Shown one piece after another: positions 1 through 64,000 of a DNA stretch of 64,000 bases. This DNA comes from Gemmatimonadaceae bacterium (GTDB lineage: Bacteria > Gemmatimonadota > Gemmatimonadetes > Gemmatimonadales > Gemmatimonadaceae): positions 62,001-126,000 of the forward strand of contig JABAQJ010000002.1 in the NCBI GenBank assembly GCA_019186945.1, in the 5' to 3' direction. The translations under genes and the position numbers were made by a program. The notes beneath the pieces were generated by a model. It was not told the DNA's origin and did no database searches. It saw nothing but the letters and a program-made list of their open reading frames with translations. How positions within the stretch are numbered: position 1 is the stretch's first letter; every line of letters begins with the position of its first letter.

Positions 1-41
1 GTACGAGTCGCAGCTAACGCCAACGCCTGACAATTCATCCC

Positions 42-1523
42 ATGCGTATTCAAGGTTTACTCGCGGCGCTCGTCGTGGCCACAGCTTCGGCCGCGGCGCA
101 GCCGCCGACGACGCAAGCCACAGGGCCCGTGCTCACGCTCGACGAAGCTGTCGCGCTCGCCGTACGCAATAATCCCCAGCACCTGCAGACGATGTCCGCC
201 CGGTCTCGTGCCGGCGCCGCCCTGCGGAGCGCCTACGGGTCCATGCTTCCGTCGATCTCGACGGATTTCGGTACTCAGTATCGTGAAGGACGAAAGCAGC
301 TCTTTGCCGGCCAGGCGTTCGGCTCCGAGTCCGACATCCTGTCGTCGTCGGCGAGCCTGAGCGTGAGCGCACAGCTCAGCATGAACTCCTTCATGGGCCC
401 GAGGCAATCGCGAGCCAACCTCGACGCCGCCGAAGCGGATATCACGAGTTCCGCCTCCACGCTCCGCTCGACGGTCGTCCAGCAGTACCTCACGGCGCTT
501 CAGGCGCAGGCTCGCGCGAATCTCCAGGACACGTTGCTCGTCGGCACACAGGCACAGCTTGATCTGGCGCGGGCGCGCCAGCAGGTAGGCGCCGGCACGA
601 CACTCGACGTTCGCCGGGCAGAAGTGGCCGTCGGGCAGCAACGGGTAGCCGTCCTGCGCGAACGAAACAACGTGGAGATCGAGCTGTTGAAGCTCTTCCA
701 GCAGATCGGCGTCGCCCAACCCGCTGGTGTCCGGTTGACCACATCGTTCCCGGTCGATGAGCCGAAGCTCCAGCTGTCCGAACTGCTCGACATGGCTCGA
801 GCCGGAAATCCGGCACTCCTGGCGCTGCGCTCTCGCGAACGGTCGGCCGATGTCGGCGTATCGCGGGCGCGCTCGCAGTGGACGCCCACGCTATCGCTCC
901 AGACTGGCATTGGCGGTTTTTCGCAGCAGTTGCGAGACCTGTCGGGAACGATCAACTCGGCGCGATCGCAGGCCGTCGCGCAACGCGGATCCTGCCTGAC
1001 AACCGACTCGATTCGCGTTGGCGCCGGCCTGCCATCGATTTTCGGGTTCTGCAACCAGATCGCCTTTTCGCCGGCCGACGAGGCAGCGATCCGCAGCGCG
1101 AACTCGCAGTTCCCGTTCAGCATGAGCCGGAATCCCATCACCTTTGGCGCGCAGCTGTCGTTCGACGTGTTCAACGGGTTCCAGCGGGAACAGGCCATCC
1201 AGGAAGCGTCGGCGGCACGGAACGACGCGCGCTACAACGTGCGGGCTCAGGAACTGCGGCTGACCGCAGACGTGACCGCGGCGTATTTGAATCTGACGAC
1301 GGCGTATCAGACGGTGAGGCTGCAGGAACAGAACCAGATCGCGGCACGCGAGGCGCTGACCTTGGCCGAGGAGCGCTTCCGCGTGGGTGCGAATACCTTT
1401 GTCGATGTCACGCAGTCGAGGAGCGAGTACGAGCGGGCCGGTACGGACCTGATCAACGCGATTTACGATTTCCACAGGGCGTTCGCCGTGCTCGAGAGTG
1501 CGGTCGGGCGTTCCCTTCGTTAG
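42..1523 (+). CDS. TolC-family outer-membrane efflux protein
   Basis: This 493-residue protein is the outer-membrane channel of a tripartite efflux system. It begins with a short signal peptide (about residues 1-20, ending ASAAAQ) and then shows the two long alpha-helical repeats of the OEP/TolC family, roughly residues 30-250 and 270-490. The repeats are rich in Ala, Gln and Arg, as in the periplasmic coiled-coil tunnel. The length is normal for the family. The stop lies 15 bases before the periplasmic adaptor gene, and the ABC ATPase and four permeases follow on the same strand, so it is very likely the exit duct for that transporter. No strong Shine-Dalgarno site precedes the start. The substrate cannot be read from the sequence. 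Confidence 0.92.
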   Translation: MRIQGLLAALVVATASAAAQPPTTQATGPVLTLDEAVALAVRNNPQHLQTMSARSRAGAALRSAYGSMLPSISTDFGTQYREGRKQLFAGQAFGSESDILSSSASLSVSAQLSMNSFMGPRQSRANLDAAEADITSSASTLRSTVVQQYLTALQAQARANLQDTLLVGTQAQLDLARARQQVGAGTTLDVRRAEVAVGQQRVAVLRERNNVEIELLKLFQQIGVAQPAGVRLTTSFPVDEPKLQLSELLDMARAGNPALLALRSRERSADVGVSRARSQWTPTLSLQTGIGGFSQQLRDLSGTINSARSQAVAQRGSCLTTDSIRVGAGLPSIFGFCNQIAFSPADEAAIRSANSQFPFSMSRNPITFGAQLSFDVFNGFQREQAIQEASAARNDARYNVRAQELRLTADVTAAYLNLTTAYQTVRLQEQNQIAAREALTLAEERFRVGANTFVDVTQSRSEYERAGTDLINAIYDFHRAFAVLESAVGRSLR

Positions 1524-1538
1524 CCGAGGATTTCATCG

Positions 1539-2816
1539 ATGAGCAAGCGCATGAAGTGGTCGCTGTTAGGCGTTGCGGTGCTCGGCGTGGCAGCGTACGC
1601 CGCGACGACCGCGTTCAATCGCGGCAACAAGGCGACGGAGGTTCGGATGGAGAACGTGCAGGCTCGGGACTTGGTTGCCTCGGTCACGGCCAGCGGTCAG
1701 GTGGAACCTCGGACGAAAGTGGACGTCGCTGCCGATATCAGCGGCCGCATCGTGCGGCTTGCCGTGAAGGAAGGCCAGGTTGTCAAGCGCGGCGACTTCC
1801 TGCTGCAGATTGACCCGGCGCAGTACGAGGCTGCGGTTCAGCGTGCGGAAGCGGCGCTCTCGTCGGCGAAGGCACAGGCCGCGCAGAGCCGCGCGAACCT
1901 CCTTCAGGCGGAGCGAAACTACGGTCGCTCGTCGGAAATGAAGAAAGCGAACGCTTCGCTCGTTTCCGACGAGCAGATGGAGCAACTCAAGACGCAGGTC
2001 GAAGTCAACGAAGCTCTCGCTGAAGCCGCCGGTCACAACGTCGACCAGTCGGAGGCATCGCTGAAGGACGCGAAACAGGCGCTGGCCAAGACCACGATCC
2101 TCGCTCCGATGTCCGGACGCGTGACCCGCCTCGTCGTCGAGGCTGGCGAGACTGCCGTCCCCGGCACGTTCAACAAGGATGCCGCCACGCTGCTGACCAT
2201 ATCCGACATGTCGGTCCTGGAGACCAAGGTCAAGGTAGACGAGACCGACGTTGCGCGCTTGACCGTCGGGGATTCCGCCATAGTGCAGATCGACGCTTTT
2301 CCGGACACGACGTTCCTGGGCAAGGTCGTCGAGATCTCACACAGCTCGGTGAAGAACGCCGCATCGGGTGCCACCACCGAGCAGGCAATCGACTACGAGG
2401 TCAAGGTGCAGCTGCTCAATCCTCCGCCTGACACGCGGCCTGATTTCTCGGCCACGGCGAAGATCGTGACCGACACACGGAAGAACGTTCTTACGATCCC
2501 CATCATCGCGCTGACCGTGCGCGAAAATGAGGAACTCCAGAGCGGTGACTCGGCGGTCGCGATCGGACGTACCCCGGCCAAGGAAGTTGGCAGGAAGGAC
2601 GTGGAAGGCGTCTTCATCGTCGGCCCGGATTCCAAGGTGACCTTCCGGCCCGTCAAGGTCGGCATCGCCGGCGAGAAATACTTCGAGGTGTTGTCGGGAC
2701 TGAAGGACGGCGAGAAGATCGTTGGCGGTACGTACCAGGCCATCCGGGAACTCAAGGACGGAACGCTGGTGAAGGAAGCGAAGAAGGACGACAAGAAACC
2801 GGAAGCCAAATCGTGA
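1539..2816 (+). CDS. HlyD/MacA-type periplasmic adaptor (membrane fusion protein)
   Basis: This 425-residue adaptor should bridge the inner-membrane ABC transporter and the TolC-like channel. One N-terminal membrane anchor (about residues 5-22) is followed by a lipoyl/barrel-sandwich half with the segment [18 protein letters not shown]. An Ala/Gln/Glu-rich coiled-coil hairpin (about residues 100-180), the second lipoyl half and beta-barrel domains follow. The C-terminus is a Lys/Glu-rich tail. The order matches MacA-like proteins of the RND/ABC adaptor family. Its stop codon overlaps the start of the ATPase gene by 4 bases (GTGA), which implies translational coupling. Whether the four downstream permeases share this one adaptor is an inference from position. 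Confidence 0.92.
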
Positions 2817-3637
2817 GCGACACCTACTCCGGCGACACCACCCTGGGCATCACGGGCGAGCACGCCATCAGCTCGACGGCGGAGCGACGAGCCGTCGTCA
2901 CCTCACCGGGCGCAACCCCGAGTCGGGAATGGGTGATCGTTACCCGCGGCCTGAAGCGCGAGTACGACATGGGCGGGGAGGTCGTTCGCGCGCTGCGCGG
3001 AGTCGACGTCGCCATCAGACGCAACGAGTATGTCGCAATCATGGGGCCGTCAGGATCCGGCAAGTCCACACTGATGAACCTCATCGGATGCCTCGACACG
3101 CCCACGGCCGGTGAGTACTGGCTGAATGGGGTGCTGGTTTCGAAGATGGAGGACGACGAGCTGGCGCGTGTGCGGAACAAGGAGATCGGTTTCGTCTTCC
3201 AGACGTTCAACCTGCTGCCGCGGGCCACAGCCCTGCACAACGTCGAATTGCCACTCGTCTATGCCGGCATCCCCGCCGATGAACGGAAGAAGAGGGCCAA
3301 GGAGGCGCTGGAAGCGGTGCAGCTGGATAACCGCATGCACCACAAGCCGAACGAACTGTCTGGCGGCCAGCGACAGCGCGTGGCGATCGCGCGTGCTCTG
3401 GTGAACAGGCCATCGATCCTGCTCGCGGACGAACCGACCGGCAACCTCGATTCGGCGACCTCGACGGAAATCATGAAAGTGTTCGAATCACTGGCGCGTT
3501 CGGGCCAGACCGTGATCATGGTGACGCACGAGGCCGATATCGCGGCGCATGCCCGACGCGTCGTGGTGCTGCGGGATGGGCTGATTGCCTCCGACGACCG
3601 AAGGGAGGCGTTCAAGGCGCAGGTCGGACTTGCGTAA
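2813..3637 (+). CDS. MacB/LolD-type ABC transporter ATPase
   Basis: This 274-residue nucleotide-binding subunit has every ABC landmark: Walker A GPSGSGKS (Lys about residue 84), a Q-loop FQTFNLLP, the signature [15 protein letters not shown], Walker [14 protein letters not shown] and the switch MVTHE. The [10 protein letters not shown] form is typical of the MacB/LolD/FtsE group that works with FtsX-like permeases. The start is GTG inside the 4-base overlap with the adaptor gene. It gives about 40 residues before the conserved fold, so an internal start is possible. It is the only ATPase in the operon although four permease genes follow, so it probably powers more than one permease pair. Confidence 0.95.
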
Positions 3638-3696
3638 GGGACTCGGCAGACAGCCAAGGCCCGCTCGTAGCCGACTGACCTGACGACCCACCCATC

Positions 3697-4938
3697 ATGC
3701 CCTTTTTCGAGGCCATCAAGCTCGCCCTCAGCCAGATCCGCGTACAGAAACTGAAGAGTTTCTTCACTCTGCTGGGCGTGATGATCGGCGTGATGTTCCT
3801 GATCGCAGTGGTGTCGATCGTCGAGGGGATGTCGCGCTACATGACCGAGGAGTTCGCCGGTCGCATCCTTGGAGTGAACCAGTTTACGCTCCGCCGTTCT
3901 CCCAATATGCAGTTTGGGGATGTCAGCGAGGAAACGTGGCGGGCCTGGGCGCGCCGCCCGCGAATCTATCCGCCGGAAGCGAAGCAAGTCCGGGACGCGC
4001 TCCCGTCCGGAACCCACGCGGCGATCGAGAACATCAACTTTCTTACTGCGGAATCGGTTTTCGCGCGGCCGCGCCAGGTGATGTCTGTAGGAACCGAGCC
4101 GGAGTACTTCGACATCAAGAAGTACCGCCTAACGTCAGGGCGCGCTTTCAGCGAGCAGGAGGTTCTGCGCGGCTCACCTGTCGTAGTCATTGGTGTCGAC
4201 GTTGCCGAGCACTTCTTTCCGAACCTCGACCCGCTGGGCCGCGAACTCAGGATCGTCGGGCAGCCATTCCAGGTGATCGGCGTCCTGGAGAAGCAGGGGT
4301 CGCTGTTCGGCTTTTCGCTCGACCGGTTTGCGATCGCTCCCTATACCTCTCCGATCGGCAACCACATCAACCCGCGCGGCGACATCGACGGACTGGTGGT
4401 TCAGGCCATGGACGAGGTCGTGCTCGGCGACGCGATGGAGGAGACGCGTGGCGTGATGCGCAGTATTCGCCGGTTGCAGCCCTCCGACCCTGACAATTTC
4501 GAACTCGAGACTTCGGCGGGGGCCTTGAGCTTCTTCGCTCAATTGAAGGGCAAGCTGGTGGTGTTCGGGACCGCGCTGCCGGCGATCGGCCTGATCGTGG
4601 GAGCGCTCGTGATCATGAATATCATGCTGGTGGCTGTGGCCGAACGCACGCGGGAGATAGGGATCCGGAAGGCGCTCGGCGCCAGGCGGCGCGACATCAT
4701 GCGCCAGTTTCTGGTGGAAGCGGCCACGCTGTCGCTGTTTGGCGCGGCGATCGGAATCGTGTTAGGCGCCGCGATGGCGAAACTGATCGCGGCCACCACG
4801 CCGCTTCCGGCCGCGGTCGCCCTGTGGTCCGTGATCGCGGCGCTCGCTGTGGGCGCCGGTGTGGGTATAGTGGCTGGCATTTATCCGGCGAACCGGGCCG
4901 CCCGGATGGACCCGATCCTCGCCCTGCGCCAGGAGTAG
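3697..4938 (+). CDS. FtsX/MacB-type ABC permease (copy 1)
   Basis: This 413-residue inner-membrane permease has one N-terminal transmembrane helix ([20 protein letters not shown], about residues 22-45). A large periplasmic MacB-type domain of about 230 residues follows, then three C-terminal helices. Between the last helices lies the cytoplasmic coupling motif of the family, [19 protein letters not shown]. It starts 59 bases after the ATPase gene and stops 3 bases before the next permease gene. By its N-terminal motif ([10 protein letters not shown]) it resembles permease copy 3 more than copies 2 and 4, which suggests that the permeases evolved as pairs. Confidence 0.93.
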
Positions 4939-4941
4939 CCG

Positions 4942-6213
4942 ATGTCGAGGTTCGGTGCGCGCGCGCTGTCCACCGTCGAGGGGGTGCTCATCGCTCTCGA
5001 TGCGATTCGATCCAATCGCGTTCGTGCCGCACTGACCATCCTTGGGGTAGCCGTCGGCGTGTTCGTGGTGGTCGCCATGGCGGCGACCATCCATGGCATC
5101 AGTCAGAGCTTCCAGAAGGACGTCGACGAGTTCGGAGCGACGACGTTTTCGGTGCGCCGGAGGGGCATCGGTATCGATGCCTGCGACGGATCCGACGAAG
5201 ACTGTCCCGACCGCAAGAACCCTCCACTCACGCTGGCCGAAGTGAAGGCGATCGGGCAACTGCCTACCGTGGAAGCGTCCGTGCCGTGGCTCGCCGGATC
5301 TGCGAGCATCCGTTACCATGATCGGTACCTCTCTAGCGTCCGATACGAGGCCTACGGCCCCCGCTGGCTCGATATCGACGGCGGCGCCGATATCTCGCCG
5401 GGACGAGATTTTACCGAGCAGGAGTACACGTCCTCGGCGCCTGTCATGATCGTGAACGATACGCTCGCCCGCCAGCTTTTCGGGCAGTCCGATCCGATCG
5501 GCAAGCAGGTGCTGGTGAACGGCAAGCAGTTCCAGGTTGTCGGGATCTATCAGACATCCACCGGCTTCCTCAAGTCGATGGACGGTCGCGGCCCCGACAC
5601 GCCAAGAATGATCTTTACCGCGAACACCGCGCATCGCCACCTCGAAGCGAGCCTGCGGTGGATGATCCTGTGGGTCAAGCCGCGCGCCGACGTGGCACGC
5701 GACGCGGCCGTGGACGAAGTGACGGCGACGCTTCGCGGCGCGCGTGGGCTACGGCCCGCGCAGCAGAACAACTTCGTGATCGTCGGTGAAGAGCGGATGA
5801 TGGAGGTCTTCAACCAGGTGTTTGGTGCCATCTTCCTCGTCGGCCTTGGATTGTCCGCCGTCGCACTGCTCGTCGGCGGCGTCGGCGTCGTCGCAATCAT
5901 GATGATTTCCGTCACGGAACGGACACGCGAGATCGGAATCCGCAAGGCGTTAGGCGCATCGCGAGGAACGATCCTGTGGCAGTTTCTGGTGGAGGCGGCA
6001 ACGCTGACGAGCATCGGCGCCGCCGTCGGCCTGGTGCTGGGCGGGTTGCTGGCGTGGGGCATTCGCGTTAGCACGCCGATTCCGGCCGCTATCCCGTTGC
6101 CCGCGATCGTCGCGGCGCTGGTGGCAAGCGCACTCACGGGCATCCTTTTCGGCATGGCTCCCGCTGCGCGCGCCGCACGCCTCGATCCAATCGAGGCCCT
6201 CAGGCACGAATAG
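4942..6213 (+). CDS. FtsX/MacB-type ABC permease (copy 2)
   Basis: This 423-residue permease has the same layout as copy 1: a first membrane helix (RAALTILGVAVGVFVVVAMA), a periplasmic domain, three C-terminal helices and the coupling motif [19 protein letters not shown]. Its periplasmic domain contains a small Cys pair (DACDGSDEDCPDRK, about residues 74-87) that the other copies lack and that could form a disulfide. The N-terminal signature (RAALTILG) groups it with copy 4. It sits 3 bases after copy 1, so the two are probably co-translated and form a heterodimer. That pairing is inferred from order and similarity. Confidence 0.93.
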   Translation: MSRFGARALSTVEGVLIALDAIRSNRVRAALTILGVAVGVFVVVAMAATIHGISQSFQKDVDEFGATTFSVRRRGIGIDACDGSDEDCPDRKNPPLTLAEVKAIGQLPTVEASVPWLAGSASIRYHDRYLSSVRYEAYGPRWLDIDGGADISPGRDFTEQEYTSSAPVMIVNDTLARQLFGQSDPIGKQVLVNGKQFQVVGIYQTSTGFLKSMDGRGPDTPRMIFTANTAHRHLEASLRWMILWVKPRADVARDAAVDEVTATLRGARGLRPAQQNNFVIVGEERMMEVFNQVFGAIFLVGLGLSAVALLVGGVGVVAIMMISVTERTREIGIRKALGASRGTILWQFLVEAATLTSIGAAVGLVLGGLLAWGIRVSTPIPAAIPLPAIVAALVASALTGILFGMAPAARAARLDPIEALRHE

Positions 6214-6230
6214 CGGCGGCGCGCCGAACA

Positions 6231-6263
6231 ACACCCACCCCCACCCCCACACCCACACCCACC
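6231..6263. repeat. Low-complexity CCCA/CACCCA tract with G-quadruplex potential
   Basis: The gap between permease copies 2 and 3 holds a run of short C-runs separated by A or ACA. The minus strand therefore carries at least five runs of three to five G separated by one to three bases, which fits the G-quadruplex pattern. It lies just after the stop of copy 2 and upstream of the poorly defined start of copy 3. A role as a structure in DNA, or as an i-motif or C-rich stretch in the mRNA, is an inference. Confidence 0.7.
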
Positions 6264-6376
6264 GCACCCGCTCTGGGCTTCGCGCTGCCTTGCCCGGTGA
6301 CGGTCCGGCTGAAATCGTTGGAGAGCCGCAACGCACACTCGGCGGTCGAGGTTCCTCCCACGATCCGGACTTTCCC

Positions 6377-7618
6377 GTGCGCTTCGCCGACGTCCTGGCC
6401 ACAGCACTTGGCCAGATCCGCGCCAACAAGCTTCGTTCGTTCTTCACGCTGCTCGGGATCATAGTGTCGGTGGCGTTCCTCGTTGCCGTGGTGGCGATCA
6501 TCCAGGGGATGAATGCGTACGTGAGGGAGAACGTCGCCGGCGCGGTGATAGGCGCCAATTCGTTCCAGATCCGGCGTACGCCGATCAACTTCGCCCGCAT
6601 CGACGACGACGAGTGGCGACGGGCGCAACGCAGGCCAAAAGTCACGCCGCGCGACTACGATGTCATTCGCGAAGCGCTTCCCGACGTGGAAGCGATCAGC
6701 CTGCAGTCGGGATGGCCAACCCCACAGATCGACATGGTCTGGCGGAACCGCACGTTAGGCGACGTACCGGTCTTCGGCGTGACCGCCTCGTACCAGGTCG
6801 TTCAGGACTATCGCATCGGATCCGGACGACCGCTGTCGGATGTGGACATCTCCGAGCGTCGGGCGGTGATCGTGGTCGGTGCGGACATCCAGGAGAAGCT
6901 GTTCGAGGATGTCGACGCAGTCGGTCAGGAAGTCCGTCTGTTCGGCGAGCGCTTCACGATCATCGGCGTGAACGAACGGAAGGGGCGCGTGCTGGGACAG
7001 TCGTTCGACGGATACGCCCTGATGCCGATCACCCGTTTCGAAATGCTCTACGGTCGGCGCAACACGACCACGATTTCGGTGAAAGTGGCGCAGGCGACCG
7101 ACGTTACTCCGACGATGGCTCGCGCCGAAGAGGCTCTTCGCGTAGCTCGTGGGTTGCGGCCGACGGACGAGAACAACTTTGCCATCGAGACGTCCGATGC
7201 GCTGGTGGCCTTCTGGACGACGTTGACGCGCGTGCTGTTCGCCGTCGTGCCCGCAGTCGTCGCGATCGGGATCGTGGTCGGCGGAATCGTGATCATGAAC
7301 ATCATGCTGATGTCGGTGACGGAGCGGACCCACGAGATCGGCGTCCGCAAGGCGCTGGGCGCAAGATCGCGGGATATTGAGCGGCAGTTCCTTGCCGAAG
7401 CCGTCATGATGGCGTTCCTGGGCGGCCTGATCGGAGTGGCGTCCGGTTGGCTGTTCGCCTCGCTGATCGCAGCAGCCTCGCCGCTCCCGGCGCGCGTTAC
7501 CGCATGGTCGGTCGTTCTCGCTGTATCGTTAGGCGCCGGAGTGGGCATCGTCTTCGGCGTGTATCCTGCACGTCGCGCGTCCCGGCTCGATCCGGTCGTG
7601 GCGCTTCGGGCGGAGTAG
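6377..7618 (+). CDS. FtsX/MacB-type ABC permease (copy 3)
   Basis: From a GTG at 6377 this gives a 413-residue MacB-type permease. That start aligns with the short N-termini of its paralogues (VRFADVLATALGQIRANKLR). The frame stays open back to an ATG at 6290, which would add 29 residues of unlikely Gly/Pro-rich sequence. The first helix (SFFTLLGIIVSVAFLVAVVA), the periplasmic domain, three C-terminal helices and the motif ERTHEIGVRKALGARSRDI are all present. It is closest in style to copy 1, both having KLRSFFTLLG or [10 protein letters not shown]. Copy 4 follows after 6 bases, so copies 3 and 4 look like a duplicate of the copy 1 and 2 pair. Confidence 0.9.
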   Translation: MRFADVLATALGQIRANKLRSFFTLLGIIVSVAFLVAVVAIIQGMNAYVRENVAGAVIGANSFQIRRTPINFARIDDDEWRRAQRRPKVTPRDYDVIREALPDVEAISLQSGWPTPQIDMVWRNRTLGDVPVFGVTASYQVVQDYRIGSGRPLSDVDISERRAVIVVGADIQEKLFEDVDAVGQEVRLFGERFTIIGVNERKGRVLGQSFDGYALMPITRFEMLYGRRNTTTISVKVAQATDVTPTMARAEEALRVARGLRPTDENNFAIETSDALVAFWTTLTRVLFAVVPAVVAIGIVVGGIVIMNIMLMSVTERTHEIGVRKALGARSRDIERQFLAEAVMMAFLGGLIGVASGWLFASLIAAASPLPARVTAWSVVLAVSLGAGVGIVFGVYPARRASRLDPVVALRAE

Positions 7619-7624
7619 CCAGCC

Positions 7625-8875
7625 ATGTCCGCCCGGGTTCACGATACGATCGGCGAGAACATCGGCATCGCGCTCGAAACGCTGCGAGCCAGCAAGCTCC
7701 GGTCGGCCCTCACGATCCTCGGCGTCGTGATCGGCATCAGTACGGTGATGGCGATGGCCACAATCGTCAACGGCATCCAGTCGCAGATCGTCAACGCGAT
7801 CCAGGTCGCCGGCCCGACGACGTTCTACGTCATGAAGATCTTCTCGCAGACACCGATCAATCCGGAGGCGCCTCCGAAATACGTGCGAGTCCGTCCCAAC
7901 CTGACGAAGGTGGAGGCGGACCGGATCGCCGCGCTTCCGCAGATAGCCTATGCGGGGATCTGGGGTCAGGTCGGCGCCCGGCTGGAATACGAGGGCCAGC
8001 GCACCCAGATGGTGCAGGTCTATGGGGCCGACGAGCATTTCACCGAAATCCAGGGGGGCGAACTGGTCGACGGACGCTGGTTTACCCGCGGCGAGGTCGC
8101 CGGTGGAGACGCTGTCGTGGTACTGGAGGAGAAGTACGCGCGGATGCTGTTCGGTCGAACCAATCCACTCGGGAAGACAGTGCGCGTCGGCGGACGTCCC
8201 GCGCAGGTCATCGGTCTGTATTCGCCGGCATCGAACATCTTCGCCCCACCGGGCACGGCGACTGGGGCGATCGTGCCATTCCTCATGCTTGACCATCAGT
8301 TCGATATCGACAAGACCAACGCCCTGTTCGTTCCGGTGAAGCCGCGTACCGGCGTCTCGGTTGCAGACGCCCAGGAGGCAGTCATCGTGGAGCTGAGGAC
8401 GCTGCGACGCCTTCGTCCGTCCGACAAGAACACGTTCGATCTGGTCACTCAGGAGCAGATTCTCGACATCTTCAACAAGCTGACCGGAGCGTTCTTCCTC
8501 GTCATGATAGCGCTGTCGTCGGTGGGGCTGCTCGTCGGCGGTATTGGGGTCATGGCGATAATGATGGTATCGGTGACCAGCCGCACGCGGGAGATCGGCG
8601 TACGGAAGGCGTTAGGCGCCACTCGGCGAGACATCATGGTGCAGTTTCTCACCGAGGCCGCGACGCTAACCGGAATCGGCGGGATCTTCGGTGTGTTCGT
8701 GGGCCTGGGCATGGGACGCCTCGTGAGCCTGGTTCTGGGCGCCACCGCGCCCACACCTGTCGTTCAGACGCTGGTGGCCGTAGCGGTCTCCGTCGGGATC
8801 GGCGTGGCCTTCGGGCTGATTCCGGCGCGGCGCGCGGCCCGGCTGGATCCCGTCGAGGCCCTCCGTCACGAGTGA
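7625..8875 (+). CDS. FtsX/MacB-type ABC permease (copy 4)
   Basis: This 416-residue permease has the first helix motif RSALTILGVVIGISTVMAMA, a periplasmic MacB-type domain, three C-terminal helices and the coupling motif SRTREIGVRKALGATRRDI. It groups with copy 2 by its N-terminal motif. It is the last gene of the efflux operon and is followed by a convergent gene on the other strand. The probable substrate class of MacB-like systems (lipids, peptides or antibiotics) is known for the family, but nothing here picks one. Confidence 0.93.
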   Translation: MSARVHDTIGENIGIALETLRASKLRSALTILGVVIGISTVMAMATIVNGIQSQIVNAIQVAGPTTFYVMKIFSQTPINPEAPPKYVRVRPNLTKVEADRIAALPQIAYAGIWGQVGARLEYEGQRTQMVQVYGADEHFTEIQGGELVDGRWFTRGEVAGGDAVVVLEEKYARMLFGRTNPLGKTVRVGGRPAQVIGLYSPASNIFAPPGTATGAIVPFLMLDHQFDIDKTNALFVPVKPRTGVSVADAQEAVIVELRTLRRLRPSDKNTFDLVTQEQILDIFNKLTGAFFLVMIALSSVGLLVGGIGVMAIMMVSVTSRTREIGVRKALGATRRDIMVQFLTEAATLTGIGGIFGVFVGLGMGRLVSLVLGATAPTPVVQTLVAVAVSVGIGVAFGLIPARRAARLDPVEALRHE

Positions 8876-8994
8876 TCGAACCGGCGGCTGCCCGACCGCA
8901 TCGACGGCACTCGCAGCCCATCGACGCACTTCCCATCGGAAGCAGCCTGACAGGGCCCGGAATCGCGCGGCACCATCGCGCGCACCCGAAACGC

Positions 8995-9009
8995 GCCGGC
9001 TTCGCCGGC
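8995..9009. terminator. Short GC hairpin between convergent genes
   Basis: A perfect 6-bp stem (GCCGGC, loop TTC, GCCGGC) lies in the 174-base gap between the last permease gene (+) and the M20 amidohydrolase (-). Read on the minus strand it is followed by GCGTTTCG, a weak T-rich stretch. It may be a terminator for the minus-strand gene, but there is no real T tract. Confidence 0.3.
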
Positions 9010-9049
9010 AGCTGCGTGGGGCCGACGTATGGGATCGTTTTCGGATCGA

Positions 9050-10672
9050 CTATGGCCTTACGGTCGGATACGAGATCCCCAGCTGTTCCATGTACGTCCG
9101 ATAGCGGGTCGGATCGAAGTAATGCTTCCGCATTTCCGGGCGGTACCGCTCCATTATCTGAGCATTTAGCTCGACGGCCGGTTGGTCCGCCGGTCCCATG
9201 AACGGCTTGTACTTGGTCACCTTCGTCTGCACCGTGTCGAAGTAAGCGCGCGCCGAGCGAACCAGTTCCGGACGAAGGAACACGTCCAGCATCGTCATCG
9301 CCTGCACCTTGGCTCCCGCAGTCGCGCCCTTGTGGGCTATCGGGGTCGCTTCCGCAATCGCATCGGACCAGTGATGTCCCGGCGTATCCGGCACATTCGA
9401 CGGATAGTACAGCTGCGTCGTCGGCACGGACCACGAGACGTCGCCTATGTCGTCGGATCCCCCGCCCTGACGCAGCTCTTCGGGCATCGGTTCCTGCATG
9501 GCCTGCAACGCGGTATCCAGTCCGGTCTCCGGCCTGCCCAGCATCTTCTGGATTGCCCTGGCGAGTTGGTGGTCCTTCTCGTCCCATACCGGCAGCTTCA
9601 CCCGTCTGATGTTGGCGTCCATCGCCTCGGCAACCGGTTTGTTGAGGTGCGGCACCCACGCCGAGCCCATGATGCGTACCCGATCGAGCGTCGTGCCGGT
9701 CATCCGGGCGGCACCTTCGGCGATATCCTTCGCCGCCGCGAACATCTCCATCACCTTCTCGTAGTCGGTCTCCCTGAGGTAATACCAGACCGATGCCGTA
9801 GCCGGCACCACGTTTGGCTGGTCCCCACCGTCGCGGATGACGTAGTGCGAACGTTGCTGGGGACGAAGGTGCTCGCGGCGGAAGTTCCAGCCGATGTCCA
9901 TCAGTTCCACGGCGTCGAGTGCCGACCGCCCCCGCCACGGCGCACCGGCACCATGCGCGGCCGTCCCTCTGAACTCGAAGACCGCCGACAGGATCGCGTT
10001 ATAGTAGCCTTGAAGTCCCCATTGCGTCTGCAGGTTGCTGCCGACGTGCGTGAACATCGCCAGGTCCACGTCCTTGAAGATTCCCTCGCGAACCAGGTAC
10101 GCCTTGCTGCCCAGCTGTTCTTCCGCCACTCCCGGCCAAAGCATGATAGTGCCCGACAGGCGTTCGCGCTCCATGATCTTCTTGAGTGCGAGCGCCGCCG
10201 TGACGTTCACCGGTTGGCCGGTGTTGTGACCTTCTCCATGACCGGGCGCGCCTACGACGATCGGATCGCGATACGCCACTCCCGGCTTCTGCGAGGACTG
10301 CGGGATGCCATCGATATCGGAGCCTAACGCGATTACCGGCGATCCCGATCCCCACCGCGCCACCCACGCCGTCGGTATCCCGGCCACGCCACGCTCGACG
10401 CTGAACCCGTTCTGCTCGAGAATGCCCGTCAGGTACTTCGATGTCTCCACTTCCTGGAACCCCAGTTCCCCGAACGAATAGATCATGTCCACCATCTGCT
10501 GCGTCTGGGTGGCCATTCCGTCGATCTCGCTGGACACTTCGGCCTTCAGGCGCGCAAGACGCGGATCCTCCCTGGGAACGACAGCCTGCTTCCCCTGGGC
10601 GCCAAGGCCGCTGGACGGCAACATCAGGAACGCAGTTACCAAAGCGATCGACGGCGTGCGCAGATCAAACAT
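9050..10672 (-). CDS. Secreted M20-family amidohydrolase/peptidase (paralogue A)
   Basis: This 540-residue protein has a signal peptide (about residues 1-25, ending GLGAQ) followed by an M20 metallohydrolase fold. Visible landmarks are GSDIDGIPQ, GAPGHGEGHNTG (in place of the family's GHDGH), the catalytic pair in VAEEQLGSKAYLV and a later THVGSN. A dimerisation domain occupies the middle. It resembles AbgB-type aminoacyl or aminobenzoyl amidohydrolases more than ArgE or DapE. A strong Shine-Dalgarno (TGAGGATT) precedes the ATG. A second copy of the family lies at 39430-41043, and the two are alike along almost their whole length. The substrate is unknown; export suggests a periplasmic or extracellular amide or peptide. 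Confidence 0.85.
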   Translation of the reverse strand: MFDLRTPSIALVTAFLMLPSSGLGAQGKQAVVPREDPRLARLKAEVSSEIDGMATQTQQMVDMIYSFGELGFQEVETSKYLTGILEQNGFSVERGVAGIPTAWVARWGSGSPVIALGSDIDGIPQSSQKPGVAYRDPIVVGAPGHGEGHNTGQPVNVTAALALKKIMERERLSGTIMLWPGVAEEQLGSKAYLVREGIFKDVDLAMFTHVGSNLQTQWGLQGYYNAILSAVFEFRGTAAHGAGAPWRGRSALDAVELMDIGWNFRREHLRPQQRSHYVIRDGGDQPNVVPATASVWYYLRETDYEKVMEMFAAAKDIAEGAARMTGTTLDRVRIMGSAWVPHLNKPVAEAMDANIRRVKLPVWDEKDHQLARAIQKMLGRPETGLDTALQAMQEPMPEELRQGGGSDDIGDVSWSVPTTQLYYPSNVPDTPGHHWSDAIAEATPIAHKGATAGAKVQAMTMLDVFLRPELVRSARAYFDTVQTKVTKYKPFMGPADQPAVELNAQIMERYRPEMRKHYFDPTRYRTYMEQLGISYPTVRP

Positions 10673-10754
10673 GATCGAGAATCCTCAGCGGGGGATACGG
10701 ACACGGCTGCTGGCTTGACCGCAAGAAGCTCCGACCGGTCCTCGCTCCTCGCAA

Positions 10755-10785
10755 GTGACGTCCGCGCGTACGGAGTTAGATTTTG
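10755..10785 (+). promoter_or_regulatory. Candidate promoter of bshB1 (possibly leaderless)
   Basis: A -35-like GTGACG (10755-10760) and a -10-like TAGATT (10777-10782) are separated by 16 bases. The -10 runs on into TTG, giving TAGATTTTG. The preferred ATG is at 10790, only 7 bases after the hexamer, so transcription would begin at or next to the start codon. A similar TAGCTTTTG precedes grpE. Confidence 0.4.
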
Positions 10786-10789
10786 CGCC

Positions 10790-11521
10790 ATGCAACCACC
10801 CGCGCTCGACCTTCTGGCGATTGCCGCTCACCCGGACGATGCAGAGCTCACCGTCGGCGGCACTCTGGCGCTCGCTGTCCGACAAGGGTATCGGGTTGGC
10901 ATCCTCGACCTCACGGCGGGAGAACTCGGTACCAGGGGCACACCCGAGCTTCGCCGCGAGGAAGCACTGCAGGCCGCGAAGGTGCTTGGCGTGCCCTGGC
11001 GAGAAACTCTTGGTCTCCCGGACGCCGGCATCGCCAACTCGGATGAATCGCGCCGCCGCCTTGTTGCCGTACTCCGCGCCACGCGACCAACGATCGTCCT
11101 TGCACCCGCTCCACCGCCATTCGGCCGCCACCCCGATCACCGCATTGCCGCAGAGCTGATTCGAGATGCCGCCTTCCTTTCCGGGCTACGGAACTTCGAC
11201 GCTGGCGAGGAACCGCACCGACCGCGCAAGATCGTGCACAGCATCGCTTACCGCGAGGACGGCGTGAAGCCCACGTTCGTCGTCGACGTCAGCGAGGTGT
11301 TCGATCTGAAGATGATGGCAGTACGGTGCTATGAATCGCAGTTCGATGGCGCCACGCAATCTGGCGAGGTGTACCCGACCGGAGAACCGCTGCTCGACGT
11401 CATCGGGCACCAGGCCGCGCACTACGGCTCGCTGATCCGCGTACGCTACGGCGAACCGTTCTACACTTCCGAAACGATGCGCGTCGACGACGTCGTCGCG
11501 CTGTCCGTCTCCACTTTCTGA
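10790..11521 (+). CDS. bshB1: Bacillithiol biosynthesis deacetylase BshB1-like
   Basis: This 243-residue protein belongs to the LmbE/PIG-L zinc deacetylases and is closest to BshB1, which removes the acetyl group from GlcNAc-malate in bacillithiol synthesis. The zinc motif AHPDDAE (residues 12-18) and the later HPDHRIAAELI are present, as are the BshB1-like phrases LDLTAGELGTRGTPELR and AAFLSGLRNF. I chose the ATG at 10790 because the conserved fold starts at once; the open frame extends 25 codons upstream. kynA begins 8 bases after its stop. No bshA or bshC gene is in the window, so a bacillithiol pathway is inferred from family only. Confidence 0.82.
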   Translation: MQPPALDLLAIAAHPDDAELTVGGTLALAVRQGYRVGILDLTAGELGTRGTPELRREEALQAAKVLGVPWRETLGLPDAGIANSDESRRRLVAVLRATRPTIVLAPAPPPFGRHPDHRIAAELIRDAAFLSGLRNFDAGEEPHRPRKIVHSIAYREDGVKPTFVVDVSEVFDLKMMAVRCYESQFDGATQSGEVYPTGEPLLDVIGHQAAHYGSLIRVRYGEPFYTSETMRVDDVVALSVSTF

Positions 11522-11529
11522 TCGACACC

Positions 11530-12300
11530 GTGTCCGCATCCAACGACGTTACGTACGGTGAGTACCTTGCGGTCGAGCGCTTGCTACAATTGCAACTACC
11601 GCGCTCCCGGCCCGAACATCCCGACGAGCTGCTCTTTATCGTGGTGCACCAGGCGAGCGAACTGTGGTTCAAGGTTCTGCTACACGAGCTGGATCTGCTG
11701 GTCGCGCGCCTCGAGGCCAGCGACGCCATGGCCGCGCTGGCCAGCATGCGACGCATCAACGCGATCACGCGCATCGTCGCGACCCAGCTGTCGTCGCTCG
11801 ACACGCTGCCCCCCCAGCGATTCGCGGAGTTCCGCGGCTACCTTGGCAGCGCCAGCGGAGGACAGAGCGTGCAGTTTCGCGCGATCGAGGCAGCCAGCGG
11901 GCTCAGGGACGACCACTTTCTGGCGGTGCTGCGCGAGCACGGTCCGATTCCGGACGCCATTCAGCGGATCCTCGATCGGCCGACCCTTCAGGCGCTGTTC
12001 ATGGATCTCCTGGCGGCGCGCGGCACCACGCTCGACGCCGTGTACGCGAATCCATCGATCACGGACCTGTACTTCCTGGCAGAGAGCCTGATCGAATACG
12101 AGCAGGGTTTCGGGCTCTGGCGCTTCCTTCACATGCAGCTGGTGGAACGCATCATCGGCCCGATGACGAGCGGCACGGGCGGCACGTTAGGTTCGAAGTA
12201 TCTCCAACGCACTCTGTCGCAGCGTTTCTTCCCGAAACTGTGGGAGGTCCGCTCACGTTTCTTCGGTACCGGCAGCGCGATGTCGCCTAACAGCGCATGA
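11530..12300 (+). CDS. kynA: Tryptophan 2,3-dioxygenase
   Basis: This 256-residue haem enzyme opens the indole ring of L-tryptophan to N-formylkynurenine. Family motifs are clear: TYGEYLAVERLLQLQ at the start, HPDELLFIVVHQASELWFK with the distal haem-pocket region, and the C-terminal GTGGTLGSKYLQRTL substrate loop. The proximal His lies in a segment like FLHMQLVERIIG. The length is slightly short of the usual 270-280 residues. The start is GTG, 8 bases after bshB1, and its end overlaps kynB by 4 bases (ATGA). KynA and KynB are the first two steps of the kynurenine route; kynureninase was not seen in this window. Confidence 0.95.
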   Translation: MSASNDVTYGEYLAVERLLQLQLPRSRPEHPDELLFIVVHQASELWFKVLLHELDLLVARLEASDAMAALASMRRINAITRIVATQLSSLDTLPPQRFAEFRGYLGSASGGQSVQFRAIEAASGLRDDHFLAVLREHGPIPDAIQRILDRPTLQALFMDLLAARGTTLDAVYANPSITDLYFLAESLIEYEQGFGLWRFLHMQLVERIIGPMTSGTGGTLGSKYLQRTLSQRFFPKLWEVRSRFFGTGSAMSPNSA

Positions 12301-12923
12301 CCATTCGCGACATCAGCATCACGCTGCGTGTCGGGACGCCCGAATGGCCGGGTGACACGCCGTTCGCCTGCGCATGGGCATGGCAGATTGCCATGGGGGC
12401 GTCCGTCAACGTGTCCTGCCTCACGGGAAGCCCACATGTCGGAACGCATGCCGATGCGCCGTTGCATGTGACGGACGAAGCCGCCGGCGCCGACACGCTT
12501 CCCCTTGACGCGTTCGTGGGGCCGTGTACCGTCGTCGATGTGAGTGCCTGCTCCGGCGACATCGCCATCCCGGATCTCGAACTGGGCGGTGCCATCGCCG
12601 GCGGACGCCTGCTGCTGCGCACTGACCGCACGATCGCGACCGGGGCCTTCCCCTCGGAATGGCCCGCGCTGAGCGCGGAGACTGCGCGCCACCTGGCCGA
12701 AGGCGGATTGAAGCTGCTTGGCGTGGACTGCCCATCGGTCGACGCGCGCGACAGCACCACGCTCACCGTACATCGACTGCTCTTCCAGGCCGGCGCATGC
12801 GTACTCGAAAACCTGGATCTGCGCGATATCGTCCCGGGCGTGTACGAACTCGTCGCTCCCCCGGTGAAGATCGCCGGCGCCGACGCTGCGCCCGTTCGAG
12901 CCGTACTCAGGGACTTGGCGTGA
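12297..12923 (+). CDS. kynB: Kynurenine formamidase (arylformamidase, KynB type)
   Basis: This 208-residue metal-dependent hydrolase of the cyclase/KynB family should convert N-formylkynurenine to kynurenine. The metal-binding motif HVGTHADAPLHV (about residues 47-58) and an N-terminal DISITLRVGTPEWPGDTPF match KynB closely, including its normal length. It overlaps kynA by 4 bases at its start and the next ABC ATPase gene by 4 bases at its end. The physical coupling to kynA supports the assignment strongly. Confidence 0.93.
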   Translation: MTIRDISITLRVGTPEWPGDTPFACAWAWQIAMGASVNVSCLTGSPHVGTHADAPLHVTDEAAGADTLPLDAFVGPCTVVDVSACSGDIAIPDLELGGAIAGGRLLLRTDRTIATGAFPSEWPALSAETARHLAEGGLKLLGVDCPSVDARDSTTLTVHRLLFQAGACVLENLDLRDIVPGVYELVAPPVKIAGADAAPVRAVLRDLA

Positions 12924-13855
12924 GCGAGGTCGCCATTCGCTCGATCGACGTCGTGCGTGACTTCGGTACCGTTCGCGCATTGGACCACCTCTCCTTCGAG
13001 ATTCCCAAGGGAATCGTCTTCGGATTCCTAGGACCGAATGGTGCCGGGAAGACGACCGCCATTCGCATGCTGCTGGGCCTGGTCCAGCCAACCTCAGGGC
13101 GCGCCGAAGTCCTGGGTCGTGACTCGTGGTCAGAAGGCTCTGCGGTGCGCGAGCGCTCGGGGGCCCTGTTGGAGCATGCGGGACTCTACGAACGCCTGAG
13201 CGCGGAACAAAACCTCGACTTCTTCGGACGAGCATGGCGCATTCCGCGCCACCAGCGCCGCGAGCGGACGCGAGCGCTCCTGGAACAGTTCGGGCTCTGG
13301 GAACGTCGCAAGGATCTCGTCGGCACGTGGAGTCGGGGGATGAAACAGAAACTCGCGGTCGCCCGCACGGTCCTGCATCGCCCGTCGCTGGTGTTCCTCG
13401 ACGAACCGACAGCCGGACTCGATCCTGTCGCCAGCGCGTCATTGCGAGAGGACTTGGCAGCCCTCTCCACCCACGAGGGAACGACGATCTTCCTCACGAC
13501 GCACAACCTCGCCGAGGCCGAGCGCCTCTGCACCCTCGTCGGCGTGATCCGCAAAGGCAGGTTGGTCGCCCTCGGGAGCCCGACCGAACTTCGGCGCGAT
13601 CGGTCGAACGACGTTCGGCTGGTGGTGACGGCGAACCCCGCGCTGCTGGAATCGTTAGGGCCAGCGCTCGGCGTGCGCGCTGTACGCAGGGACGACCGGG
13701 CCTGGATGCTGTCGCTCGAACCCGGGGTGTCGCCGGCTCCGATCGTTCGCTGGCTCGTCGAACGCGGCGCCGAGATCGAGGAATGCACAAGGATGAGTGC
13801 GTCGCTCGAAGATGTGTTCCTCGACCTGGTGAGCGACGATCGGGAGGACGGGTGA
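12920..13855 (+). CDS. ABC transporter ATPase (NatA/CcmA-like, DrrA-type)
   Basis: This 311-residue ATP-binding protein has Walker A GPNGAGKT, the signature SRGMKQKLAVAR, Walker B LVFLDEPTAGLDP, the switch His in FLTTHN and a C-terminal extension typical of DrrA/NatA-type exporters. The start is GTG in a 4-base overlap with kynB. A longer in-frame start at 12659 lies inside kynB and is unlikely. It overlaps the permease gene by 4 bases. Its link to tryptophan catabolism is positional only; it might export a kynurenine-related product or have an unrelated role. Confidence 0.92.
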   Translation: MSEVAIRSIDVVRDFGTVRALDHLSFEIPKGIVFGFLGPNGAGKTTAIRMLLGLVQPTSGRAEVLGRDSWSEGSAVRERSGALLEHAGLYERLSAEQNLDFFGRAWRIPRHQRRERTRALLEQFGLWERRKDLVGTWSRGMKQKLAVARTVLHRPSLVFLDEPTAGLDPVASASLREDLAALSTHEGTTIFLTTHNLAEAERLCTLVGVIRKGRLVALGSPTELRRDRSNDVRLVVTANPALLESLGPALGVRAVRRDDRAWMLSLEPGVSPAPIVRWLVERGAEIEECTRMSASLEDVFLDLVSDDREDG

Positions 13856-14589
13856 TCAGGGACATCGGCACGATCGTCTGGAAGGAATGGCGCGAGTTCC
13901 GGGACCAGCTGTTCAAGCTGAAGCGGGGAGGCCTGTCGGCCCTGGTGGTCGTCTTCATGCTGGGCATCGTGACGCCGCTTCAACTGGGAAAGTCGTGGAT
14001 CTCGTCTCCACTGATGCTTGCCTACTGGCCTATCCTGGCCGGCAGCATGGTCTCGACGCTCATCGCCGACGCCATCGCCGGCGAGCGGGAACGCCATACG
14101 CTCGAGACTCTGCTCGCCACGCGGCTGCCGGACAGCGCGATCCTGATCGGCAAGGTGGTCGCCGCGGTGATCTACGGATACGTTTTCGCCTTCATGAACA
14201 TCCTCGTCGGATGGCTCGTGCTGAACATCCGTCATCACCAGGACGGGCTGATCCTGATGCCATTGGCGCATGCCGGCACACTGACGCTGCTCATCGGACT
14301 GAACTGTCTCTTCCTGTCCGGCATCGGCGTGTTCGTTTCGCTGCGCGCATCCACCGTCCGCCAGGCACAACAAGCGTTCGGGGTCATCATGCTCGTGCTC
14401 TTCTTCGCACCGGCCCTTGTGGTTCAGGCACTGCCGGCCGGACGTCGCCTGGAACTGATGCTGCGGTTGAGGGCGATCGGCGTCGACACCGTGGTCCTAT
14501 GGGTCATCATCGGCCTGGCGATCGCGGCGCTGGCCGTCAACATGGCCGCCCTGGCGCGATTTCGGCGGGGACGGCTCGTCCTCGACTAG
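13852..14589 (+). CDS. ABC-2 type transporter permease
   Basis: This 245-residue membrane protein starts with GTG inside a 4-base overlap with the ATPase gene. It shows about six hydrophobic segments, and the line AIAGERERHTLETLLATRLPD is typical of ABC-2/NatB-like permeases. A cytoplasmic N-terminus (VIRDIGTIVWKEWREFRDQ) is also typical of the family. With the preceding ATPase it should form a complete small export system. Upstream in-frame sequence to 13126 lies within the ATPase gene and is not counted. Confidence 0.9.
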   Translation: MIRDIGTIVWKEWREFRDQLFKLKRGGLSALVVVFMLGIVTPLQLGKSWISSPLMLAYWPILAGSMVSTLIADAIAGERERHTLETLLATRLPDSAILIGKVVAAVIYGYVFAFMNILVGWLVLNIRHHQDGLILMPLAHAGTLTLLIGLNCLFLSGIGVFVSLRASTVRQAQQAFGVIMLVLFFAPALVVQALPAGRRLELMLRLRAIGVDTVVLWVIIGLAIAALAVNMAALARFRRGRLVLD

Positions 14590-14620
14590 GACCACAGCGT
14601 CCCGTATCGGCAGCGCGCAG

Positions 14621-14626
14621 TATATT
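14621..14626 (+). promoter_or_regulatory. -10 element next to the cysteine desulfurase start
   Basis: TATATT (5 of 6 matches to TATAAT) ends 8 bases before the ATG of the cysteine desulfurase gene in a 45-base gap. No good -35 is visible 16-18 bases upstream. If it is used, the transcript would be leaderless or nearly so, which fits the absence of a Shine-Dalgarno site. Confidence 0.4.
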
Positions 14627-14634
14627 CCTGTCCT

Positions 14635-15795
14635 ATGCCACAGCCTATTTATCTCGACCACGCCGCCACTACTCCCGTTCGGCCCGAAGTCGTCGACGCG
14701 ATGACCCCGTTCTTCGGACCGCGTTTCGGCAATCCGTCGAGCGCGCATCGCTGGGGACGCGAAGCGCGGGTGGCACTGGACGAAGCACGGGAGCGCCTCG
14801 CACGATGCCTGGGCGCCAACACCGACGAGATCTGTTTCACGTCAGGCGGCACGGAGTCGGACAACCTGGCAATCCTCGGCGCGTGGCGCGCTCTCCGGGC
14901 GACGAAGGTTGCGGTGGTGACGACGCCGATCGAGCACAAGGCCGTATTGGCAGCAGCGCACCAGGTGGCAAGGGAAGGCGGCGAGGAGCGGATCGTCGAC
15001 GTGGACCGGGGTGGCATAGTGATTCCGGGCAGCTTCGATTTGGCGGTGGACAACCGGGTCGCGATCTGTTCGGTAATGTGGGTGAACAACGAGATCGGCG
15101 TCCTGCAGGATATTCCCAAACTGGCGTCGATCGCGCGCGAGCGGGGCGCCCTTTTTCACACCGACGCAGTGCAGGCGTTTGGCAAGGTGACGATCGATGC
15201 CAGCTCGATACCGTTCGATGCGTTGTCCATCAGCGGGCACAAGCTCGGGGCTCCGAAGGGCGTGGGGGCGATGTACCTTCGCCGTGGTACCCCGCTCGAG
15301 CCGCTGATGCATGGCGGTATGCAGGATCGCGGCAGGCGGCCGGGGACGGAGAACGTCGCGATGGCTGTGGGTCTTGCGAGGGCGGCCGAGTTGGCGCTGG
15401 CGGAACGAGAGGCGGAAGGCGCGCGTCTGGCGCGGCTGCGTAACCGGCTGGAGGAAGCCTTGTTGTCGCGGATCCCGGATGCGCTCGTGCACGGCCGCAA
15501 CGCGCCGCGTGCGCCGCATATCCTCAATATCTCCGTTCCGGGCACGGATTCGGAGTCGCTGCTGATGGCGCTGGACATGCAGGGTGTGGCGTGTTCAGCG
15601 GGGTCTGCCTGCCAGAGCGGGAACCTGACACCGTCTCATGTCCTGACCGCGATCGGAGTTCGTCACGACCTCGCGACCGCTGCCATCCGCATGTCGTTCG
15701 GCAGCCTGAGCGCGGAGGAGGACGTGGATCGTGTGGCGCAGCTCTTCCCCGCGCTGATCGTCAAGGCGCGTCGGCTAGCGGGCGCCACTCTGTAG
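14635..15795 (+). CDS. Cysteine desulfurase (NifS/IscS family)
   Basis: This 386-residue PLP enzyme takes sulfur from L-cysteine. The start IYLDHAATTPV is typical of the family. The PLP lysine is Lys203 in SGHKLGAPKG, and the persulfide-forming Cys326 lies in ACSAGSACQSG. The length is normal. The tRNA 2-thiouridylase gene begins 20 bases downstream, so one likely task is to feed sulfur to MnmA. No iscU, iscA or iscR gene is nearby, which argues against a classic isc operon and leaves the choice between NifS-like and IscS-like names open. Confidence 0.93.
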   Translation: MPQPIYLDHAATTPVRPEVVDAMTPFFGPRFGNPSSAHRWGREARVALDEARERLARCLGANTDEICFTSGGTESDNLAILGAWRALRATKVAVVTTPIEHKAVLAAAHQVAREGGEERIVDVDRGGIVIPGSFDLAVDNRVAICSVMWVNNEIGVLQDIPKLASIARERGALFHTDAVQAFGKVTIDASSIPFDALSISGHKLGAPKGVGAMYLRRGTPLEPLMHGGMQDRGRRPGTENVAMAVGLARAAELALAEREAEGARLARLRNRLEEALLSRIPDALVHGRNAPRAPHILNISVPGTDSESLLMALDMQGVACSAGSACQSGNLTPSHVLTAIGVRHDLATAAIRMSFGSLSAEEDVDRVAQLFPALIVKARRLAGATL

Positions 15796-15815
15796 GTTCC
15801 GTCGTCGCCTGCCCG

Positions 15816-16949
15816 ATGCCCAGCCAGCCGATTCCCGGGACTCCCTCCGGTCGCCCGCGCGTCCTGGTGGCGATGTCCGGCGGCGTCGATTCGTCGGTTG
15901 CCGCCGCACTCCTGCACGAGCAGGGATACGACGTGATCGGGGCGACGATGAAGCTGTTCTGCTACGGCGACACCGTGCCCGATAGACCCTGCTGTTCGCT
16001 GGATTCGATCGACGACGCGCGCCGTGTCTGCCAGCGCCTGGGCATCCCGCACTATGTGTTGAACCTGGAGGCCCCCTTCAGTCACGATGTCGTGGACGAC
16101 TTCGTGTCCGAATATGCGCGCGGCCGCACGCCGATCCCCTGCGTCCGCTGCAACACGTTCACGAAGTTTCGGGATCTGGTGCGCCGCGCCGATGGCTTCG
16201 ATGCCGGGTTCGTGGCCACGGGACACTACGCACGTGTGATCGACGGCGCGCTGCATCGCGGTCGCGACCCGGCGAAGGACCAGTCGTACTTCCTCTGGGG
16301 CATCGATCGAGCGGCCCTGCGAAGACTGTTGCTGCCGGTCGGCGGCCTGACCAAGGCGGAGACCCGGGACGTGGCTCGCTCCCTTGGCCTCGATGTCGTC
16401 TCTGAGAAGGTCGAGAGCCAGGACATCTGCTTCGTGCCCGACGGAGATCACGTCAAGGTCATCCGAGCGCGCTTGGGCGACGATGCGCCCGCGCTTGCAC
16501 GCGGTCCGATCCTGCACGTGGACGGACGGCAGGTCGGCGTGCATGACGGCTACGCCCGTTACACGATCGGCCAGCGGCGGGGGCTCCCGGGAGGATTCGA
16601 CGAGCCGCTGTTCGTCGTCGAGATCCGGCCCGCGGACCGCGCGGTGATCGTTGGGCCGAGAGAGCGATTGCTGGGTCATGGTCTCGTCGCCCGCGAATTG
16701 AACTGGTTGGGATCGGCGCCAACGTTAGGTACTCTGGTGACGGTGCAAGCCCGCCACCGTGCCCGTGCCGTGGAAGCCGAGGTGGTGAGGATGGGAACGG
16801 AGGAACTGGAGTTGGCGCTGCAGGAGCCGCTGTCGGCGATTGCTCCGGGCCAGTCGATGGTGCTCTACGCTGGGGAACGCGTCGTCGGGGGCGGCGTGAT
16901 CGAGCGAGCGGCCGGTCCGCGCGCTTCACTGCCCGTCCGCGCTGCCTGA
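15816..16949 (+). CDS. mnmA: tRNA-specific 2-thiouridylase MnmA
   Basis: This 377-residue enzyme thiolates U34 of tRNAs for Glu, Gln and Lys. It has the PP-loop AMSGGVDSSVAAALL, the first catalytic Cys (about 109) in PIPCVRCN and the second (about 205) in ESQDICFV. The mid-protein GHYARV and the C-terminal beta-barrel region YTIGQRRGL also match the family. I start it at the ATG at 15816; the frame is open further upstream but only inside the desulfurase gene. It follows the desulfurase by 20 bases, as expected for a sulfur donor and acceptor pair. Confidence 0.95.
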   Translation: MPSQPIPGTPSGRPRVLVAMSGGVDSSVAAALLHEQGYDVIGATMKLFCYGDTVPDRPCCSLDSIDDARRVCQRLGIPHYVLNLEAPFSHDVVDDFVSEYARGRTPIPCVRCNTFTKFRDLVRRADGFDAGFVATGHYARVIDGALHRGRDPAKDQSYFLWGIDRAALRRLLLPVGGLTKAETRDVARSLGLDVVSEKVESQDICFVPDGDHVKVIRARLGDDAPALARGPILHVDGRQVGVHDGYARYTIGQRRGLPGGFDEPLFVVEIRPADRAVIVGPRERLLGHGLVARELNWLGSAPTLGTLVTVQARHRARAVEAEVVRMGTEELELALQEPLSAIAPGQSMVLYAGERVVGGGVIERAAGPRASLPVRAA

Positions 16950-17001
16950 CGACTATTCGAGGATCGTCGCGAGCGTTCCTCGACAGTCTTCCGGCGTACG
17001 T

Positions 17002-17373
17002 TCAGCGCCCCAGGACGCCCTTGAGCGCCTTGGCGTCCGACGGCGTGTACACGTCGACCGCAAGCGAGAAGGTGCGTTGTTCCTCCGGCTGCAACGCACC
17101 CACACCGACAACCTGGCGCGTTACCTCCTCTCCTTTCTCGTTTCGGATGGTGATGAGCACGGAGTATTCCCAAGCCTCTCCGGCGTCGGGGTGTCGGATC
17201 GTTCCCTCGACACGAAGCGGCGTGAAACTGGCCTGTGTGCGCGTCGCCGCGCCGGGGTCGAACCGCAGGTGATGCCTGCAAGCCGGACAGACGCTGGCGC
17301 TCTCGAGGATCGAGGCCCGGCAATGCGGACAGACACGCGTGGTTCCCGGCGCGGACTGACGCAGCACACTCAT
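17002..17373 (-). CDS. Small zinc-ribbon protein of unknown function
   Basis: This 123-residue protein has an N-terminal zinc ribbon with two CxxC knuckles (CPHCRAS and CPACRHH, about residues 15-36). A single beta-rich domain follows that looks like a small Ig-like or FxLYD-type fold, but I cannot name it. There is no signal peptide or membrane helix. Its ATG overlaps the end of the bactofilin gene by 4 bases, so the two are co-translated. The function is unknown; the coupling suggests a partner or regulator of the bactofilin. Confidence 0.75.
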   Translation of the reverse strand: MSVLRQSAPGTTRVCPHCRASILESASVCPACRHHLRFDPGAATRTQASFTPLRVEGTIRHPDAGEAWEYSVLITIRNEKGEEVTRQVVGVGALQPEEQRTFSLAVDVYTPSDAKALKGVLGR

Positions 17374-17885
17374 AGCGCCGAGCCGTTCCCGAACGAAAGC
17401 GCCGGTTTGGACGTCGACTGCTCATCCCAGCCGAACTCCACGCGCCCGCGCATGCGTGAACCGGCCGCCACCGTAAGCGAACCAGCCTTCAGGTCGCCGC
17501 TGAGCACGGCCGACTCCAGCAACTCCACGCGGGCAGCGTCCTCGATGTTCCCTTCGACCTCACCCGCGATTACCACCGCGTTGGCTCGAACCCCGCCCGT
17601 CAGCTTGGCACCGGCCTCGATCGTCAGGTTCCCCTGCACGTGAACATCTCCCTTGAACCGGCCGGCGATACGCACATGACCGGTCCCTTCGATCTTCCCC
17701 TCGATGGAAATGTCGGACGCGATGAGCGACTCCTTCGAGTCCGATGCCCTGCCCGCAGCTTTCCGTGGCTGCTCGAAACCCGGAAGCGTTTCGGGCAGCG
17801 CGTCGACAACCGGACGCACAACGGGCTCTGGGGCGACGGGTGCCGCTTCTTTTCTGGGTGCTACCTGTTCCTTCCAGATTGCCAT
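17370..17885 (-). CDS. Bactofilin (polymer-forming cytoskeletal protein)
   Basis: This 171-residue protein carries the bactofilin beta-helix repeats (LIASDISIEGKIEGTGHVRI, then GRFKGDVHVQGNLTI and AKLTGGVRANAVVI), about residues 50-150. The flanking ends are disordered and rich in Pro, Ala and Val. Bactofilins polymerise without nucleotide and shape local cell-wall growth. AGGAG lies before the ATG. The upstream gap of about 180 bases to dnaJ holds a -10-like TATCAT on this strand. The gene overlaps the zinc-ribbon gene by 4 bases, an arrangement worth noting because the usual neighbour of bactofilin is an M23 peptidase. Confidence 0.9.
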   Translation of the reverse strand: MAIWKEQVAPRKEAAPVAPEPVVRPVVDALPETLPGFEQPRKAAGRASDSKESLIASDISIEGKIEGTGHVRIAGRFKGDVHVQGNLTIEAGAKLTGGVRANAVVIAGEVEGNIEDAARVELLESAVLSGDLKAGSLTVAAGSRMRGRVEFGWDEQSTSKPALSFGNGSAL

Positions 17886-18009
17886 GGATGAGGCTCCTGT
17901 GGTTAGTCGGGTACGACTAGCCGATGGGCATGGTTGGCCGCTGTCAGCGACGTCACGAATCCGTCAGTGAACTGAGCCGTCGAGTCGATGATAGGTAACA
18001 CTTTTCGCC

Positions 18010-18052
18010 GGCCGCGGCACCTCAGCGGCACCAACCGCAAGACGCCGCGGCC
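18010..18052. repeat. Perfect 9-bp inverted repeat downstream of dnaJ
   Basis: GGCCGCGGC and GCCGCGGCC are separated by about 25 bases in the gap between dnaJ and bactofilin. On the minus strand it follows the dnaJ stop by 14 bases, so it could end that transcript. No T tract follows, so a Rho-independent terminator is not convincing. Confidence 0.35.
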
Positions 18053-18066
18053 TGAAGCGCTTCGCG

Positions 18067-19197
18067 TCAGTACTTGAGTCCGCCCGCTTCCGCGAACTCC
18101 TTGAAAAGGCGTTCCTGATCAGCCGACAGCTTCTCCGGCACGACGATCGTGCTTTCCACGATCAAGTCGCCCTTCTTCCCGTCTTTTTCGATACCGTGGC
18201 CGCGAATGCGGAACCGCCGTCCGGAGCCGGTGCCCGCCGGAATCCTGATCGACACGCGCTTCGCGTCGATTGTACGCACGCTGATCCTGGTACCGAGCGT
18301 AGCTTGCGCGATGTTGAGGGGCACGGTGGCCACGAGATCCAGCCCTTCACGCGCGAAAAACCGGTCGGGTTGTACCTGCAGGGTGATCACCAGGTCGCCG
18401 GCTGGTCCACCGGCCGAGCCGCTTCCGCCCTGACCCCTGACCCTGATCTTCTGACCTGAATCCGCCCCAGGCGGGATGGTGATGAGCACCTTCTTGCGCG
18501 ATCGCAGCTCGCCACGTCCCTCGCAGGTCGGACAGGGCTCGGACGGAATCTGTCCACGACCCATGCACATGGGACACGGCCGATTGACGGCGAAGCCTCC
18601 CTGGCCGAACGAGATCACGCCGCGGCCCGAGCACTCGGGACATGTCTTGATCGTGGCACCCGGCTTCGCACCGTTCCCGCGGCAGGTTCCGCACTCCTCG
18701 TTGACTTCCAGTTCGATCGGCACCTTGCCGCCCGCAGCGGCCGTGCGGAACGGCACCTCGAGGGTCGTCTCCACCGTCTGGCCTGCCTGAGCGCCGCGAG
18801 CGCGCTCCTGGCGGCCGGTGCTGAACATGGAACTGAACAGATCGCCCAGTCCACCCAGTCCGCCGATATCGAAATCCTGGAAGCGCGTTGATTGAGCTGA
18901 CGAGAACGGATCGGGGCGTGCGCCAGGAGGCCGCTGGCGCGCGCCCTGGGATCCGGCAGCAAAGCCACCGAATGCGCCCAGTCGTCGCATCTCGTCGTAT
19001 TGCTTCCGCTTTTCGACGTCGCCCACGACCTGGTATGCCTCCGAAATCTCCTTGAATCGCTCGGCGGCCTTGGGATCGCTCTGGTTCTTGTCGGGATGGT
19101 ACTGCTTGGCCAGGCGACGATACTGCTTCTTGATCTCCTCCTGTGTCGCCTTCGAAGAGACCCCCAGGACCGCGTAGAAGTCCTTTGAGTTTGCCAT
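18067..19197 (-). CDS. dnaJ: Chaperone DnaJ (Hsp40)
   Basis: This 376-residue co-chaperone of DnaK has an N-terminal J domain with the HPD tripeptide (QYHPDKN, about residues 33-39) and a Gly/Phe-rich linker. The zinc region has four CxxCxGxG repeats ([32 protein letters not shown]) and is followed by the C-terminal substrate-binding domains. It lies 17 bases after grpE. No dnaK or hrcA gene is in the window and no CIRCE operator was found, so the usual heat-shock operon is split. Confidence 0.97.
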
Positions 19198-19214
19198 GCG
19201 TGCCTAACGAAACG

Positions 19215-19814
19215 CTAACCGTTCCACTGCCACACGACCACGCGCGCAGGGCGCAGCAGCTGGCCGCGAAAGACATACCCGACCTGGTAGACTCGGGCCA
19301 CCAGGTGATCCTCCTCCGGCGTCGCGGCTTGCTCCGTCCTCAGCGCCTCATGCAGGTTCGGGTCGAACGGTTGTCCTGTTGGCTCCACGACTTCAAGCCC
19401 ATGACCGGCGAGTGACTTGAGGAGCTTCTTCTCCACCATGACCACTCCCTGCACCACGGTGGCGGCATCGGTCGTGGCTGGATCGACGTGAGCGAACCTC
19501 ATTATGTCGTCCAGCGTTTCAGTCAGTCCCTGCACAAGGTCGCCCTGCGCCCTCCAACCGGCTTCCTGGCGCTCGCGTGTGGTCCGCTTCCGGTAGTTGT
19601 CGAACTCGGCCGCGAGGCGCAGATACTTGTCCCGCTGCTCATCCAGCAGCCGATGCCAGTCTTCAGCGGCCGATAGCGTCGCGGAGTCGGCAGTCGACGC
19701 GTCGGCCGAGCCAGCGCCCGATTCGCCGGGAACGGCACCGACGCGCTCCGAGACCTCATCGCCAGCGTGGCCAACCCCGCCATGTCGCTCGTTCACATCG
19801 TCCATTTCAGTCAT
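19215..19814 (-). CDS. grpE: Nucleotide exchange factor GrpE
   Basis: This 199-residue protein releases ADP from DnaK. An acidic, Ala-rich N-terminal stretch is followed by a long coiled-coil (LLDEQRDKYLRLAAEFDNYRKR) and the GrpE beta-domain, including GVVMVEKKLLKSLAGHGLEVVEP. The length fits. It is the first gene of a grpE-dnaJ pair. A promoter-like TAGCTTTTG lies 30 bases upstream. Confidence 0.96.
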   Translation of the reverse strand: MTEMDDVNERHGGVGHAGDEVSERVGAVPGESGAGSADASTADSATLSAAEDWHRLLDEQRDKYLRLAAEFDNYRKRTTRERQEAGWRAQGDLVQGLTETLDDIMRFAHVDPATTDAATVVQGVVMVEKKLLKSLAGHGLEVVEPTGQPFDPNLHEALRTEQAATPEEDHLVARVYQVGYVFRGQLLRPARVVVWQWNG

Positions 19815-19843
19815 CGCTGCATGCTCCTACGGCGCCTCCCGCG

Positions 19844-19852
19844 CAAAAGCTA
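19844..19852 (-). promoter_or_regulatory. Candidate -10 element for grpE-dnaJ
   Basis: On the minus strand the sequence reads TAGCTTTTG, 30 bases before the grpE ATG. It matches TAGATTTTG before bshB1. The predicted 5' leader of about 25 bases contains TAGGAG as a possible ribosome site. No clear -35 box is seen, and the region overlaps the tail of the hairpin at 19866-19887. Confidence 0.35.
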
Positions 19853-19865
19853 CAAAGCACCCGGA

Positions 19866-19887
19866 TGCGGGAGCGGCTCGCTCCGCA
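19866..19887 (-). terminator. Probable terminator of the cinA transcript
   Basis: On the minus strand a hairpin TGCGGAGCG-AGC-CGCTCCCGCA with one bulge is followed by a T-rich stretch (GCTTTGTAGCTTTTG). It lies about 70 bases after the cinA stop and ahead of grpE. Confidence 0.4.
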
Positions 19888-19954
19888 CGGGCGCCAAGCT
19901 GAAATCTCGACGGCCTCACGCCAAGTAGCAATCCGGGATCGGTCGCTGCGCCAC

Positions 19955-21235
19955 TCAGTCGTTTCGAATCCCGGTCTTGTCGCCCGGTACTTCGATTCGT
20001 CGCCGAACGGCGTCGAGCGCGCTCTGCGTCGCGCGAAAGCGAATGTCTTCCCGGCTGATGAAGAAATGCCCTTTATAGACGCGCTGCCAGTCGCCGAAAT
20101 CGACAGCGATCCAAACCAGGCCGACGGGTTTCTCGGGCGTTCCGCCGCCGGGACCAGCGACTCCTGTCAGCGCGATGCCGATACTCGCCCCGAGCCGTTC
20201 GCGCACGCCGGCCGCCATTGCCTGCGCAACCTCGGAGCTGACCGCACCGTAAGCGTCCAGCATTTCCTGGGGGACGCCGAGCAAGCTCTCCTTGACTTCG
20301 TTGGCATAGGACACCACACCACCCAGAAAAACGTCGCTGCTCCCAGGGATGCTGGTGAGCCTGGAGGCGAGGAGTCCACCAGTACAGCTCTCGGCCGTGG
20401 CGATCGTGAGGGCACGAGCGCGGCACAGCTCCAACACGACTTCGGGCAGTGTGAGCGTTCCCTGACCGTACAGATACCGCTCCATTCGGGCGCGCAGGAT
20501 GGCAGCGCGCGCCTCGAGCCGCGCATCGGCGACGTCGGGAGGCGCGTCACGGACGGTCAGCCGCAGGTCGACACCCTCCAACCCCGGGAGGTAGGCCAGC
20601 GATACGTCGTCGAATCCCCGCGCGTTGCTACCAAGCATCTCGGAAATCATGGACTCGGCAACGCCTGTGGTGCGCAGCGTACGCGATCGCACGACGTTCT
20701 CGCCGAGCCGGCCTCTCGACAGCAACAGGGGAATGAGCCGTTCGTTGAGCATGGCGCGCATCTCGCCGGGAACGCCGGGCAGCATCGCCGTCCATCGTCC
20801 CGCGGAATCCTCGAGAAAGATGCCGGGCGCGGTGCCGATCGGGTTTTCGAGCACCACGCATCCTTCGGGGAGCATGACCTGCTGCTTATTCGCCTCCGGG
20901 GGCTCACCGGGGCGCGCGCGTGCTTGCCACAGGGCGCGAATGCGTTGCCACTGTACTTCGTCGAAATACATGTCGCGGCCGAAGACCGCGGCTATGGCGG
21001 GCCGTGTCAGGTCGTCGGAAGTGGGTCCGAGTCCGCCGGTGGTGATGACCGCACCCGTGCGTTCGAGTGCTTCGCCGACGGCGCGCGCGATCTCGTCGGC
21101 GGCGTCGCCGACGCTCACGCGCCTCGCGATCTGTCCGCCCAGTTCGGCGAGTTCCCTGGCGATGAACGCGCCGTTCGTGTCGATGGTGAGCCCGAGCAGC
21201 AGCTCATCGCCGATGGTGACGAGATCGAACCGCAC
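19955..21235 (-). CDS. cinA: CinA family protein (nicotinamide-nucleotide amidohydrolase)
   Basis: This 426-residue protein has both CinA domains. The N-terminal MoaB/MoeA-like COG1058 domain has TIGDELLLGLTIDTNGAFIA and TTGGLGPTSDDLTR. The C-terminal PncC amidase domain has TAESCTGGLLASRLTSIPGSS and GIALTGVAGPGGGTPEKPVGLV. Full-length CinA acts in NMN deamidation and pyridine nucleotide recycling. It lies 9 bases after pgsA, so it is probably the last gene of that run. Confidence 0.94.
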   Translation of the reverse strand: MRFDLVTIGDELLLGLTIDTNGAFIARELAELGGQIARRVSVGDAADEIARAVGEALERTGAVITTGGLGPTSDDLTRPAIAAVFGRDMYFDEVQWQRIRALWQARARPGEPPEANKQQVMLPEGCVVLENPIGTAPGIFLEDSAGRWTAMLPGVPGEMRAMLNERLIPLLLSRGRLGENVVRSRTLRTTGVAESMISEMLGSNARGFDDVSLAYLPGLEGVDLRLTVRDAPPDVADARLEARAAILRARMERYLYGQGTLTLPEVVLELCRARALTIATAESCTGGLLASRLTSIPGSSDVFLGGVVSYANEVKESLLGVPQEMLDAYGAVSSEVAQAMAAGVRERLGASIGIALTGVAGPGGGTPEKPVGLVWIAVDFGDWQRVYKGHFFISREDIRFRATQSALDAVRRRIEVPGDKTGIRND

Positions 21236-21244
21236 TCCGGTCTG

Positions 21245-22030
21245 TCAGGCGCCTCCCGCTCCGTCGGGAGGTGCCGCCAGACGCAACACCGTACCGCCGT
21301 AACGGCGAAGGTAGAGATACAGGGAGAACAGCGTGAGTCCCACCGCACCTATCATGGACAGCGTCCCCACGATGCCGTTGAACATGGCGAATGCCTTCCA
21401 GGCATCGGACGTCCATTGGTGCTCGACTGCCGCCGCGCTCGCGAAGTACCAGAAGAACGCGGCACCTACCCATACGCTCTGGAACCCGGTCTTCCATTTC
21501 GCTGGTCCGATCGCCGCGATGATGACGCCGCGGCGGGCAGCGAACTGGCGGAAGAAGGTCATCAGTAGTTCGCGTCCGATGACGACGGCCACGATCCAGA
21601 ACGGGAGACCGATCAAACCGAACGGTGTGACGAACGGGTAGGCCAGATGCGTTGCGTCTGACGATGCCGACACGGGACCGATCACGCGTGGCGCGGCCCA
21701 GGCATCCGGCGCCGGCAACGACTCGAACAGCCCGATCTCTCGGGTGAGCCAGTACATCGGCAGCAGCGTCGCGACCAGCAGGAGTTTGTCGGCCAGCGGG
21801 TCGAGCAACTTGCCCAGGTTCGTGACGAGGTTTCTGTCCCGGGCCAGCTTGCCATCGAGGTAGTCGGTGACAGCCGCAGCGACGTAGAGAAGCCAAGCAG
21901 AGAATCGGGGCTGCCAGCCGGCGCTGATCACCAGCGACGCGATCACCGGAGTCGCCGCAATACGACCTACCGTTATCACGTTAGGCAGATTGAGGGGCAG
22001 CACGCGCGAGAAGAAGGAGCCGGGAGCCAA
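21245..22030 (-). CDS. pgsA: CDP-diacylglycerol-glycerol-3-phosphate 3-phosphatidyltransferase
   Basis: This 261-residue membrane enzyme makes phosphatidylglycerophosphate. The CDP-alcohol phosphotransferase motif DxxDGxxARxxxxxxxxGxxxDxxxD is intact within YLDGKLARDRNLVTNLGKLL followed by DPLADK (about residues 54-80). The protein has about six hydrophobic segments. It is longer than the usual 180-200 residues because of a soluble-looking insert with APDAWAAPRVIGPVS (about residues 105-130) and an extra C-terminal helix. The start is uncertain: TTG at 22030 with GAGGA close by, or GTG at 22003. Confidence 0.9.
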   Translation of the reverse strand: MAPGSFFSRVLPLNLPNVITVGRIAATPVIASLVISAGWQPRFSAWLLYVAAAVTDYLDGKLARDRNLVTNLGKLLDPLADKLLLVATLLPMYWLTREIGLFESLPAPDAWAAPRVIGPVSASSDATHLAYPFVTPFGLIGLPFWIVAVVIGRELLMTFFRQFAARRGVIIAAIGPAKWKTGFQSVWVGAAFFWYFASAAAVEHQWTSDAWKAFAMFNGIVGTLSMIGAVGLTLFSLYLYLRRYGGTVLRLAAPPDGAGGA

Positions 22031-22051
22031 TGTCCTCGGACCAGGGACCGC

Positions 22052-22729
22052 CTACGACAGAGCCTTCAGGACGATCTTCGACACCGCCTTCAAGGTATCA
22101 AAAACGCCGTCGCCCGTCACCGCCACGGCCTCGAAATACGTCGCGCGCTCGACCCATTCCCCCGTCGGCAGCTGTTCGATCTGATTCAGACCCGCGTGGT
22201 AGGAATCGGGAGTGACCCGCTGTCGGGACCGATCGACGACTTCCCAGCCCGGGTTGAGAGATCGCTGCAGATCAGTGATCGGGGCAGCATTGGGGAGATC
22301 CCGCTTGTTGTACTGGAGCACGAACGGCATCCGCGTCAGGTCGTAGCCGTACTCCGCCATGTTGTCGTACAGGTTTTGCATCGACTCCTGGTTCGCTTCC
22401 ATCCGCTCGACTTGCGAATCCGCGACGAACACGATGCCATCGACACCCTTCAGGATCAGCTTCCTGCTCGCGTTATAGTAGACCTGGCCGGGCACGGTGT
22501 AGAGGTGGAAGCGCGTCTTGAATCCCCGAATCGTCCCCAGATCCACTGGCAGGAAATCGAAGAAGAGCGTGCGCTCCGTCTCGGTCGCCAGCGAAATCAG
22601 CTTGCCACGGGTGTCCGGCGCGACCTTGCGGTAGATGTGCTCGAGATTCGTCGTCTTGCCTCCGAGGCCCGGCCCATAGTACACGATCTTGCAGTTGATC
22701 TCGCGCGAGGCGTAGTTGATCATCGACAT
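22052..22729 (-). CDS. mglA: MglA-like Ras-family GTPase
   Basis: This 225-residue small GTPase resembles MglA, the polarity switch of Myxococcus and Thermus. It starts [20 protein letters not shown] and has the P-loop GPGLGGKTT, then [19 protein letters not shown] and the base motif NKRDLP. About 30 residues ([20 protein letters not shown] and on to about residue 190) are inserted before the C-terminal [18 protein letters not shown], where ordinary MglA of about 195 residues has none. I start at the ATG at 22729; the frame is open 17 codons further up. The roadblock gene lies 16 bases upstream, as expected for an MglA/MglB pair. Confidence 0.9.
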
Positions 22730-22745
22730 CGATATCGGCCTCGCG

Positions 22746-23234
22746 CTAGCGGAACAATCGGTCGATTTCGTCATCGGCATCGGCGAGCAACGCCGGCTTG
22801 CGAACCGGCGATGACGTCTGCCGCGCGAACATCGCCTCGATCGAACGACTCAATTCGTCCACCGTTCCCTTCATCTTGAGCCGGACCAGGCCCAGCGTGG
22901 TCCGCGTGTCGAAGAGGATGACGAGGATGACCCTTTTCGCGACATCGGCGAGGAGCATCGATTCGCGCTCACCCTGATGAAACAGCGTGTTGAAATCCTT
23001 CTCTCCGATGAGCCGCGCGAGCTGGTCGTTCGCGCTGAAGTCCGCGGCCGTCAGCGTGGCGAACGCCGTCGCATCGAACGGCGGCCGCTCGCCGACAGTC
23101 GTCACCAGCTGACCGCTTCGATCGATCAACAGCGCGCACTTTGCGTTGCTGTCGAACAGAAAACGCTGAAGGATCTGCGTTATCGCCGCAAAATCCTCCT
23201 CCGTAAAACTCCAGCTTGCAGCGCCGACAGCCAT
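22746..23234 (-). CDS. Roadblock/LC7-domain protein (MglB-like GAP)
   Basis: This 162-residue protein has a roadblock/LC7 fold ([18 protein letters not shown], then [20 protein letters not shown] and a final helix) and sits directly before mglA in the transcript. MglB is the GTPase-activating partner of MglA, which suggests the same role here. The acidic tail ([14 protein letters not shown]) is less usual. I start at the ATG at 23234, preceded by AGGA; a GTG at 23264 would add ten residues. Its similarity to MglB rests on fold and position, so the symbol is left blank. Confidence 0.82.
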
Positions 23235-23289
23235 AGGGTCCTGTATTTGGTCGAACTGCCTCACGGACAGCGTGTCGCAGACCGACTCG

Positions 23290-23886
23290 TTATTTCATGT
23301 CGCGCCGGGCGTTGAGCGCCTGCGCGATTGTCACTCCGTCAGCGTATTCCAAGTCACCACCTACCGGTAACCCGCGCGCGATGCGCGTCACACGCACACC
23401 GCACGAGGCGAGCTTCTGTTGCACATACATCGCCGTTGCCTCACCCTCGACACTGGGATTGGTCGCGACGATGACCTCGCGCACGACACCCGCCGGCTCG
23501 GTGGCCCGCCGCACCAAGTGGCCTATCGTGAGGTCCTCGGGCTGCACGCCATCGAGAGGAGACAGACGCCCCCCGAGGACATGGTAGACCCCGCGGAACT
23601 CGCCCGAGCGCTCGATCGCGCCTATATCTGACGCTTGCTCCACGACACAAATAACACTCGTGTCACGTCGCGGATCACTGCAAATGGCACACTCCGCAGA
23701 TTCGGTCGGATTGTGGCATACTGGACAGGGGTGCACTCGCTCGGCCAGAACCTCCAGCGCTCGCGCGAGTCGCAGTCCGCGCTCCTTCGGCTGCCTGAGC
23801 AGATGATAGGTCAACCTTAGTGCCGTCTTCTTGCCAATCCCGGGGAGCCTGGCCAATTCGCCCGCCAGGTCGTCAATCGCCGACAT
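23290..23886 (-). CDS. recR: Recombination protein RecR
   Basis: This 198-residue protein forms the RecFOR clamp for gap repair. The N-terminal helix-hairpin-helix LARLPGIGKKTALRL, the Cys4 zinc finger CPVCHNPTESAECAIC and the Toprim region (VICVVEQASDIGAIE) are all intact, and the length is standard. It lies between ybaB and the roadblock gene; the order dnaX-ybaB-recR is widely conserved in bacteria. Confidence 0.97.
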   Translation of the reverse strand: MSAIDDLAGELARLPGIGKKTALRLTYHLLRQPKERGLRLARALEVLAERVHPCPVCHNPTESAECAICSDPRRDTSVICVVEQASDIGAIERSGEFRGVYHVLGGRLSPLDGVQPEDLTIGHLVRRATEPAGVVREVIVATNPSVEGEATAMYVQQKLASCGVRVTRIARGLPVGGDLEYADGVTIAQALNARRDMK

Positions 23887-23928
23887 GGTTCACCGGCTCG
23901 CCGTTCCAGACACCGTGCGCACCAGTGG

Positions 23929-24249
23929 TCACGCGAACGGGAGCTTGAAAGGGAGGTTGAGCCCCCCGGTCAGTTTCGACATCTCCATCTGTGCCAGTTC
24001 CTGCGCCCTCTTGTGCGCATCGGCAACCGCCACGACGATGAGATCCTCGAGCATCTCCAAGTCGTTCGGGTTCACGGCCGCCGGATCCAGCTTCACGCGC
24101 TTTATCTGGCCGCGACCGTCCGCTTCCACGGTAACCATGCCGCCACCGGCCGAACCGGTGACGGACAGTTGCTGCAGGTCGTTCTGCATCTGTTCGAGAC
24201 GCGCCTGCATTGCCTGCGCATCCTGCAGCATCTTGAAGAGGTCCCGCAT
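23929..24249 (-). CDS. YbaB/EbfC nucleoid-associated protein
   Basis: This 106-residue protein has the YbaB signature: a first helix LFKMLQDAQAMQARLEQMQN, the beta sheet with GGGMVTVEADGRGQIKRVKL and the DPAAVNPNDLEMLEDLIVVA turn. The family binds DNA as a dimer. It lies between dnaX (64 bases upstream) and recR (42 bases downstream) in the classic order. Confidence 0.95.
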   Translation of the reverse strand: MRDLFKMLQDAQAMQARLEQMQNDLQQLSVTGSAGGGMVTVEADGRGQIKRVKLDPAAVNPNDLEMLEDLIVVAVADAHKRAQELAQMEMSKLTGGLNLPFKLPFA

Positions 24250-24312
24250 TCGGTTCTCGGTGGCGTTGACGGGGGGGAAGCTACGAATCGTGTGACCCGC
24301 GCGGCAAGCGAT

Positions 24313-26124
24313 TCAGTCGAGCATCGCGAGGTCGAGTTCGTCGATAGCGGCACGAAGCACCGGATCGCGTTTCCGCAAAGCGGCGACGGTATCGCTGCGA
24401 ACCGACTCGTGGGACATGCGACTGCTGCCCGCGCTGCCCTCGCTGCGACGCAAGTTGAGTTTCACGACGCCAGGCAATCGCGGCCTGAGCGCGGCCAGCA
24501 GGTCCGAAGTCTTCTCCGTGAGGGCGTCCAGCGCGCTCGCGCCGTCGACCTGAAGCGTCAACGTACCCGATGCCGTGATCGCGGTGGGAAGGACGTGCTC
24601 GAGCAACGAGCCAAGCGTGCGGCGGTCCTGTCGGATGACAGCGACCGCATCATCCCAGGCACCGACGACGGTGTTGATGTCCGGAACGGCGCCGTGAAGA
24701 CTTCCAATCGCCGGTGACGGTGCCCGGCCCACTGCTGGCGCATGCGCGTCCTCTACCGCTGCAACACCTCTGGACGACGCCCGCACCCCTCCGGCACCAC
24801 GATCCCGACCATCGATCCGGCGGCCCTCCGGCGCAACGTCTTCCGCCGTTCGTCGCATGCGCGATTGGGAGGGTCCGGAAGCATCACGATCGCTCTGTCG
24901 TACGGATTCCTTTCCACCGGACGCACCCCTCGAGACAGTTCCCGAGGAGCCGCGGCCCGCCGGCCCGGGTTCCGACCCTCCGTCAGCCGAACTCGGCACC
25001 GCGCGGAGCAACTCCTCTATGGTAACGGTGCGATCCAGCAGCGAAAAGCGGACAAGCAGCAGCTCCAACAAGAGCTGTTGCTGCGCCGATCGCCGGAACC
25101 TCGGTTCGATTTCTGCCAGCGCCGACAGCATGCGGATCAGGTCACCCGGGGACAGCAGCCCCTTGCGTTCGTCCAGCGCGCGCCGCGCATTCTCCGAGAT
25201 GTCCTGTGGCGCTGCCCCGAGCTCGACGGCGAGCTGCGCGCGCAGCAACTCGCCAAGGCCGGCCATGAACTGACCCAGGTCGACACCGAGCTCGACCAGT
25301 CGGCCCACGATCGCGAAAATATCGGCCGGACGGCGTGCGGCGATGATGTCGAGCACCGCAAGGTATTCGTCCTCCGCAACAAGGCCGAGCGCTTCGCGGA
25401 CGCGATCGACGGTAATGGCGCCGTCTCCCAGCGCCAGAACCTGATCCGTCAGACTCAACGCATCGCGCATCGAGCCGTCCGCTGCGCGCGCGATGATCGC
25501 CAGGGCGTCGCTTTCGGCACTCACGTCCTCGCCAGCGAGGACGAACGTCAGGCGTTCGCGGACTTCCGCGGGACCGATGCGCTTGAAGTCGAACCGCTGC
25601 AGCCGACTGAGGACGGGAGCGGCCGACTGGGCGATCTTGTGCGGTTCCGTGGTCGCAAACACGAATACGACGCGTGGTGGCGGCTCCTCGAGAATCTTGA
25701 GGAGCGCATTCCACGCCTCGCGCGTGAGCATGTGCGCTTCGTCGACGATGTAGACCTTCCATCGATCGCCGCCCGATGGCGCATACATCGCCCTTTCGCG
25801 CAAGTCCCGGGCATCGTCGACGCCACGATTGGACGCGGCATCGATCTCGACCACATCCAGACTGGCCGACCCCGCCCAGATGCGCTGGCAGCTCACACAC
25901 GCCCCGCACGGCTCGCCGTCGCTCCGCTTGTTCTCACAGTTGAGCGCCATCGCCAAGACTCGTGCGAGCGTGGTTTTTCCCACGCCGCGCGGACCGCACA
26001 TCAGGTATCCGTGCGCAACACGCCCGCGCGCAATCGCGCCCTTGAGCGTGTTCGAGACGTGCGACTGCACCGCCACTTCAGCGAATGTCCTGGGACGGTA
26101 CTTACGGGCGAGAGCAAGCGACAT
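24313..26124 (-). CDS. dnaX: DNA polymerase III subunit gamma/tau
   Basis: This 603-residue clamp-loader ATPase begins MSLALARKYRPRTFAEVAVQ. It has Walker A GPRGVGKTTLARVLA (about residues 45-59), the zinc module CENKRSDGEPCGACVSC, Walker B DEAHML, sensor and SRC regions near VLSRLQRFDFKRI, and then domain III. Residues 370-470 are a low-complexity Gly/Ser/Arg-rich linker, followed by a C-terminal tau-like part. I see no obvious slippage run, so production of a separate gamma form cannot be judged. The SRP RNA gene lies 155 bases upstream on the same strand. Confidence 0.95.
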   Translation of the reverse strand: MSLALARKYRPRTFAEVAVQSHVSNTLKGAIARGRVAHGYLMCGPRGVGKTTLARVLAMALNCENKRSDGEPCGACVSCQRIWAGSASLDVVEIDAASNRGVDDARDLRERAMYAPSGGDRWKVYIVDEAHMLTREAWNALLKILEEPPPRVVFVFATTEPHKIAQSAAPVLSRLQRFDFKRIGPAEVRERLTFVLAGEDVSAESDALAIIARAADGSMRDALSLTDQVLALGDGAITVDRVREALGLVAEDEYLAVLDIIAARRPADIFAIVGRLVELGVDLGQFMAGLGELLRAQLAVELGAAPQDISENARRALDERKGLLSPGDLIRMLSALAEIEPRFRRSAQQQLLLELLLVRFSLLDRTVTIEELLRAVPSSADGGSEPGPAGRGSSGTVSRGASGGKESVRQSDRDASGPSQSRMRRTAEDVAPEGRRIDGRDRGAGGVRASSRGVAAVEDAHAPAVGRAPSPAIGSLHGAVPDINTVVGAWDDAVAVIRQDRRTLGSLLEHVLPTAITASGTLTLQVDGASALDALTEKTSDLLAALRPRLPGVVKLNLRRSEGSAGSSRMSHESVRSDTVAALRKRDPVLRAAIDELDLAMLD

Positions 26125-26229
26125 CGCGAGCGTCTGGCAAGTTCGGGGAGCGGCAGAAAGCCGAACGTAGCGCCGATCGAATGGCGTTGACCATGCAAGT
26201 TACTGCCATGACCGCCGATCCAGAACGAA

Positions 26230-26271
26230 CCACGGGCGCGTCCACCTCCGTGAGGTCGAGCGCGCCCGTGG
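26230..26271 (-). terminator. Terminator hairpin downstream of SRP RNA
   Basis: An 11-bp perfect stem (CCACGGGCGCG with CGCGCCCGTGG) closes a loop that contains a second small stem (ACCTC/GAGGT). On the minus strand the 3' side runs into TTCGTTCT. It lies 8 bases after the inferred 3' end of the SRP RNA and before dnaX, so it probably ends the RNA transcript. Confidence 0.6.
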
Positions 26272-26278
26272 CAATGCT

Positions 26279-26371
26279 CCAGGCCTGACGAAGCGACGCA
26301 GAACACCGCGTGCCGCTGCTACCTTCGGGGTCCTGACGGAGTTGGCGGGCCCGTGACCTCCGGGACCTGGA
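26279..26371 (-). ncRNA. ffs: Signal recognition particle RNA (small bacterial type)
   Basis: On the minus strand at 26315-26336 the conserved S-domain core reads GTCAGGA...GAAGGTAGCAGC, matching the GUCAG and AGCAGC asymmetric loop of 4.5S RNA. The outer ends CCAGG (26370-26366) and CCTGG (26284-26280) can pair, giving an RNA of about 93 bases. The expected Ffh-binding core is present, but the apical loop is atypical, reading CCGAA between C-C and G-G instead of the usual GGAA. The gene sits directly upstream of dnaX, a common location. Ends are estimated from base pairing. Confidence 0.82.
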
Positions 26372-26380
26372 GCGGAAAGA

Positions 26381-26409
26381 AGTCTAGCGGCGCACCGGCA
26401 CGGTTGCCA
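26381..26409 (-). promoter_or_regulatory. Candidate promoter of the SRP RNA gene
   Basis: On the minus strand TGGCAA (26409-26404) and TAGACT (26386-26381) are spaced by 17 bases, and the mature RNA would start about 10 bases further on. The -10 has 4 of 6 consensus matches and the -35 only 3, so the call is tentative. Confidence 0.35.
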
Positions 26410-26450
26410 CTGCCAGTGCCCCGGTTCCACACGGCGAGTGGCAGTACTGT
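26407..26450. repeat. Inverted repeat upstream of the SRP RNA gene
   Basis: TGCCACT and AGTGGCA form a 7-bp stem with a loop of about 28 bases that holds a further palindrome (CACTGCCAGTG). It lies between the ltaE stop and the candidate SRP RNA promoter and could end the ltaE transcript on the minus strand, though no T tract follows. Confidence 0.4.
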
Positions 26451-26462
26451 CCAAGGCTGGTT

Positions 26463-27533
26463 CTAGGCCGTCTGGACCGGCCACTCGGACGTGTCACCCA
26501 TCGCCCGCCATGCCTCGTCGAGAGCCGTTCGCACCAGTTCGGCTGCCCGTTTTGCATCGTCGAGAGACACGTCCAAGTGCATCACGCAACGGATGCGCGT
26601 GGGAGTCCATTGCGACACCAGCACGCCGGCGTCCTGCGCACGCCGAACGATATCCGCTGCGGCAAGCCCGGGCGCAAGATCCACCATGACAATGTTCGTC
26701 TCCGGTGGGACGACGGAGGCGGCGATCGCCCGATCGACGATCGCCGCGAACTCGGTCGCCTTGTCGTGATCCTCCGCCAGCCGCGGCAGGTTCGTCTCCA
26801 TACCGTACAGCGCCGCCGCAGCGAGGATGCCGCATTGCCGCATCGCGCCGCCGAACCGCGCGCGCGCCTCGCGCGCCAGCCCGATCGCCTCCGTCGTTCC
26901 CGCTAACGCTCCTCCCACGGGTGCGCCCAGGCCCTTGGAAAACGACACCATGACGGTATCCACTTGCGCGGCAAATTCGGCAAGGGCAGTCCCGGTCGCC
27001 GCCGACGCATTCCACAGGCGTGCGCCATCGAGGTGCACACGACAGGAGCGGCGGCGCGCCACCTCCGCCATGGCCTTCACACCTGCCAGTGGCGTGACCC
27101 TCCCTCCACCACTGTTGTGCGTATTCTCCAGGCAGACCAGAGAAGGACGCGTTGTGAAACGCGAGGCAGGTCGGAAGGCTCGCTCCAGCGATGCCGCATC
27201 CATCATCGGCCCTTCGCTGACCACCATGCGGATCTGCACGCCGGAAAGCGCCGCGGCGCCAGCCATTTCCCGCTCGGCGATATGCGAGGTCTCGTCGGCA
27301 AAGATCTCGGTCCCACGCTCGCCCAACACCCAGATGGCGGCCTGGTTCGCCATCGTGCCACTGGGGAAGAAAAGGGCCTGTTCCTTGCCGAGCAGTTCAG
27401 CGACGCGTTCCTCCAGCCGACGTGTGGTCGGGTCGCCATCCAGAACATCGTCGCCTACCTCCGCCTCAGCGATGGCGCGGCGCATTCCAGCCGACGGCTT
27501 CGTAACCGTATCCGAGCGCATATCGATCGTCAT
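26463..27533 (-). CDS. ltaE: Low-specificity L-threonine aldolase
   Basis: This 356-residue PLP enzyme cleaves L-threonine or L-allo-threonine to glycine and acetaldehyde. It starts MTIDMRSDTVTKPS. The PLP lysine lies in VMVSFSKGLGAPVGG, and the LDGARLWNASAATG motif is characteristic. I use the ATG at 27533; the frame is open upstream only through the neighbouring yihY gene. It is the last protein-coding gene of the tal-to-ltaE run before the SRP RNA. Confidence 0.93.
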   Translation of the reverse strand: MTIDMRSDTVTKPSAGMRRAIAEAEVGDDVLDGDPTTRRLEERVAELLGKEQALFFPSGTMANQAAIWVLGERGTEIFADETSHIAEREMAGAAALSGVQIRMVVSEGPMMDAASLERAFRPASRFTTRPSLVCLENTHNSGGGRVTPLAGVKAMAEVARRRSCRVHLDGARLWNASAATGTALAEFAAQVDTVMVSFSKGLGAPVGGALAGTTEAIGLAREARARFGGAMRQCGILAAAALYGMETNLPRLAEDHDKATEFAAIVDRAIAASVVPPETNIVMVDLAPGLAAADIVRRAQDAGVLVSQWTPTRIRCVMHLDVSLDDAKRAAELVRTALDEAWRAMGDTSEWPVQTA

Positions 27534-27565
27534 GCGCCAAATGTCGCGCCGAAATCGCCGGACGT

Positions 27566-28615
27566 CTACGGAGCGATCGAGCCCCCAGCGTATCCAATCG
27601 ATGCTTCGTGCCGCGGATCGTCGAAGGTCTCCTGCTGGACCCGCAGCTGGCGGCGCAATTCGTGCACCTGCGCCACCTCCCCACCAATGATGAATACAAG
27701 AGCCGCGTAATACACCCAGAAAACGATCGAAACGACGGCGTACAGCGTCCCGGTGTAGAGCGATCCCGGATCGAAACGCCGAGTGACGATCGTGTAGACG
27801 TTGCGCGCGATCTCGAAAAGGACGCCCGTCGTGAGTGCGCCAACGAGCGCCTGCTGCCAGCGGATCTTCCGATTTGGCAGGTACCTGAACAGGCCGTAGA
27901 ACGCGACAACCACAAACACGAACGCCAGCAGCCGACCCACCGCGTATTCGACACGTCCGATGACGTCGGCTGGCAGCCCGAGGGCATCCAGCAGCCCTAC
28001 ACCGCGCGTAGTGCCTATCGCCAGATACGCCGAGATCGCGAAATAGGCAATGAGCAGTGTCCCACTGATGATCGTGATCCGCAGATCGAAGATCTTGCCG
28101 CCGATTATCCCGCGATCGTACTCGATGTCGAACACCTCGGCCAATACGGTGCGGAGCGATCCGAAGAGGCGCGCCGTGAACCACACGAACACGATGGCGG
28201 ACCAGAAACCCAGCGAACCGCGCGCAGTCAGTGCGCTTTCCAGCAGGGCACGGAGCGGCTCGTAGCTGGACTCGTCCATTGGGGGGAGGAGCGTCTGGAT
28301 GAACGCCCAGACTTCGGCCGACGCGAACGCCACACGCCGGTTGAGTACGTACGCCAGTCCGGAAATGACGAGGAGGACGAACGGAACGATCGCCAGCAGG
28401 ATGTTGAACGCTACCCCGCCGGCGAGAAAGAAAACGTTGTCTTCTCCGCTCGAGAACCAGACGCGTTTCACATAGTCGGCGAGTATTGCCAGCAGCTCGC
28501 GCGGGTGCAGCAGGAGGAACGCCAGGCGTTCCGTCGCGCGGTTCTGCGGTGGCGGAGGACGGAGAACGGTCGCGTGACGTCCAGTCCGCACGCGACCGCT
28601 TCCCGTACCCGTCAC
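27566..28615 (-). CDS. YihY/BrkB-family inner membrane protein
   Basis: This 349-residue membrane protein has about six transmembrane helices and family phrases such as DNVFFLAGGVAFNILLAIVP, VFVWFTARLFGSLRTVL and GALTTGVLFEIARNVYTIV. The family was once called ribonuclease BN by mistake, and its transport role is not settled. The stop of the aldolase gene is 3 bases upstream and ltaE begins 32 bases downstream, so it is part of the central-carbon run. Nothing in the sequence ties it to sugar metabolism. Confidence 0.88.
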   Translation of the reverse strand: MTGTGSGRVRTGRHATVLRPPPPQNRATERLAFLLLHPRELLAILADYVKRVWFSSGEDNVFFLAGGVAFNILLAIVPFVLLVISGLAYVLNRRVAFASAEVWAFIQTLLPPMDESSYEPLRALLESALTARGSLGFWSAIVFVWFTARLFGSLRTVLAEVFDIEYDRGIIGGKIFDLRITIISGTLLIAYFAISAYLAIGTTRGVGLLDALGLPADVIGRVEYAVGRLLAFVFVVVAFYGLFRYLPNRKIRWQQALVGALTTGVLFEIARNVYTIVTRRFDPGSLYTGTLYAVVSIVFWVYYAALVFIIGGEVAQVHELRRQLRVQQETFDDPRHEASIGYAGGSIAP

Positions 28616-28618
28616 GTC

Positions 28619-30043
28619 TCAGTCGCTGAGAGTGGCGTCGTCCGGAGCCGCGCTGACCGCCACGTGTCCATCGGTTCCCGGCATCGGTCGATGGATCGCC
28701 ATCGGTCGCACGGTCCGCCGCACCAGAGACTTGGTCCCGCCGATGGCCAGCTGCGTGAAAAGGAACTCGAACTTCGCGTCGTATGCGGCTGCCAGCGATT
28801 CACGCGTCTCCTGGGGCAGATCCCACATTTCGCGCTTGAACGGGCCGATGGCTTTCTTTCGCGTCTTGTAGAAGAACTGCTCGTCCGAGTCCTTCTCCTT
28901 TCGTTCATCCTTGGCATTGACGCGCAACCAGCCGTAGATCTCCTCGCGGAGTTCCGTCGGAAGCTGGTCGTACAGCATGTTCTGGAAGTTCGTGGCCAAG
29001 TGAATCTCGGCGGTTTCCGTGCGCGGGAAGTTGTTGAACGCCGCATCTGGCAGCGTCGAGGCGCCGTGTTGCACGGCACCGGACAGCTGGTACTTCTGGC
29101 GTGCGACGCGAGACAGGTCCTCGAGCGTCTTGAGGTCCAGTGCCACTTCCGCGATCGATCCGTCGGCCAACACGATTCCACCGTGCGAGGTGCCGGACTG
29201 CACGGAGATCTTGGAGAGTCCCTTCATTCCCGGGGCGCGTTTCTCCAGTGTCTCGTTGAATCCGTCCATGAAGGCCTCGAGTTCCGGCACCGTGCTGTTC
29301 TCCGTCCCGACTTCGCCGATCTCGCCACCGACAGAGACCGTGATCCCCTGAGGTTCGAGGCCACGGACGTACTGCGTCAGTTCCGCGCAGGTCTCGAAGT
29401 TCCGGCGCTGCTGTTCGGCAAGCGTGGGTTGAGCGAGGTCGACCAAGGTCGACGTGTCGACGTCGATGTTGAAGAAGCCCGCGTCTATCGCCTCGTGTGC
29501 CAGCTGGCGCACATTGTTGACTTCGGCGACCGGATCGGCCGCGAACTTCTTCGCGTTTACCTGGAAGTGGTCGCCCTGAATGAACACGGGGCCACGGAAA
29601 CCTTCACGGAGGGCTGCCGCCAGCATGACGGTGACATATTCGGCCGGACGCTGGTCCGTGTAGGCGATTTCCGATCGCGCGATCTCCAGGATAAACGCGC
29701 CTACATCCAGGCGATTCGCCGTACGAAAAATCGCTCGTGCGGTGTCGTACGATGACGCACGGACGTTGATCGCAGGGACCGTGAACCCGTGGCACTCGCC
29801 GCGCCCCCGAGCCATGTACAGATCGTGGATAGACGATGGACGAACGCCGGCATGCTGGGCCAATTCCCAGATCAGCCAACGCGCGTAGTCGCGCGTTTTC
29901 TGTTCCCCGAAAACCGCATCGCGAACCAGTGCGTCCATTCGATCCGACGCCAGAGAGGTTTCGCGCACCACTTGCACCGACCCGCCAGTCCTGAGCACGT
30001 CCGCGCCGAATGCGGCGTGCGCGCTCGCAGTTGATTCCGTCAT
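28619..30043 (-). CDS. Class II (zinc) aldolase family protein
   Basis: This 474-residue protein has a class II aldolase core. VFIQGDHFQVN keeps the Asp-His pair of the zinc and proton-transfer site. QSGTSHGGIVL and GAVQHGASTLP supply two further metal-binding His. It is over 100 residues longer than a usual fructose-bisphosphate aldolase, with an extended N-terminus and a C-terminal helical part. The segment GGEIGEVGTENSTVPELEAF differs from FbaA. It sits between pgi and yihY, so fructose-bisphosphate or another ketose phosphate is a reasonable guess. I start at the ATG at 30043. Confidence 0.78.
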   Translation of the reverse strand: MTESTASAHAAFGADVLRTGGSVQVVRETSLASDRMDALVRDAVFGEQKTRDYARWLIWELAQHAGVRPSSIHDLYMARGRGECHGFTVPAINVRASSYDTARAIFRTANRLDVGAFILEIARSEIAYTDQRPAEYVTVMLAAALREGFRGPVFIQGDHFQVNAKKFAADPVAEVNNVRQLAHEAIDAGFFNIDVDTSTLVDLAQPTLAEQQRRNFETCAELTQYVRGLEPQGITVSVGGEIGEVGTENSTVPELEAFMDGFNETLEKRAPGMKGLSKISVQSGTSHGGIVLADGSIAEVALDLKTLEDLSRVARQKYQLSGAVQHGASTLPDAAFNNFPRTETAEIHLATNFQNMLYDQLPTELREEIYGWLRVNAKDERKEKDSDEQFFYKTRKKAIGPFKREMWDLPQETRESLAAAYDAKFEFLFTQLAIGGTKSLVRRTVRPMAIHRPMPGTDGHVAVSAAPDDATLSD

Positions 30044-30092
30044 GTACGCCTCGTTCGAGTGCCTGACGAGTGGCGCGATCGCGCCACCCCGG

Positions 30093-31472
30093 TCATATGA
30101 AGTACTTCGGATTGCGCTTCGGCAAGCTGTCCCATTCCTGGCGTGCGTCATCGAATCCCGGACGTCCAAGCATCGCATAAGCAAAACGCTTGCCCAACTC
30201 GACTCCTGGCTGATCGAATGCGTCAATCCCGTAGAGATCGCCGGCAACGGCGGTTGCGATTTCCAGCAGCATCATCAGGCCGCCGACGTGCCATGCGTCC
30301 ACACGATCCAGTTCGATCGTCATGTTCAAGCGGCCGCGCTGCGCGAGTGCCCCAGCCGTTGCACGGTGTTCCACGTGCAGCAGTTCCCCGATCCGATGTC
30401 CGCCAAGGTACGCCAAATCGGGCACTTCGCCATGGGCAGACGGGATCGGGAGCGCGTCGACCACCTCGGATACGGAGACGAAGGTGACAGTCTTGTCAGC
30501 TGGTCCTTCCATGAACAGCTGGACCTGGGCATGCTGGTCCGTGGCGCCAAGAGCCGCCAGTGGCGTCGGGCCGACGTGGGCGCCACCAGGCTGCACTTTC
30601 CCCAGACTCTCTGCCCACAGTTGCACGAACCACGCCGCCATATCTCGGAGCGGATCGCTGTACGGCATGAGCACGTGAATCCGCCGGTCGCGCACCGTGT
30701 CTGCCAGCCATTGCAGCGTGGCATACGTCCCGGAGATGTTGTCCTGCAGACGATCCGTCTCGCAGCGCTGGCGCATCGCCTCTGCCCCCGAGAGCAGCGC
30801 GACGACGTCGATCCCGATCAGGGCTGCGGGCAGCACGCCGACCGGTGTCAACACGCTGAATCGACCGCCCACATCCGGCGGGATATCCAGCGCCGTGATG
30901 CCTTCGGCGCGCGCGATCGGTCGGAGCGCGCCCTTCGCGGGATCCGTGATGAAAATCAGGTGTTCGCGCAGCGGCAGTCCCGCCTGTGCCAGACGGCCGC
31001 GGACCACCAGGTACTGCGCCATCGTCTCCGCGGTGCCACCGGACTTCGACGTCACCAGGAACAGTGTGCGATCGAGTGCCACCCGAGTCAGCACCGCGCT
31101 GATCGTAGCCGGATCGACGTTATCGAGGACGTGGAGACGTGGCCAGCCATCGCGCGACTTTACGTCGAGCGTGTTCCAGCCGTGCGGGCGGAGCGCCGTG
31201 CGCAGGGCAATCGGTCCGAGCGCCGATCCACCGATTCCAAGGACGACGACGTCGTCGTAACGACCGCGGGTCGCTGCCACGACGGCCTGGCTCTGGGCCA
31301 GGAGCGCAGTGTCCGAGGGCAGGTCGAAGAAGCCAAGGTCGCCTCGCGCGCGCCGGGCCGAAACGGCCGACCACGCGCGTCGGAATGTCCGGGATGCGTC
31401 GCCCCACGTAGTGGCGTCCAAGCCTCCAGCCACGGCATCGGACATCATGTTGCTATAGTCGAGATGGATCAT
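30093..31472 (-). CDS. pgi: Glucose-6-phosphate isomerase
   Basis: This 459-residue enzyme interconverts glucose 6-phosphate and fructose 6-phosphate. It has VVLGIGGSALGP, the SIS-fold TSKSGGTAETM and the catalytic-Glu region WAESLGKVQPGG (the PGI signature). The later part has EHRATAGALAQ and the final GVELGKRFAYAML. The length suits the shorter bacterial type. The ATG at 31472 overlaps the MBL hydrolase stop by 4 bases. The frame is open well upstream but there runs antisense to or through other genes. Confidence 0.95.
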   Translation of the reverse strand: MIHLDYSNMMSDAVAGGLDATTWGDASRTFRRAWSAVSARRARGDLGFFDLPSDTALLAQSQAVVAATRGRYDDVVVLGIGGSALGPIALRTALRPHGWNTLDVKSRDGWPRLHVLDNVDPATISAVLTRVALDRTLFLVTSKSGGTAETMAQYLVVRGRLAQAGLPLREHLIFITDPAKGALRPIARAEGITALDIPPDVGGRFSVLTPVGVLPAALIGIDVVALLSGAEAMRQRCETDRLQDNISGTYATLQWLADTVRDRRIHVLMPYSDPLRDMAAWFVQLWAESLGKVQPGGAHVGPTPLAALGATDQHAQVQLFMEGPADKTVTFVSVSEVVDALPIPSAHGEVPDLAYLGGHRIGELLHVEHRATAGALAQRGRLNMTIELDRVDAWHVGGLMMLLEIATAVAGDLYGIDAFDQPGVELGKRFAYAMLGRPGFDDARQEWDSLPKRNPKYFI

Positions 31473-32287
31473 TCGTCTCCTTCCGACACTTCGTCGGCCA
31501 GCGAATCGCCATCCACGGCAACGACGAGGCCATCGAACGCCGGTGAAACACCGCGCGGAAGCTTCGCACGAAGATCGGCGTGGAAGTTCTCGTGTGTGAG
31601 GTGAGTAAGGAAGGTCCGCTCCGCGCCCACCGAAGCGGACACCGCCAGCGCTTCGCCAATCGACAGATGGGTTGGGTGCTGCTTGTGGAAGAGCGCATTC
31701 ACGACCAGGACGCGCGCGCCACGAAGAAGAGCGATCGCTTCCTCGGGTACGCGTTTCGCGTCCGTTACGTATGCGAACGGACCGATTCGGAAGCCCAGCA
31801 CGGTCGTGTTTCCGTGCGGCAGCGCGATTGCGCGTACCGTGGCGTCGCCGATCGTGACCGCTTCGCCGTCCCGGATGGGCAGCGCCTTTCCTTCCGGCTT
31901 GGACGTCCCCGGCATCGGCCGTACGCTCTCGTCGAAGATATACGGGAAGCGCTGCGCGAGTCGGTCCAGCGTTTCCGGCAAGCCGTACATCGGGAGTGGC
32001 GAATCGCGTCGGACCGTGAACGCCCGGATGTCGTCGACGCCATGGATATGGTCGGCGTGATCGTGCGTGAACAGGACTGCGTCGACGCGATCGATGCCTG
32101 CTGCCAGCAGCTGCAACCGCAACTCGGGTGGCGTATCGAGCAGTAGGCGGGTACCGGTGTCCGTCTCCACGATCGCGCCCACGCGAGTGCGGCGGTCGCG
32201 TGGATCCGTCGAGTGACAGACGGCGCAGGGGCAGCCGATCTGCGGCACGCCGAAGCTCGTGCCGGTTCCGAGAAACGTCAGCTTCAC
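31469..32287 (-). CDS. MBL-fold metallo-hydrolase (PhnP/RNase Z-like)
   Basis: This 272-residue protein has the metallo-beta-lactamase motif FTHDHADHIHGVDD, an N-terminal VKLTFLGTGTSFGVPQIGCPC and the extra Cys pair CPCAVCHS seen in PhnP-type cyclic phosphodiesterases. I start at the GTG at 32287, which has GAGGG 7 bases upstream; TTG or GTG starts near 32320 are alternatives. It lies between pyk and pgi and overlaps pgi by 4 bases. The substrate is unknown; no phn genes are present. Confidence 0.87.
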   Translation of the reverse strand: MKLTFLGTGTSFGVPQIGCPCAVCHSTDPRDRRTRVGAIVETDTGTRLLLDTPPELRLQLLAAGIDRVDAVLFTHDHADHIHGVDDIRAFTVRRDSPLPMYGLPETLDRLAQRFPYIFDESVRPMPGTSKPEGKALPIRDGEAVTIGDATVRAIALPHGNTTVLGFRIGPFAYVTDAKRVPEEAIALLRGARVLVVNALFHKQHPTHLSIGEALAVSASVGAERTFLTHLTHENFHADLRAKLPRGVSPAFDGLVVAVDGDSLADEVSEGDE

Positions 32288-32329
32288 CGGACGCCCTCGT
32301 GGCCGTACCGCGTGCACCAAGCCATCGCG

Positions 32330-33742
32330 CTAGATCGTCTCCACCTTGAGGAGGTTCGTGGTCCCCGGTGTGTCGAACGGTACGCCAGCCGTGACAATGA
32401 CCTGGTCGCCGCGCTTGGCGAGGCCACGGCGGACCATCGCTGAGCGACCGTGCTGCATCATTTCCTCGTACGACTCGGAAGGTGGCACCAGTTCCGCAAT
32501 CACTCCCCACACCAGCGCCAGTTGCTGGAACGTGCGAATAAGGTCAGTCAGCGCCACGATGGGCACTCCCGGACGCTGTGAGGAGACGATGCGTGCCGAG
32601 AAACCGCTCTTGGTCAGGACCGCTACCGCCGGGACCCCGAGCATGCGCACCGCGGTGGCCGTCGCGGCAGCGATGGTTTCTTCGACTGTCGCCGTTCCCA
32701 CGCCGGTGCGGCGATTCTCCCGCGCGCGCGTCAGCGGGTGCTGTTCGACCTCGACGATGATGCGCCGCATGGCTGCCACCGCCAGACTCGGATACGTGCC
32801 CATCGCCGTCTCCGCGGACAGCATCACCGCGTCCGTGCCGTCCAGGATGGCGTTCGCGACGTCGCTGGCCTCCGCGCGCGTGGGGCGCGGATTCTCGATC
32901 ATCGACTCCAGCATCTGCGTCGCCGTGATGACCGGTCGACCCAGCGAGTTGGCCAGGCGGATGATCCGCTTCTGCACCAGCGGCACTTCCTCGAACGGCA
33001 GTTCGACGCCCAGGTCTCCGCGGGCGACCATAACCGCATCGGTGGCTCGCAGAATGCTCTCGATATTGGCCAGCGCACTGTCCTTTTCGATCTTGGCGAC
33101 GATGAGGAATCCCTTGGGGAGCAGCGATCGCAACTGGCCGATATCGTCGGCTCGTCGCACGAACGACAGGGCGAGGTAATCGAGCTGCTGTTCGACGGCA
33201 AAAGCGACATCCGCGCGATCCTTGTCGGTTATCGATGGCGCAGAGACGTTTACGCCCGGCAGGTTCATCCCCTTGTGGCTGCGGATGTGTCCGCCGTAGA
33301 GCACGCGGGCGAACACGCGGTCACCGTCCACGTGGAGGGCGCGCAGCTCGATCAGCCCGTCGTCGATGAGGATGCGATCGCCGGTTCGTACGTCACGGGC
33401 CAGGTCATCGTACGTTACGGGGATGTCGCCCGGGGCAGCGATGCTCTCGTGGGACAGCACTACCTCCTGCCCGGTCACGACGGGGATCGGTGTCGTCAGC
33501 TCGCCGATGCGGATGCGAGGGCCCTGCAGGTCGCCGAGGATCGCGATCGATCGGCCGCGCTCCTCCGCCAGCCGGCGCACGATCGCGATCGTGCGCGCAT
33601 GTTCCGCGTGCGTACCGTGCGAGAAGTTGATGCGGGCAACGTCAAGTCCGGCCTCGATCAGCGAGCCAATGACGTCGGCAGAACCGGATGCGGGGCCTAA
33701 CGTGCAAACGATCTTGGTGCGCGGAAGATGCTGGTCGGTCAC
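32330..33742 (-). CDS. pyk: Pyruvate kinase
   Basis: This 470-residue enzyme makes pyruvate and ATP from phosphoenolpyruvate. It begins TKIVCTLGPASGSADVI, has the catalytic-Lys region FLIVAKIEKDSALANIESI and the magnesium-site stretch VMVARGDLGVELPFEEVP, and ends with the allosteric C domain. No extra C-terminal phosphohistidine domain is present. The GTG start is only 3 bases after the tal stop, so the genes are coupled. Confidence 0.97.
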   Translation of the reverse strand: MTDQHLPRTKIVCTLGPASGSADVIGSLIEAGLDVARINFSHGTHAEHARTIAIVRRLAEERGRSIAILGDLQGPRIRIGELTTPIPVVTGQEVVLSHESIAAPGDIPVTYDDLARDVRTGDRILIDDGLIELRALHVDGDRVFARVLYGGHIRSHKGMNLPGVNVSAPSITDKDRADVAFAVEQQLDYLALSFVRRADDIGQLRSLLPKGFLIVAKIEKDSALANIESILRATDAVMVARGDLGVELPFEEVPLVQKRIIRLANSLGRPVITATQMLESMIENPRPTRAEASDVANAILDGTDAVMLSAETAMGTYPSLAVAAMRRIIVEVEQHPLTRARENRRTGVGTATVEETIAAATATAVRMLGVPAVAVLTKSGFSARIVSSQRPGVPIVALTDLIRTFQQLALVWGVIAELVPPSESYEEMMQHGRSAMVRRGLAKRGDQVIVTAGVPFDTPGTTNLLKVETI

Positions 33743-33745
33743 GCG

Positions 33746-34870
33746 CTACCGGACCAGCGCCGCGGTCTTATGTTCGAGTCCGGCGAGGAGCCTGTCGAAC
33801 GACTTCTGGAACGAGGCCAGTCCATCGCGCAGCAACCCGGCGGTGACGTCGGCGAAATCGATTCCCGCTCGCTCCAGATCGGCCATGCAGGCGTCTGCGT
33901 CGGCATAGTGTGCGTCGACGGTACGCTCGACGACGCCGTGGTCACGGAAGGCATCGATCGTCGCCGGCGGGATCGTATTCACCGTGTGCGGGCCGATCAG
34001 TTCCTCCACGTACAGTACGTCGCGATACGCAGGATTCTTCGTGCTCGTGCTGGCCCAGAGCGGTCGTTGCACCTGAGCGCCGTGTCGCGACAGCGCTTCC
34101 CAGCGCCGGCTGGTGAAGCGCTTCTGAAAAAGCCGGTACGCCAACCGAGCGTTGGCGACGGCCGCACGCCCCCGCAACCCATTCAGCCACGACGCCTGGT
34201 CCGGCGCGGCGGCGGCCGCGCGATCGAGCCGCTTGTCCACTTCCGTGTCCACCCGCGACACGAAGAACGACGCCACCGACGACAAACCGCTCACCGGCAT
34301 GCCCTTCGCCAGTCGCGTCTCGAGACCCTCCATATAGGCATCGATGACACTGGCGTGCGCAGCGACGGCGAACAGAAGCGTGATGTTGACGTTTACTCCG
34401 TCCGCAATCAGCTCCCGCACTGCGCTGGCTCCTTCCGTGGTGCCAGGCACCTTGACCATCAGGTTCGGCCGAGCGACTGTTTCCCACAGTCGATGCGCCT
34501 CTATCACGGTCGCCGCCGCGTCGTTGGCCACACCCGGCGAGACTTCGATCGACACGAACCCATCGGCGCCACCAGTCGCACGAAACGTCGGCGCGAAGAG
34601 ATCGCAGGCCGTTCGCACGTCATCCGTCTCGATCAGCTCGAACAGTTCCATAGGCGTTCGCCCGTCGGCTACGCGCTGGATCTGCTCGTCGTACGCCCCG
34701 CCCTCCGAGAGCGCTTTCTCGAAGATCGATGGATTGGACGTCATCCCCATCACGGCATCGTTGTCGATCAATCGCTGCAGATCACCATTCTGGAGGATCG
34801 TACGATCTATGTAGTCGAGCCACACGGATTGCCCGGCGGCATGCAGTTGACGAAGGCGATTGTCTGTCAT
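33746..34870 (-). CDS. tal: Transaldolase
   Basis: This 374-residue enzyme moves a dihydroxyacetone unit in the pentose phosphate pathway. It has MGMTSNPSIFEKAL, the Schiff-base Lys in PNLMVKVPGTTEG and VNVNITLLFAV, as in the longer TAL/TKL-type transaldolases. I start at the ATG at 34870, since the short extension above it lacks conserved features. It is the first gene of the run tal-pyk-MBL-pgi-aldolase-yihY-ltaE. Confidence 0.95.
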   Translation of the reverse strand: MTDNRLRQLHAAGQSVWLDYIDRTILQNGDLQRLIDNDAVMGMTSNPSIFEKALSEGGAYDEQIQRVADGRTPMELFELIETDDVRTACDLFAPTFRATGGADGFVSIEVSPGVANDAAATVIEAHRLWETVARPNLMVKVPGTTEGASAVRELIADGVNVNITLLFAVAAHASVIDAYMEGLETRLAKGMPVSGLSSVASFFVSRVDTEVDKRLDRAAAAAPDQASWLNGLRGRAAVANARLAYRLFQKRFTSRRWEALSRHGAQVQRPLWASTSTKNPAYRDVLYVEELIGPHTVNTIPPATIDAFRDHGVVERTVDAHYADADACMADLERAGIDFADVTAGLLRDGLASFQKSFDRLLAGLEHKTAALVR

Positions 34871-34925
34871 CGAGACGGAGATCCAGCAGGAGGCGACGGA
34901 CTTGCGGCGCGACGCGCCATGCATC

Positions 34926-34934
34926 CCGAAATCT
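34926..34934 (-). promoter_or_regulatory. Candidate -10 element upstream of tal
   Basis: On the minus strand TAGATTTCG lies 56 bases before the tal ATG. The -35 position 17 bases upstream reads GTGAAG, a weak match. It resembles the elements before bshB1 and grpE. Confidence 0.35.
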
Positions 34935-35087
34935 AACGCCGGCGTGCCGATCCTTCACGCTCCGTCGCGACTCTGGCCGATTCCCTCGGGAAACGCTCGC
35001 CCTGCGATCCTGTCGCACGGCACGTTTTCGGCGCCAGCGGCGGCGCCGAAGGGGGTACGCGACGTCGACGGGGCACCCGTGTCGCTC

Positions 35088-36053
35088 TCAGTAGTGAATC
35101 GGCCCCATCAGCACGACTTCGAAGGCGGACGACGGCACCTTCCGAATCGTGGCAAGGTTGGAGTCGCTCCAGCGCGGGTCCGGCGCACCACTCACGTACC
35201 ACGGCGACCCATTGTCTGCCAGCATCATGCCGTACTTCTTCATTGCCGTCAGGATGACGCGCACTTCCGCCGGAAACCCGGCGATGTCAAACGAGGCCCT
35301 GAGCCTGACGCGCATCCCCATCGGCGGCAGCGACGCAGACGTGTTCGAGCTGGCGTAGTGTCTGGCAGGGTCGACGAACGCGCGGCGCGTACGCGGGCAG
35401 GTGAAACGGAGCGCGTGCTCGATTCGACCCAGCTCCACCGCTTCGTCGTAACGCACCAGTCCGGGAAAGATCGGCAACCCAGCGGCGTCGGCCGAAGTCC
35501 AGTACATCGGGCGCAGGGCGTTGGACGTCATATCGAATACCGCGCCCGAACCGGCCGTCCAGCTCGCCCCGCCATTCACCGGATGGGCATCGAACATTTC
35601 GTACAACTTCCTGTTGTCCACGTCCAGTACGAGCACGTGCCGATCGCCTGTACCGCCCGGTCCACCCTCGATCGGGGCATTCTTCGGAATGGGATACGGA
35701 CCGGGATCGCTTTCCGACGCATACATGAAGCTGACGGGCACCTTCCTCTGCGTCCCCTTGACGAGAACATACGGAATCCCGTTCGGCGCTCCTGCCCAGA
35801 CGGTGCCGAAGTCCGCGTGGAGTCCGATGGACCCGCAGCTGGCAATCAGGACCGGCGAAGCCGGATCGACCGGATTCGACGAGATGTCGGTGTTCCACCA
35901 GTTGTCGGGAGGAAACGGTCGCTGTCCTCGAAGGCTGCCGTTAGGCAGGCCAGCCACGGCATCGCCCGCGGCCTCGGGTGCACCCGCCGGCACGACCGCC
36001 GGCATCTCGCACCCGAGAACGAGCGTCAGGATCAACAGAAGGCGGAGCATCAT
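35088..36053 (-). CDS. Putative lipoprotein of unknown function
   Basis: This 321-residue protein starts MMLRLLLILTLVLGCEMP, a lipoprotein signal with a Cys at about residue 15. The mature part begins with FPPDNWWNTDISSNPVDP, followed by GLHADFGTVWAGAPNGIPY, a Gly-rich DVDNRKLYEMF strand and a late RHYASSNTSASLPPMGMRVR. I recognise the pattern as a family of secreted hypothetical proteins but cannot assign a reaction. A start 12 codons upstream is possible. It stands apart from tal by about 217 bases. Confidence 0.75.
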   Translation of the reverse strand: MMLRLLLILTLVLGCEMPAVVPAGAPEAAGDAVAGLPNGSLRGQRPFPPDNWWNTDISSNPVDPASPVLIASCGSIGLHADFGTVWAGAPNGIPYVLVKGTQRKVPVSFMYASESDPGPYPIPKNAPIEGGPGGTGDRHVLVLDVDNRKLYEMFDAHPVNGGASWTAGSGAVFDMTSNALRPMYWTSADAAGLPIFPGLVRYDEAVELGRIEHALRFTCPRTRRAFVDPARHYASSNTSASLPPMGMRVRLRASFDIAGFPAEVRVILTAMKKYGMMLADNGSPWYVSGAPDPRWSDSNLATIRKVPSSAFEVVLMGPIHY

Positions 36054-36145
36054 GAGACACATTCCGGTGGCAGTCGCACCAATTGTCACACCGTCCCGAC
36101 GACTCCGCCGTGCCTTCGATTACACAGCCCCGACGGCCGGGTGAC

Positions 36146-36712
36146 CTATCTCACGCTCCACGGCACGGAGAACTCACGCGTTCCCCAGGCGAAGCGAAGT
36201 TCGCCCTTCGGCGAGCCATCCCCGGAGGGAATCAACCAGATCGACAGGCTCTCGATCGGCGTCGACAGCGCCCGCGACTTGAGCGGTGTCCTGCCAAGGT
36301 CGGACGCTGCATCGTACTCGGTTCCCCACTGACCGGTCTTCTTGTTCACGACGAGCTTCCACTCCCCAGCCTTGGAAGTCTCGGCGAACAGCGTGTACTC
36401 CCCTTTCGGCACGTGCAGCGTGCCCAAAGTGAGAGCAACGCCAGTCGTCAGCGTGGTGGCGTCATTCGCACCCAGGCGCCACACGGTACCGAGGTCAGAG
36501 GCCAGCGCTCCCGCGACCGCGCGCCCGCGCGCATGCGGCTGCCCGTAGTCGACTACGATCGTCACTGGCTTGGGTGCTGCCCCGCCGGCACTCGGCGGAG
36601 TGAGCGCAACTTCGGTTCGGCCGCGTCCGCTGGCGCCGACCTTGAGGTTCGATTGTCCGAGAACGGGGGTCGCCACGCACACGGCGCCCGCGAGCACGAG
36701 GGAGAGACGCAT
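36146..36712 (-). CDS. DUF2911 family secreted protein
   Basis: This 188-residue protein has a signal peptide (about residues 1-20, ending TPVLGQ). It has the DUF2911 layout: VTIVVDYGQPHARGRAVAG, TVWRLGANDATTL, PKGEYTLF and GEWKLVVNKKTGQWGTEY. The family is common in Gemmatimonadota and Bacteroidetes and its function is unknown. I start at the ATG at 36712. It lies about 90 bases downstream of the lipoprotein gene on the same strand, in the opposite sense to the S/T-rich shadow frames. Confidence 0.85.
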   Translation of the reverse strand: MRLSLVLAGAVCVATPVLGQSNLKVGASGRGRTEVALTPPSAGGAAPKPVTIVVDYGQPHARGRAVAGALASDLGTVWRLGANDATTLTTGVALTLGTLHVPKGEYTLFAETSKAGEWKLVVNKKTGQWGTEYDAASDLGRTPLKSRALSTPIESLSIWLIPSGDGSPKGELRFAWGTREFSVPWSVR

Positions 36713-36840
36713 TGTGATTGCCTTGCTGAATGGGGGGATTCGCGGCCTACGCCGCGGGCCGAAGGTTACCGCGGCCCGCGCAAACGGCACAAGTCGCGAG
36801 TCGAGCGCTCCCGCCAGACGGGGCAGTCTCTCGGACCCGG

Positions 36841-38280
36841 TCAGCGAGACAACCTGGAAACGATCTCGCCGAATCTCGGGTCATCGCGCAGGGGCGCGAG
36901 CAGCGGATCCGCCAATGACACACGGCTCACCTCTCCGCCGCTCACCGCACAGTCGAGGTGATCGAGCGCCTCCCGGTGCCTGGCGAGCTGGGCCTCCGCC
37001 CTGGCCAGCGCGAAGCAGACGCTCGCGTCACCTGGGGCGACATCCTCTGCGACCTTGAGCAGCGTCCGTGCCTGTTCCCAGCGACGAGAGATTTCGTATT
37101 CCCGGAACTCGTAGAACGTCGAGTACACGACAATGCGATTTATCGCCCTCCTGGCAGCCACTGCCGCCACCGAGTCGCGCTTTCCCGCAGCCAGCCTGGC
37201 CAATTCGCCGGCGTGGCTCAGGCGTTTGCCTTCGCCAACGGTGAGTTCCGGCTTCGACGTCCGCAGCGCAAAGGCGAAGTCGAAGAAACCGCGCATCCAG
37301 GCCCGTTCCCTGGCGTCCCACTCCGCTTCGATTCGCGTGGCGTATCGTACGCTGGCGGCCCCCGCCAGCTGCGCCACGCGGGTCGCTACCGCCGTCGTGT
37401 CCCGCCCGCTGCCGAAGTCAGAGAGCCAGTCGCGAAGAAGTCGCAACCGCAACAGGTCATCAGTGCCGGCGCGCGAGTCCGACTCGGCAAGGCGCTCGGT
37501 GGCGAGAGAATCCAGCCACGCCACGTCAGCCGGGAGAAGCCCGCGCTGCATAGCGCGCATGTGCATCCATGTCAGCGCCCGGGCGCACAGGTCGGCGGGT
37601 GGCCATCGATGCGGCCCGTCGAACACCTCGATCCTGGCCGGATATCGCATCTCCGCGAGATCGCGTTGCAGCTGGCGCAGCTCGGCATAGTTGGGATCGC
37701 GGTTCCCAACAGCGCCATAGTAGTCGAAAGGCGTCCCGCGCACGTGCTCCACGATCCATTGCCTCTCGCCGGGCGTACCCGCCCCAAAACCGAGAATGCC
37801 AGCGAGCGAGCCCGTGAGCTGCGCGCTGACGTCCCAGGCGAATCGAGCGGTTCCCGAGAAGCCGGCGAGGTAGAGCCGATGTGCGTCCGGGGCCAGGTAG
37901 CGCTGCACGTCGGCAAGCATCGCGTCCAGCGCGCGGTCGTTCGGATCGCGCGCACCATCACTCCGCGTGTCGTATGAACTGACGAGAACGTATCCCAGCC
38001 GCTCCGCTATCGGCTGGAAGAGCTCGACCGGAATCAACGCGCGCCCACGCGGATCCATCAGAAAAACGACCGGCCACCTGCGATCGCGCGTGAACGCCGC
38101 GGGCAGGTATACGGCGTAGGTCGCCTTCGGATCGGACCTCGACTGAACGCGGGAGACCACGATCCCACGTGGCGTGACATCGGCGAGTGTCGGCAGCGCA
38201 TCCTGCGCGGTCGCCGCCGCTGTTGGCCGCGACAGCAGGATGGCGACCGTCGCAAGTTGTAACTGGCGGATAGCGTACAT
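36841..38280 (-). CDS. Exported alpha/beta-hydrolase-like protein with helical C-terminus
   Basis: This 479-residue protein has a signal peptide (about residues 1-26, ending TAAATAQ). Its N-terminal half is alpha/beta-hydrolase-like (VYLPAAFTRDRRWPVVFLMD and the nucleophile-elbow-like LAGFSGTARFA), similar to PHB-depolymerase or esterase-D folds. A late FDGPHRWPP suggests the catalytic His. The C-terminal half is helical and TPR-like, with ARTLLKVAEDVAPGDASVCF and ARAEAQLARHREALDHL. The substrate is unknown. The divergent fluoride-channel gene lies 143 bases upstream. Confidence 0.72.
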   Translation of the reverse strand: MYAIRQLQLATVAILLSRPTAAATAQDALPTLADVTPRGIVVSRVQSRSDPKATYAVYLPAAFTRDRRWPVVFLMDPRGRALIPVELFQPIAERLGYVLVSSYDTRSDGARDPNDRALDAMLADVQRYLAPDAHRLYLAGFSGTARFAWDVSAQLTGSLAGILGFGAGTPGERQWIVEHVRGTPFDYYGAVGNRDPNYAELRQLQRDLAEMRYPARIEVFDGPHRWPPADLCARALTWMHMRAMQRGLLPADVAWLDSLATERLAESDSRAGTDDLLRLRLLRDWLSDFGSGRDTTAVATRVAQLAGAASVRYATRIEAEWDARERAWMRGFFDFAFALRTSKPELTVGEGKRLSHAGELARLAAGKRDSVAAVAARRAINRIVVYSTFYEFREYEISRRWEQARTLLKVAEDVAPGDASVCFALARAEAQLARHREALDHLDCAVSGGEVSRVSLADPLLAPLRDDPRFGEIVSRLSR

Positions 38281-38423
38281 GGATGGGCGGCAGGACGTGC
38301 CCGACAGGTTGACCGAAGACTACGCGCACAGCGAGATTCCCGCAGCGGTCCGGTGACGGAACGAACGCTGGGCGGGCCGGCATATCGCGGCTGCGAGCCA
38401 CCGGTACCAAGGATACACGAACC

Positions 38424-38819
38424 ATGCGGCTACTGGCCTCTGTTGGAGTGGGCAGCGCTCTCGGCGGCATCGCACGCCTCCTCCTGTCCACGATGATTCA
38501 ACAGCGTGCATCGACGGCGTTCCCGCTAGGCACCCTGATCGTCAACGTGTCCGGATCGCTCGCGCTCGGATTCCTGATGCGGTACACGCTGGCCATCCCG
38601 GAGATCAGCATGGAGACGCGCGCCATGCTGACCACGGGTTTCTGCGGCGGCTACACGACCTTCTCGACGTTCTCCTACGAAACGGCGGCGCTGATCGAGG
38701 ACGGCGACTACCGGAGGGCGGGTCTCTACGTCTTCCTCAGCGTTGCGGCGTCGCTGGTGGCTGTGCTCGTCGGCTTCGCGGGGGCTCGCGAGTTTCTGGC
38801 GTGGCGCTCGCGTGGATAA
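38424..38819 (+). CDS. crcB: Fluoride channel CrcB/Fluc
   Basis: This 131-residue membrane protein has four hydrophobic segments and the Fluc signatures GALGGIARLLL-like VGSALGGIARLLLS, LIVNVSGSLALGFL and TGFCGGYTTFSTFSYE. It exports fluoride as a dual-topology dimer. A DUF190 gene follows after 46 bases. I looked for the crcB-motif fluoride riboswitch in the 140-base upstream gap and did not find it. Confidence 0.95.
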   Translation: MRLLASVGVGSALGGIARLLLSTMIQQRASTAFPLGTLIVNVSGSLALGFLMRYTLAIPEISMETRAMLTTGFCGGYTTFSTFSYETAALIEDGDYRRAGLYVFLSVAASLVAVLVGFAGAREFLAWRSRG

Positions 38820-38865
38820 GATCCCGCCACGCTCCGATCCGTCTATCGCTTCCGCGGGAGGGCAG

Positions 38866-39216
38866 ATGCACGGCTTCAAGGGTGAACGCACGCTGATGCG
38901 CATTCACATCGGAGAGCGCGATCGCCACGGCGGTCGCCCGCTCTATCAGGCCATCGTCGAACTGCTTCGCCAGCGCCAGTTCGCCGGTGCCACCGTATTC
39001 CGGGGAATCGCCGGATTTGGTGCGAGCGCCAAGGTCCGATCGGACCGCATCGAGGTCTTGTCGCTCGACCTGCCAATCGTCGTCGAATGCGTCGAGACCG
39101 AAGCAAGGATCGCCACGGTCCTTCCTGAACTCGACAACATGATCGGCGGCGGACTGATCACGCTGGAACGCACTCAGGTGATCATGTACCGGCCCGGGCC
39201 GGCGGACCACCACTGA
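38866..39216 (+). CDS. DUF190 protein associated with fluoride channel
   Basis: This 116-residue protein matches DUF190: GERTLMRIHIGERDRHGGRP, LYQAIVELLRQRQFAGATVF and RGIAGFG. The family has a PII-like fold and is often next to crcB; its role in fluoride resistance is not proven. The ATG has GGGAGGGC upstream. It forms a two-gene unit with crcB. Confidence 0.85.
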   Translation: MHGFKGERTLMRIHIGERDRHGGRPLYQAIVELLRQRQFAGATVFRGIAGFGASAKVRSDRIEVLSLDLPIVVECVETEARIATVLPELDNMIGGGLITLERTQVIMYRPGPADHH

Positions 39217-39429
39217 AGACGTGGCTGGCTCGTCGACGGGGGGTCGCGGCCGGAAGCGGATGGACGACACACTGTGAGACCCAGGGGCCATGTGGCCGGC
39301 CGCGAGCGGGCGCCAGTACTGCCTGCCTGCGGGACTACTGCCGCGTGCTGCTGATTCGAGCGGTATCGCGTATCTTCATGGCCGATCGTCACCCAGAGCG
39401 CCCACCCATTCCTTCCCCGGAGACCTGGC

Positions 39430-41043
39430 ATGCTGCGAAGAATCCTCGTCGCTTGCGTACTCCCACTCGCGTTCCTCGCTGATGGCGCGGCTGCGCAAAA
39501 ACCGGCGAAAGCGGCGCCTGTCGATCCCAGACTGGAGAAGCTGAAGGCAGAGGCGCTCACCCTGGTGGACGGCAAGGCGAAGATGATCCAGGAGATGATC
39601 GACACGCAGTTCTCGTTCGGCGAACTCGGTTTCCAGGAGTTCGAGACCTCGAAGTTCCTCATGAAGATCCTGCGCGACAACGGGTTCACGGTAGACAGCG
39701 GTGTCGCGGGCATCCCGACGTCATGGGTCGCGCGCTGGGGCAGTGGGAAACCGGTCATTTCGTTAGGCTCGGACATCGATGGGATCCCGCAGTCGAACCA
39801 GAAGCCGGCCGTGGGATATCGCGACTTTCTCGTGCAGGGCGCTCCCGGCCACGGCGAAGGTCACAACTCGGGCCAATCGGTCAACATCGCCGCTGCGATC
39901 GTCGTGAAGGATCTGATGACGCGGGAGAAGATTCCCGGCACGCTTGTGATCTGGCCTGGCGTAGCGGAAGAACAGCTGGGCACGAAGGCTTACCTGGTAC
40001 GCGCCGGAGTCTTCAAGGATGTCGATGTCACGCTGTTCACGCACGTCGGAAGCAACCTCGGGGTGAGCTACGGCCCCGGAGGCGGCAACGCCATGATCTC
40101 GGCCGAGTTCCGGTTCCGCGGCCAGACGGCACACTCGGCCGGTGCGCCGTGGCGCGGCAAGTCGGCCCTCGATGCCGTGATGCTGATGGCTCAAGGGTGG
40201 GAGTTTCACCGGGAGCACATGGAGGTCGCGCAGCGCTCTCACTACGTGATCAAGGACGGCGGCGATCAGCCGAACGTGGTCCCACAGACGGCTTCGATCT
40301 GGTTCTACTTCCGGCACGTCGATTATCCGAAGACCAAGGAGATGTTCGAGTTCTCGAAGCGCGTAGCACAGGGTGCCGCACTGATGACGGACACGAAGCT
40401 GGACACGATCGTGATCCTGGGCTCGGCGTGGTCCGGCCATTTCAACAAGGCGGTGGCGGAAGCGACCTACGAGAACATCAAGCGCGTCGGCAATCCGACG
40501 TGGACAGACGCCGACCAGACGCTGGCCAGGGGATTGCAGCACGAACTTGGCGTTCCGGAGAACGGACTGGCCTCCAAGGTTTCGGAACTGCGGGCGCCGG
40601 AACCCAACCGTCCCTCGTTAGGTGGCGGATCCGACGACATCGGCGACGTGTCGTGGAATGTCCCGACGGTGACACTGTCATATCCATCGAACATCCCGGG
40701 TGGTCCGGGTCACAACTGGGCGAACGCCATCGCCATGGCTACCCCGATCGCACACAAGGGCGCGGTCGCTGGTGCAAAGGTGCAGGCGCTGACGCTCCTG
40801 GACCTCCTTCTCAAACCGCAGGTCGTGACGGACGCGTGGGACTACTTCCGCAATGTCCAGACGAAGGACATCAAGTACACGGCGTTCATCGGACCGAACG
40901 ACCAGCCGGCGATCTGGCTCAATGCCGACATCATGGCGCGATATCGGCCGGAAATGCGCAAGTACTACTACGACGCGAGCAAGTACTCGTCGTACCTCGA
41001 GCAACTCGGCATCAAGTACCCGACCGTCCGGGCCATCCAGTAG
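39430..41043 (+). CDS. Secreted M20-family amidohydrolase/peptidase (paralogue B)
   Basis: This 537-residue protein is a full-length relative of the gene at 9050-10672. It has a signal peptide (about residues 1-22, ending DGAAAQ), then GSDIDGIPQSNQKP, GAPGHGEGHNSGQ, VAEEQLGTKAYLV, FTHVGSNLG and the closing QLGIKYPTVRAI. GGAGA lies upstream of the ATG. The strong likeness to paralogue A (for example FSFGELGFQE and YRPEMRK) points to a duplication. The substrate is unknown. The gene is followed at once by a perfect hairpin. Confidence 0.85.
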   Translation: MLRRILVACVLPLAFLADGAAAQKPAKAAPVDPRLEKLKAEALTLVDGKAKMIQEMIDTQFSFGELGFQEFETSKFLMKILRDNGFTVDSGVAGIPTSWVARWGSGKPVISLGSDIDGIPQSNQKPAVGYRDFLVQGAPGHGEGHNSGQSVNIAAAIVVKDLMTREKIPGTLVIWPGVAEEQLGTKAYLVRAGVFKDVDVTLFTHVGSNLGVSYGPGGGNAMISAEFRFRGQTAHSAGAPWRGKSALDAVMLMAQGWEFHREHMEVAQRSHYVIKDGGDQPNVVPQTASIWFYFRHVDYPKTKEMFEFSKRVAQGAALMTDTKLDTIVILGSAWSGHFNKAVAEATYENIKRVGNPTWTDADQTLARGLQHELGVPENGLASKVSELRAPEPNRPSLGGGSDDIGDVSWNVPTVTLSYPSNIPGGPGHNWANAIAMATPIAHKGAVAGAKVQALTLLDLLLKPQVVTDAWDYFRNVQTKDIKYTAFIGPNDQPAIWLNADIMARYRPEMRKYYYDASKYSSYLEQLGIKYPTVRAIQ

Positions 41044-41056
41044 TGGCGAAAACGAC

Positions 41057-41082
41057 GCGGGGCGAGCTCATGCTCGCCCCGC
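41057..41082. terminator. Bidirectional intrinsic terminator
   Basis: An 11-bp perfect stem (GCGGGGCGAGC/GCTCGCCCCGC) with loop TCAT starts 13 bases after the paralogue B stop. It ends 12 bases before the stop of the convergent 59-residue gene. ATTTGCAT follows on the plus strand, and the minus side reads CGTCGTTTTCG. It should serve both genes. Confidence 0.75.
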
Positions 41083-41094
41083 ATTTGCATAGCG

Positions 41095-41274
41095 TTAGAA
41101 CTCGCGCCGCTTCATTTCCTTGAACATCCGCTGCGCCTCGAGCGCACTCGACTCCTCGCCGCCACCGCGCGTTGCGTCGAGCGTAGCGTCGTAAGACGGA
41201 CGCGGCTTGTTCATGTCCCTGGTAGCCTTGGCGGCGTTCTTTCTCGCCAGGGCCTGCAGCTGCTTTTCGTTCAT
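41095..41274 (-). CDS. Small conserved-looking protein of unknown function
   Basis: This 59-residue, highly charged protein begins MNEKQLQALARKNAAKATRD and has a Lys/Arg/Glu-rich C-terminus (RMFKEMKRREF). GGGAGACCGG lies before the ATG at 41274. It has no signal, membrane helix or Cys. It is convergent with paralogue B of the M20 hydrolases and shares the terminator. I know no function. It reads as a helical, soluble small protein. Confidence 0.6.
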   Translation of the reverse strand: MNEKQLQALARKNAAKATRDMNKPRPSYDATLDATRGGGEESSALEAQRMFKEMKRREF

Positions 41275-41720
41275 CCGGTCTCCCCTGCGGAGGATACGCC
41301 GATCAATCTCGCGTACCGGCGTGCGAGAAAACTGAACGATCGCGCGCGATCGATCAACGATCTGTGGCATGCGGTCGAGTACGCCACTGCCTCGCGACGC
41401 CATTCGTGTCGTCCGTGCACCGGGTATTTCGTGACGTCGTCCTTCGCGGCGTCGCCGATGGTACTGGACATTGCGTCCGACATCCCTACAATTGTGCGAT
41501 ACGATCCGGCAAGCCACGTTGCGAATTGCCCGGAGACGAGGCGCTTCTCGCGCCCGAAAGCGCGGCCTGTGCCTCACACAGTGGCGGGGATCCTGCCAGG
41601 TTGCGTGTGTCAGCGAACTCCCCGCGATGCGCTCCGGGAATCGCCATGTCGCCCGCCGGCAGGAGAGGTAATTGTTCCTGAGTTGGTACGCACGTCCTCA
41701 CCATTCTTCGGGAGGAGAAC
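41275..41720. other. Gene-free intergenic region (446 bases)
   Basis: No coding frame here has a good start, length or composition. It holds the promoter of the FecR gene (41465-41492) and a leader of about 220 bases that ends in GGGAGGAG at 41709. The 5' part upstream of the promoter carries nothing that I can name. Confidence 0.6.
41465..41492 (+). promoter_or_regulatory. Sigma-70-like promoter of the FecR-domain gene
   Basis: TGGACA (41465-41470, 5 of 6 matches to the -35 consensus) and TACAAT (41487-41492, 5 of 6 matches to the -10) are spaced by 16 bases. It is the best sigma-70-like promoter I found in the window. Transcription would start near 41499 and give a leader of about 220 bases before the FecR start. 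Confidence 0.5.
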
Positions 41721-42968
41721 ATGGCTGCCACGCTCAAGCAGGTCGATTCGCAAGTCGTCACTGCGCTCAGGGAGGGGGATGAACACGCCTTGGAGCGTGT
41801 CTTCTACGAACGATTCCCGGCCCTCCTGGAACTCGCTCGCGCAGACGTCCCAGACGCAGCGCGCGCATCGAGGGTTCTTGTCAACGTATTCCTCAGGGCT
41901 TGGCAGGAGCGTGCCCACCTGGACTCGCCGGCCTCACTCGATGCCATGCTGGACAAGGCCACTCACGAGGCGGCGCGGCGCGAAAAGGGGCGCATGGCGT
42001 CGCTTCATAGGTTCGAGGCGCATGAGGGTGTAAAGACCCAGCACAAGGTGGGTGTCCCGCCGACGCTGGACGAGGTGTGGGGCGAGGTGAAGGGCGCTCT
42101 GCACGGCACGACTGCGAATCATGCGGAGATGCAGCATCAGCGGCAGTCGCTCTCCAAGCACCACGCCGCGGAACACATGGCCGCCATCGGCAAGAAGAGC
42201 TCCCTGCCGATGCTCGCGTTAGGCGGCGTCGTGGCACTATCGCTGGCGTTGCTCGCCGTCTTTTTCTGGATCCCGTCGCGCGGATTGGACGGAAGGATGA
42301 CACGCGCCCTGGCCAACGTGGACACTCGAGAGATCAGCACCAACTCGGGCCAGCGCGGCAACGTAAAACTGGATGACGGCACGCAGGTGACGTTAGGCGC
42401 AGATTCCCGACTCCGGGTGCCGCCGTCGTTCCCGGCCACGCTTCGCGTCGTCGCGCTCAACGGAACAGCCACGTTCAATGTGCAGCCAGGATCGGCGCTT
42501 CCCTTCTATCTGCGCGTCGGTCGCGCCACTGTCGAAGTGACCGGCACTGTCTTCGCCGTCTCGTCGTATGCCGGTGACGAACGCACCCTCATTCGCGTGC
42601 GCGAGGGCACCATCAAGGTCAGCGCCGGCAGCGAGGAGCAGGAGGTAAGCGCCGGGAACGCCGTCTCCGTGGACGACGACGGGATCTCGACGCCATCGAC
42701 CAGCGAACTCTCGTCGGAACTCAGCTGGATCGACGGCCGAATGGTCATCACGGATCTGCCGATCGAGGAAGTCATCCCGCTGCTCCGCCGCTGGTATCAG
42801 CTCGATGTTACCGTGGCCGAGAAGTCCTTGCTCGAACGGCGCGTATCCTGGAGCGCCGGGCTCGACTCGGCGAACGCAGCGAAAACCGCCATGGAAACGA
42901 ACGCGTCGGTCCTGTTCGACTACGATGGAAAGAAGTGGGTACTGCGTGACGTGGCGAAGAAGAAGTAA
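41721..42968 (+). CDS. Transmembrane FecR-domain protein with sigma region 2-like N-terminus
   Basis: This 415-residue protein has three parts. Residues about 8-90 (GDEHALERVFYERFPALLEL, then LVNVFLRAWQERA) resemble a degenerate ECF sigma-factor region 2. A membrane helix (about residues 162-184, LPMLALGGVVALSLALLAVF) follows a His/Gln-rich linker. The periplasmic part has a FecR domain (NVKLDDGTQVTLGADSRLRV, LRVGRATVEVTGTVFAVS) and a DUF4974-like tail (LPIEEVIPLLRRWYQLDVTV). Known FecR proteins carry anti-sigma signals across the membrane; here the usual DUF4880 N-terminus is replaced. No sigma factor or TonB receptor gene is nearby. GGGAGGAG precedes the ATG. Confidence 0.8.
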   Translation: MAATLKQVDSQVVTALREGDEHALERVFYERFPALLELARADVPDAARASRVLVNVFLRAWQERAHLDSPASLDAMLDKATHEAARREKGRMASLHRFEAHEGVKTQHKVGVPPTLDEVWGEVKGALHGTTANHAEMQHQRQSLSKHHAAEHMAAIGKKSSLPMLALGGVVALSLALLAVFFWIPSRGLDGRMTRALANVDTREISTNSGQRGNVKLDDGTQVTLGADSRLRVPPSFPATLRVVALNGTATFNVQPGSALPFYLRVGRATVEVTGTVFAVSSYAGDERTLIRVREGTIKVSAGSEEQEVSAGNAVSVDDDGISTPSTSELSSELSWIDGRMVITDLPIEEVIPLLRRWYQLDVTVAEKSLLERRVSWSAGLDSANAAKTAMETNASVLFDYDGKKWVLRDVAKKK

Positions 42969-42987
42969 AGCCGGTTCCTGACGGCCA

Positions 42988-43021
42988 ACGCCGGACCGAT
43001 TCCAAACGCGGTCCGGCGTTT
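42988..43021 (+). terminator. Intrinsic terminator of the FecR gene
   Basis: A 12-bp perfect stem (AACGCCGGACCG with CGGTCCGGCGTT) and loop of about 10 bases is followed by TTTCGTTTCG. It begins 19 bases after the stop codon. This is the clearest Rho-independent terminator in the window. Confidence 0.85.
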
Positions 43022-43100
43022 TCGTTTCGCACGCACGCCACACGGGTGCTGGTGGACGGCATCGCGGCGATCCAAGCTCGTCGACCCGTCATCCCGAAGG

Positions 43101-43478
43101 TCAGGAGACCCACAACCCGAGTGCCGACCCGAGGAAACCGAGCAACAGCACGAATACAGCTGCAACACCGAGGAATCCCGAGATCCCTTGTAACCACTGC
43201 CAGAGGGGCCCGTCCGCAGTCCCTCGGTCGTATCGCTCGTGGTCCGCCACGATCCACGCGCCGAAAGCGCCCGCCGCGGTGAGTGCCAAGGCGACTTTCC
43301 ATCGCGATGGCCAAACAAGGAGAACGCTCGCCAAGGCAACGACCGATGTTCCGCAGATCGCCAGTGAGACCATGAAGGGGATTCGACGCCCGAGTCCACG
43401 CATCAGCTCGGCCAACGTCGGTTCTGGTGCGCGCACGCTGCTGTTGGCTGAGTGCCCGTTCGGAGTTGGCGCAGACAC
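43101..43478 (-). CDS. Small membrane protein of unknown function
   Basis: This 125-residue protein has three hydrophobic segments (about residues 35-60, 64-85 and 100-125). Its soluble N-terminus carries LAELMRGLGRRIPF. I start at the GTG at 43478 because GAAGGA lies 7 bases upstream; the frame is open to 43673 inside the SDR gene. The gap to the SDR stop is 11 bases, so it is probably co-transcribed. No family could be named. Confidence 0.6.
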   Translation of the reverse strand: MSAPTPNGHSANSSVRAPEPTLAELMRGLGRRIPFMVSLAICGTSVVALASVLLVWPSRWKVALALTAAGAFGAWIVADHERYDRGTADGPLWQWLQGISGFLGVAAVFVLLLGFLGSALGLWVS

Positions 43479-43489
43479 GTTGCCGTCCT

Positions 43490-44284
43490 TCAGTCCGCCA
43501 TGCCTGGTGGTGTGTATCGCCCATCGACTGCCAGCCACCCACCGTCGGCGACAAGCACCGACCCCGTCACGTAACTCGCGGCATCCGAGAGAAGGAAGAT
43601 CGTCGGCCACGCCATCTCGTCCGGCTGCGCCCAACGTTTGAGCGCGTTCTTCGCGGCGTAGGCGTCGTACCATGGCGCATTGGCCTTGATCGGCGCCGTC
43701 AGCGGCGTTTCGACGACACCGGGAGCGACGGCGTTGACGCGCACGCCGTGCGGTGCGAACTCCGCTGCGGCGGTGCGGACCATCTGGACGATACCGGCTT
43801 TCGTGGCGGCGTACACGGCCTGGCCGGGCTCAACCACTTGCGAGCGGATCGACGAGAAGAGGACGATGCTCCCCTGCCCACGTGCCGTGAGGATGCGCCC
43901 CGCTTCGCGCAGAACGTTGAAGCTTCCGCGCAAGTTGGTGCGAATGACGCGATCGAACTCGTCATCCGTGTATTTCAGGATCGGCTTTCTGACGTTGATG
44001 CCTGGCGTGCAGACTACTGCGTCGATTCGGCCCGCCCAGAGCAGCGTCTCCTCGAGAGCTGCCGTCGTCGCGGCCGTGTCCACGATGTCGACGGCCGCCG
44101 ACGTAGCCGACCCACCGGCTGACCGGATCGCCGCCGCCACGCGATCGGCGGCATCGCCGTGGAGGTCGAGGCACGAGACCTTCGCGCCTTGCGCTGCGGC
44201 GACCAGGGCGACTGCCTCGCCGATGCCCGATCCCGCGCCCACGATCGCGACTCCACGGCCATCCAGCCGGAACTTGTCGGTCAT
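43490..44284 (-). CDS. Short-chain dehydrogenase/reductase (SDR family)
   Basis: This 264-residue NAD(P)-dependent oxidoreductase has the Rossmann motif GAGSGIGEAVALVAAAQ and the catalytic Tyr/Lys in AVYAATKAGI. It also has VRVNAVAPGVVETPL, the usual C-terminal SDR segment, and ends near YVTGSVLVADGGW. It is most like classical 3-oxoacyl or sugar-alcohol dehydrogenases, without a specific substrate. Its ATG overlaps the symporter stop by 4 bases, so the two are co-translated. Perhaps it oxidises the compound that the symporter brings in. Confidence 0.88.
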   Translation of the reverse strand: MTDKFRLDGRGVAIVGAGSGIGEAVALVAAAQGAKVSCLDLHGDAADRVAAAIRSAGGSATSAAVDIVDTAATTAALEETLLWAGRIDAVVCTPGINVRKPILKYTDDEFDRVIRTNLRGSFNVLREAGRILTARGQGSIVLFSSIRSQVVEPGQAVYAATKAGIVQMVRTAAAEFAPHGVRVNAVAPGVVETPLTAPIKANAPWYDAYAAKNALKRWAQPDEMAWPTIFLLSDAASYVTGSVLVADGGWLAVDGRYTPPGMAD

Positions 44285-45690
44285 GCGTGTCTACTCTCCC
44301 GGAACGGTGACGGCGAGGTCATCAGCGCGACCGCGCCCGCCATGACGGACGCAAGGAGGCCAAGGGCCGTTGGGGTAAGGCCGCCGAATCCCATCCCACC
44401 GGTCGCCAACTGGATCACGAGCATCACGCCGATGCCGGCAAGGATGCTCGCCATGGCCTGCCGCTCGCGGAATCGTGCGACGTACAGCCCGCCGAGGATC
44501 GGGACGAACAGGCAGACACCGAGGACGCTGTAGAAAAACGAGAGCGTTCCCACGATCGTTTGGGCGATCAGAGCGATCGCGATGCCTCCCGCACCGCCGG
44601 CCGCGGCGGCGATTCTGGCGACGTGGAGTACCTGCCGGTCGTCGGCGTCCCGTCGAACGTACTGCTTGTACAAGTCCTGCGACAACGACGTCGCCAGCAT
44701 GAACAGAATGGCATCCGCGGTACTCACTTCGGCGGAGAACAGTGCCGCCAGCCCCAACGCTCCGATGGCGACGGGGACATCCTGTGCGAGCAGCGTTGGC
44801 AGCGCAAGCTGGGCCGATTCGAGCGACGGGTGCAACGACCTGGCGATCATTCCCAGTAGCGGCGGTATGAATGCGAAACCGAACAGGACGATAGCGTTCA
44901 TGCCCACGCCGAACCGGACGGCCCGGTCATCGCGAGCACCGAAGACCTTCTGGAGCAGCCCCGGGGACACGATGAACGCCGGCATGAGCAGGAAGAGGTA
45001 CGACCAGCCGGAGGCGCCGTTCGACCATATGGAGAAGTATGCTGCGTCCGCGGGTGCGCCACTTACGACGCCACTCCAACCACCGACCTGCCCGAACGCC
45101 GCGGGCAAGGCGATCGCGAAACCACCGAGCAGGACCGTCAGTTGCAACATATTGACCCATGCGCTCGACAGTAGGCCGCCGGCGGTGAAGTAGAGCGTCA
45201 TGACCGCGCCACCCAGGAGGCAGCCGACCCACTTGGGCAAGCCGGCTACGGCTGTAACGACTGTGGACAGGGCGATCAGCTGGCCGGCAAGTATGGCGAG
45301 CGTCCCGATCCAGAGCAGGACGGCCACGATTACCCGGAGCCGGCGTGAGAATCGGAACTCGAGGTAGTCGCCGACGGTTCGCAGGCCGCGCTCGGCAGCG
45401 ATCCGTCGCATGCGGGGCCCCACCCACAGCGCCTGCACCAGGGAACCGGCAGCTGCCGCGCCGACCCACCACCATGCCGCCAGACCGTCGTGATATCCCA
45501 GGCCGGCGGCGCCGACCGTCGAACCAGCGCCAATGTTGGCCGCCAGCACGGTGGAGAACAGCAGACCGGGGCCTAACGTCCGACCGGCAACGAAGAACGA
45601 GTCGCTGCTCCGCACGCGACGCCCGATCCACAGGCCGACGGCGATCAGCAGACCGGAGTAGCCGAGGAGCAGGATCAGGGCGATCGGCAT
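44281..45690 (-). CDS. Sodium:solute symporter (SSS family)
   Basis: This 469-residue permease has about 13 transmembrane segments. Family landmarks are WIGRRVRSSDSFFVAGRTLG, AANIGAGSTVGAAGLGYHDG and GLRTVGDYLEFRF. The stretch LAALFSAEVSTADAILFML fits the sodium-binding helix. The substrate may be a sugar, amino acid or organic acid. It overlaps the SDR gene and lies 9 bases after the P1 peptidase stop on the same strand, so the three genes should form one unit. Confidence 0.92.
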   Translation of the reverse strand: MPIALILLLGYSGLLIAVGLWIGRRVRSSDSFFVAGRTLGPGLLFSTVLAANIGAGSTVGAAGLGYHDGLAAWWWVGAAAAGSLVQALWVGPRMRRIAAERGLRTVGDYLEFRFSRRLRVIVAVLLWIGTLAILAGQLIALSTVVTAVAGLPKWVGCLLGGAVMTLYFTAGGLLSSAWVNMLQLTVLLGGFAIALPAAFGQVGGWSGVVSGAPADAAYFSIWSNGASGWSYLFLLMPAFIVSPGLLQKVFGARDDRAVRFGVGMNAIVLFGFAFIPPLLGMIARSLHPSLESAQLALPTLLAQDVPVAIGALGLAALFSAEVSTADAILFMLATSLSQDLYKQYVRRDADDRQVLHVARIAAAAGGAGGIAIALIAQTIVGTLSFFYSVLGVCLFVPILGGLYVARFRERQAMASILAGIGVMLVIQLATGGMGFGGLTPTALGLLASVMAGAVALMTSPSPFRESRHA

Positions 45691-45699
45691 CCAGCAGGC

Positions 45700-46776
45700 C
45701 TAACGCTTGTGCGACAGATCGCGAGCTGCCGGCAGGTTAGGCAACCCCGTTGCCTGCCGTGCCGCTCGCAGGATCGCCTCCGCCATGGCATCCGCGGCGA
45801 GGGCGCCGATGGTCGTGACATCCGCCTCTTCCGCGCGTTCGCCGGTCGCCAGCGAGAAGATCGTGTCACCATCGCCGGCCGTGTGGACCGGTGAGATCGC
45901 CCGCGCATATCCGTCGTGCGCCATCTGTGCGATCTTCCGAGCCTGCGCCTTGGTCAGACGAGCGTTCGTCGCCACCACCCCTAACGTGGTGTTTTCGCCA
46001 CCGCCGCGACCACCTGCGCGGCGCGTAGCGCCGGAACGGATCAGCTTGCGCGCATCGGCGAGCGTGCTGCCGTCCTCGCTGCGCACGCCGGCCACGACCT
46101 GTCCGGTCGAAGGATCGACGATGTCTCCCAGCGCATTCACAACGGCGAGCGCGGCAACGACGAGCCCGTCCGGGAGCGTGATCGACGCCGTTCCGACGCC
46201 CGCCTTCATCGATCGGGCTCCTCCCATGAGCTTCCCGACTGTCGCTCCCGCACCCGCGCCGACGTTTCCTTCGGCCACCGGGCCGGACGTGGCGGCCTTT
46301 GCCGCGCGGTACCCGCAGTCGGCCGTGGGGCGGATCTTCGGGTCGCCGACACCCAGATCGAACAGGATCGCCGCCGGCACGATCGGCACTTTCGCAACCC
46401 GGGTGTCGAATCCGACGCCGCGTTCCTCCAGATAGCGCATGACGCCACCGGCTGCATCCAGCCCGAATGCGGAGCCACCCGCGAGGACGATCGCGTGCAC
46501 GACCGAGACGGTGTTCACCGGGTCGAGCAGATCGGTCTCACGAGTTCCCGGTGCGGCACCTCGCACGTCCACGCCACCCACCACACCTTTCTCCGCAAGA
46601 ACAACGGTGCAACCCGTCGGTCTGCCGGTGAGTCTGTAATGTCCAACCTTGATGCCCTTGACGACGGTCAGTCCCGTTGCGGCTCCGCCTTGCGCAGTCG
46701 CGGCGTCGGCTGCCACAATGCCAGCTACAACAAGTCCGTACATCCACCGTCGACGCACAGTCGATCGAATGCCCAT
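45700..46776 (-). CDS. P1/S58-family exported peptidase (DmpA-like)
   Basis: This 358-residue protein has a signal peptide (about residues 1-28, ending DAATAQ). It matches the P1 family of self-cleaving N-terminal nucleophile aminopeptidases. The cleavage motif ENTTLGVVATNARL is preceded by the long beta-rich stretch GNVGAGAGATVGKLMGGARS. The Thr after the Asn is expected to be the new N-terminal nucleophile. I start at the ATG at 46776. An M20 deacylase lies divergently 101 bases away. Confidence 0.9.
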   Translation of the reverse strand: MGIRSTVRRRWMYGLVVAGIVAADAATAQGGAATGLTVVKGIKVGHYRLTGRPTGCTVVLAEKGVVGGVDVRGAAPGTRETDLLDPVNTVSVVHAIVLAGGSAFGLDAAGGVMRYLEERGVGFDTRVAKVPIVPAAILFDLGVGDPKIRPTADCGYRAAKAATSGPVAEGNVGAGAGATVGKLMGGARSMKAGVGTASITLPDGLVVAALAVVNALGDIVDPSTGQVVAGVRSEDGSTLADARKLIRSGATRRAGGRGGGENTTLGVVATNARLTKAQARKIAQMAHDGYARAISPVHTAGDGDTIFSLATGERAEEADVTTIGALAADAMAEAILRAARQATGLPNLPAARDLSHKR

Positions 46777-46877
46777 GGCCACGCTCTCCCAAGAGTGTTC
46801 GCTGGTCGATGCGCCCTGCGTGCCCTCCATGCACGCGCGGTGCTGCGCCTGGCGTCCAATCGCCGGTCGGCTCGCTC

Positions 46878-48173
46878 ATGAGAAAACGTAGCGTCCATGA
46901 CGCCGTGCTGCGAGCGGTCGAGGACGCTCGCGAGGAACTCGTCGCCTTCACACAGGCGCTGATCCGGATTCCCACGGTCAACCCTCCGGGAGAGAACTAC
47001 GACGCCTGCGCGCAACTCCTCGGGGACGCACTCGCCGGCGACGGCTTCGCGATCGAGTACCTCACGGCCGTGGGCCGCCAGGAGCATTCGGCCTCCTTCC
47101 CGCGCGTGAACGTCGTCGCGCGACGACCTGGTCGCCACACGAACCCCGCGCTACATCTCAACGGACATATCGACGTCGTCCCGGTTGGCGCCGGCTGGAC
47201 GCGAGATCCGTTCGGAGGGACTGTGGAGCGCGGACGAGTGTACGGGCGCGGTGCGTCGGACATGAAGAGCGGAATCGCGGCCGCCCGGTTTGCCAGTCTC
47301 GCCATCGCGCGTGCCGGGATTGAACTGGCGGGTACCCTGGAACTGAGCGGGACAGTGGACGAGGAGACCGGTGGATGGGCCGGCGCGGCGTTCCTGGCAG
47401 AAACCGGACTCCTGACTCGCCCGCGCGTGGACTACGTAATCATCCCCGAACCGTTCGGCGTCGACCGCATCTGCGTCGGCCACCGCGGCGTGTACTGGTT
47501 TGAACTGACGACGCGCGGCCGCACCGCCCACGGAAGCATGCCGTTCCTGGGCGTGAACGCGATCGATCACATGGGAGCGGTGTTGCACCGGGTTCGTACC
47601 GAGCTGTCGCCTGCCCTTCGGCTGCGCCGGACGGCAATGCCGGTGGTTCCTGATGGCGCACGCTCCGCAACGATCAACGTGAACAGCGTGGAAGGCGGAC
47701 AGGTAGGATTCGCCACCCAGTCGCCCTGCGTTGCCGATCGCTGCACCGCGGTCTTCGACCGCCGCTTCCTGCTCGAAGAATCGGTCGAGGAAGTTCGGCA
47801 GGAACTAGTGGCCTTGATCGCGGAGACCTGGAAGGACATCCCCGACCTCGACTGCTCACTCACCGATCGGCTTCTGGTGCTACCCGTCCGCACCCCGGAC
47901 GGTTCACCGGCGATCTCCGCCGCTGGTGGCGCCATCCGGACGGTGCTGGGTCGCGACGCCACGCTCGTCGCCAGCCCGGGCACGTACGATCACAAGCACG
48001 TGACCGGGATCGGCGGCATTGTCGATTGCGTTGCCTACGGTCCCGGTCGACTCGAACTCTCCCACCAGCCTGACGAGTGGTGCGACATCGAAGAACTGGT
48101 GAAAGCGACGCAAGTGCTGGCGCTCACGATCCTCAGCCTGATCGGTCCGACGGAACTCCGGCTGACACCCTGA
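46878..48173 (+). CDS. Cytosolic M20 deacylase/deacetylase (ArgE/DapE-like)
   Basis: This 431-residue metallohydrolase has the M20 landmarks LHLNGHIDVVPVGAGW, GRGASDMKSGIAA, DEETGG, ELTTRGRTAHGSMPF (dimerisation domain) and a late YDHKHV. There is no signal peptide. It resembles ArgE/DapE/ACY1-like enzymes that release an acyl or peptide group from an amino acid. I start at the ATG at 46878. The divergent P1 peptidase and the downstream convergent Asp-box gene give it no clear operon. Confidence 0.9.
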   Translation: MRKRSVHDAVLRAVEDAREELVAFTQALIRIPTVNPPGENYDACAQLLGDALAGDGFAIEYLTAVGRQEHSASFPRVNVVARRPGRHTNPALHLNGHIDVVPVGAGWTRDPFGGTVERGRVYGRGASDMKSGIAAARFASLAIARAGIELAGTLELSGTVDEETGGWAGAAFLAETGLLTRPRVDYVIIPEPFGVDRICVGHRGVYWFELTTRGRTAHGSMPFLGVNAIDHMGAVLHRVRTELSPALRLRRTAMPVVPDGARSATINVNSVEGGQVGFATQSPCVADRCTAVFDRRFLLEESVEEVRQELVALIAETWKDIPDLDCSLTDRLLVLPVRTPDGSPAISAAGGAIRTVLGRDATLVASPGTYDHKHVTGIGGIVDCVAYGPGRLELSHQPDEWCDIEELVKATQVLALTILSLIGPTELRLTP

Positions 48174-48210
48174 ACGAGGCCCTTTCGACCCATCGTGGCT
48201 CTCTGGCGCG

Positions 48211-51200
48211 TTATTCCATGATGGGTTTGGCCTTGCCCGCCATCGACTCGTTGAACGCCTTCACGTCGGTCGCCATGAGCTTGTTGAACGCAATCTTCGC
48301 TGATCGCAGCTCCTTCTCCAGCTGCGCGAGGGTGGCGAGCGACGCGTCGGTCGGCCGGTAGTCCGCCCCACCCTGGACATCGCCCGCGCCGGTCCCCACT
48401 TCGCCGTTCAGCCAGATGAGGTTCATGAGGATCCGGTACTTTTCCACGTACCACTTGTCGTCACTGTGGAGGTCCGTCCTCGATAGCAGTAACAACTCGA
48501 CGTCCAGCGCCTTCCTGTCCAGGTCCGCGATCGTACGACCGACATCGCTGTCGGGGTCCGTCGCCTTACGCCGGTCTTCGAGCTGCCGGCGCATCACCTC
48601 CAGTCGGTTGATCATGTCCGCCGCTTCGTTCATTGCATCGCGAATGCGTATCTGCGTGCGCGTGGACAGTACCAGATCCGCGTCCGAAGACGGCAGTGCC
48701 GGATCGCGCACCACGGAGAACGGTCTCGAGTAGCTGGCGCTGTCCACCGTCAGCCGAGCCAAGTATCGTCCTCCAGACGCCAGCGGCCCGGCCCGTTGCG
48801 CTCCCTCGATTCCCCAATGGATGATTGGCCGGGGCTTTCCATCCTTGAACCGGGCTTCCTCCCAGATATGCGGGTTGTCTGGCGGGGTGGTACGGAGTTC
48901 GACCTGCCGCGGGCCGTCGTAACGCAGATCCCACGTCAGCCGCAACGTCCCGGCGCGACCCGCGTTCTTCATCGTCCGTATGACGGTGCCAGTAGAATCG
49001 ATGATCTCCAGCTTCAGTGAATCCCTGGGCGCTGCCGCGAGCAAAACGTTGAAGTCGGCGCTACCGCTGCGACCCAGTCGGACGCCGGCACGCGGTTCGT
49101 ACAGGTAGGCGCGCGCACCAGCGGCAACCTTGTCGCTCTGTTCCAACGTGCTGATGTCCTTCATGAGGTAGAGGCCACGCCCATAGGTGGATATCACCAC
49201 GTCGTGTCTGAGCTTCGAGACGGCAATCCAGGTGACGGGTGCAGCCGGCAGTCCCTCCTGGTACCGGGCCCACGTGATGCCGTCATCCATCGAGTAGAAG
49301 AAGCCGTGCCCAGTCCCGACGAACAGCATTCCTCGGCGATTGGGATTCTCGGCGACTGTCAGCACGTAGTCGAGCGGGTGGCCGTCAGGCAGTCCGTCGC
49401 TGATCCGCGACCACGTTCTGCCGAAGTCCGTTGTCTTGTAGAGGTAAGGCGCGCGGTCGTCCATCAGGTGGTAGTCTACGGCGACGTACGCCGTCGCCGC
49501 GTCGAACCGCGACGGCTCGATGCGGCGGATGGTACCCCAGGGAGCCATGCCAGCCACGTTCTTCGTGACGTCGTTCCAGTTCGTGCCGCCATCCCTGGTA
49601 TTCCAGATCTTTCCGTCGTTGGTGCCCGCCCAGATCAATCCCTTCTGGATCTCGGACGGTGCGATCGCGAAAACCACTTCGCCGTAGAACTGCCCGAGGT
49701 TGTCCGCGACAATTCCGCCCGACGACACGATACGCGACGGATCCCTGGTGGAAAGGACCGGGCTGATGACCGTCCAGCTCTGTCCGCCGTCGATCGTCTT
49801 GAAGATCACTTGGCAGCCGTAATAGACAGCGTTTCCGTCGAAGGGGTCGATCGCCAGTGGCGGCGTCCAGTGGCATCGATACTGAAGGGCGTTCGGCTCG
49901 GAATCGAGCGTGTGTATGCCGGGACTAACGTGCCTGGCCCGGCCCTGCTTCGCATCCCAGCGCGTCACGGTGTTCCCATAGCAGGTCGCCCATACCACGT
50001 CGGGATTGCCCGGCACGGGGATCGTGAAACCGGATTCGCAGCCCCCGAGGCCCTGCTGCCAGGCGGAGGCGTTTCCGGTGGGGCCACCGTAGTCGTCGAA
50101 CGCCGGACCGCCAGGACGCCCGAACGATGGCACGTTAGGCACGGCGACGGGGTTGTCGTGCGGGCCACGCATGGTCCCATCGTCCTGCCGGTTGCTGTAG
50201 ACCCAGTACGGCATCCTCGTATCGAGCGCCACGTGGTACATCTGCCCGATCGGCAACGTGAGCGTGAAGTAGGTTTGTCCGTGGTCGCGCGTGATCCCGG
50301 CGCCACCGTCACCGGTCAGGATCCAGTGGCTTGGGTTGCGTGGATCCATCCAGATGTCGTGACAGTCGCCACAACCTCGCTCGATCGTCGGGAAGGTTGC
50401 CCCGCCATCGAACGAACGCAGCAGGCTGCTGGAGGCCACCAGCACCTCGTTCTCGTTCTGCGGATTGACGGTCACCCGGATATAGTAGCCGGCGCGGCCA
50501 ATCAGTCGGCGGTCCCAGCTCACCGCCGCCCAGGTATCCCCACCGTCATCGGAACGCCATAACGAGCCCTGATCCGCCGTCTGGATCAAGGCAAACATCC
50601 GCTTCGAGTTCGATGGCGCAATGGCCACGTCGATCTTCCCCACCGGCGACTTCGGGAGCCCCGGATGCGTGAGGCGCGTCCACGTCGACCCGCTGTCGCG
50701 CGAGACGTACACCCCGCTGCCCGGGCCGCCGCTGAACATCGCCCACGTGTGCATCACGACGTCCCACGTCCCGGCGATCATCACCTTTGGGTCGCGTGCA
50801 TCGATGGCAAGCCCGGAACAGCCGGTGTTCGCATCCACGAACAGCACACGATCCCAGTGTTCGCCGCCATCGAGCGTCCGATAGACTCCCCTCTCCTCCT
50901 GAGGGCCGGTCGCCCTGCCTAACGCGCAGACATAGACGATGTCGGAGTTGGTGGGGTGAACGACGATACGCCCGATGCGGCCGGTTTCCCGCAACCCCAT
51001 GTTCCGCCAAGTGGCGCCGCCATCCGTCGAACGATAGACGCCATCGCCCATGATGTCGGCGTCGCGAATCGCCCACGCCTCGCCCGTCCCGGCCCACACG
51101 ATGCGAGGGTTGGATGCGGACACCGCCAGCGCTCCGATCGCCTGCACGGGTTGCTCGTCGAAGATCGGCGCGAACGTGCGTCCTCCGTCGGTCGTCTTCC

Positions 51201-51438
51201 AGACACCGCCGGACGCTGCACCGAGATAGTACGTGGCCGTGTCACCGGGAACGCCCGCTGCCGAGGCAATCCGCCCCGCTGGCTGAGGTCCGATCCACTC
51301 GAAACGCGGAACTGCTGACGGAGGGCCGGCCGGCGTACCCGGCGATCGCCGCTGCGCTTTGGCGCTGGCGAAAGCGACGCACAACCAAACCAGCGAGCGA
51401 CACACCGCGACTGAACACGCAGACCGGATCGAGGACAT
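48211..51438 (-). CDS. Large secreted Asp-box (BNR/sortilin-like) protein
   Basis: This 1075-residue protein starts with a signal peptide (about residues 1-28, ending ASAKAQ). It carries about eleven Asp-box motifs of the type YRSTDGGATW spread over residues 50-770; examples are KTTDGGRTF, YVSRDSGSTW, LRSFDGGATF, FKTIDGGQSW and FYSMDDGITW. They mark a beta-propeller of the sortilin/VPS10 kind. The C-terminal 300 residues hold an FlgD-Ig-like beta part and a helical region. No catalytic site can be named. Such proteins are abundant in Gemmatimonadota and related phyla. Confidence 0.85.
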   Translation of the reverse strand: MSSIRSACSVAVCRSLVWLCVAFASAKAQRRSPGTPAGPPSAVPRFEWIGPQPAGRIASAAGVPGDTATYYLGAASGGVWKTTDGGRTFAPIFDEQPVQAIGALAVSASNPRIVWAGTGEAWAIRDADIMGDGVYRSTDGGATWRNMGLRETGRIGRIVVHPTNSDIVYVCALGRATGPQEERGVYRTLDGGEHWDRVLFVDANTGCSGLAIDARDPKVMIAGTWDVVMHTWAMFSGGPGSGVYVSRDSGSTWTRLTHPGLPKSPVGKIDVAIAPSNSKRMFALIQTADQGSLWRSDDGGDTWAAVSWDRRLIGRAGYYIRVTVNPQNENEVLVASSSLLRSFDGGATFPTIERGCGDCHDIWMDPRNPSHWILTGDGGAGITRDHGQTYFTLTLPIGQMYHVALDTRMPYWVYSNRQDDGTMRGPHDNPVAVPNVPSFGRPGGPAFDDYGGPTGNASAWQQGLGGCESGFTIPVPGNPDVVWATCYGNTVTRWDAKQGRARHVSPGIHTLDSEPNALQYRCHWTPPLAIDPFDGNAVYYGCQVIFKTIDGGQSWTVISPVLSTRDPSRIVSSGGIVADNLGQFYGEVVFAIAPSEIQKGLIWAGTNDGKIWNTRDGGTNWNDVTKNVAGMAPWGTIRRIEPSRFDAATAYVAVDYHLMDDRAPYLYKTTDFGRTWSRISDGLPDGHPLDYVLTVAENPNRRGMLFVGTGHGFFYSMDDGITWARYQEGLPAAPVTWIAVSKLRHDVVISTYGRGLYLMKDISTLEQSDKVAAGARAYLYEPRAGVRLGRSGSADFNVLLAAAPRDSLKLEIIDSTGTVIRTMKNAGRAGTLRLTWDLRYDGPRQVELRTTPPDNPHIWEEARFKDGKPRPIIHWGIEGAQRAGPLASGGRYLARLTVDSASYSRPFSVVRDPALPSSDADLVLSTRTQIRIRDAMNEAADMINRLEVMRRQLEDRRKATDPDSDVGRTIADLDRKALDVELLLLSRTDLHSDDKWYVEKYRILMNLIWLNGEVGTGAGDVQGGADYRPTDASLATLAQLEKELRSAKIAFNKLMATDVKAFNESMAGKAKPIME

Positions 51439-51665
51439 AAACCGTCGGTGGCATGCTAAGTGGCAACGCGGCGCCGAGCAGTCGACGCCCGCCGTTCGCT
51501 AACGATCCCGCCCCACTCACCGTCGCGCAACGGTGCGGCCGCTCGGAGTTCGCGCAATCGAAGGGCACTCGGCGCAACGGATTGATCACGGACCCGGCGC
51601 CATGAGGTACGGAGTTGGGCTCGCAGCCGCCTTTGGCTGTGCCGACAACTCTCAGGAGGTAGCCC

Positions 51666-53378
51666 ATGTTCACTCACTCACCGCGACTGATGGGCGTCGT
51701 GACACTGTTCGCGCTGGCCACCGCGTGTCGCGACGATCCCGTCCGACCGCCACCAGTGCGCCCGGCATCGCCAGAACTCGACGCGGCACGCGTTCCTTCG
51801 CCGCCGGCCATACAAGGCGATCTCATTCGGTTCGACAGGCTCTCGGACGAGGCCCTGTGGGCCGAGATTCGGAATGCCGGTGGAACAGCAGAGATCGGTC
51901 TCCGGCGCTCCGGCCAGCGTCACGGGATGGCCAACGGGCGCGTACTGATATCGCGCCCGGAGCGCGACGTCGTTGTCCGAGACATCGGCACCGTCGCGGG
52001 CATATCCGTACGCAGCGCCGACACGCTCCTTCCGATCGCCAGCGTGAGGGTTGCATCGCTTGCCGCTCTGTCGGCCCTTCGCAAGCACCGGAACGTGTCG
52101 TTCATCGAGCCCGGCCGGCTGATCCCCGTGGCAGGAAACTCCAAGTGGCTATCGTCCGGATCGGGGTGCTCCGTCGGGTTCTACAACGGCCCCGGCGGCA
52201 GCACGATCATTTCCCCGGGCGATCTGTTGCCGTGGAACTACCATTACATGAACATCCCGGCGGCGTGGGCGCGCGTGCCCGGTGGAGCCGGCGTCACGAT
52301 CGGCATCGTCGACACCGGCATCGACTCCTACCAGCCTGAACTCACGACGGAGTTCGCCACCGGAATGAGCACCGGGCGCACGCACGTGATCGACGCCACG
52401 GCATACGCGCATCAGCCAGTCTACTGGCACGACACCTGTGGTCACGGCACGCGTCTGGCCAGCGTGGTCGCAGGGCCGCGTAACGGAAAATCGATACTTG
52501 GCGTGGCGTGGAAGGCCAATCTGTACTCGGTGCGGGTCGACGACGATGTCGTCCTCACGAACGTCGCCGCCACTCGCCTCGGTATTCGACTCGCCGCCGG
52601 ACATGCGAAGTTGATCGCCATGGCCTTCGGAACGATCGCATACTACCAGTCTATTTCCGACGAACTTTCGTACTGGTATGCACTCGACAAGATGTTCGTT
52701 GCGGCTGCCGGTACCAGCGTTTGCTTCGGACCGCAGCGCAGCATCGTCACTTTCCCGGGATCGGAGCCGACGGTGACCACCGTGACAGGACTCGACCGGA
52801 GCGGCGCCGTCTCCTGCGACTCCCACTACGGGCCCGCCGTCGACTTCGCGGCGTTCGTCGACCAGCCGGTAACCGGAGTCGCGAGTCTTGGTACCGTCCC
52901 AGCCGGTTTCGGTGGGTCTTCGAATGCCGTCGGCGTCATCACCGGACTTGCCGCGCTCGAACTCTCGCGGAACCCGAACCAGACTCGCAGCGAACTTGTA
53001 ACCGCCCTGGCATATGCGGCCTCACCTACAGGACTGCGGTCAAACATGACCGGCTGGGGATCGCCGAATGCGATGTGCGTCGTTGGCGGCGTCTGTGCGG
53101 CGTTCATCCAGGGCACGGATCTGATCCAGACGTATGGCACGCGGACGTACTCGTGGACGGCCTGGCAGGCCGCAGCTCCACCGTGGTTGGTCAGCTACCA
53201 ATGGAACACTGGTCAATCAACTCCCACGATTTCGCGTACCGTGACCGTGACACCGGGGATGCAGGAATACACCTTGGTACTCGCTGTGACGGTTCGGGAT
53301 AATGTTGATGGCTCCACTCGGACCGTCACGAAGAACGTGCTGGTCCGCGATCCGTACAACTGTCCAACCTGCTGGTGA
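51666..53378 (+). CDS. S8 (subtilisin-like) serine protease, probable lipoprotein
   Basis: This 570-residue protein has a lipoprotein-like signal (LFALATAC at about residues 14-21) and an inhibitor-like prodomain (about residues 50-160). The catalytic triad is Asp216 (IVDTGID), His260 (CGHGTRLASVV) and Ser419 (GGSSNAVGV). The usual oxyanion Asn reads Thr350 (AAGTS), and the Pro after the Ser motif is absent. A PKD-like C-terminal domain carries a closing CPTCW. The stop overlaps the next gene by 4 bases, so both are co-translated. It is probably an active but divergent cell-surface protease, or an inactive relative. Confidence 0.85.
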   Translation: MFTHSPRLMGVVTLFALATACRDDPVRPPPVRPASPELDAARVPSPPAIQGDLIRFDRLSDEALWAEIRNAGGTAEIGLRRSGQRHGMANGRVLISRPERDVVVRDIGTVAGISVRSADTLLPIASVRVASLAALSALRKHRNVSFIEPGRLIPVAGNSKWLSSGSGCSVGFYNGPGGSTIISPGDLLPWNYHYMNIPAAWARVPGGAGVTIGIVDTGIDSYQPELTTEFATGMSTGRTHVIDATAYAHQPVYWHDTCGHGTRLASVVAGPRNGKSILGVAWKANLYSVRVDDDVVLTNVAATRLGIRLAAGHAKLIAMAFGTIAYYQSISDELSYWYALDKMFVAAAGTSVCFGPQRSIVTFPGSEPTVTTVTGLDRSGAVSCDSHYGPAVDFAAFVDQPVTGVASLGTVPAGFGGSSNAVGVITGLAALELSRNPNQTRSELVTALAYAASPTGLRSNMTGWGSPNAMCVVGGVCAAFIQGTDLIQTYGTRTYSWTAWQAAAPPWLVSYQWNTGQSTPTISRTVTVTPGMQEYTLVLAVTVRDNVDGSTRTVTKNVLVRDPYNCPTCW

Positions 53379-53812
53379 GGCTCATGCGACCCATCCCCCT
53401 TGCGTTGCTCGCCGTCGTCCTCACGTCATCGATCGGTCCGTCGACCGTTCACGCCCAACTCGCGCGTCACGATCGCGAAGCGGTTGTGCCTGGCGGTCCG
53501 CTACTTCCCATAGGCGTCCTGAAGCGGGCGACGGCGCGTGCCGTGTTCGAGGCGCGACCAAAGGGCAGCATCCACGAGCGATCGGAACACGACGCTCCGC
53601 CCACGCTCCAACCCCAGGGCACCGACGGCGGCAACCGTGGACGGAACGTGCTGATAGGCGCGATCGCGGGAGCGGCCGCAGGCGCGGTGGCGACTGCCAG
53701 TGTGTGCGGCGACAACGATGGTTCCTGCCTCTTCTCACCGGCCATCCTGTTCCCAATCGGAGGAGCGGCAGCAGGCATGCTGATCGCGTTACTGCTGACA
53801 CCAGTGCGCTGA
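53375..53812 (+). CDS. Small exported glycine-zipper-like protein
   Basis: This 145-residue protein has a signal peptide (about residues 1-28, ending TVHAQ), a charged middle and a C-terminal hydrophobic hairpin. The hairpin has two Gly/Ala-rich helices (VLIGAIAGAAAGAVATA and PIGGAAAGMLIALLL) split by CGDNDGSC. GTG at 53375 overlaps the protease stop by 4 bases; ATG at 53384 is an alternative. The link to the protease is positional, perhaps as an outer-membrane or anchoring partner. No function is known. Confidence 0.65.
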   Translation: MRLMRPIPLALLAVVLTSSIGPSTVHAQLARHDREAVVPGGPLLPIGVLKRATARAVFEARPKGSIHERSEHDAPPTLQPQGTDGGNRGRNVLIGAIAGAAAGAVATASVCGDNDGSCLFSPAILFPIGGAAAGMLIALLLTPVR

Positions 53813-53912
53813 GACAAGTCAGCTCCGATGCGTGGCTCGATGGCGCGAGCGCCAGAGCCGAGTGAAGATCGCGACCTGCCGACAGCGCGGTCGCACGCGG
53901 GCCGGCCAGCCG

Positions 53913-55574
53913 TCAGGCAACTTCGCTGGCGATGGCGCGGCCCGCTTCCCGTCCGGATAACAGGCAGCCTCCAAGGAAGGTTCCTTCGAGAGCTGCATTG
54001 CCGTGCATCCCTCCTCCCCCGAATCCCGCGACCTCACCGGCGGCAAACAGGCCGGGGATGGGCTGGCCGTCGCTCGCCAGCACTCGGCAGGACAAGTCGG
54101 TGCGCAGTCCGCCGAGGGTCTTCCGCGTGAGAACGGAGAGCCGCACCGCGATCAACGGTCCGGCACTCGGGTCGAGCAGCCGGTGCGGGCTCACGGTGCG
54201 AATCCAGTGGTCTCCCCGGTAAGCCCGTGCGGCGCGAATGGCGGCGATCTGCGCGTCCTTGCCGAACGGGTTGTCGAGCTGGGCATCGCGGGCACTGATC
54301 TCATGCGCGATCGTGTCTGCATCCAGTTGCGGCTGATTGCCAGTCAGCGCGTTCATGCGACCCACGAGCCGATCCAGACGCGACTCGGTGATGAAGTCCG
54401 TGCCTTTCTCCAGGAAAGCCCGGACCGGCTCGGGAATCGCTGCCGTCGCCCGGCGCAAAACCTGGAACCACCGTTTGCTGGTGAGGTCCGGGTTCTGTTC
54501 AGACCCGGAAAGGGCGAACTCCTTCCGGACGATGCGGCTGGTCAGGATAAACCACGAGTGATCGAAGCCCGTCGTGCGGAGGTACGCCAACGTACCTGAC
54601 GTGTCGAACCCGGGATAGAACGGCGGCGGGAGTCGCCGCCCGTGCGCGTCGAGCCACAGCGACGACGGTCCGGGAAGGATGCGAATGCCGTGATCGGGCC
54701 AAATCGGATCCCAGTTCGCCACGCCATCGACGTAGTGCCACATCCGATCCCGGTTGACTACCGATGCGCCAGCAGCCTCGGCCACCGCCAGCATCAACCC
54801 GTCGACGTGGTGAGGAACCCCACTGAGCATCCGGGCTGGGGGCTCACCCATGCGCGCTGGCCAGTTCTGTCGCACGAGGTCGGGATTTCCGCCGATCCCG
54901 CCAGACGTAACTATCACGGCCCCGGCCGAGAGTTCGAACTCGCCAGCCACCGCACGAGAGCTTCTGGCTCCGCGAGGGACCGCACTCGGTTCCAGGACAT
55001 CGCCGCGGACACCACACACGACGCCATTGGTGCGAATCAGCGATGTAACGCGGTGGCGGAACTTCAGGACGATCCTGCCGCGACGCTCGGCATCCTTGAC
55101 ACGTTCGATGAATGGATCGAGCAGTCCCGGTCCAGTTCCCCAGGTAATGTGGAAGCGCGGCACCGAGTTCCCTCGACCGGTGGCGTTGCAGCCACCGCGC
55201 TCTGCCCATCCTACCACGGGAAAGAACCGGATCCCGCGCGCACGCAACCAGGATCTCGCTTCGCCAGCGGCGAAATCCACGAACGACTCCGCCCACTGGC
55301 GCGGCAAGTCGTCCTCAGCGCGATCGAACGCGGCCGTTCCCAACCAATCGGACAGGGCCAGCTCGCGCGAATCGCGGATCCCCATGCGACGCTGCTCAGG
55401 CGTATCGACTAGAAACACTCCGCCGAATGACCAGAATGCCTGACCACCGATCGATTGCTCCGGTTCCTGGTCAACCAGAATGACGCGTCGGCCGGCGTCC
55501 GCGAGCTCGCCGGCCGCAACCAGCCCGGCGAGGCCGCATCCAACGACGATGACATCGGCATTTTCCTGAGACAC
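53913..55574 (-). CDS. FAD-dependent dehydrogenase (fumarate reductase/KsdD-like)
   Basis: This 553-residue flavoprotein has the FAD motif VIVVGCGLAGLVAAGELADA at the start. It has an SIGGQAFWSFGG segment, VIVTSGGIGGNPDLVRQNW and the C-terminal GLFAAGEVAGFGGGGMHGNA (FAD-binding region near the isoalloxazine). The family includes 3-ketosteroid delta-1-dehydrogenase and fumarate reductases. I start at the GTG at 55574 because GGAGG lies 5 bases upstream; an ATG at 55589 is the alternative. No steroid genes are near, so the substrate is open. The convergent neighbour is the small glycine-zipper gene. Confidence 0.88.
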   Translation of the reverse strand: MSQENADVIVVGCGLAGLVAAGELADAGRRVILVDQEPEQSIGGQAFWSFGGVFLVDTPEQRRMGIRDSRELALSDWLGTAAFDRAEDDLPRQWAESFVDFAAGEARSWLRARGIRFFPVVGWAERGGCNATGRGNSVPRFHITWGTGPGLLDPFIERVKDAERRGRIVLKFRHRVTSLIRTNGVVCGVRGDVLEPSAVPRGARSSRAVAGEFELSAGAVIVTSGGIGGNPDLVRQNWPARMGEPPARMLSGVPHHVDGLMLAVAEAAGASVVNRDRMWHYVDGVANWDPIWPDHGIRILPGPSSLWLDAHGRRLPPPFYPGFDTSGTLAYLRTTGFDHSWFILTSRIVRKEFALSGSEQNPDLTSKRWFQVLRRATAAIPEPVRAFLEKGTDFITESRLDRLVGRMNALTGNQPQLDADTIAHEISARDAQLDNPFGKDAQIAAIRAARAYRGDHWIRTVSPHRLLDPSAGPLIAVRLSVLTRKTLGGLRTDLSCRVLASDGQPIPGLFAAGEVAGFGGGGMHGNAALEGTFLGGCLLSGREAGRAIASEVA

Positions 55575-55994
55575 GCATACCTCCCGCATGGAAAAAGAAC
55601 TCACGGACGCTCGGGAAACCCTGCACGACACGTCAGACGTCCCGGCCGCCTTCGCGATCGGTCCTGAGCAACTGTCGTCGTCCAGCGTCCGATCGCAGCC
55701 AACGCAACGCCGGGAGCGGTGCACGCTGCTACGTCTTGCCGAGCGATCAATTGCCGAGGCAAGCCCCTGCGGCGTCCGTGCACCCCTTGGCCGACCGACG
55801 AGTGGAACGGGCACGTCGCGCACCATTGCCAGACGAGACTGATGATGCTCCATTTCCCAACGCCGGGACAGCCCTGCAGATGTTGTTCCCGGGACCGTGC
55901 GTCGGGGTCCGCGGCATCGTTCAGCAACGGGATCGATTGTGCAGTCGTTGCTCAGATCGTCCAACTCGCTGCGGATCCGCTATCGTGCCGACAG
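55575..55994. other. Divergent intergenic region, no gene seen
   Basis: The 420 bases between the divergent dehydrogenase and GH9 genes contain open frames only as GC-rich shadows. A possible -10 (TATCGT at 55983-55988) lies 6 bases before the GH9 ATG. I see no repeat, hairpin or small RNA that I would defend. Confidence 0.5.
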
Positions 55995-57812
55995 ATGCCC
56001 AACGCCAGAATGCTCTCGATCGCGGCCTTCGCGCTCGCCATCGTAGTGGGGAGCGCCAGCGCGACGACGTTGCGTGCGCAGGACAGCGCGACCGTTTTCA
56101 TCCGCATCAACCAGCTTGGCTACCGTCCGGACGCTCCAAAGGTCGCGGTCGTTTGCAGCCTCGATGAGCGCGCGATCGGCGGGTTCGCTGTAGCGGACGA
56201 AAGCGGGAGGGCAGTGCATGTGAGTCGTGCCACGACGTCGGGCGCATTCGCCGGCTGCCGTCGCACATTTCGCCTCGACTTCTCGTCTTTGCGTAAGCCG
56301 GGGCGCTACGTGGTGACTACTGGCCGCGCTCGATCGCGACCCTTCCGCATCGGTGCTGACGTCTATGCCGGGGCGGCTGACACGCTGCTGTACTACATGC
56401 GGCAGCAACGCTCGGGATACAATCCGCTCTTTCGCACGACGGTGCACCAGCGGGATGGGATAGTGGTCGACGACACCGTGCGCGGTGAACGCTTCGTGCC
56501 GGTCGCTGGTGGCTGGGCCGACGCATCCGACTACCTGCAGTACGTCGCGACATCCGCGAACGCGACCTTCGTAATGCTCATGGCGTTTCGCGATCACTCA
56601 GAGGCATTCGGGGATCGTTTCCAGGGCTCGGGAGACGCTGGCAGCAACGGCCTTGCCGACGTACTGGACGAAGCGCGTCATGGCCTCGATTGGCTGCTTC
56701 GGATGTTCCCGTCAGACTCTGAGATGTTCAATCAGGTGGGCGACGACCGCGACCACACATATGCCGATCTGCCCCCGACGGATTCCTCCGACTACGGCTG
56801 GGGAAAGGGTAAGGAGCGACCCGTGTATCCGTGCACGGGAGGGCCGCAGGGACTCTATAGGTACCGGAATCGCTCGACAGGCTACGCATCCACGGCAGGC
56901 AAGTATGCGGCGGCCTTCGCGCTGGGGGCCTCGTTGTATCTGGAGCGCGACACGGCACTGGCATCGCTGCTGAAGCGAAAGGCACGGGCAGCCTACGCAC
57001 TCGGCAAGCGAGAGCCTGGCGTGTGTCAGACCGCGCCGGGCCAAGCTCCCTACTTCTATGAGGAAGACAACTGGGTAGACGACATGGAACTGGGTGCGTC
57101 GCAGCTGTACGCGCTCACGCGGGAGCAGCACTTCCTTCGAGATGCCGTGTCGTTCGCTTCCCGGGAACCGATGACACCGTGGATGGGTGCCGACACCGCG
57201 CGTCACTATCAGTGGTATCCATGGCACAACAACGGGCACTACGAGACGTGGCGCCACGCTTCTCCGAGCGAACGTCGCACCCTCGCGATGTACTACCGGA
57301 AGGGCCTGGAGGCCGTGGCCGCCCGCGCGGTAGACAATGGGTTCCGCGTCGGCATCCCGTTCATCTGGTGCTCGAACAACCTCATGACGTCGTTCGCAAC
57401 GCAGGCACTCCTGTACCGCCGGATGACAGGCGACACGGAGTTTCGAGAGTTCGAGCAGGCGGCATTCGACTGGCTGTTCGGCGTGAACCCATGGGGCGTG
57501 TCGATGATCGTCGGGCTGCCGCATGACGGTATGTTCGCGCGCAATCCGCACTCCGATGTGGCACGGCAACTCGGTATCGAGCTGACGGGCGGGCTGCTGG
57601 ATGGTCCGGTGAACGCTTCGATATTCCGCAGCTTGATCGGCATACGGCTTGTCGAACCGGACGAGTTTGCAGGGTTCAACACCGGCACGGTGGTTTATCA
57701 CGATGACTACGGAGATTATTCGACGAACGAACCCATCATGGACGGTACCGCCAACCTCGCGTACCTCCTGGCAGCCATGTCGGCTCCGCAGGACGGTGGC
57801 CAACGCAGGTGA
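55995..57812 (+). CDS. Glycoside hydrolase family 9 protein (endoglucanase-type)
   Basis: This 605-residue protein has a signal peptide (about residues 1-28, ending LRAQ) and an N-terminal Ig-like CelD_N domain (FIRINQLGYRPDAPKVAVV). The GH9 (alpha/alpha)6 barrel holds the Asp pair D176 and D179 in GGWADASDYLQY. The general acid is Glu579 in STNEPIMDGTANLAYL. A Gly/Ser change in the usual DAGD motif and a HNNGHYETWRH segment are noted. Cellulose or another beta-glucan is the usual substrate, but GH9 also includes exo-glucosaminidases. No CBM or dockerin is visible. Confidence 0.9.
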   Translation: MPNARMLSIAAFALAIVVGSASATTLRAQDSATVFIRINQLGYRPDAPKVAVVCSLDERAIGGFAVADESGRAVHVSRATTSGAFAGCRRTFRLDFSSLRKPGRYVVTTGRARSRPFRIGADVYAGAADTLLYYMRQQRSGYNPLFRTTVHQRDGIVVDDTVRGERFVPVAGGWADASDYLQYVATSANATFVMLMAFRDHSEAFGDRFQGSGDAGSNGLADVLDEARHGLDWLLRMFPSDSEMFNQVGDDRDHTYADLPPTDSSDYGWGKGKERPVYPCTGGPQGLYRYRNRSTGYASTAGKYAAAFALGASLYLERDTALASLLKRKARAAYALGKREPGVCQTAPGQAPYFYEEDNWVDDMELGASQLYALTREQHFLRDAVSFASREPMTPWMGADTARHYQWYPWHNNGHYETWRHASPSERRTLAMYYRKGLEAVAARAVDNGFRVGIPFIWCSNNLMTSFATQALLYRRMTGDTEFREFEQAAFDWLFGVNPWGVSMIVGLPHDGMFARNPHSDVARQLGIELTGGLLDGPVNASIFRSLIGIRLVEPDEFAGFNTGTVVYHDDYGDYSTNEPIMDGTANLAYLLAAMSAPQDGGQRR

Positions 57813-57926
57813 AGCGCCCTTGATCGTCGACCGAGGGGCACGCCATCTTCCGATTTCCGGTACGCGATGCCTGTACGCTCCGCGTACGCCGCAACCTGGA
57901 CGACGAAGGCGACAGTCGGAGGAGTG

Positions 57927-58178
57927 ATGGACGAATTCAAGGTGAGCGCTGCCGACCTCAAGGCGAAGCTCAAGGAACTCATTCGCGAGGGCAACGTCCG
58001 GCGGGTCATCGTGAGAAACCCCGAAGGGCGAACGCTGCTCGACATGCCATTGAGCGCGGGCCTGGCCGGCGCCCTGCTGCTGCCGCTGTGGACTGCCGTC
58101 GGAGCAATCGTCGCGCTGGCCGGGAGCTTCACGATCGCCGTGGAGCGCGATCCGGGTACGTCCATCAGGAAGCCGTGA
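57927..58178 (+). CDS. DUF4342-like small membrane-associated protein
   Basis: This 83-residue protein matches DUF4342: DEFKVSAADLKAKLKELIRE, NVRRVIVRNPEGRTLLDMPL and a final hydrophobic helix. I start at the ATG at 57927 with GGAGGAG just upstream. The gene lies 16 bases before the reductase gene. No function is known for the family. Confidence 0.8.
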   Translation: MDEFKVSAADLKAKLKELIREGNVRRVIVRNPEGRTLLDMPLSAGLAGALLLPLWTAVGAIVALAGSFTIAVERDPGTSIRKP

Positions 58179-58194
58179 CCAGGCGAGGCAACCC

Positions 58195-59130
58195 GTGAAG
58201 ATTCTGTGTGTCGGCGCCGGCGCAATTGGCGGATACTTCGGGGGACGTCTGCTTCAGGCTGGCTCGGACATCACGTTCCTTCTCCGGCCGCGCCGCACCG
58301 CGCAGATCGACGAGTCCGGACTGATGATCCGGAGCGCGCTGGGTAACGCCACGATTCATCCGGTGCCGCACGTGCGATCGGATTCCATCGACGGATTGTA
58401 CGATCTGGTCATCGTCAGCTGCAAGGCGTACGACCTTGCGGAGGCGATGGCGTCGTTCGCTCCTGCGGTAGGCCCGGGTACGGCGATCCTTCCGCTGCTC
58501 AATGGTATTCGGCACCTCGACGATCTTGCCGATCGATTCGGACGCCGGCAGATCCTCGGCGGCCTGTGCATGATTTCTGCCGCACTGGACGCGAGCGGAG
58601 CGATCGTTCATGTCGGCGAGATGCAGCAGTTGGTCTTCGGTGAGCTCGATGGTCAGCGCTCCGCTCGACTTGCCGCGATCGAGTCCGAGTTTGCCCGAGC
58701 GTCGTTTGTATCCATGGCAAGTACTACGATCCGCCAGGAGCTGTGGGAGAAGTGGATGTTCATCGCTTCCCTTGGCGGGATCAATACGCTGATGCGGGCG
58801 AGCGTGGGTGACATTATCGCCGCCGGCGCGGGCGACCTGGCGCTCGCGATGTACGACGAAGCCGCCGCGGTGGGCGCGGCGCACGGCCATGCGCCGCGTG
58901 AGGCGGCCATGGCAACGTCCCGGCAAATACTCTCCGCGCCAGGGTCGCCTCTCACTGCCTCACTGTTCAAGGATATCGAGCGGGGATCGCGAACGGAGGG
59001 TGAGCACATTATCGGCGACCTCTTTCGTCGCGGCACGGAGGTGGCCGGCGGCACGCCGCTGCTCCGCCTTGCCAGTGCCGCCGTCGCCTCGTACGAAGTG
59101 CGCCGGCAGAGAGAAGGCAGTCCCAGGTGA
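58195..59130 (+). CDS. Ketopantoate reductase family protein
   Basis: This 311-residue NAD(P)-binding oxidoreductase has ILCVGAGAIGGYFGGRLLQA at the start, VIVSCKAYDL (a likely catalytic-site Lys) and WEKWMFIASLGGINTLMRAS. In PanE the catalytic Lys is followed four residues on by an Asn; here that position reads Ile. True ketopantoate reduction is therefore not certain. It begins with GTG, 16 bases after the DUF4342 gene. No other panthothenate genes are present. Confidence 0.82.
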   Translation: MKILCVGAGAIGGYFGGRLLQAGSDITFLLRPRRTAQIDESGLMIRSALGNATIHPVPHVRSDSIDGLYDLVIVSCKAYDLAEAMASFAPAVGPGTAILPLLNGIRHLDDLADRFGRRQILGGLCMISAALDASGAIVHVGEMQQLVFGELDGQRSARLAAIESEFARASFVSMASTTIRQELWEKWMFIASLGGINTLMRASVGDIIAAGAGDLALAMYDEAAAVGAAHGHAPREAAMATSRQILSAPGSPLTASLFKDIERGSRTEGEHIIGDLFRRGTEVAGGTPLLRLASAAVASYEVRRQREGSPR

Positions 59131-59302
59131 CGGGACCGGCAATGACTGCACAGCTCAAACGACTCGAACGTCGTCGCCCCACGGCACTGAAACGCGATTG
59201 GGACCAGCGAATGCCTCGGTGATGCACTCCATGTTGCGGGGAGACTCTTGTCAGCATTCCAACTCGTGCTTCTATTCAGCCGTCCCCGATGGCGAGGCCT
59301 GT

Positions 59303-60538
59303 GTGCGACTGGTGGTTTGTGTACTCCTTTCCATCCTTCCGGCGGCCGGCGCCTCAGCGCAGCGACCGGCGCGAGCCACGGCGGCGACCACGCCGTACGT
59401 CCCCAGTGAGGTCTGGGAACACCGGATCCCTGACGCGGCTGGCATGGATGCCGGTCGCCTGTCGGTAGCGATCGATTTCGCGAGAACGCACGAAGCGAAG
59501 GCGCCGCGCGACATGGCGGAGTCACACTACCGGAGTTTTGGACGCGAACCTTTCGGCGAGGGCATCGGCCCATTCAAGGCGCGCGGCGAACCGACGGGAG
59601 TCGTGCTGCGCGGCGGATATGTTATCGCCACCTGGGGCGAACCCGATCGCGTCGACATGACGCATAGCGTCACCAAGAGCTTCCTGTCGGCTACGTTAGG
59701 CATGGCGTACGATCGAGGCCTGATCCGCTCGGTGCGCGACACCGTGTGGAAGGCGATGGCGCCGATCTACCGGTTGCGGCTGCGGGCACCGGACGAACCG
59801 GGGACGTCACTCGGTCAGGCGATGTTCCTCGATCCGTTCGATACCCCGCACAATCGCACCATCCTCTGGGACGACTTGCTCCGCCAGACCAGCGACTGGG
59901 AAGGTACGCTGTGGGGCAAACCGGACTGGGCTGATCGCCCATCCGCAAGTCCAGCGCAATGGGCATCGCGCCGGCGTCATGCACCCGGCACGGCGTACGA
60001 GTACAACGACGTGCGCGTGAACGTGCTGGCGCTGGCGGCAACCAACGTCTGGCGGAGACCGCTCCCCGAAATCCTGCGTGACTCGCTCATGGACCGGATC
60101 GGAGCATCGCGAACGTGGCGCTGGAACGGTTATTACAACGCGTGGATCACGCTCGATGGCCGTCCGGTGCAGGTCGTGTCGGGCGGCGGCCACTGGGGCG
60201 GCGGCATGTTCATCAACGCCTGGGACATGGCCCGCTTCGGACTGCTGACGCTGCGCCGCGGCGTCTGGGGAAGCACACGTCTCCTGTCGGAGGAATGGGT
60301 GACGATGTCGCTCACGCCGACAGGTCCGCAACCGACCTACGGCTACATGAACTGGTTCCTGAACACCAACCGCAAGTGGATGCCCAGCGCTCCGGCATCC
60401 GCGTTCGGGCACGTGGGCAACGGCACCAACCTGATCTTCGTCTCGCCGGAGCAGGATCTGGTGGTCGTCGTACGGTGGATCGATAACGCTGCGATCGACG
60501 AGTTCCTGGGCAAGATCCTGGCGTCCATCGTCGAGTGA
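59303..60538 (+). CDS. Secreted serine hydrolase (beta-lactamase/PBP-like, class C fold)
   Basis: This 411-residue protein has a signal peptide at its N-terminus (VRLVVCVLLSILPAAGASAQ). It has the active-site SxxK in MTHSVTKSFL, the YxN in YEYNDVRVN and a HVGNG box in place of KTG. That pattern fits class C beta-lactamase-like esterases and peptidases (S12), not a true penicillinase. I start at the GTG at 59303, with GAGG 5 bases upstream; an ATG at 59222 would place the signal peptide inside the protein. No neighbouring gene points to a substrate. Confidence 0.85.
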   Translation: MRLVVCVLLSILPAAGASAQRPARATAATTPYVPSEVWEHRIPDAAGMDAGRLSVAIDFARTHEAKAPRDMAESHYRSFGREPFGEGIGPFKARGEPTGVVLRGGYVIATWGEPDRVDMTHSVTKSFLSATLGMAYDRGLIRSVRDTVWKAMAPIYRLRLRAPDEPGTSLGQAMFLDPFDTPHNRTILWDDLLRQTSDWEGTLWGKPDWADRPSASPAQWASRRRHAPGTAYEYNDVRVNVLALAATNVWRRPLPEILRDSLMDRIGASRTWRWNGYYNAWITLDGRPVQVVSGGGHWGGGMFINAWDMARFGLLTLRRGVWGSTRLLSEEWVTMSLTPTGPQPTYGYMNWFLNTNRKWMPSAPASAFGHVGNGTNLIFVSPEQDLVVVVRWIDNAAIDEFLGKILASIVE

Positions 60539-60632
60539 CCGGCATGCACGAACCTTTCCGCGCAGTGGCGGATACGTTCGTCAGCGCCGAGCGCCCGATC
60601 GAACACTGTCCTGTTTCCAAGACCAGGGATCC

Positions 60633-61169
60633 ATGAGCACCGAACCGCAATCGTCCGATGTCAAGTCAGTGAGCGCGACGCACACCGAAGTCGCCGTCCT
60701 CGCCGGAGGCTGCTTCTGGGGTGTGGAGGAGATTCTTCGCGACGTTCCCGGCGTGCTAGATACGGAAGTAGGCTACACTGGGGGGTGGCTGGAAAATCCG
60801 ACGTATCACGACACCCACGACAGCAAGTCGGGTCACGCGGAATCGGTGCGCATCGTGTTTGACCCGACGATCCTGAGATACGAAGAGCTGCTCGAGAACT
60901 GGTTTTTCCGTCTGCACGACCCCACGACGCCGAACCGGCAGGGAAACGACGTCGGCACGCAGTATCGATCGGCCATCTTCCACACGACGACGGAACAGAA
61001 GGAGACTGCGGAACGCGTGAGGGCTCGGGTCGACGCCTCCGGAAAGTGGTCGCGACCGATCACCACGGAGATCGTCCCCGCGTCAACGTGGTACAGCGCG
61101 GAGAGCTACCATCAGGACTATCTGCGGAAGAACCCCGGCGGATACTCCTGCCACTGGCTTCGTCCCTGA
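60633..61169 (+). CDS. msrA: Peptide methionine sulfoxide reductase MsrA
   Basis: This 178-residue enzyme repairs methionine S-sulfoxide. The GCFWG catalytic motif (AGGCFWGVEE, about residues 24-33) and VGYTGGWLENPTYHD are intact. The YRSAIFHTTTEQ segment and YHQDYLRKNPGGYSC at the C-terminus also match the family. No MsrB domain is fused. It is convergent with the DoxX gene. Confidence 0.96.
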   Translation: MSTEPQSSDVKSVSATHTEVAVLAGGCFWGVEEILRDVPGVLDTEVGYTGGWLENPTYHDTHDSKSGHAESVRIVFDPTILRYEELLENWFFRLHDPTTPNRQGNDVGTQYRSAIFHTTTEQKETAERVRARVDASGKWSRPITTEIVPASTWYSAESYHQDYLRKNPGGYSCHWLRP

Positions 61170-61203
61170 AGCTCGGAAAACACCCCGAGCAACACACCGC
61201 CCG

Positions 61204-61632
61204 TCAGGACGACCTCGATCCGCCAATCACGAAGCGCTCCGACCCTAGCAGGAACACGGCAAGGGCGCCGAAGAGGATAAGCGCCTGCAGTTCCACGGCC
61301 CAGCCACCGCCGCCCTCGTTGATGGCGAACACGTCCTTGCGGTGCGCCAGCAGGAGCACCATCGACATGTTCCCCACGATCACCAGCGCCGCCAGCCGCA
61401 CCTTGTAGCCGACGATCATCAACAATGGCGCGACGACTTCGCCCAAATACGCTCCGTATGAAATGAACGCCGGCAATCCCAGATCCGCGAGCGGGTCGGC
61501 GATCCACGCCACTCCGTTCTTCAACTTGGCGACTCCGTGGAAGAGCAAGACAATGGCGACGGCAAGTCGCAGAACGAGGCGACCGGCATCCTGTGAGCCT
61601 TGCGTCGTGCGGTCGGATAGGATCGAAATCAT
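61204..61632 (-). CDS. DoxX-family membrane protein
   Basis: This 142-residue protein has four transmembrane segments and matches DoxX: LVLRLAVAIVLLFHGVAKLK, ISYGAYLGEVVAPLLMIVG and FAINEGGGGWAVELQALIL. I start at the ATG at 61632 because the frame upstream lacks conserved sequence. The family is linked to membrane redox and thiol metabolism, but its reaction is not defined. It lies convergent to msrA, which is also a redox gene; that pairing is only suggestive. Confidence 0.85.
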   Translation of the reverse strand: MISILSDRTTQGSQDAGRLVLRLAVAIVLLFHGVAKLKNGVAWIADPLADLGLPAFISYGAYLGEVVAPLLMIVGYKVRLAALVIVGNMSMVLLLAHRKDVFAINEGGGGWAVELQALILFGALAVFLLGSERFVIGGSRSS

Positions 61633-61813
61633 GGGGGGATCGAAAGTTTTTTGGGGCGACGATCGCCAAGTATCACGTGGATACGCGGGACGCTGGCATT
61701 GAGTTGACGCGCTTCTGCAGCCCCGCGTTAATGGGCGTCGGCATGGAGCAGACTTTGACACCGCTCACGCACTGCGACTCGCATCCGCCGCGCACCCCGA
61801 AATCCCGCCGGCA

Positions 61814-62626
61814 TCAACTCGAAGGCATGACCCCATCAATGAGGGCAGCGGAAACGGTCGACACCAGCGCGTCGAATGCCGGTTTCCCCAGGGCTCGGGA
61901 CGTGATGACGTGATGTTTGATCCGGCTTGCCGCGGTGAGGGGATCCTTGAACAGCGGTCGCACCCGCCATTCCGGACGCAGTCCGTGGCGATCGATCCAG
62001 TACTGGAGCCGCCGCTGACTTACCAGTTCGTCTCCCGGATCCATCAGGATCAGGGTCGGAACCTTGAGCTTGGCCGGGTTCTCCAAAGTGGAGAGTGCAG
62101 CTTCGTAACCGAACAGCGCCGTGTAGGCGGCCATGCTCGTTCCACCATGCGACCGTATCGTCGCCGGCACCGCCGACGGCACCAGAAAACGCCTGCCTAA
62201 CGGGCGGAACGCCAGAACGAGTTTCGTGTGGGGGCGGACGCGAACCGCCGGCGCGAGGAGCACCTGACGACGAAATGGCGGCGGCGGCTCCGAGGTCGCC
62301 ATGCCGTAGGTATGAACGAGCGCGCCAAGACTGAAGCCGAGGAATGTCAGGTCGACGCCACGCTCCGTGGCAAGGTCCGCGGCGACCTGCACCGCGGCGC
62401 GCCAGTCCTCGACCCATGCACGTGTGTCGAGCGTGCGCCACTCCTCGCGCGTGGGCGCGTCGGCGATCGCATCAATGGCATGCCCCCGAAATCGCAGAAC
62501 GATCGCCGTAGCACCTCGCGTCCTCAGTGGCTCGTACAGTTCGCGCAACGCATGGGCTCGCAGGTTCAAACCATGCGCCACGAGTACCACGACTCTGCAC
62601 CTGCCTTGAGCCTCAAGTACGTCCAT
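61814..62626 (-). CDS. Alpha/beta hydrolase
   Basis: This 270-residue protein has the fold's early VVVLVAHGLNLRAHA, the nucleophile elbow LGFSLGALVHTY and LILMDPGDELVSQ, which carries the expected acid. A late HHVITSRALGKPAF supplies a His. There is no signal peptide. It resembles the monoglyceride-lipase-like and YheT-like groups. The start lies in a run of weak candidates; the ATG at 62626 is preferred. The gene runs next to dacB on the same strand. Confidence 0.8.
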   Translation of the reverse strand: MDVLEAQGRCRVVVLVAHGLNLRAHALRELYEPLRTRGATAIVLRFRGHAIDAIADAPTREEWRTLDTRAWVEDWRAAVQVAADLATERGVDLTFLGFSLGALVHTYGMATSEPPPPFRRQVLLAPAVRVRPHTKLVLAFRPLGRRFLVPSAVPATIRSHGGTSMAAYTALFGYEAALSTLENPAKLKVPTLILMDPGDELVSQRRLQYWIDRHGLRPEWRVRPLFKDPLTAASRIKHHVITSRALGKPAFDALVSTVSAALIDGVMPSS

Positions 62627-62703
62627 TCACCATGCCTGTGATGCGTGGCCCGCTCGGCGTCATCGCGGTGGTGTAATCAGCGCCTGACGATGGCTCGGTG
62701 CTA

Positions 62704-64000
62704 TCATCGATACTCCCAGGCCGCGGCGGCGATCTCGCCTAACGCCTGACCCACCACACGGGTGATTTCGTCCGGCGCCGTGGAGACCGGGACGTTGTTT
62801 ACATAAACGGCAAGAATCAATCGTTTTCCCGTCTTGGTGGTCATGTAGCCGGCCAATCCCTTCCCCGTGACCAGCAGCCGACGGTTGAGCGGATCGTCGA
62901 CAGCGTACGTGCCGGTCTTGGCGAACACGTGTCCCGCAGCCGGCGACTGCGGCTGGATGTTGTAGAGCGTTCCGTCCTTGCCAAGAACCGGAAGCGCGTT
63001 CTGGAACGACGGGTAATCGGCCCGTTTCGACATCATCCGCAGATAACTGACCATGAATGCCGGCGAGAAATGAGCGTCGCCACCTGCTCCGTCCGCTTGC
63101 TGCGCGCCATCCAGACCCAACCCTTCGCGCTCGAGCCATCGCCGCTCCACATCGAAGCCGTTCTCTCCGTCCTTGCCGAACAGGGCGCCCATCAGGAGCG
63201 GTAGCGAACTCGCGTGCAGGTTCTGGCTGACCTTGAGCACAACCTTGATCATCTCGGTCGCCGGTGCAGAAACGTGTTCCGCCACGACGTCCCCGGGCCG
63301 ATAGCGCCCCGACGACCGGGCAGCTCTGACGCGCGCGTCGGAGGGCCCCCGCGCGAACCACGACACCCTTCGACCGCAACGCTTCGGCTAGGACATGCGC
63401 GGCATACCGGCTGGGGACAGGCACGGGGTACGCATATAGAACGCCGTCAGTCCCCATGGGAACGACTCCCGCGATCGTCACGGTGAACGGGCTGTCGCCC
63501 TTCGCGCCACCGTCGTCTATCGTGATGCTGGCGTTCCCGCCAGCAGCTATCGTCGTGACCCTGTTCACGACACGGATGAACGTCGACGCAGGCGAGACGA
63601 CCAATGTGGCCGCCGCGCCTGTCGTCGCCCCTGGCCCGACAGTGATATCGATGACGTTGTCGTTGATCGATATGGGAGACACGACGACCCCGGTCCCGAG
63701 CTCTCGCGAGCCCTCGGCGTAGAGAGACGCGTCCACCCGCACGACGCCGGTAACGCGCTTGATCCCCTTCGCCACGATCTGGCCGGCCAAGCGACGCACC
63801 ACGGTCAACGGGTCGCCGGGAACCGCCCGTGTGTCAGGTGCGCCCCCGTACGAATGATCGTGGTTCTCGAAGGCCAGCGTGCCGTCGGGTTGAAGACGCT
63901 GCGACAGGTTTGGGTCGCCGCTGGCAACGAGCACGAGGTCGCCGGCGAGCGTGCCGTCCCGCCCGATCGGACCGGTGCGATACACTCGCGTATGGAAACG
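62704..64000 (-). pseudogene. dacB: D-Ala-D-Ala carboxypeptidase/endopeptidase (PBP4, dacB), frameshifted and edge-truncated
   Basis: The reading frame of an S13 penicillin-binding protein enters from beyond position 64000 and continues to about 63350 (GDLVLVASGDPNLSQRL, LAGQIVAKGIKRVTGVV). The family then continues in another frame to 62704, with SQNLHASSLPLLMG (the SxN motif) and HVFAKTGTY (the KTG motif). The break lies at a run of five C (63346-63350, five G on the coding strand); removing one G rejoins the frames (VRAGPSDARVRAA). The SxxK motif is outside the window. It may be a true pseudogene, a programmed slip, or a sequencing error. Confidence 0.82.

Follow-up and report, generated by a model that had tools for sequence, protein, structure and literature searches.

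A sigma region 2 fold fused to a membrane-bound FecR-type protein in the Gemmatimonadaceae: a putative maintained pseudo-sigma

Results

The window, a 64,000-nt stretch of a Gemmatimonadaceae contig, carries a forward-strand gene whose 415-residue product is confirmed to consist of an ECF sigma region 2 (sigma2) fold, a short linker, one transmembrane (TM) helix and a periplasmic domain of the FecR/PupR type. In most orthologues, a GGAG-like site lies upstream of the same start. The parts of the gene are as follows.

41721..42968, +: whole gene, a putative pseudo-sigma2/FecR fusion of 415 aa with an ATG start and single-copy orthologues in ~86 genomes
41710..41717, +: ribosome binding site GGGAGGAG, read directly from the sequence
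41736..42020, +: ECF region 2-like domain, residues 6-100 (sequence models, profiles, predicted fold)
41865..41885, +: rewritten region 2.2 motif, residues 49-55, A-S-R-V-L-V-N where cell-surface signalling (CSS) sigmas have A-E-[ED]-x-x-Q-[DE]
42057..42104, +: linker helix, residues 113-128 with W120, like the FecR 'DvDaAW' pre-membrane helix (profile alignment; helix in the model)
42111..42185, +: juxtamembrane His-rich helix, residues 131-155, with H152 at 42174-42176, invariant in 47/47
42216..42284, +: TM helix, residues ~166-188 (hydrophobic stretch; model helix 166-197)
42327..42695, +: periplasmic FecR / juxta-membrane beta subdomain, residues 203-325 (Pfam FecR; fold matches 4m0n and PupR 6ovk)
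42729..42953, +: C-terminal STN-like subdomain (FecR_C/DUF4974), residues 337-411 (40/47 orthologues; STN fold matches)

A sequence-only reading of this locus had proposed an ECF region 2 domain fused to a FecR membrane protein, and the profiles, the predicted fold and the Pfam FecR match all bear this out. The AlphaFold model has a pLDDT of 90 overall and of ~97 in the sigma2 domain. As read from the match table, 23 of the 35 genera of the family carry the fusion, with one full-length copy in each of about 86 genomes out of 179. Homologues with the same architecture, which the sequence-only reading had suggested looking for, thus exist within the family, and the presence of the fusion in ~86 independent genomes rules out an assembly or gene-calling artefact. 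Among the matches listed from 395 genomes drawn from the phylum, those outside the family involve the FecR half alone; a contig scan with the single window protein gave one short, weak match on a Brachyspira-labelled contig, which was taken as chance. In a tree of the FecR halves, the fusions split from ordinary FecRs at 100/100.

Several lines of evidence identify the cytoplasmic domain as a sigma region 2. NCBIfam sigma models match the N-terminus (down to 5e-6 in the window protein and 2e-9 in orthologues), and when an N-terminal profile of 47 orthologues was compared with solved structures, all 13 PDB sequence matches were sigma factors (best E 7e-5). Profile-profile comparison of the fusion N-terminus with ECF sigmas of its own genome gave 98% probability and E values of 2e-13 to 3e-14. 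The predicted fold matches region 2 of sigmaE, SigW, SigK, CnrH and RpoE at Z 10-11.5, and in a structural search with the cytoplasmic model all 50 matches listed were sigma factors, the best at Z 11.5. A Z of ~11 alone might reflect a common helical arrangement; we conclude homology because the sequence profiles agree. Chance similarity is ruled out by the PDB profile matches, the ECF profile comparison and the fold matches taken together, and the region 2 similarity claimed earlier is upheld. Pfam Sigma70_r2 makes no call in the window copy and matches 7 of 47 orthologues, and the domain is therefore a divergent region 2.

An ordinary FecR would carry a DUF4880 anti-sigma domain at this position, an identity that the sequence-only reading had itself raised as the alternative. 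Alignment of the N-terminus with canonical FecR N-termini by hhalign fails (0.6% probability, vs 98% for the ECFs), which rules out the DUF4880 reading. The DUF4880 model PF16220 has no match in the source genome, where it also misses the two ordinary FecRs. Of the parts of an ECF sigma, the sigma2 fold is present and the sigma4 domain that follows it is absent: no Pfam sigma4 family is among the families matching at least two of the 47 members, and the model shows just two helices in the 103-156 segment.

Beyond the membrane, the protein has the features of a FecR-type regulator, namely a TM helix, a FecR periplasmic domain and an STN/FecR_C subdomain. Pfam FecR covers residues 204-299 (E 2.4e-14) and is found in 47/47 orthologues, while FecR_C/DUF4974 (residues 341-376) is sub-threshold in the window copy and matches 40/47 orthologues. 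Residues 202-412 match the fold of the periplasmic domains of BDI_1681 (4m0n, Z 22.3) and PupR (6ovk, Z 21.4), and the C-terminal subdomain matches STN folds, including the FecA signalling domain (Z 6.2). The earlier placement of FecR and DUF4974-like domains outside the membrane anchor is thus correct. Above threshold, Pfam shows FecR domains only, with no receiver domain.

Sigma regions 2.1/2.2 bind core RNA polymerase (RNAP) and regions 2.3/2.4 bind DNA (PMC4256889; PMC7406223). In the fusions, the region 2.2 core-binding motif [DE]xxQ[DE] is absent. Position 51, which is D/E in 21/21 CSS sigmas, is R/K in 44/47 fusions, a reversal of charge. Q54 is found in 17/21 CSS sigmas vs 2/47 fusions and D/E55 in 21/21 vs 2/47, with mostly small residues at 55 in the fusions. 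N83, present in 17/21 CSS sigmas, is outside the five commonest residues at its position in the fusions, where H or E occurs in 33/47. W61 and R64 are common to both groups, and W61, R64 and R91 are conserved among the fusions. The nearest true sigmas keep region 2.2 and -10 residues that are replaced in the fusion, which also lacks sigma4; the fusion is therefore unlikely to act as a sigma factor or to hold core RNAP.

The sequence-only reading had suggested such a holding role, in which the protein would be a decoy that tethers core RNAP at the membrane. Core binding in ECFs falls mainly to region 2, whose fold is intact here; with the D/E-x-x-Q-D/E core motif replaced and the charge at position 51 reversed in 44/47 sequences, we consider the decoy very unlikely. 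A sigma role could also take the form of a one-piece sigma/anti-sigma protein, in which a periplasmic signal would lead to proteolysis and to delivery of the cytosolic domain to RNAP, perhaps with a separate sigma4 partner. The order of parts is that of IutY of Pseudomonas putida, a hybrid sigma/anti-sigma of group ECF243 in which a single TM helix joins the cytosolic sigma part to a periplasmic FecR-type CSS domain (PMC5411451, PMC8999054). In addition, the sigma2-only protein RsoA works with SigO in Bacillus subtilis (PMC8103513), and the periplasmic domain, with its C-terminal STN-like subdomain, belongs to the PupR class, which leads to regulated proteolysis (PMC7186176). The sigma domain of IutY is a working one and its gene adjoins that of the receptor IutA, whereas the fusion lacks the complete and active sigma domain in cis that marks the IutY type and has neither a receptor gene nor a sigma4 gene adjoining. 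We therefore regard an IutY-like mechanism as improbable. In its general form, a one-piece signalling protein, as the sequence-only reading had offered, is possible.

The fusion could also be a decaying relic of a fused sigma/anti-sigma without a present cytosolic function, and sigma2 has indeed been lost outright in part of genus g7. For residues 8-103, dN/dS across 13 orthologue pairs was 0.09-0.33 by a simple counting method, with dS up to ~2 in some pairs, and in 12 of the 13 pairs it did not exceed that of the FecR half. The sigma2 domain is therefore maintained under purifying selection. Together with the pLDDT of ~97 and the single copy kept in 23 genera, this makes a relic extremely unlikely; outside g7, the selection test largely refutes it. 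As judged from sequence, then, the fusion is a maintained pseudo-sigma, in which the sigma2 fold is kept while the residues predicted to bind polymerase and read the -10 element are replaced. The working residues are replaced while selection keeps the shape, a pattern suggestive of a sigma fragment that now serves as a binding module and not in promoter reading.

Two segments lie between sigma2 and the membrane. The linker helix carries W120 in 43/47 orthologues and aligns, in a low-confidence stretch of the profile alignment, with the pre-membrane 'DvDaAW' helix of ordinary FecRs. In the four g9 sequences, both W120 and the region 2.2 residue P50 are altered, a joint change that represents a single phylogenetic event and is compatible with a contact in cis. 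The following helix carries H152, which with M1 and G248 makes up the only residues invariant in all 47 sequences. H152 lies ~14 residues before the TM helix, most orthologues have a partner His at 147/148, and the His-rich motif survives even in truncated forms without sigma2. This motif is possibly a metal site.

The gene has no conserved neighbour. At 41 loci compared, no sigma, transducer or other gene was conserved, and neighbours therefore lend no support to any function. In agreement with the sequence-only reading, which noted no separate sigma gene nearby, none lies within the window, and the nearest Sigma70_r2 match on the contig is ~73 kb away. A cognate sigma with a TonB transducer was not found beside the fusion gene. 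A dedicated transducer elsewhere in the source genome was also rejected: its two STN receptors each adjoin another FecR and not the fusion, and the remaining STN matches seem to be a secretin and a protein of the flagellar hook. The source genome has two cell-surface signalling sets, L143 (contig C5, ~328-330 kb) and L144 (contig C2, ~93-98 kb), in both of which an ECF sigma is divergent from a FecR, and the FecR has after it a TonB-receptor-like protein that matches STN weakly.

Other features were seen in the window. An ORF of ~58 aa without a Pfam match (41095-41271, -) is divergent from the fusion gene. A CrcB-like protein lies beside a DUF190 protein (38424-38819 and 38881-39216, +), and Rfam made no fluoride riboswitch call in the window. 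A bacterial small SRP RNA (26275-26371, -) scores just over the Rfam threshold. Genes for an SDR oxidoreductase, a sodium:solute symporter and an S58 peptidase stand in a row at 43490-46830 (-) and may form an operon.

The distribution of the family bears on what the fusion could bind. In eight genomes (G149, G023, G105, G104, G103, G092, G146 and G107; 90-100% complete), the fusion is the sole FecR found by both searches, although the sensitivity of the FecR domain search is not perfect, as it missed the fusion itself in G138. Therefore, mimicry of sigma2 cannot target other FecRs alone, and another class of anti-sigma would be needed. In genus g7, five genomes (L136, L137, L138, L139 and L140) lack sigma2 and keep the TM helix and FecR domain; their orthologues have 282-293 aa, with a short His-containing tail followed by the TM helix and FecR. 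Four others (L141, L145-L147) have a divergent sigma2 domain. Since the five sequences without sigma2 form one nested clade, a single secondary loss accounts for them, and the TM helix and FecR domain kept after this loss indicate that the periplasmic part is of use by itself.

Discussion

Sequence comparisons point to the origin of the fusion. When the sigma2 profile of the family was run against the sigmas of the source genome, two FecR-partner ECFs scored 62 and 50 bits and the others at most 30.5 bits, and the top 18 scorers of this profile all came from FecR loci. Because the sigma2 part is closest to these FecI-like sigmas and has W61 and R64 in common with CSS sigmas, the fusion probably goes back to a FecI-like sigma and an adjoining FecR anti-sigma that became one protein, with loss of sigma4 and of the DUF4880 helices. 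What would have remained is sigma2, then the last cytoplasmic helix of FecR, the TM helix and the periplasmic sensor.

Anti-sigma factors normally use helix 4 to bind and cover the 2.1/2.2 face of sigma2 and helix 1 to bind sigma4 (PMC7406223). The fusion keeps half of this interface, sigma2 and the FecR-like last helix, without sigma4 and DUF4880. The suggestion of a fused anti-sigma platform thus stands in part: a helix like the last cytoplasmic helix of FecR remains, and the DUF4880 anti-sigma domain is missing. A precedent for sigma mimicry is PhyR, which titrates an anti-sigma through a sigma-like domain whose core and promoter regions are degenerate (PMC8103513). Based on the half interface, the P50/W120 co-change and this precedent, we tentatively favour, at somewhat less than even confidence, a membrane-bound pseudo-sigma that acts as a PhyR-like protein-binding mimic of sigma2. 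Judging from model confidence, the remodelled 2.1/2.2 face may be capped in cis by the W120 helix. Engagement of the periplasmic domain would expose this face, which could then bind a partner in trans, for example the helix with which another anti-sigma binds sigma2. Capture of the anti-sigma would free its sigma. This reading is limited by the eight genomes without another FecR and the five without sigma2, and the lack of a conserved neighbour that could point to a partner also counts against it.

Alternatively, the sigma2 fold may have been co-opted for a non-sigma task as a scaffold, for dimerisation or for a partner outside transcription, with the main work done in the periplasm by FecR/STN. 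The same two sets of genomes count in its favour, as do the lack of any conserved sigma, transducer or other neighbour and the invariant juxtamembrane H152. The conserved W61, R64 and R91 and the basic residue at 51 suggest instead a specific surface, and sigma2 is under purifying selection no weaker than that on FecR. We consider a scaffold role the next explanation in line, only slightly less likely than the mimic.

The fusion falls outside the ECF sigmas, as it has no sigma4 and a replaced motif, outside the ordinary FecRs, as DUF4880 is absent, and outside the IutY type, as its sigma part is incomplete and altered. It resembles the FecR/PupR CSS anti-sigmas in its TM helix, FecR beta and STN subdomains, PupR fold and FecR-like linker helix, but has a sigma2 fold in place of DUF4880 and is an orphan, without an adjoining cognate sigma or transducer. 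FecI-like and TIGR02985 ECF sigmas are the closest sequence relatives of its sigma2 domain, and from these it differs in lacking sigma4 and the functional residues. Like the sigma-like domain of PhyR from Alphaproteobacteria, its sigma2 domain is degenerate in the core and promoter regions with the fold kept. PhyR is soluble, partners NepR and combines a receiver domain with a fuller sigma-like domain, whereas the fusion has sigma2 only, is membrane bound and has no receiver. RsoA is also a stand-alone sigma2 domain, but is an active part of a two-subunit sigma, while the fusion has other residues at the core and -10 positions and bears the domain on the membrane.

We found no paper naming such a fusion in this phylum and, to our knowledge, documented sigma mimicry comes mainly from PhyR, a soluble system. 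For annotation pipelines, the fusion counsels caution against labelling such genes as sigma or anti-sigma factors. The loss of sigma2 in one sublineage offers a natural comparison. If the mimic reading is true, sigma domains would be reusable as regulators in cell-surface signalling, here in a lineage-wide, single-copy and strongly selected form.
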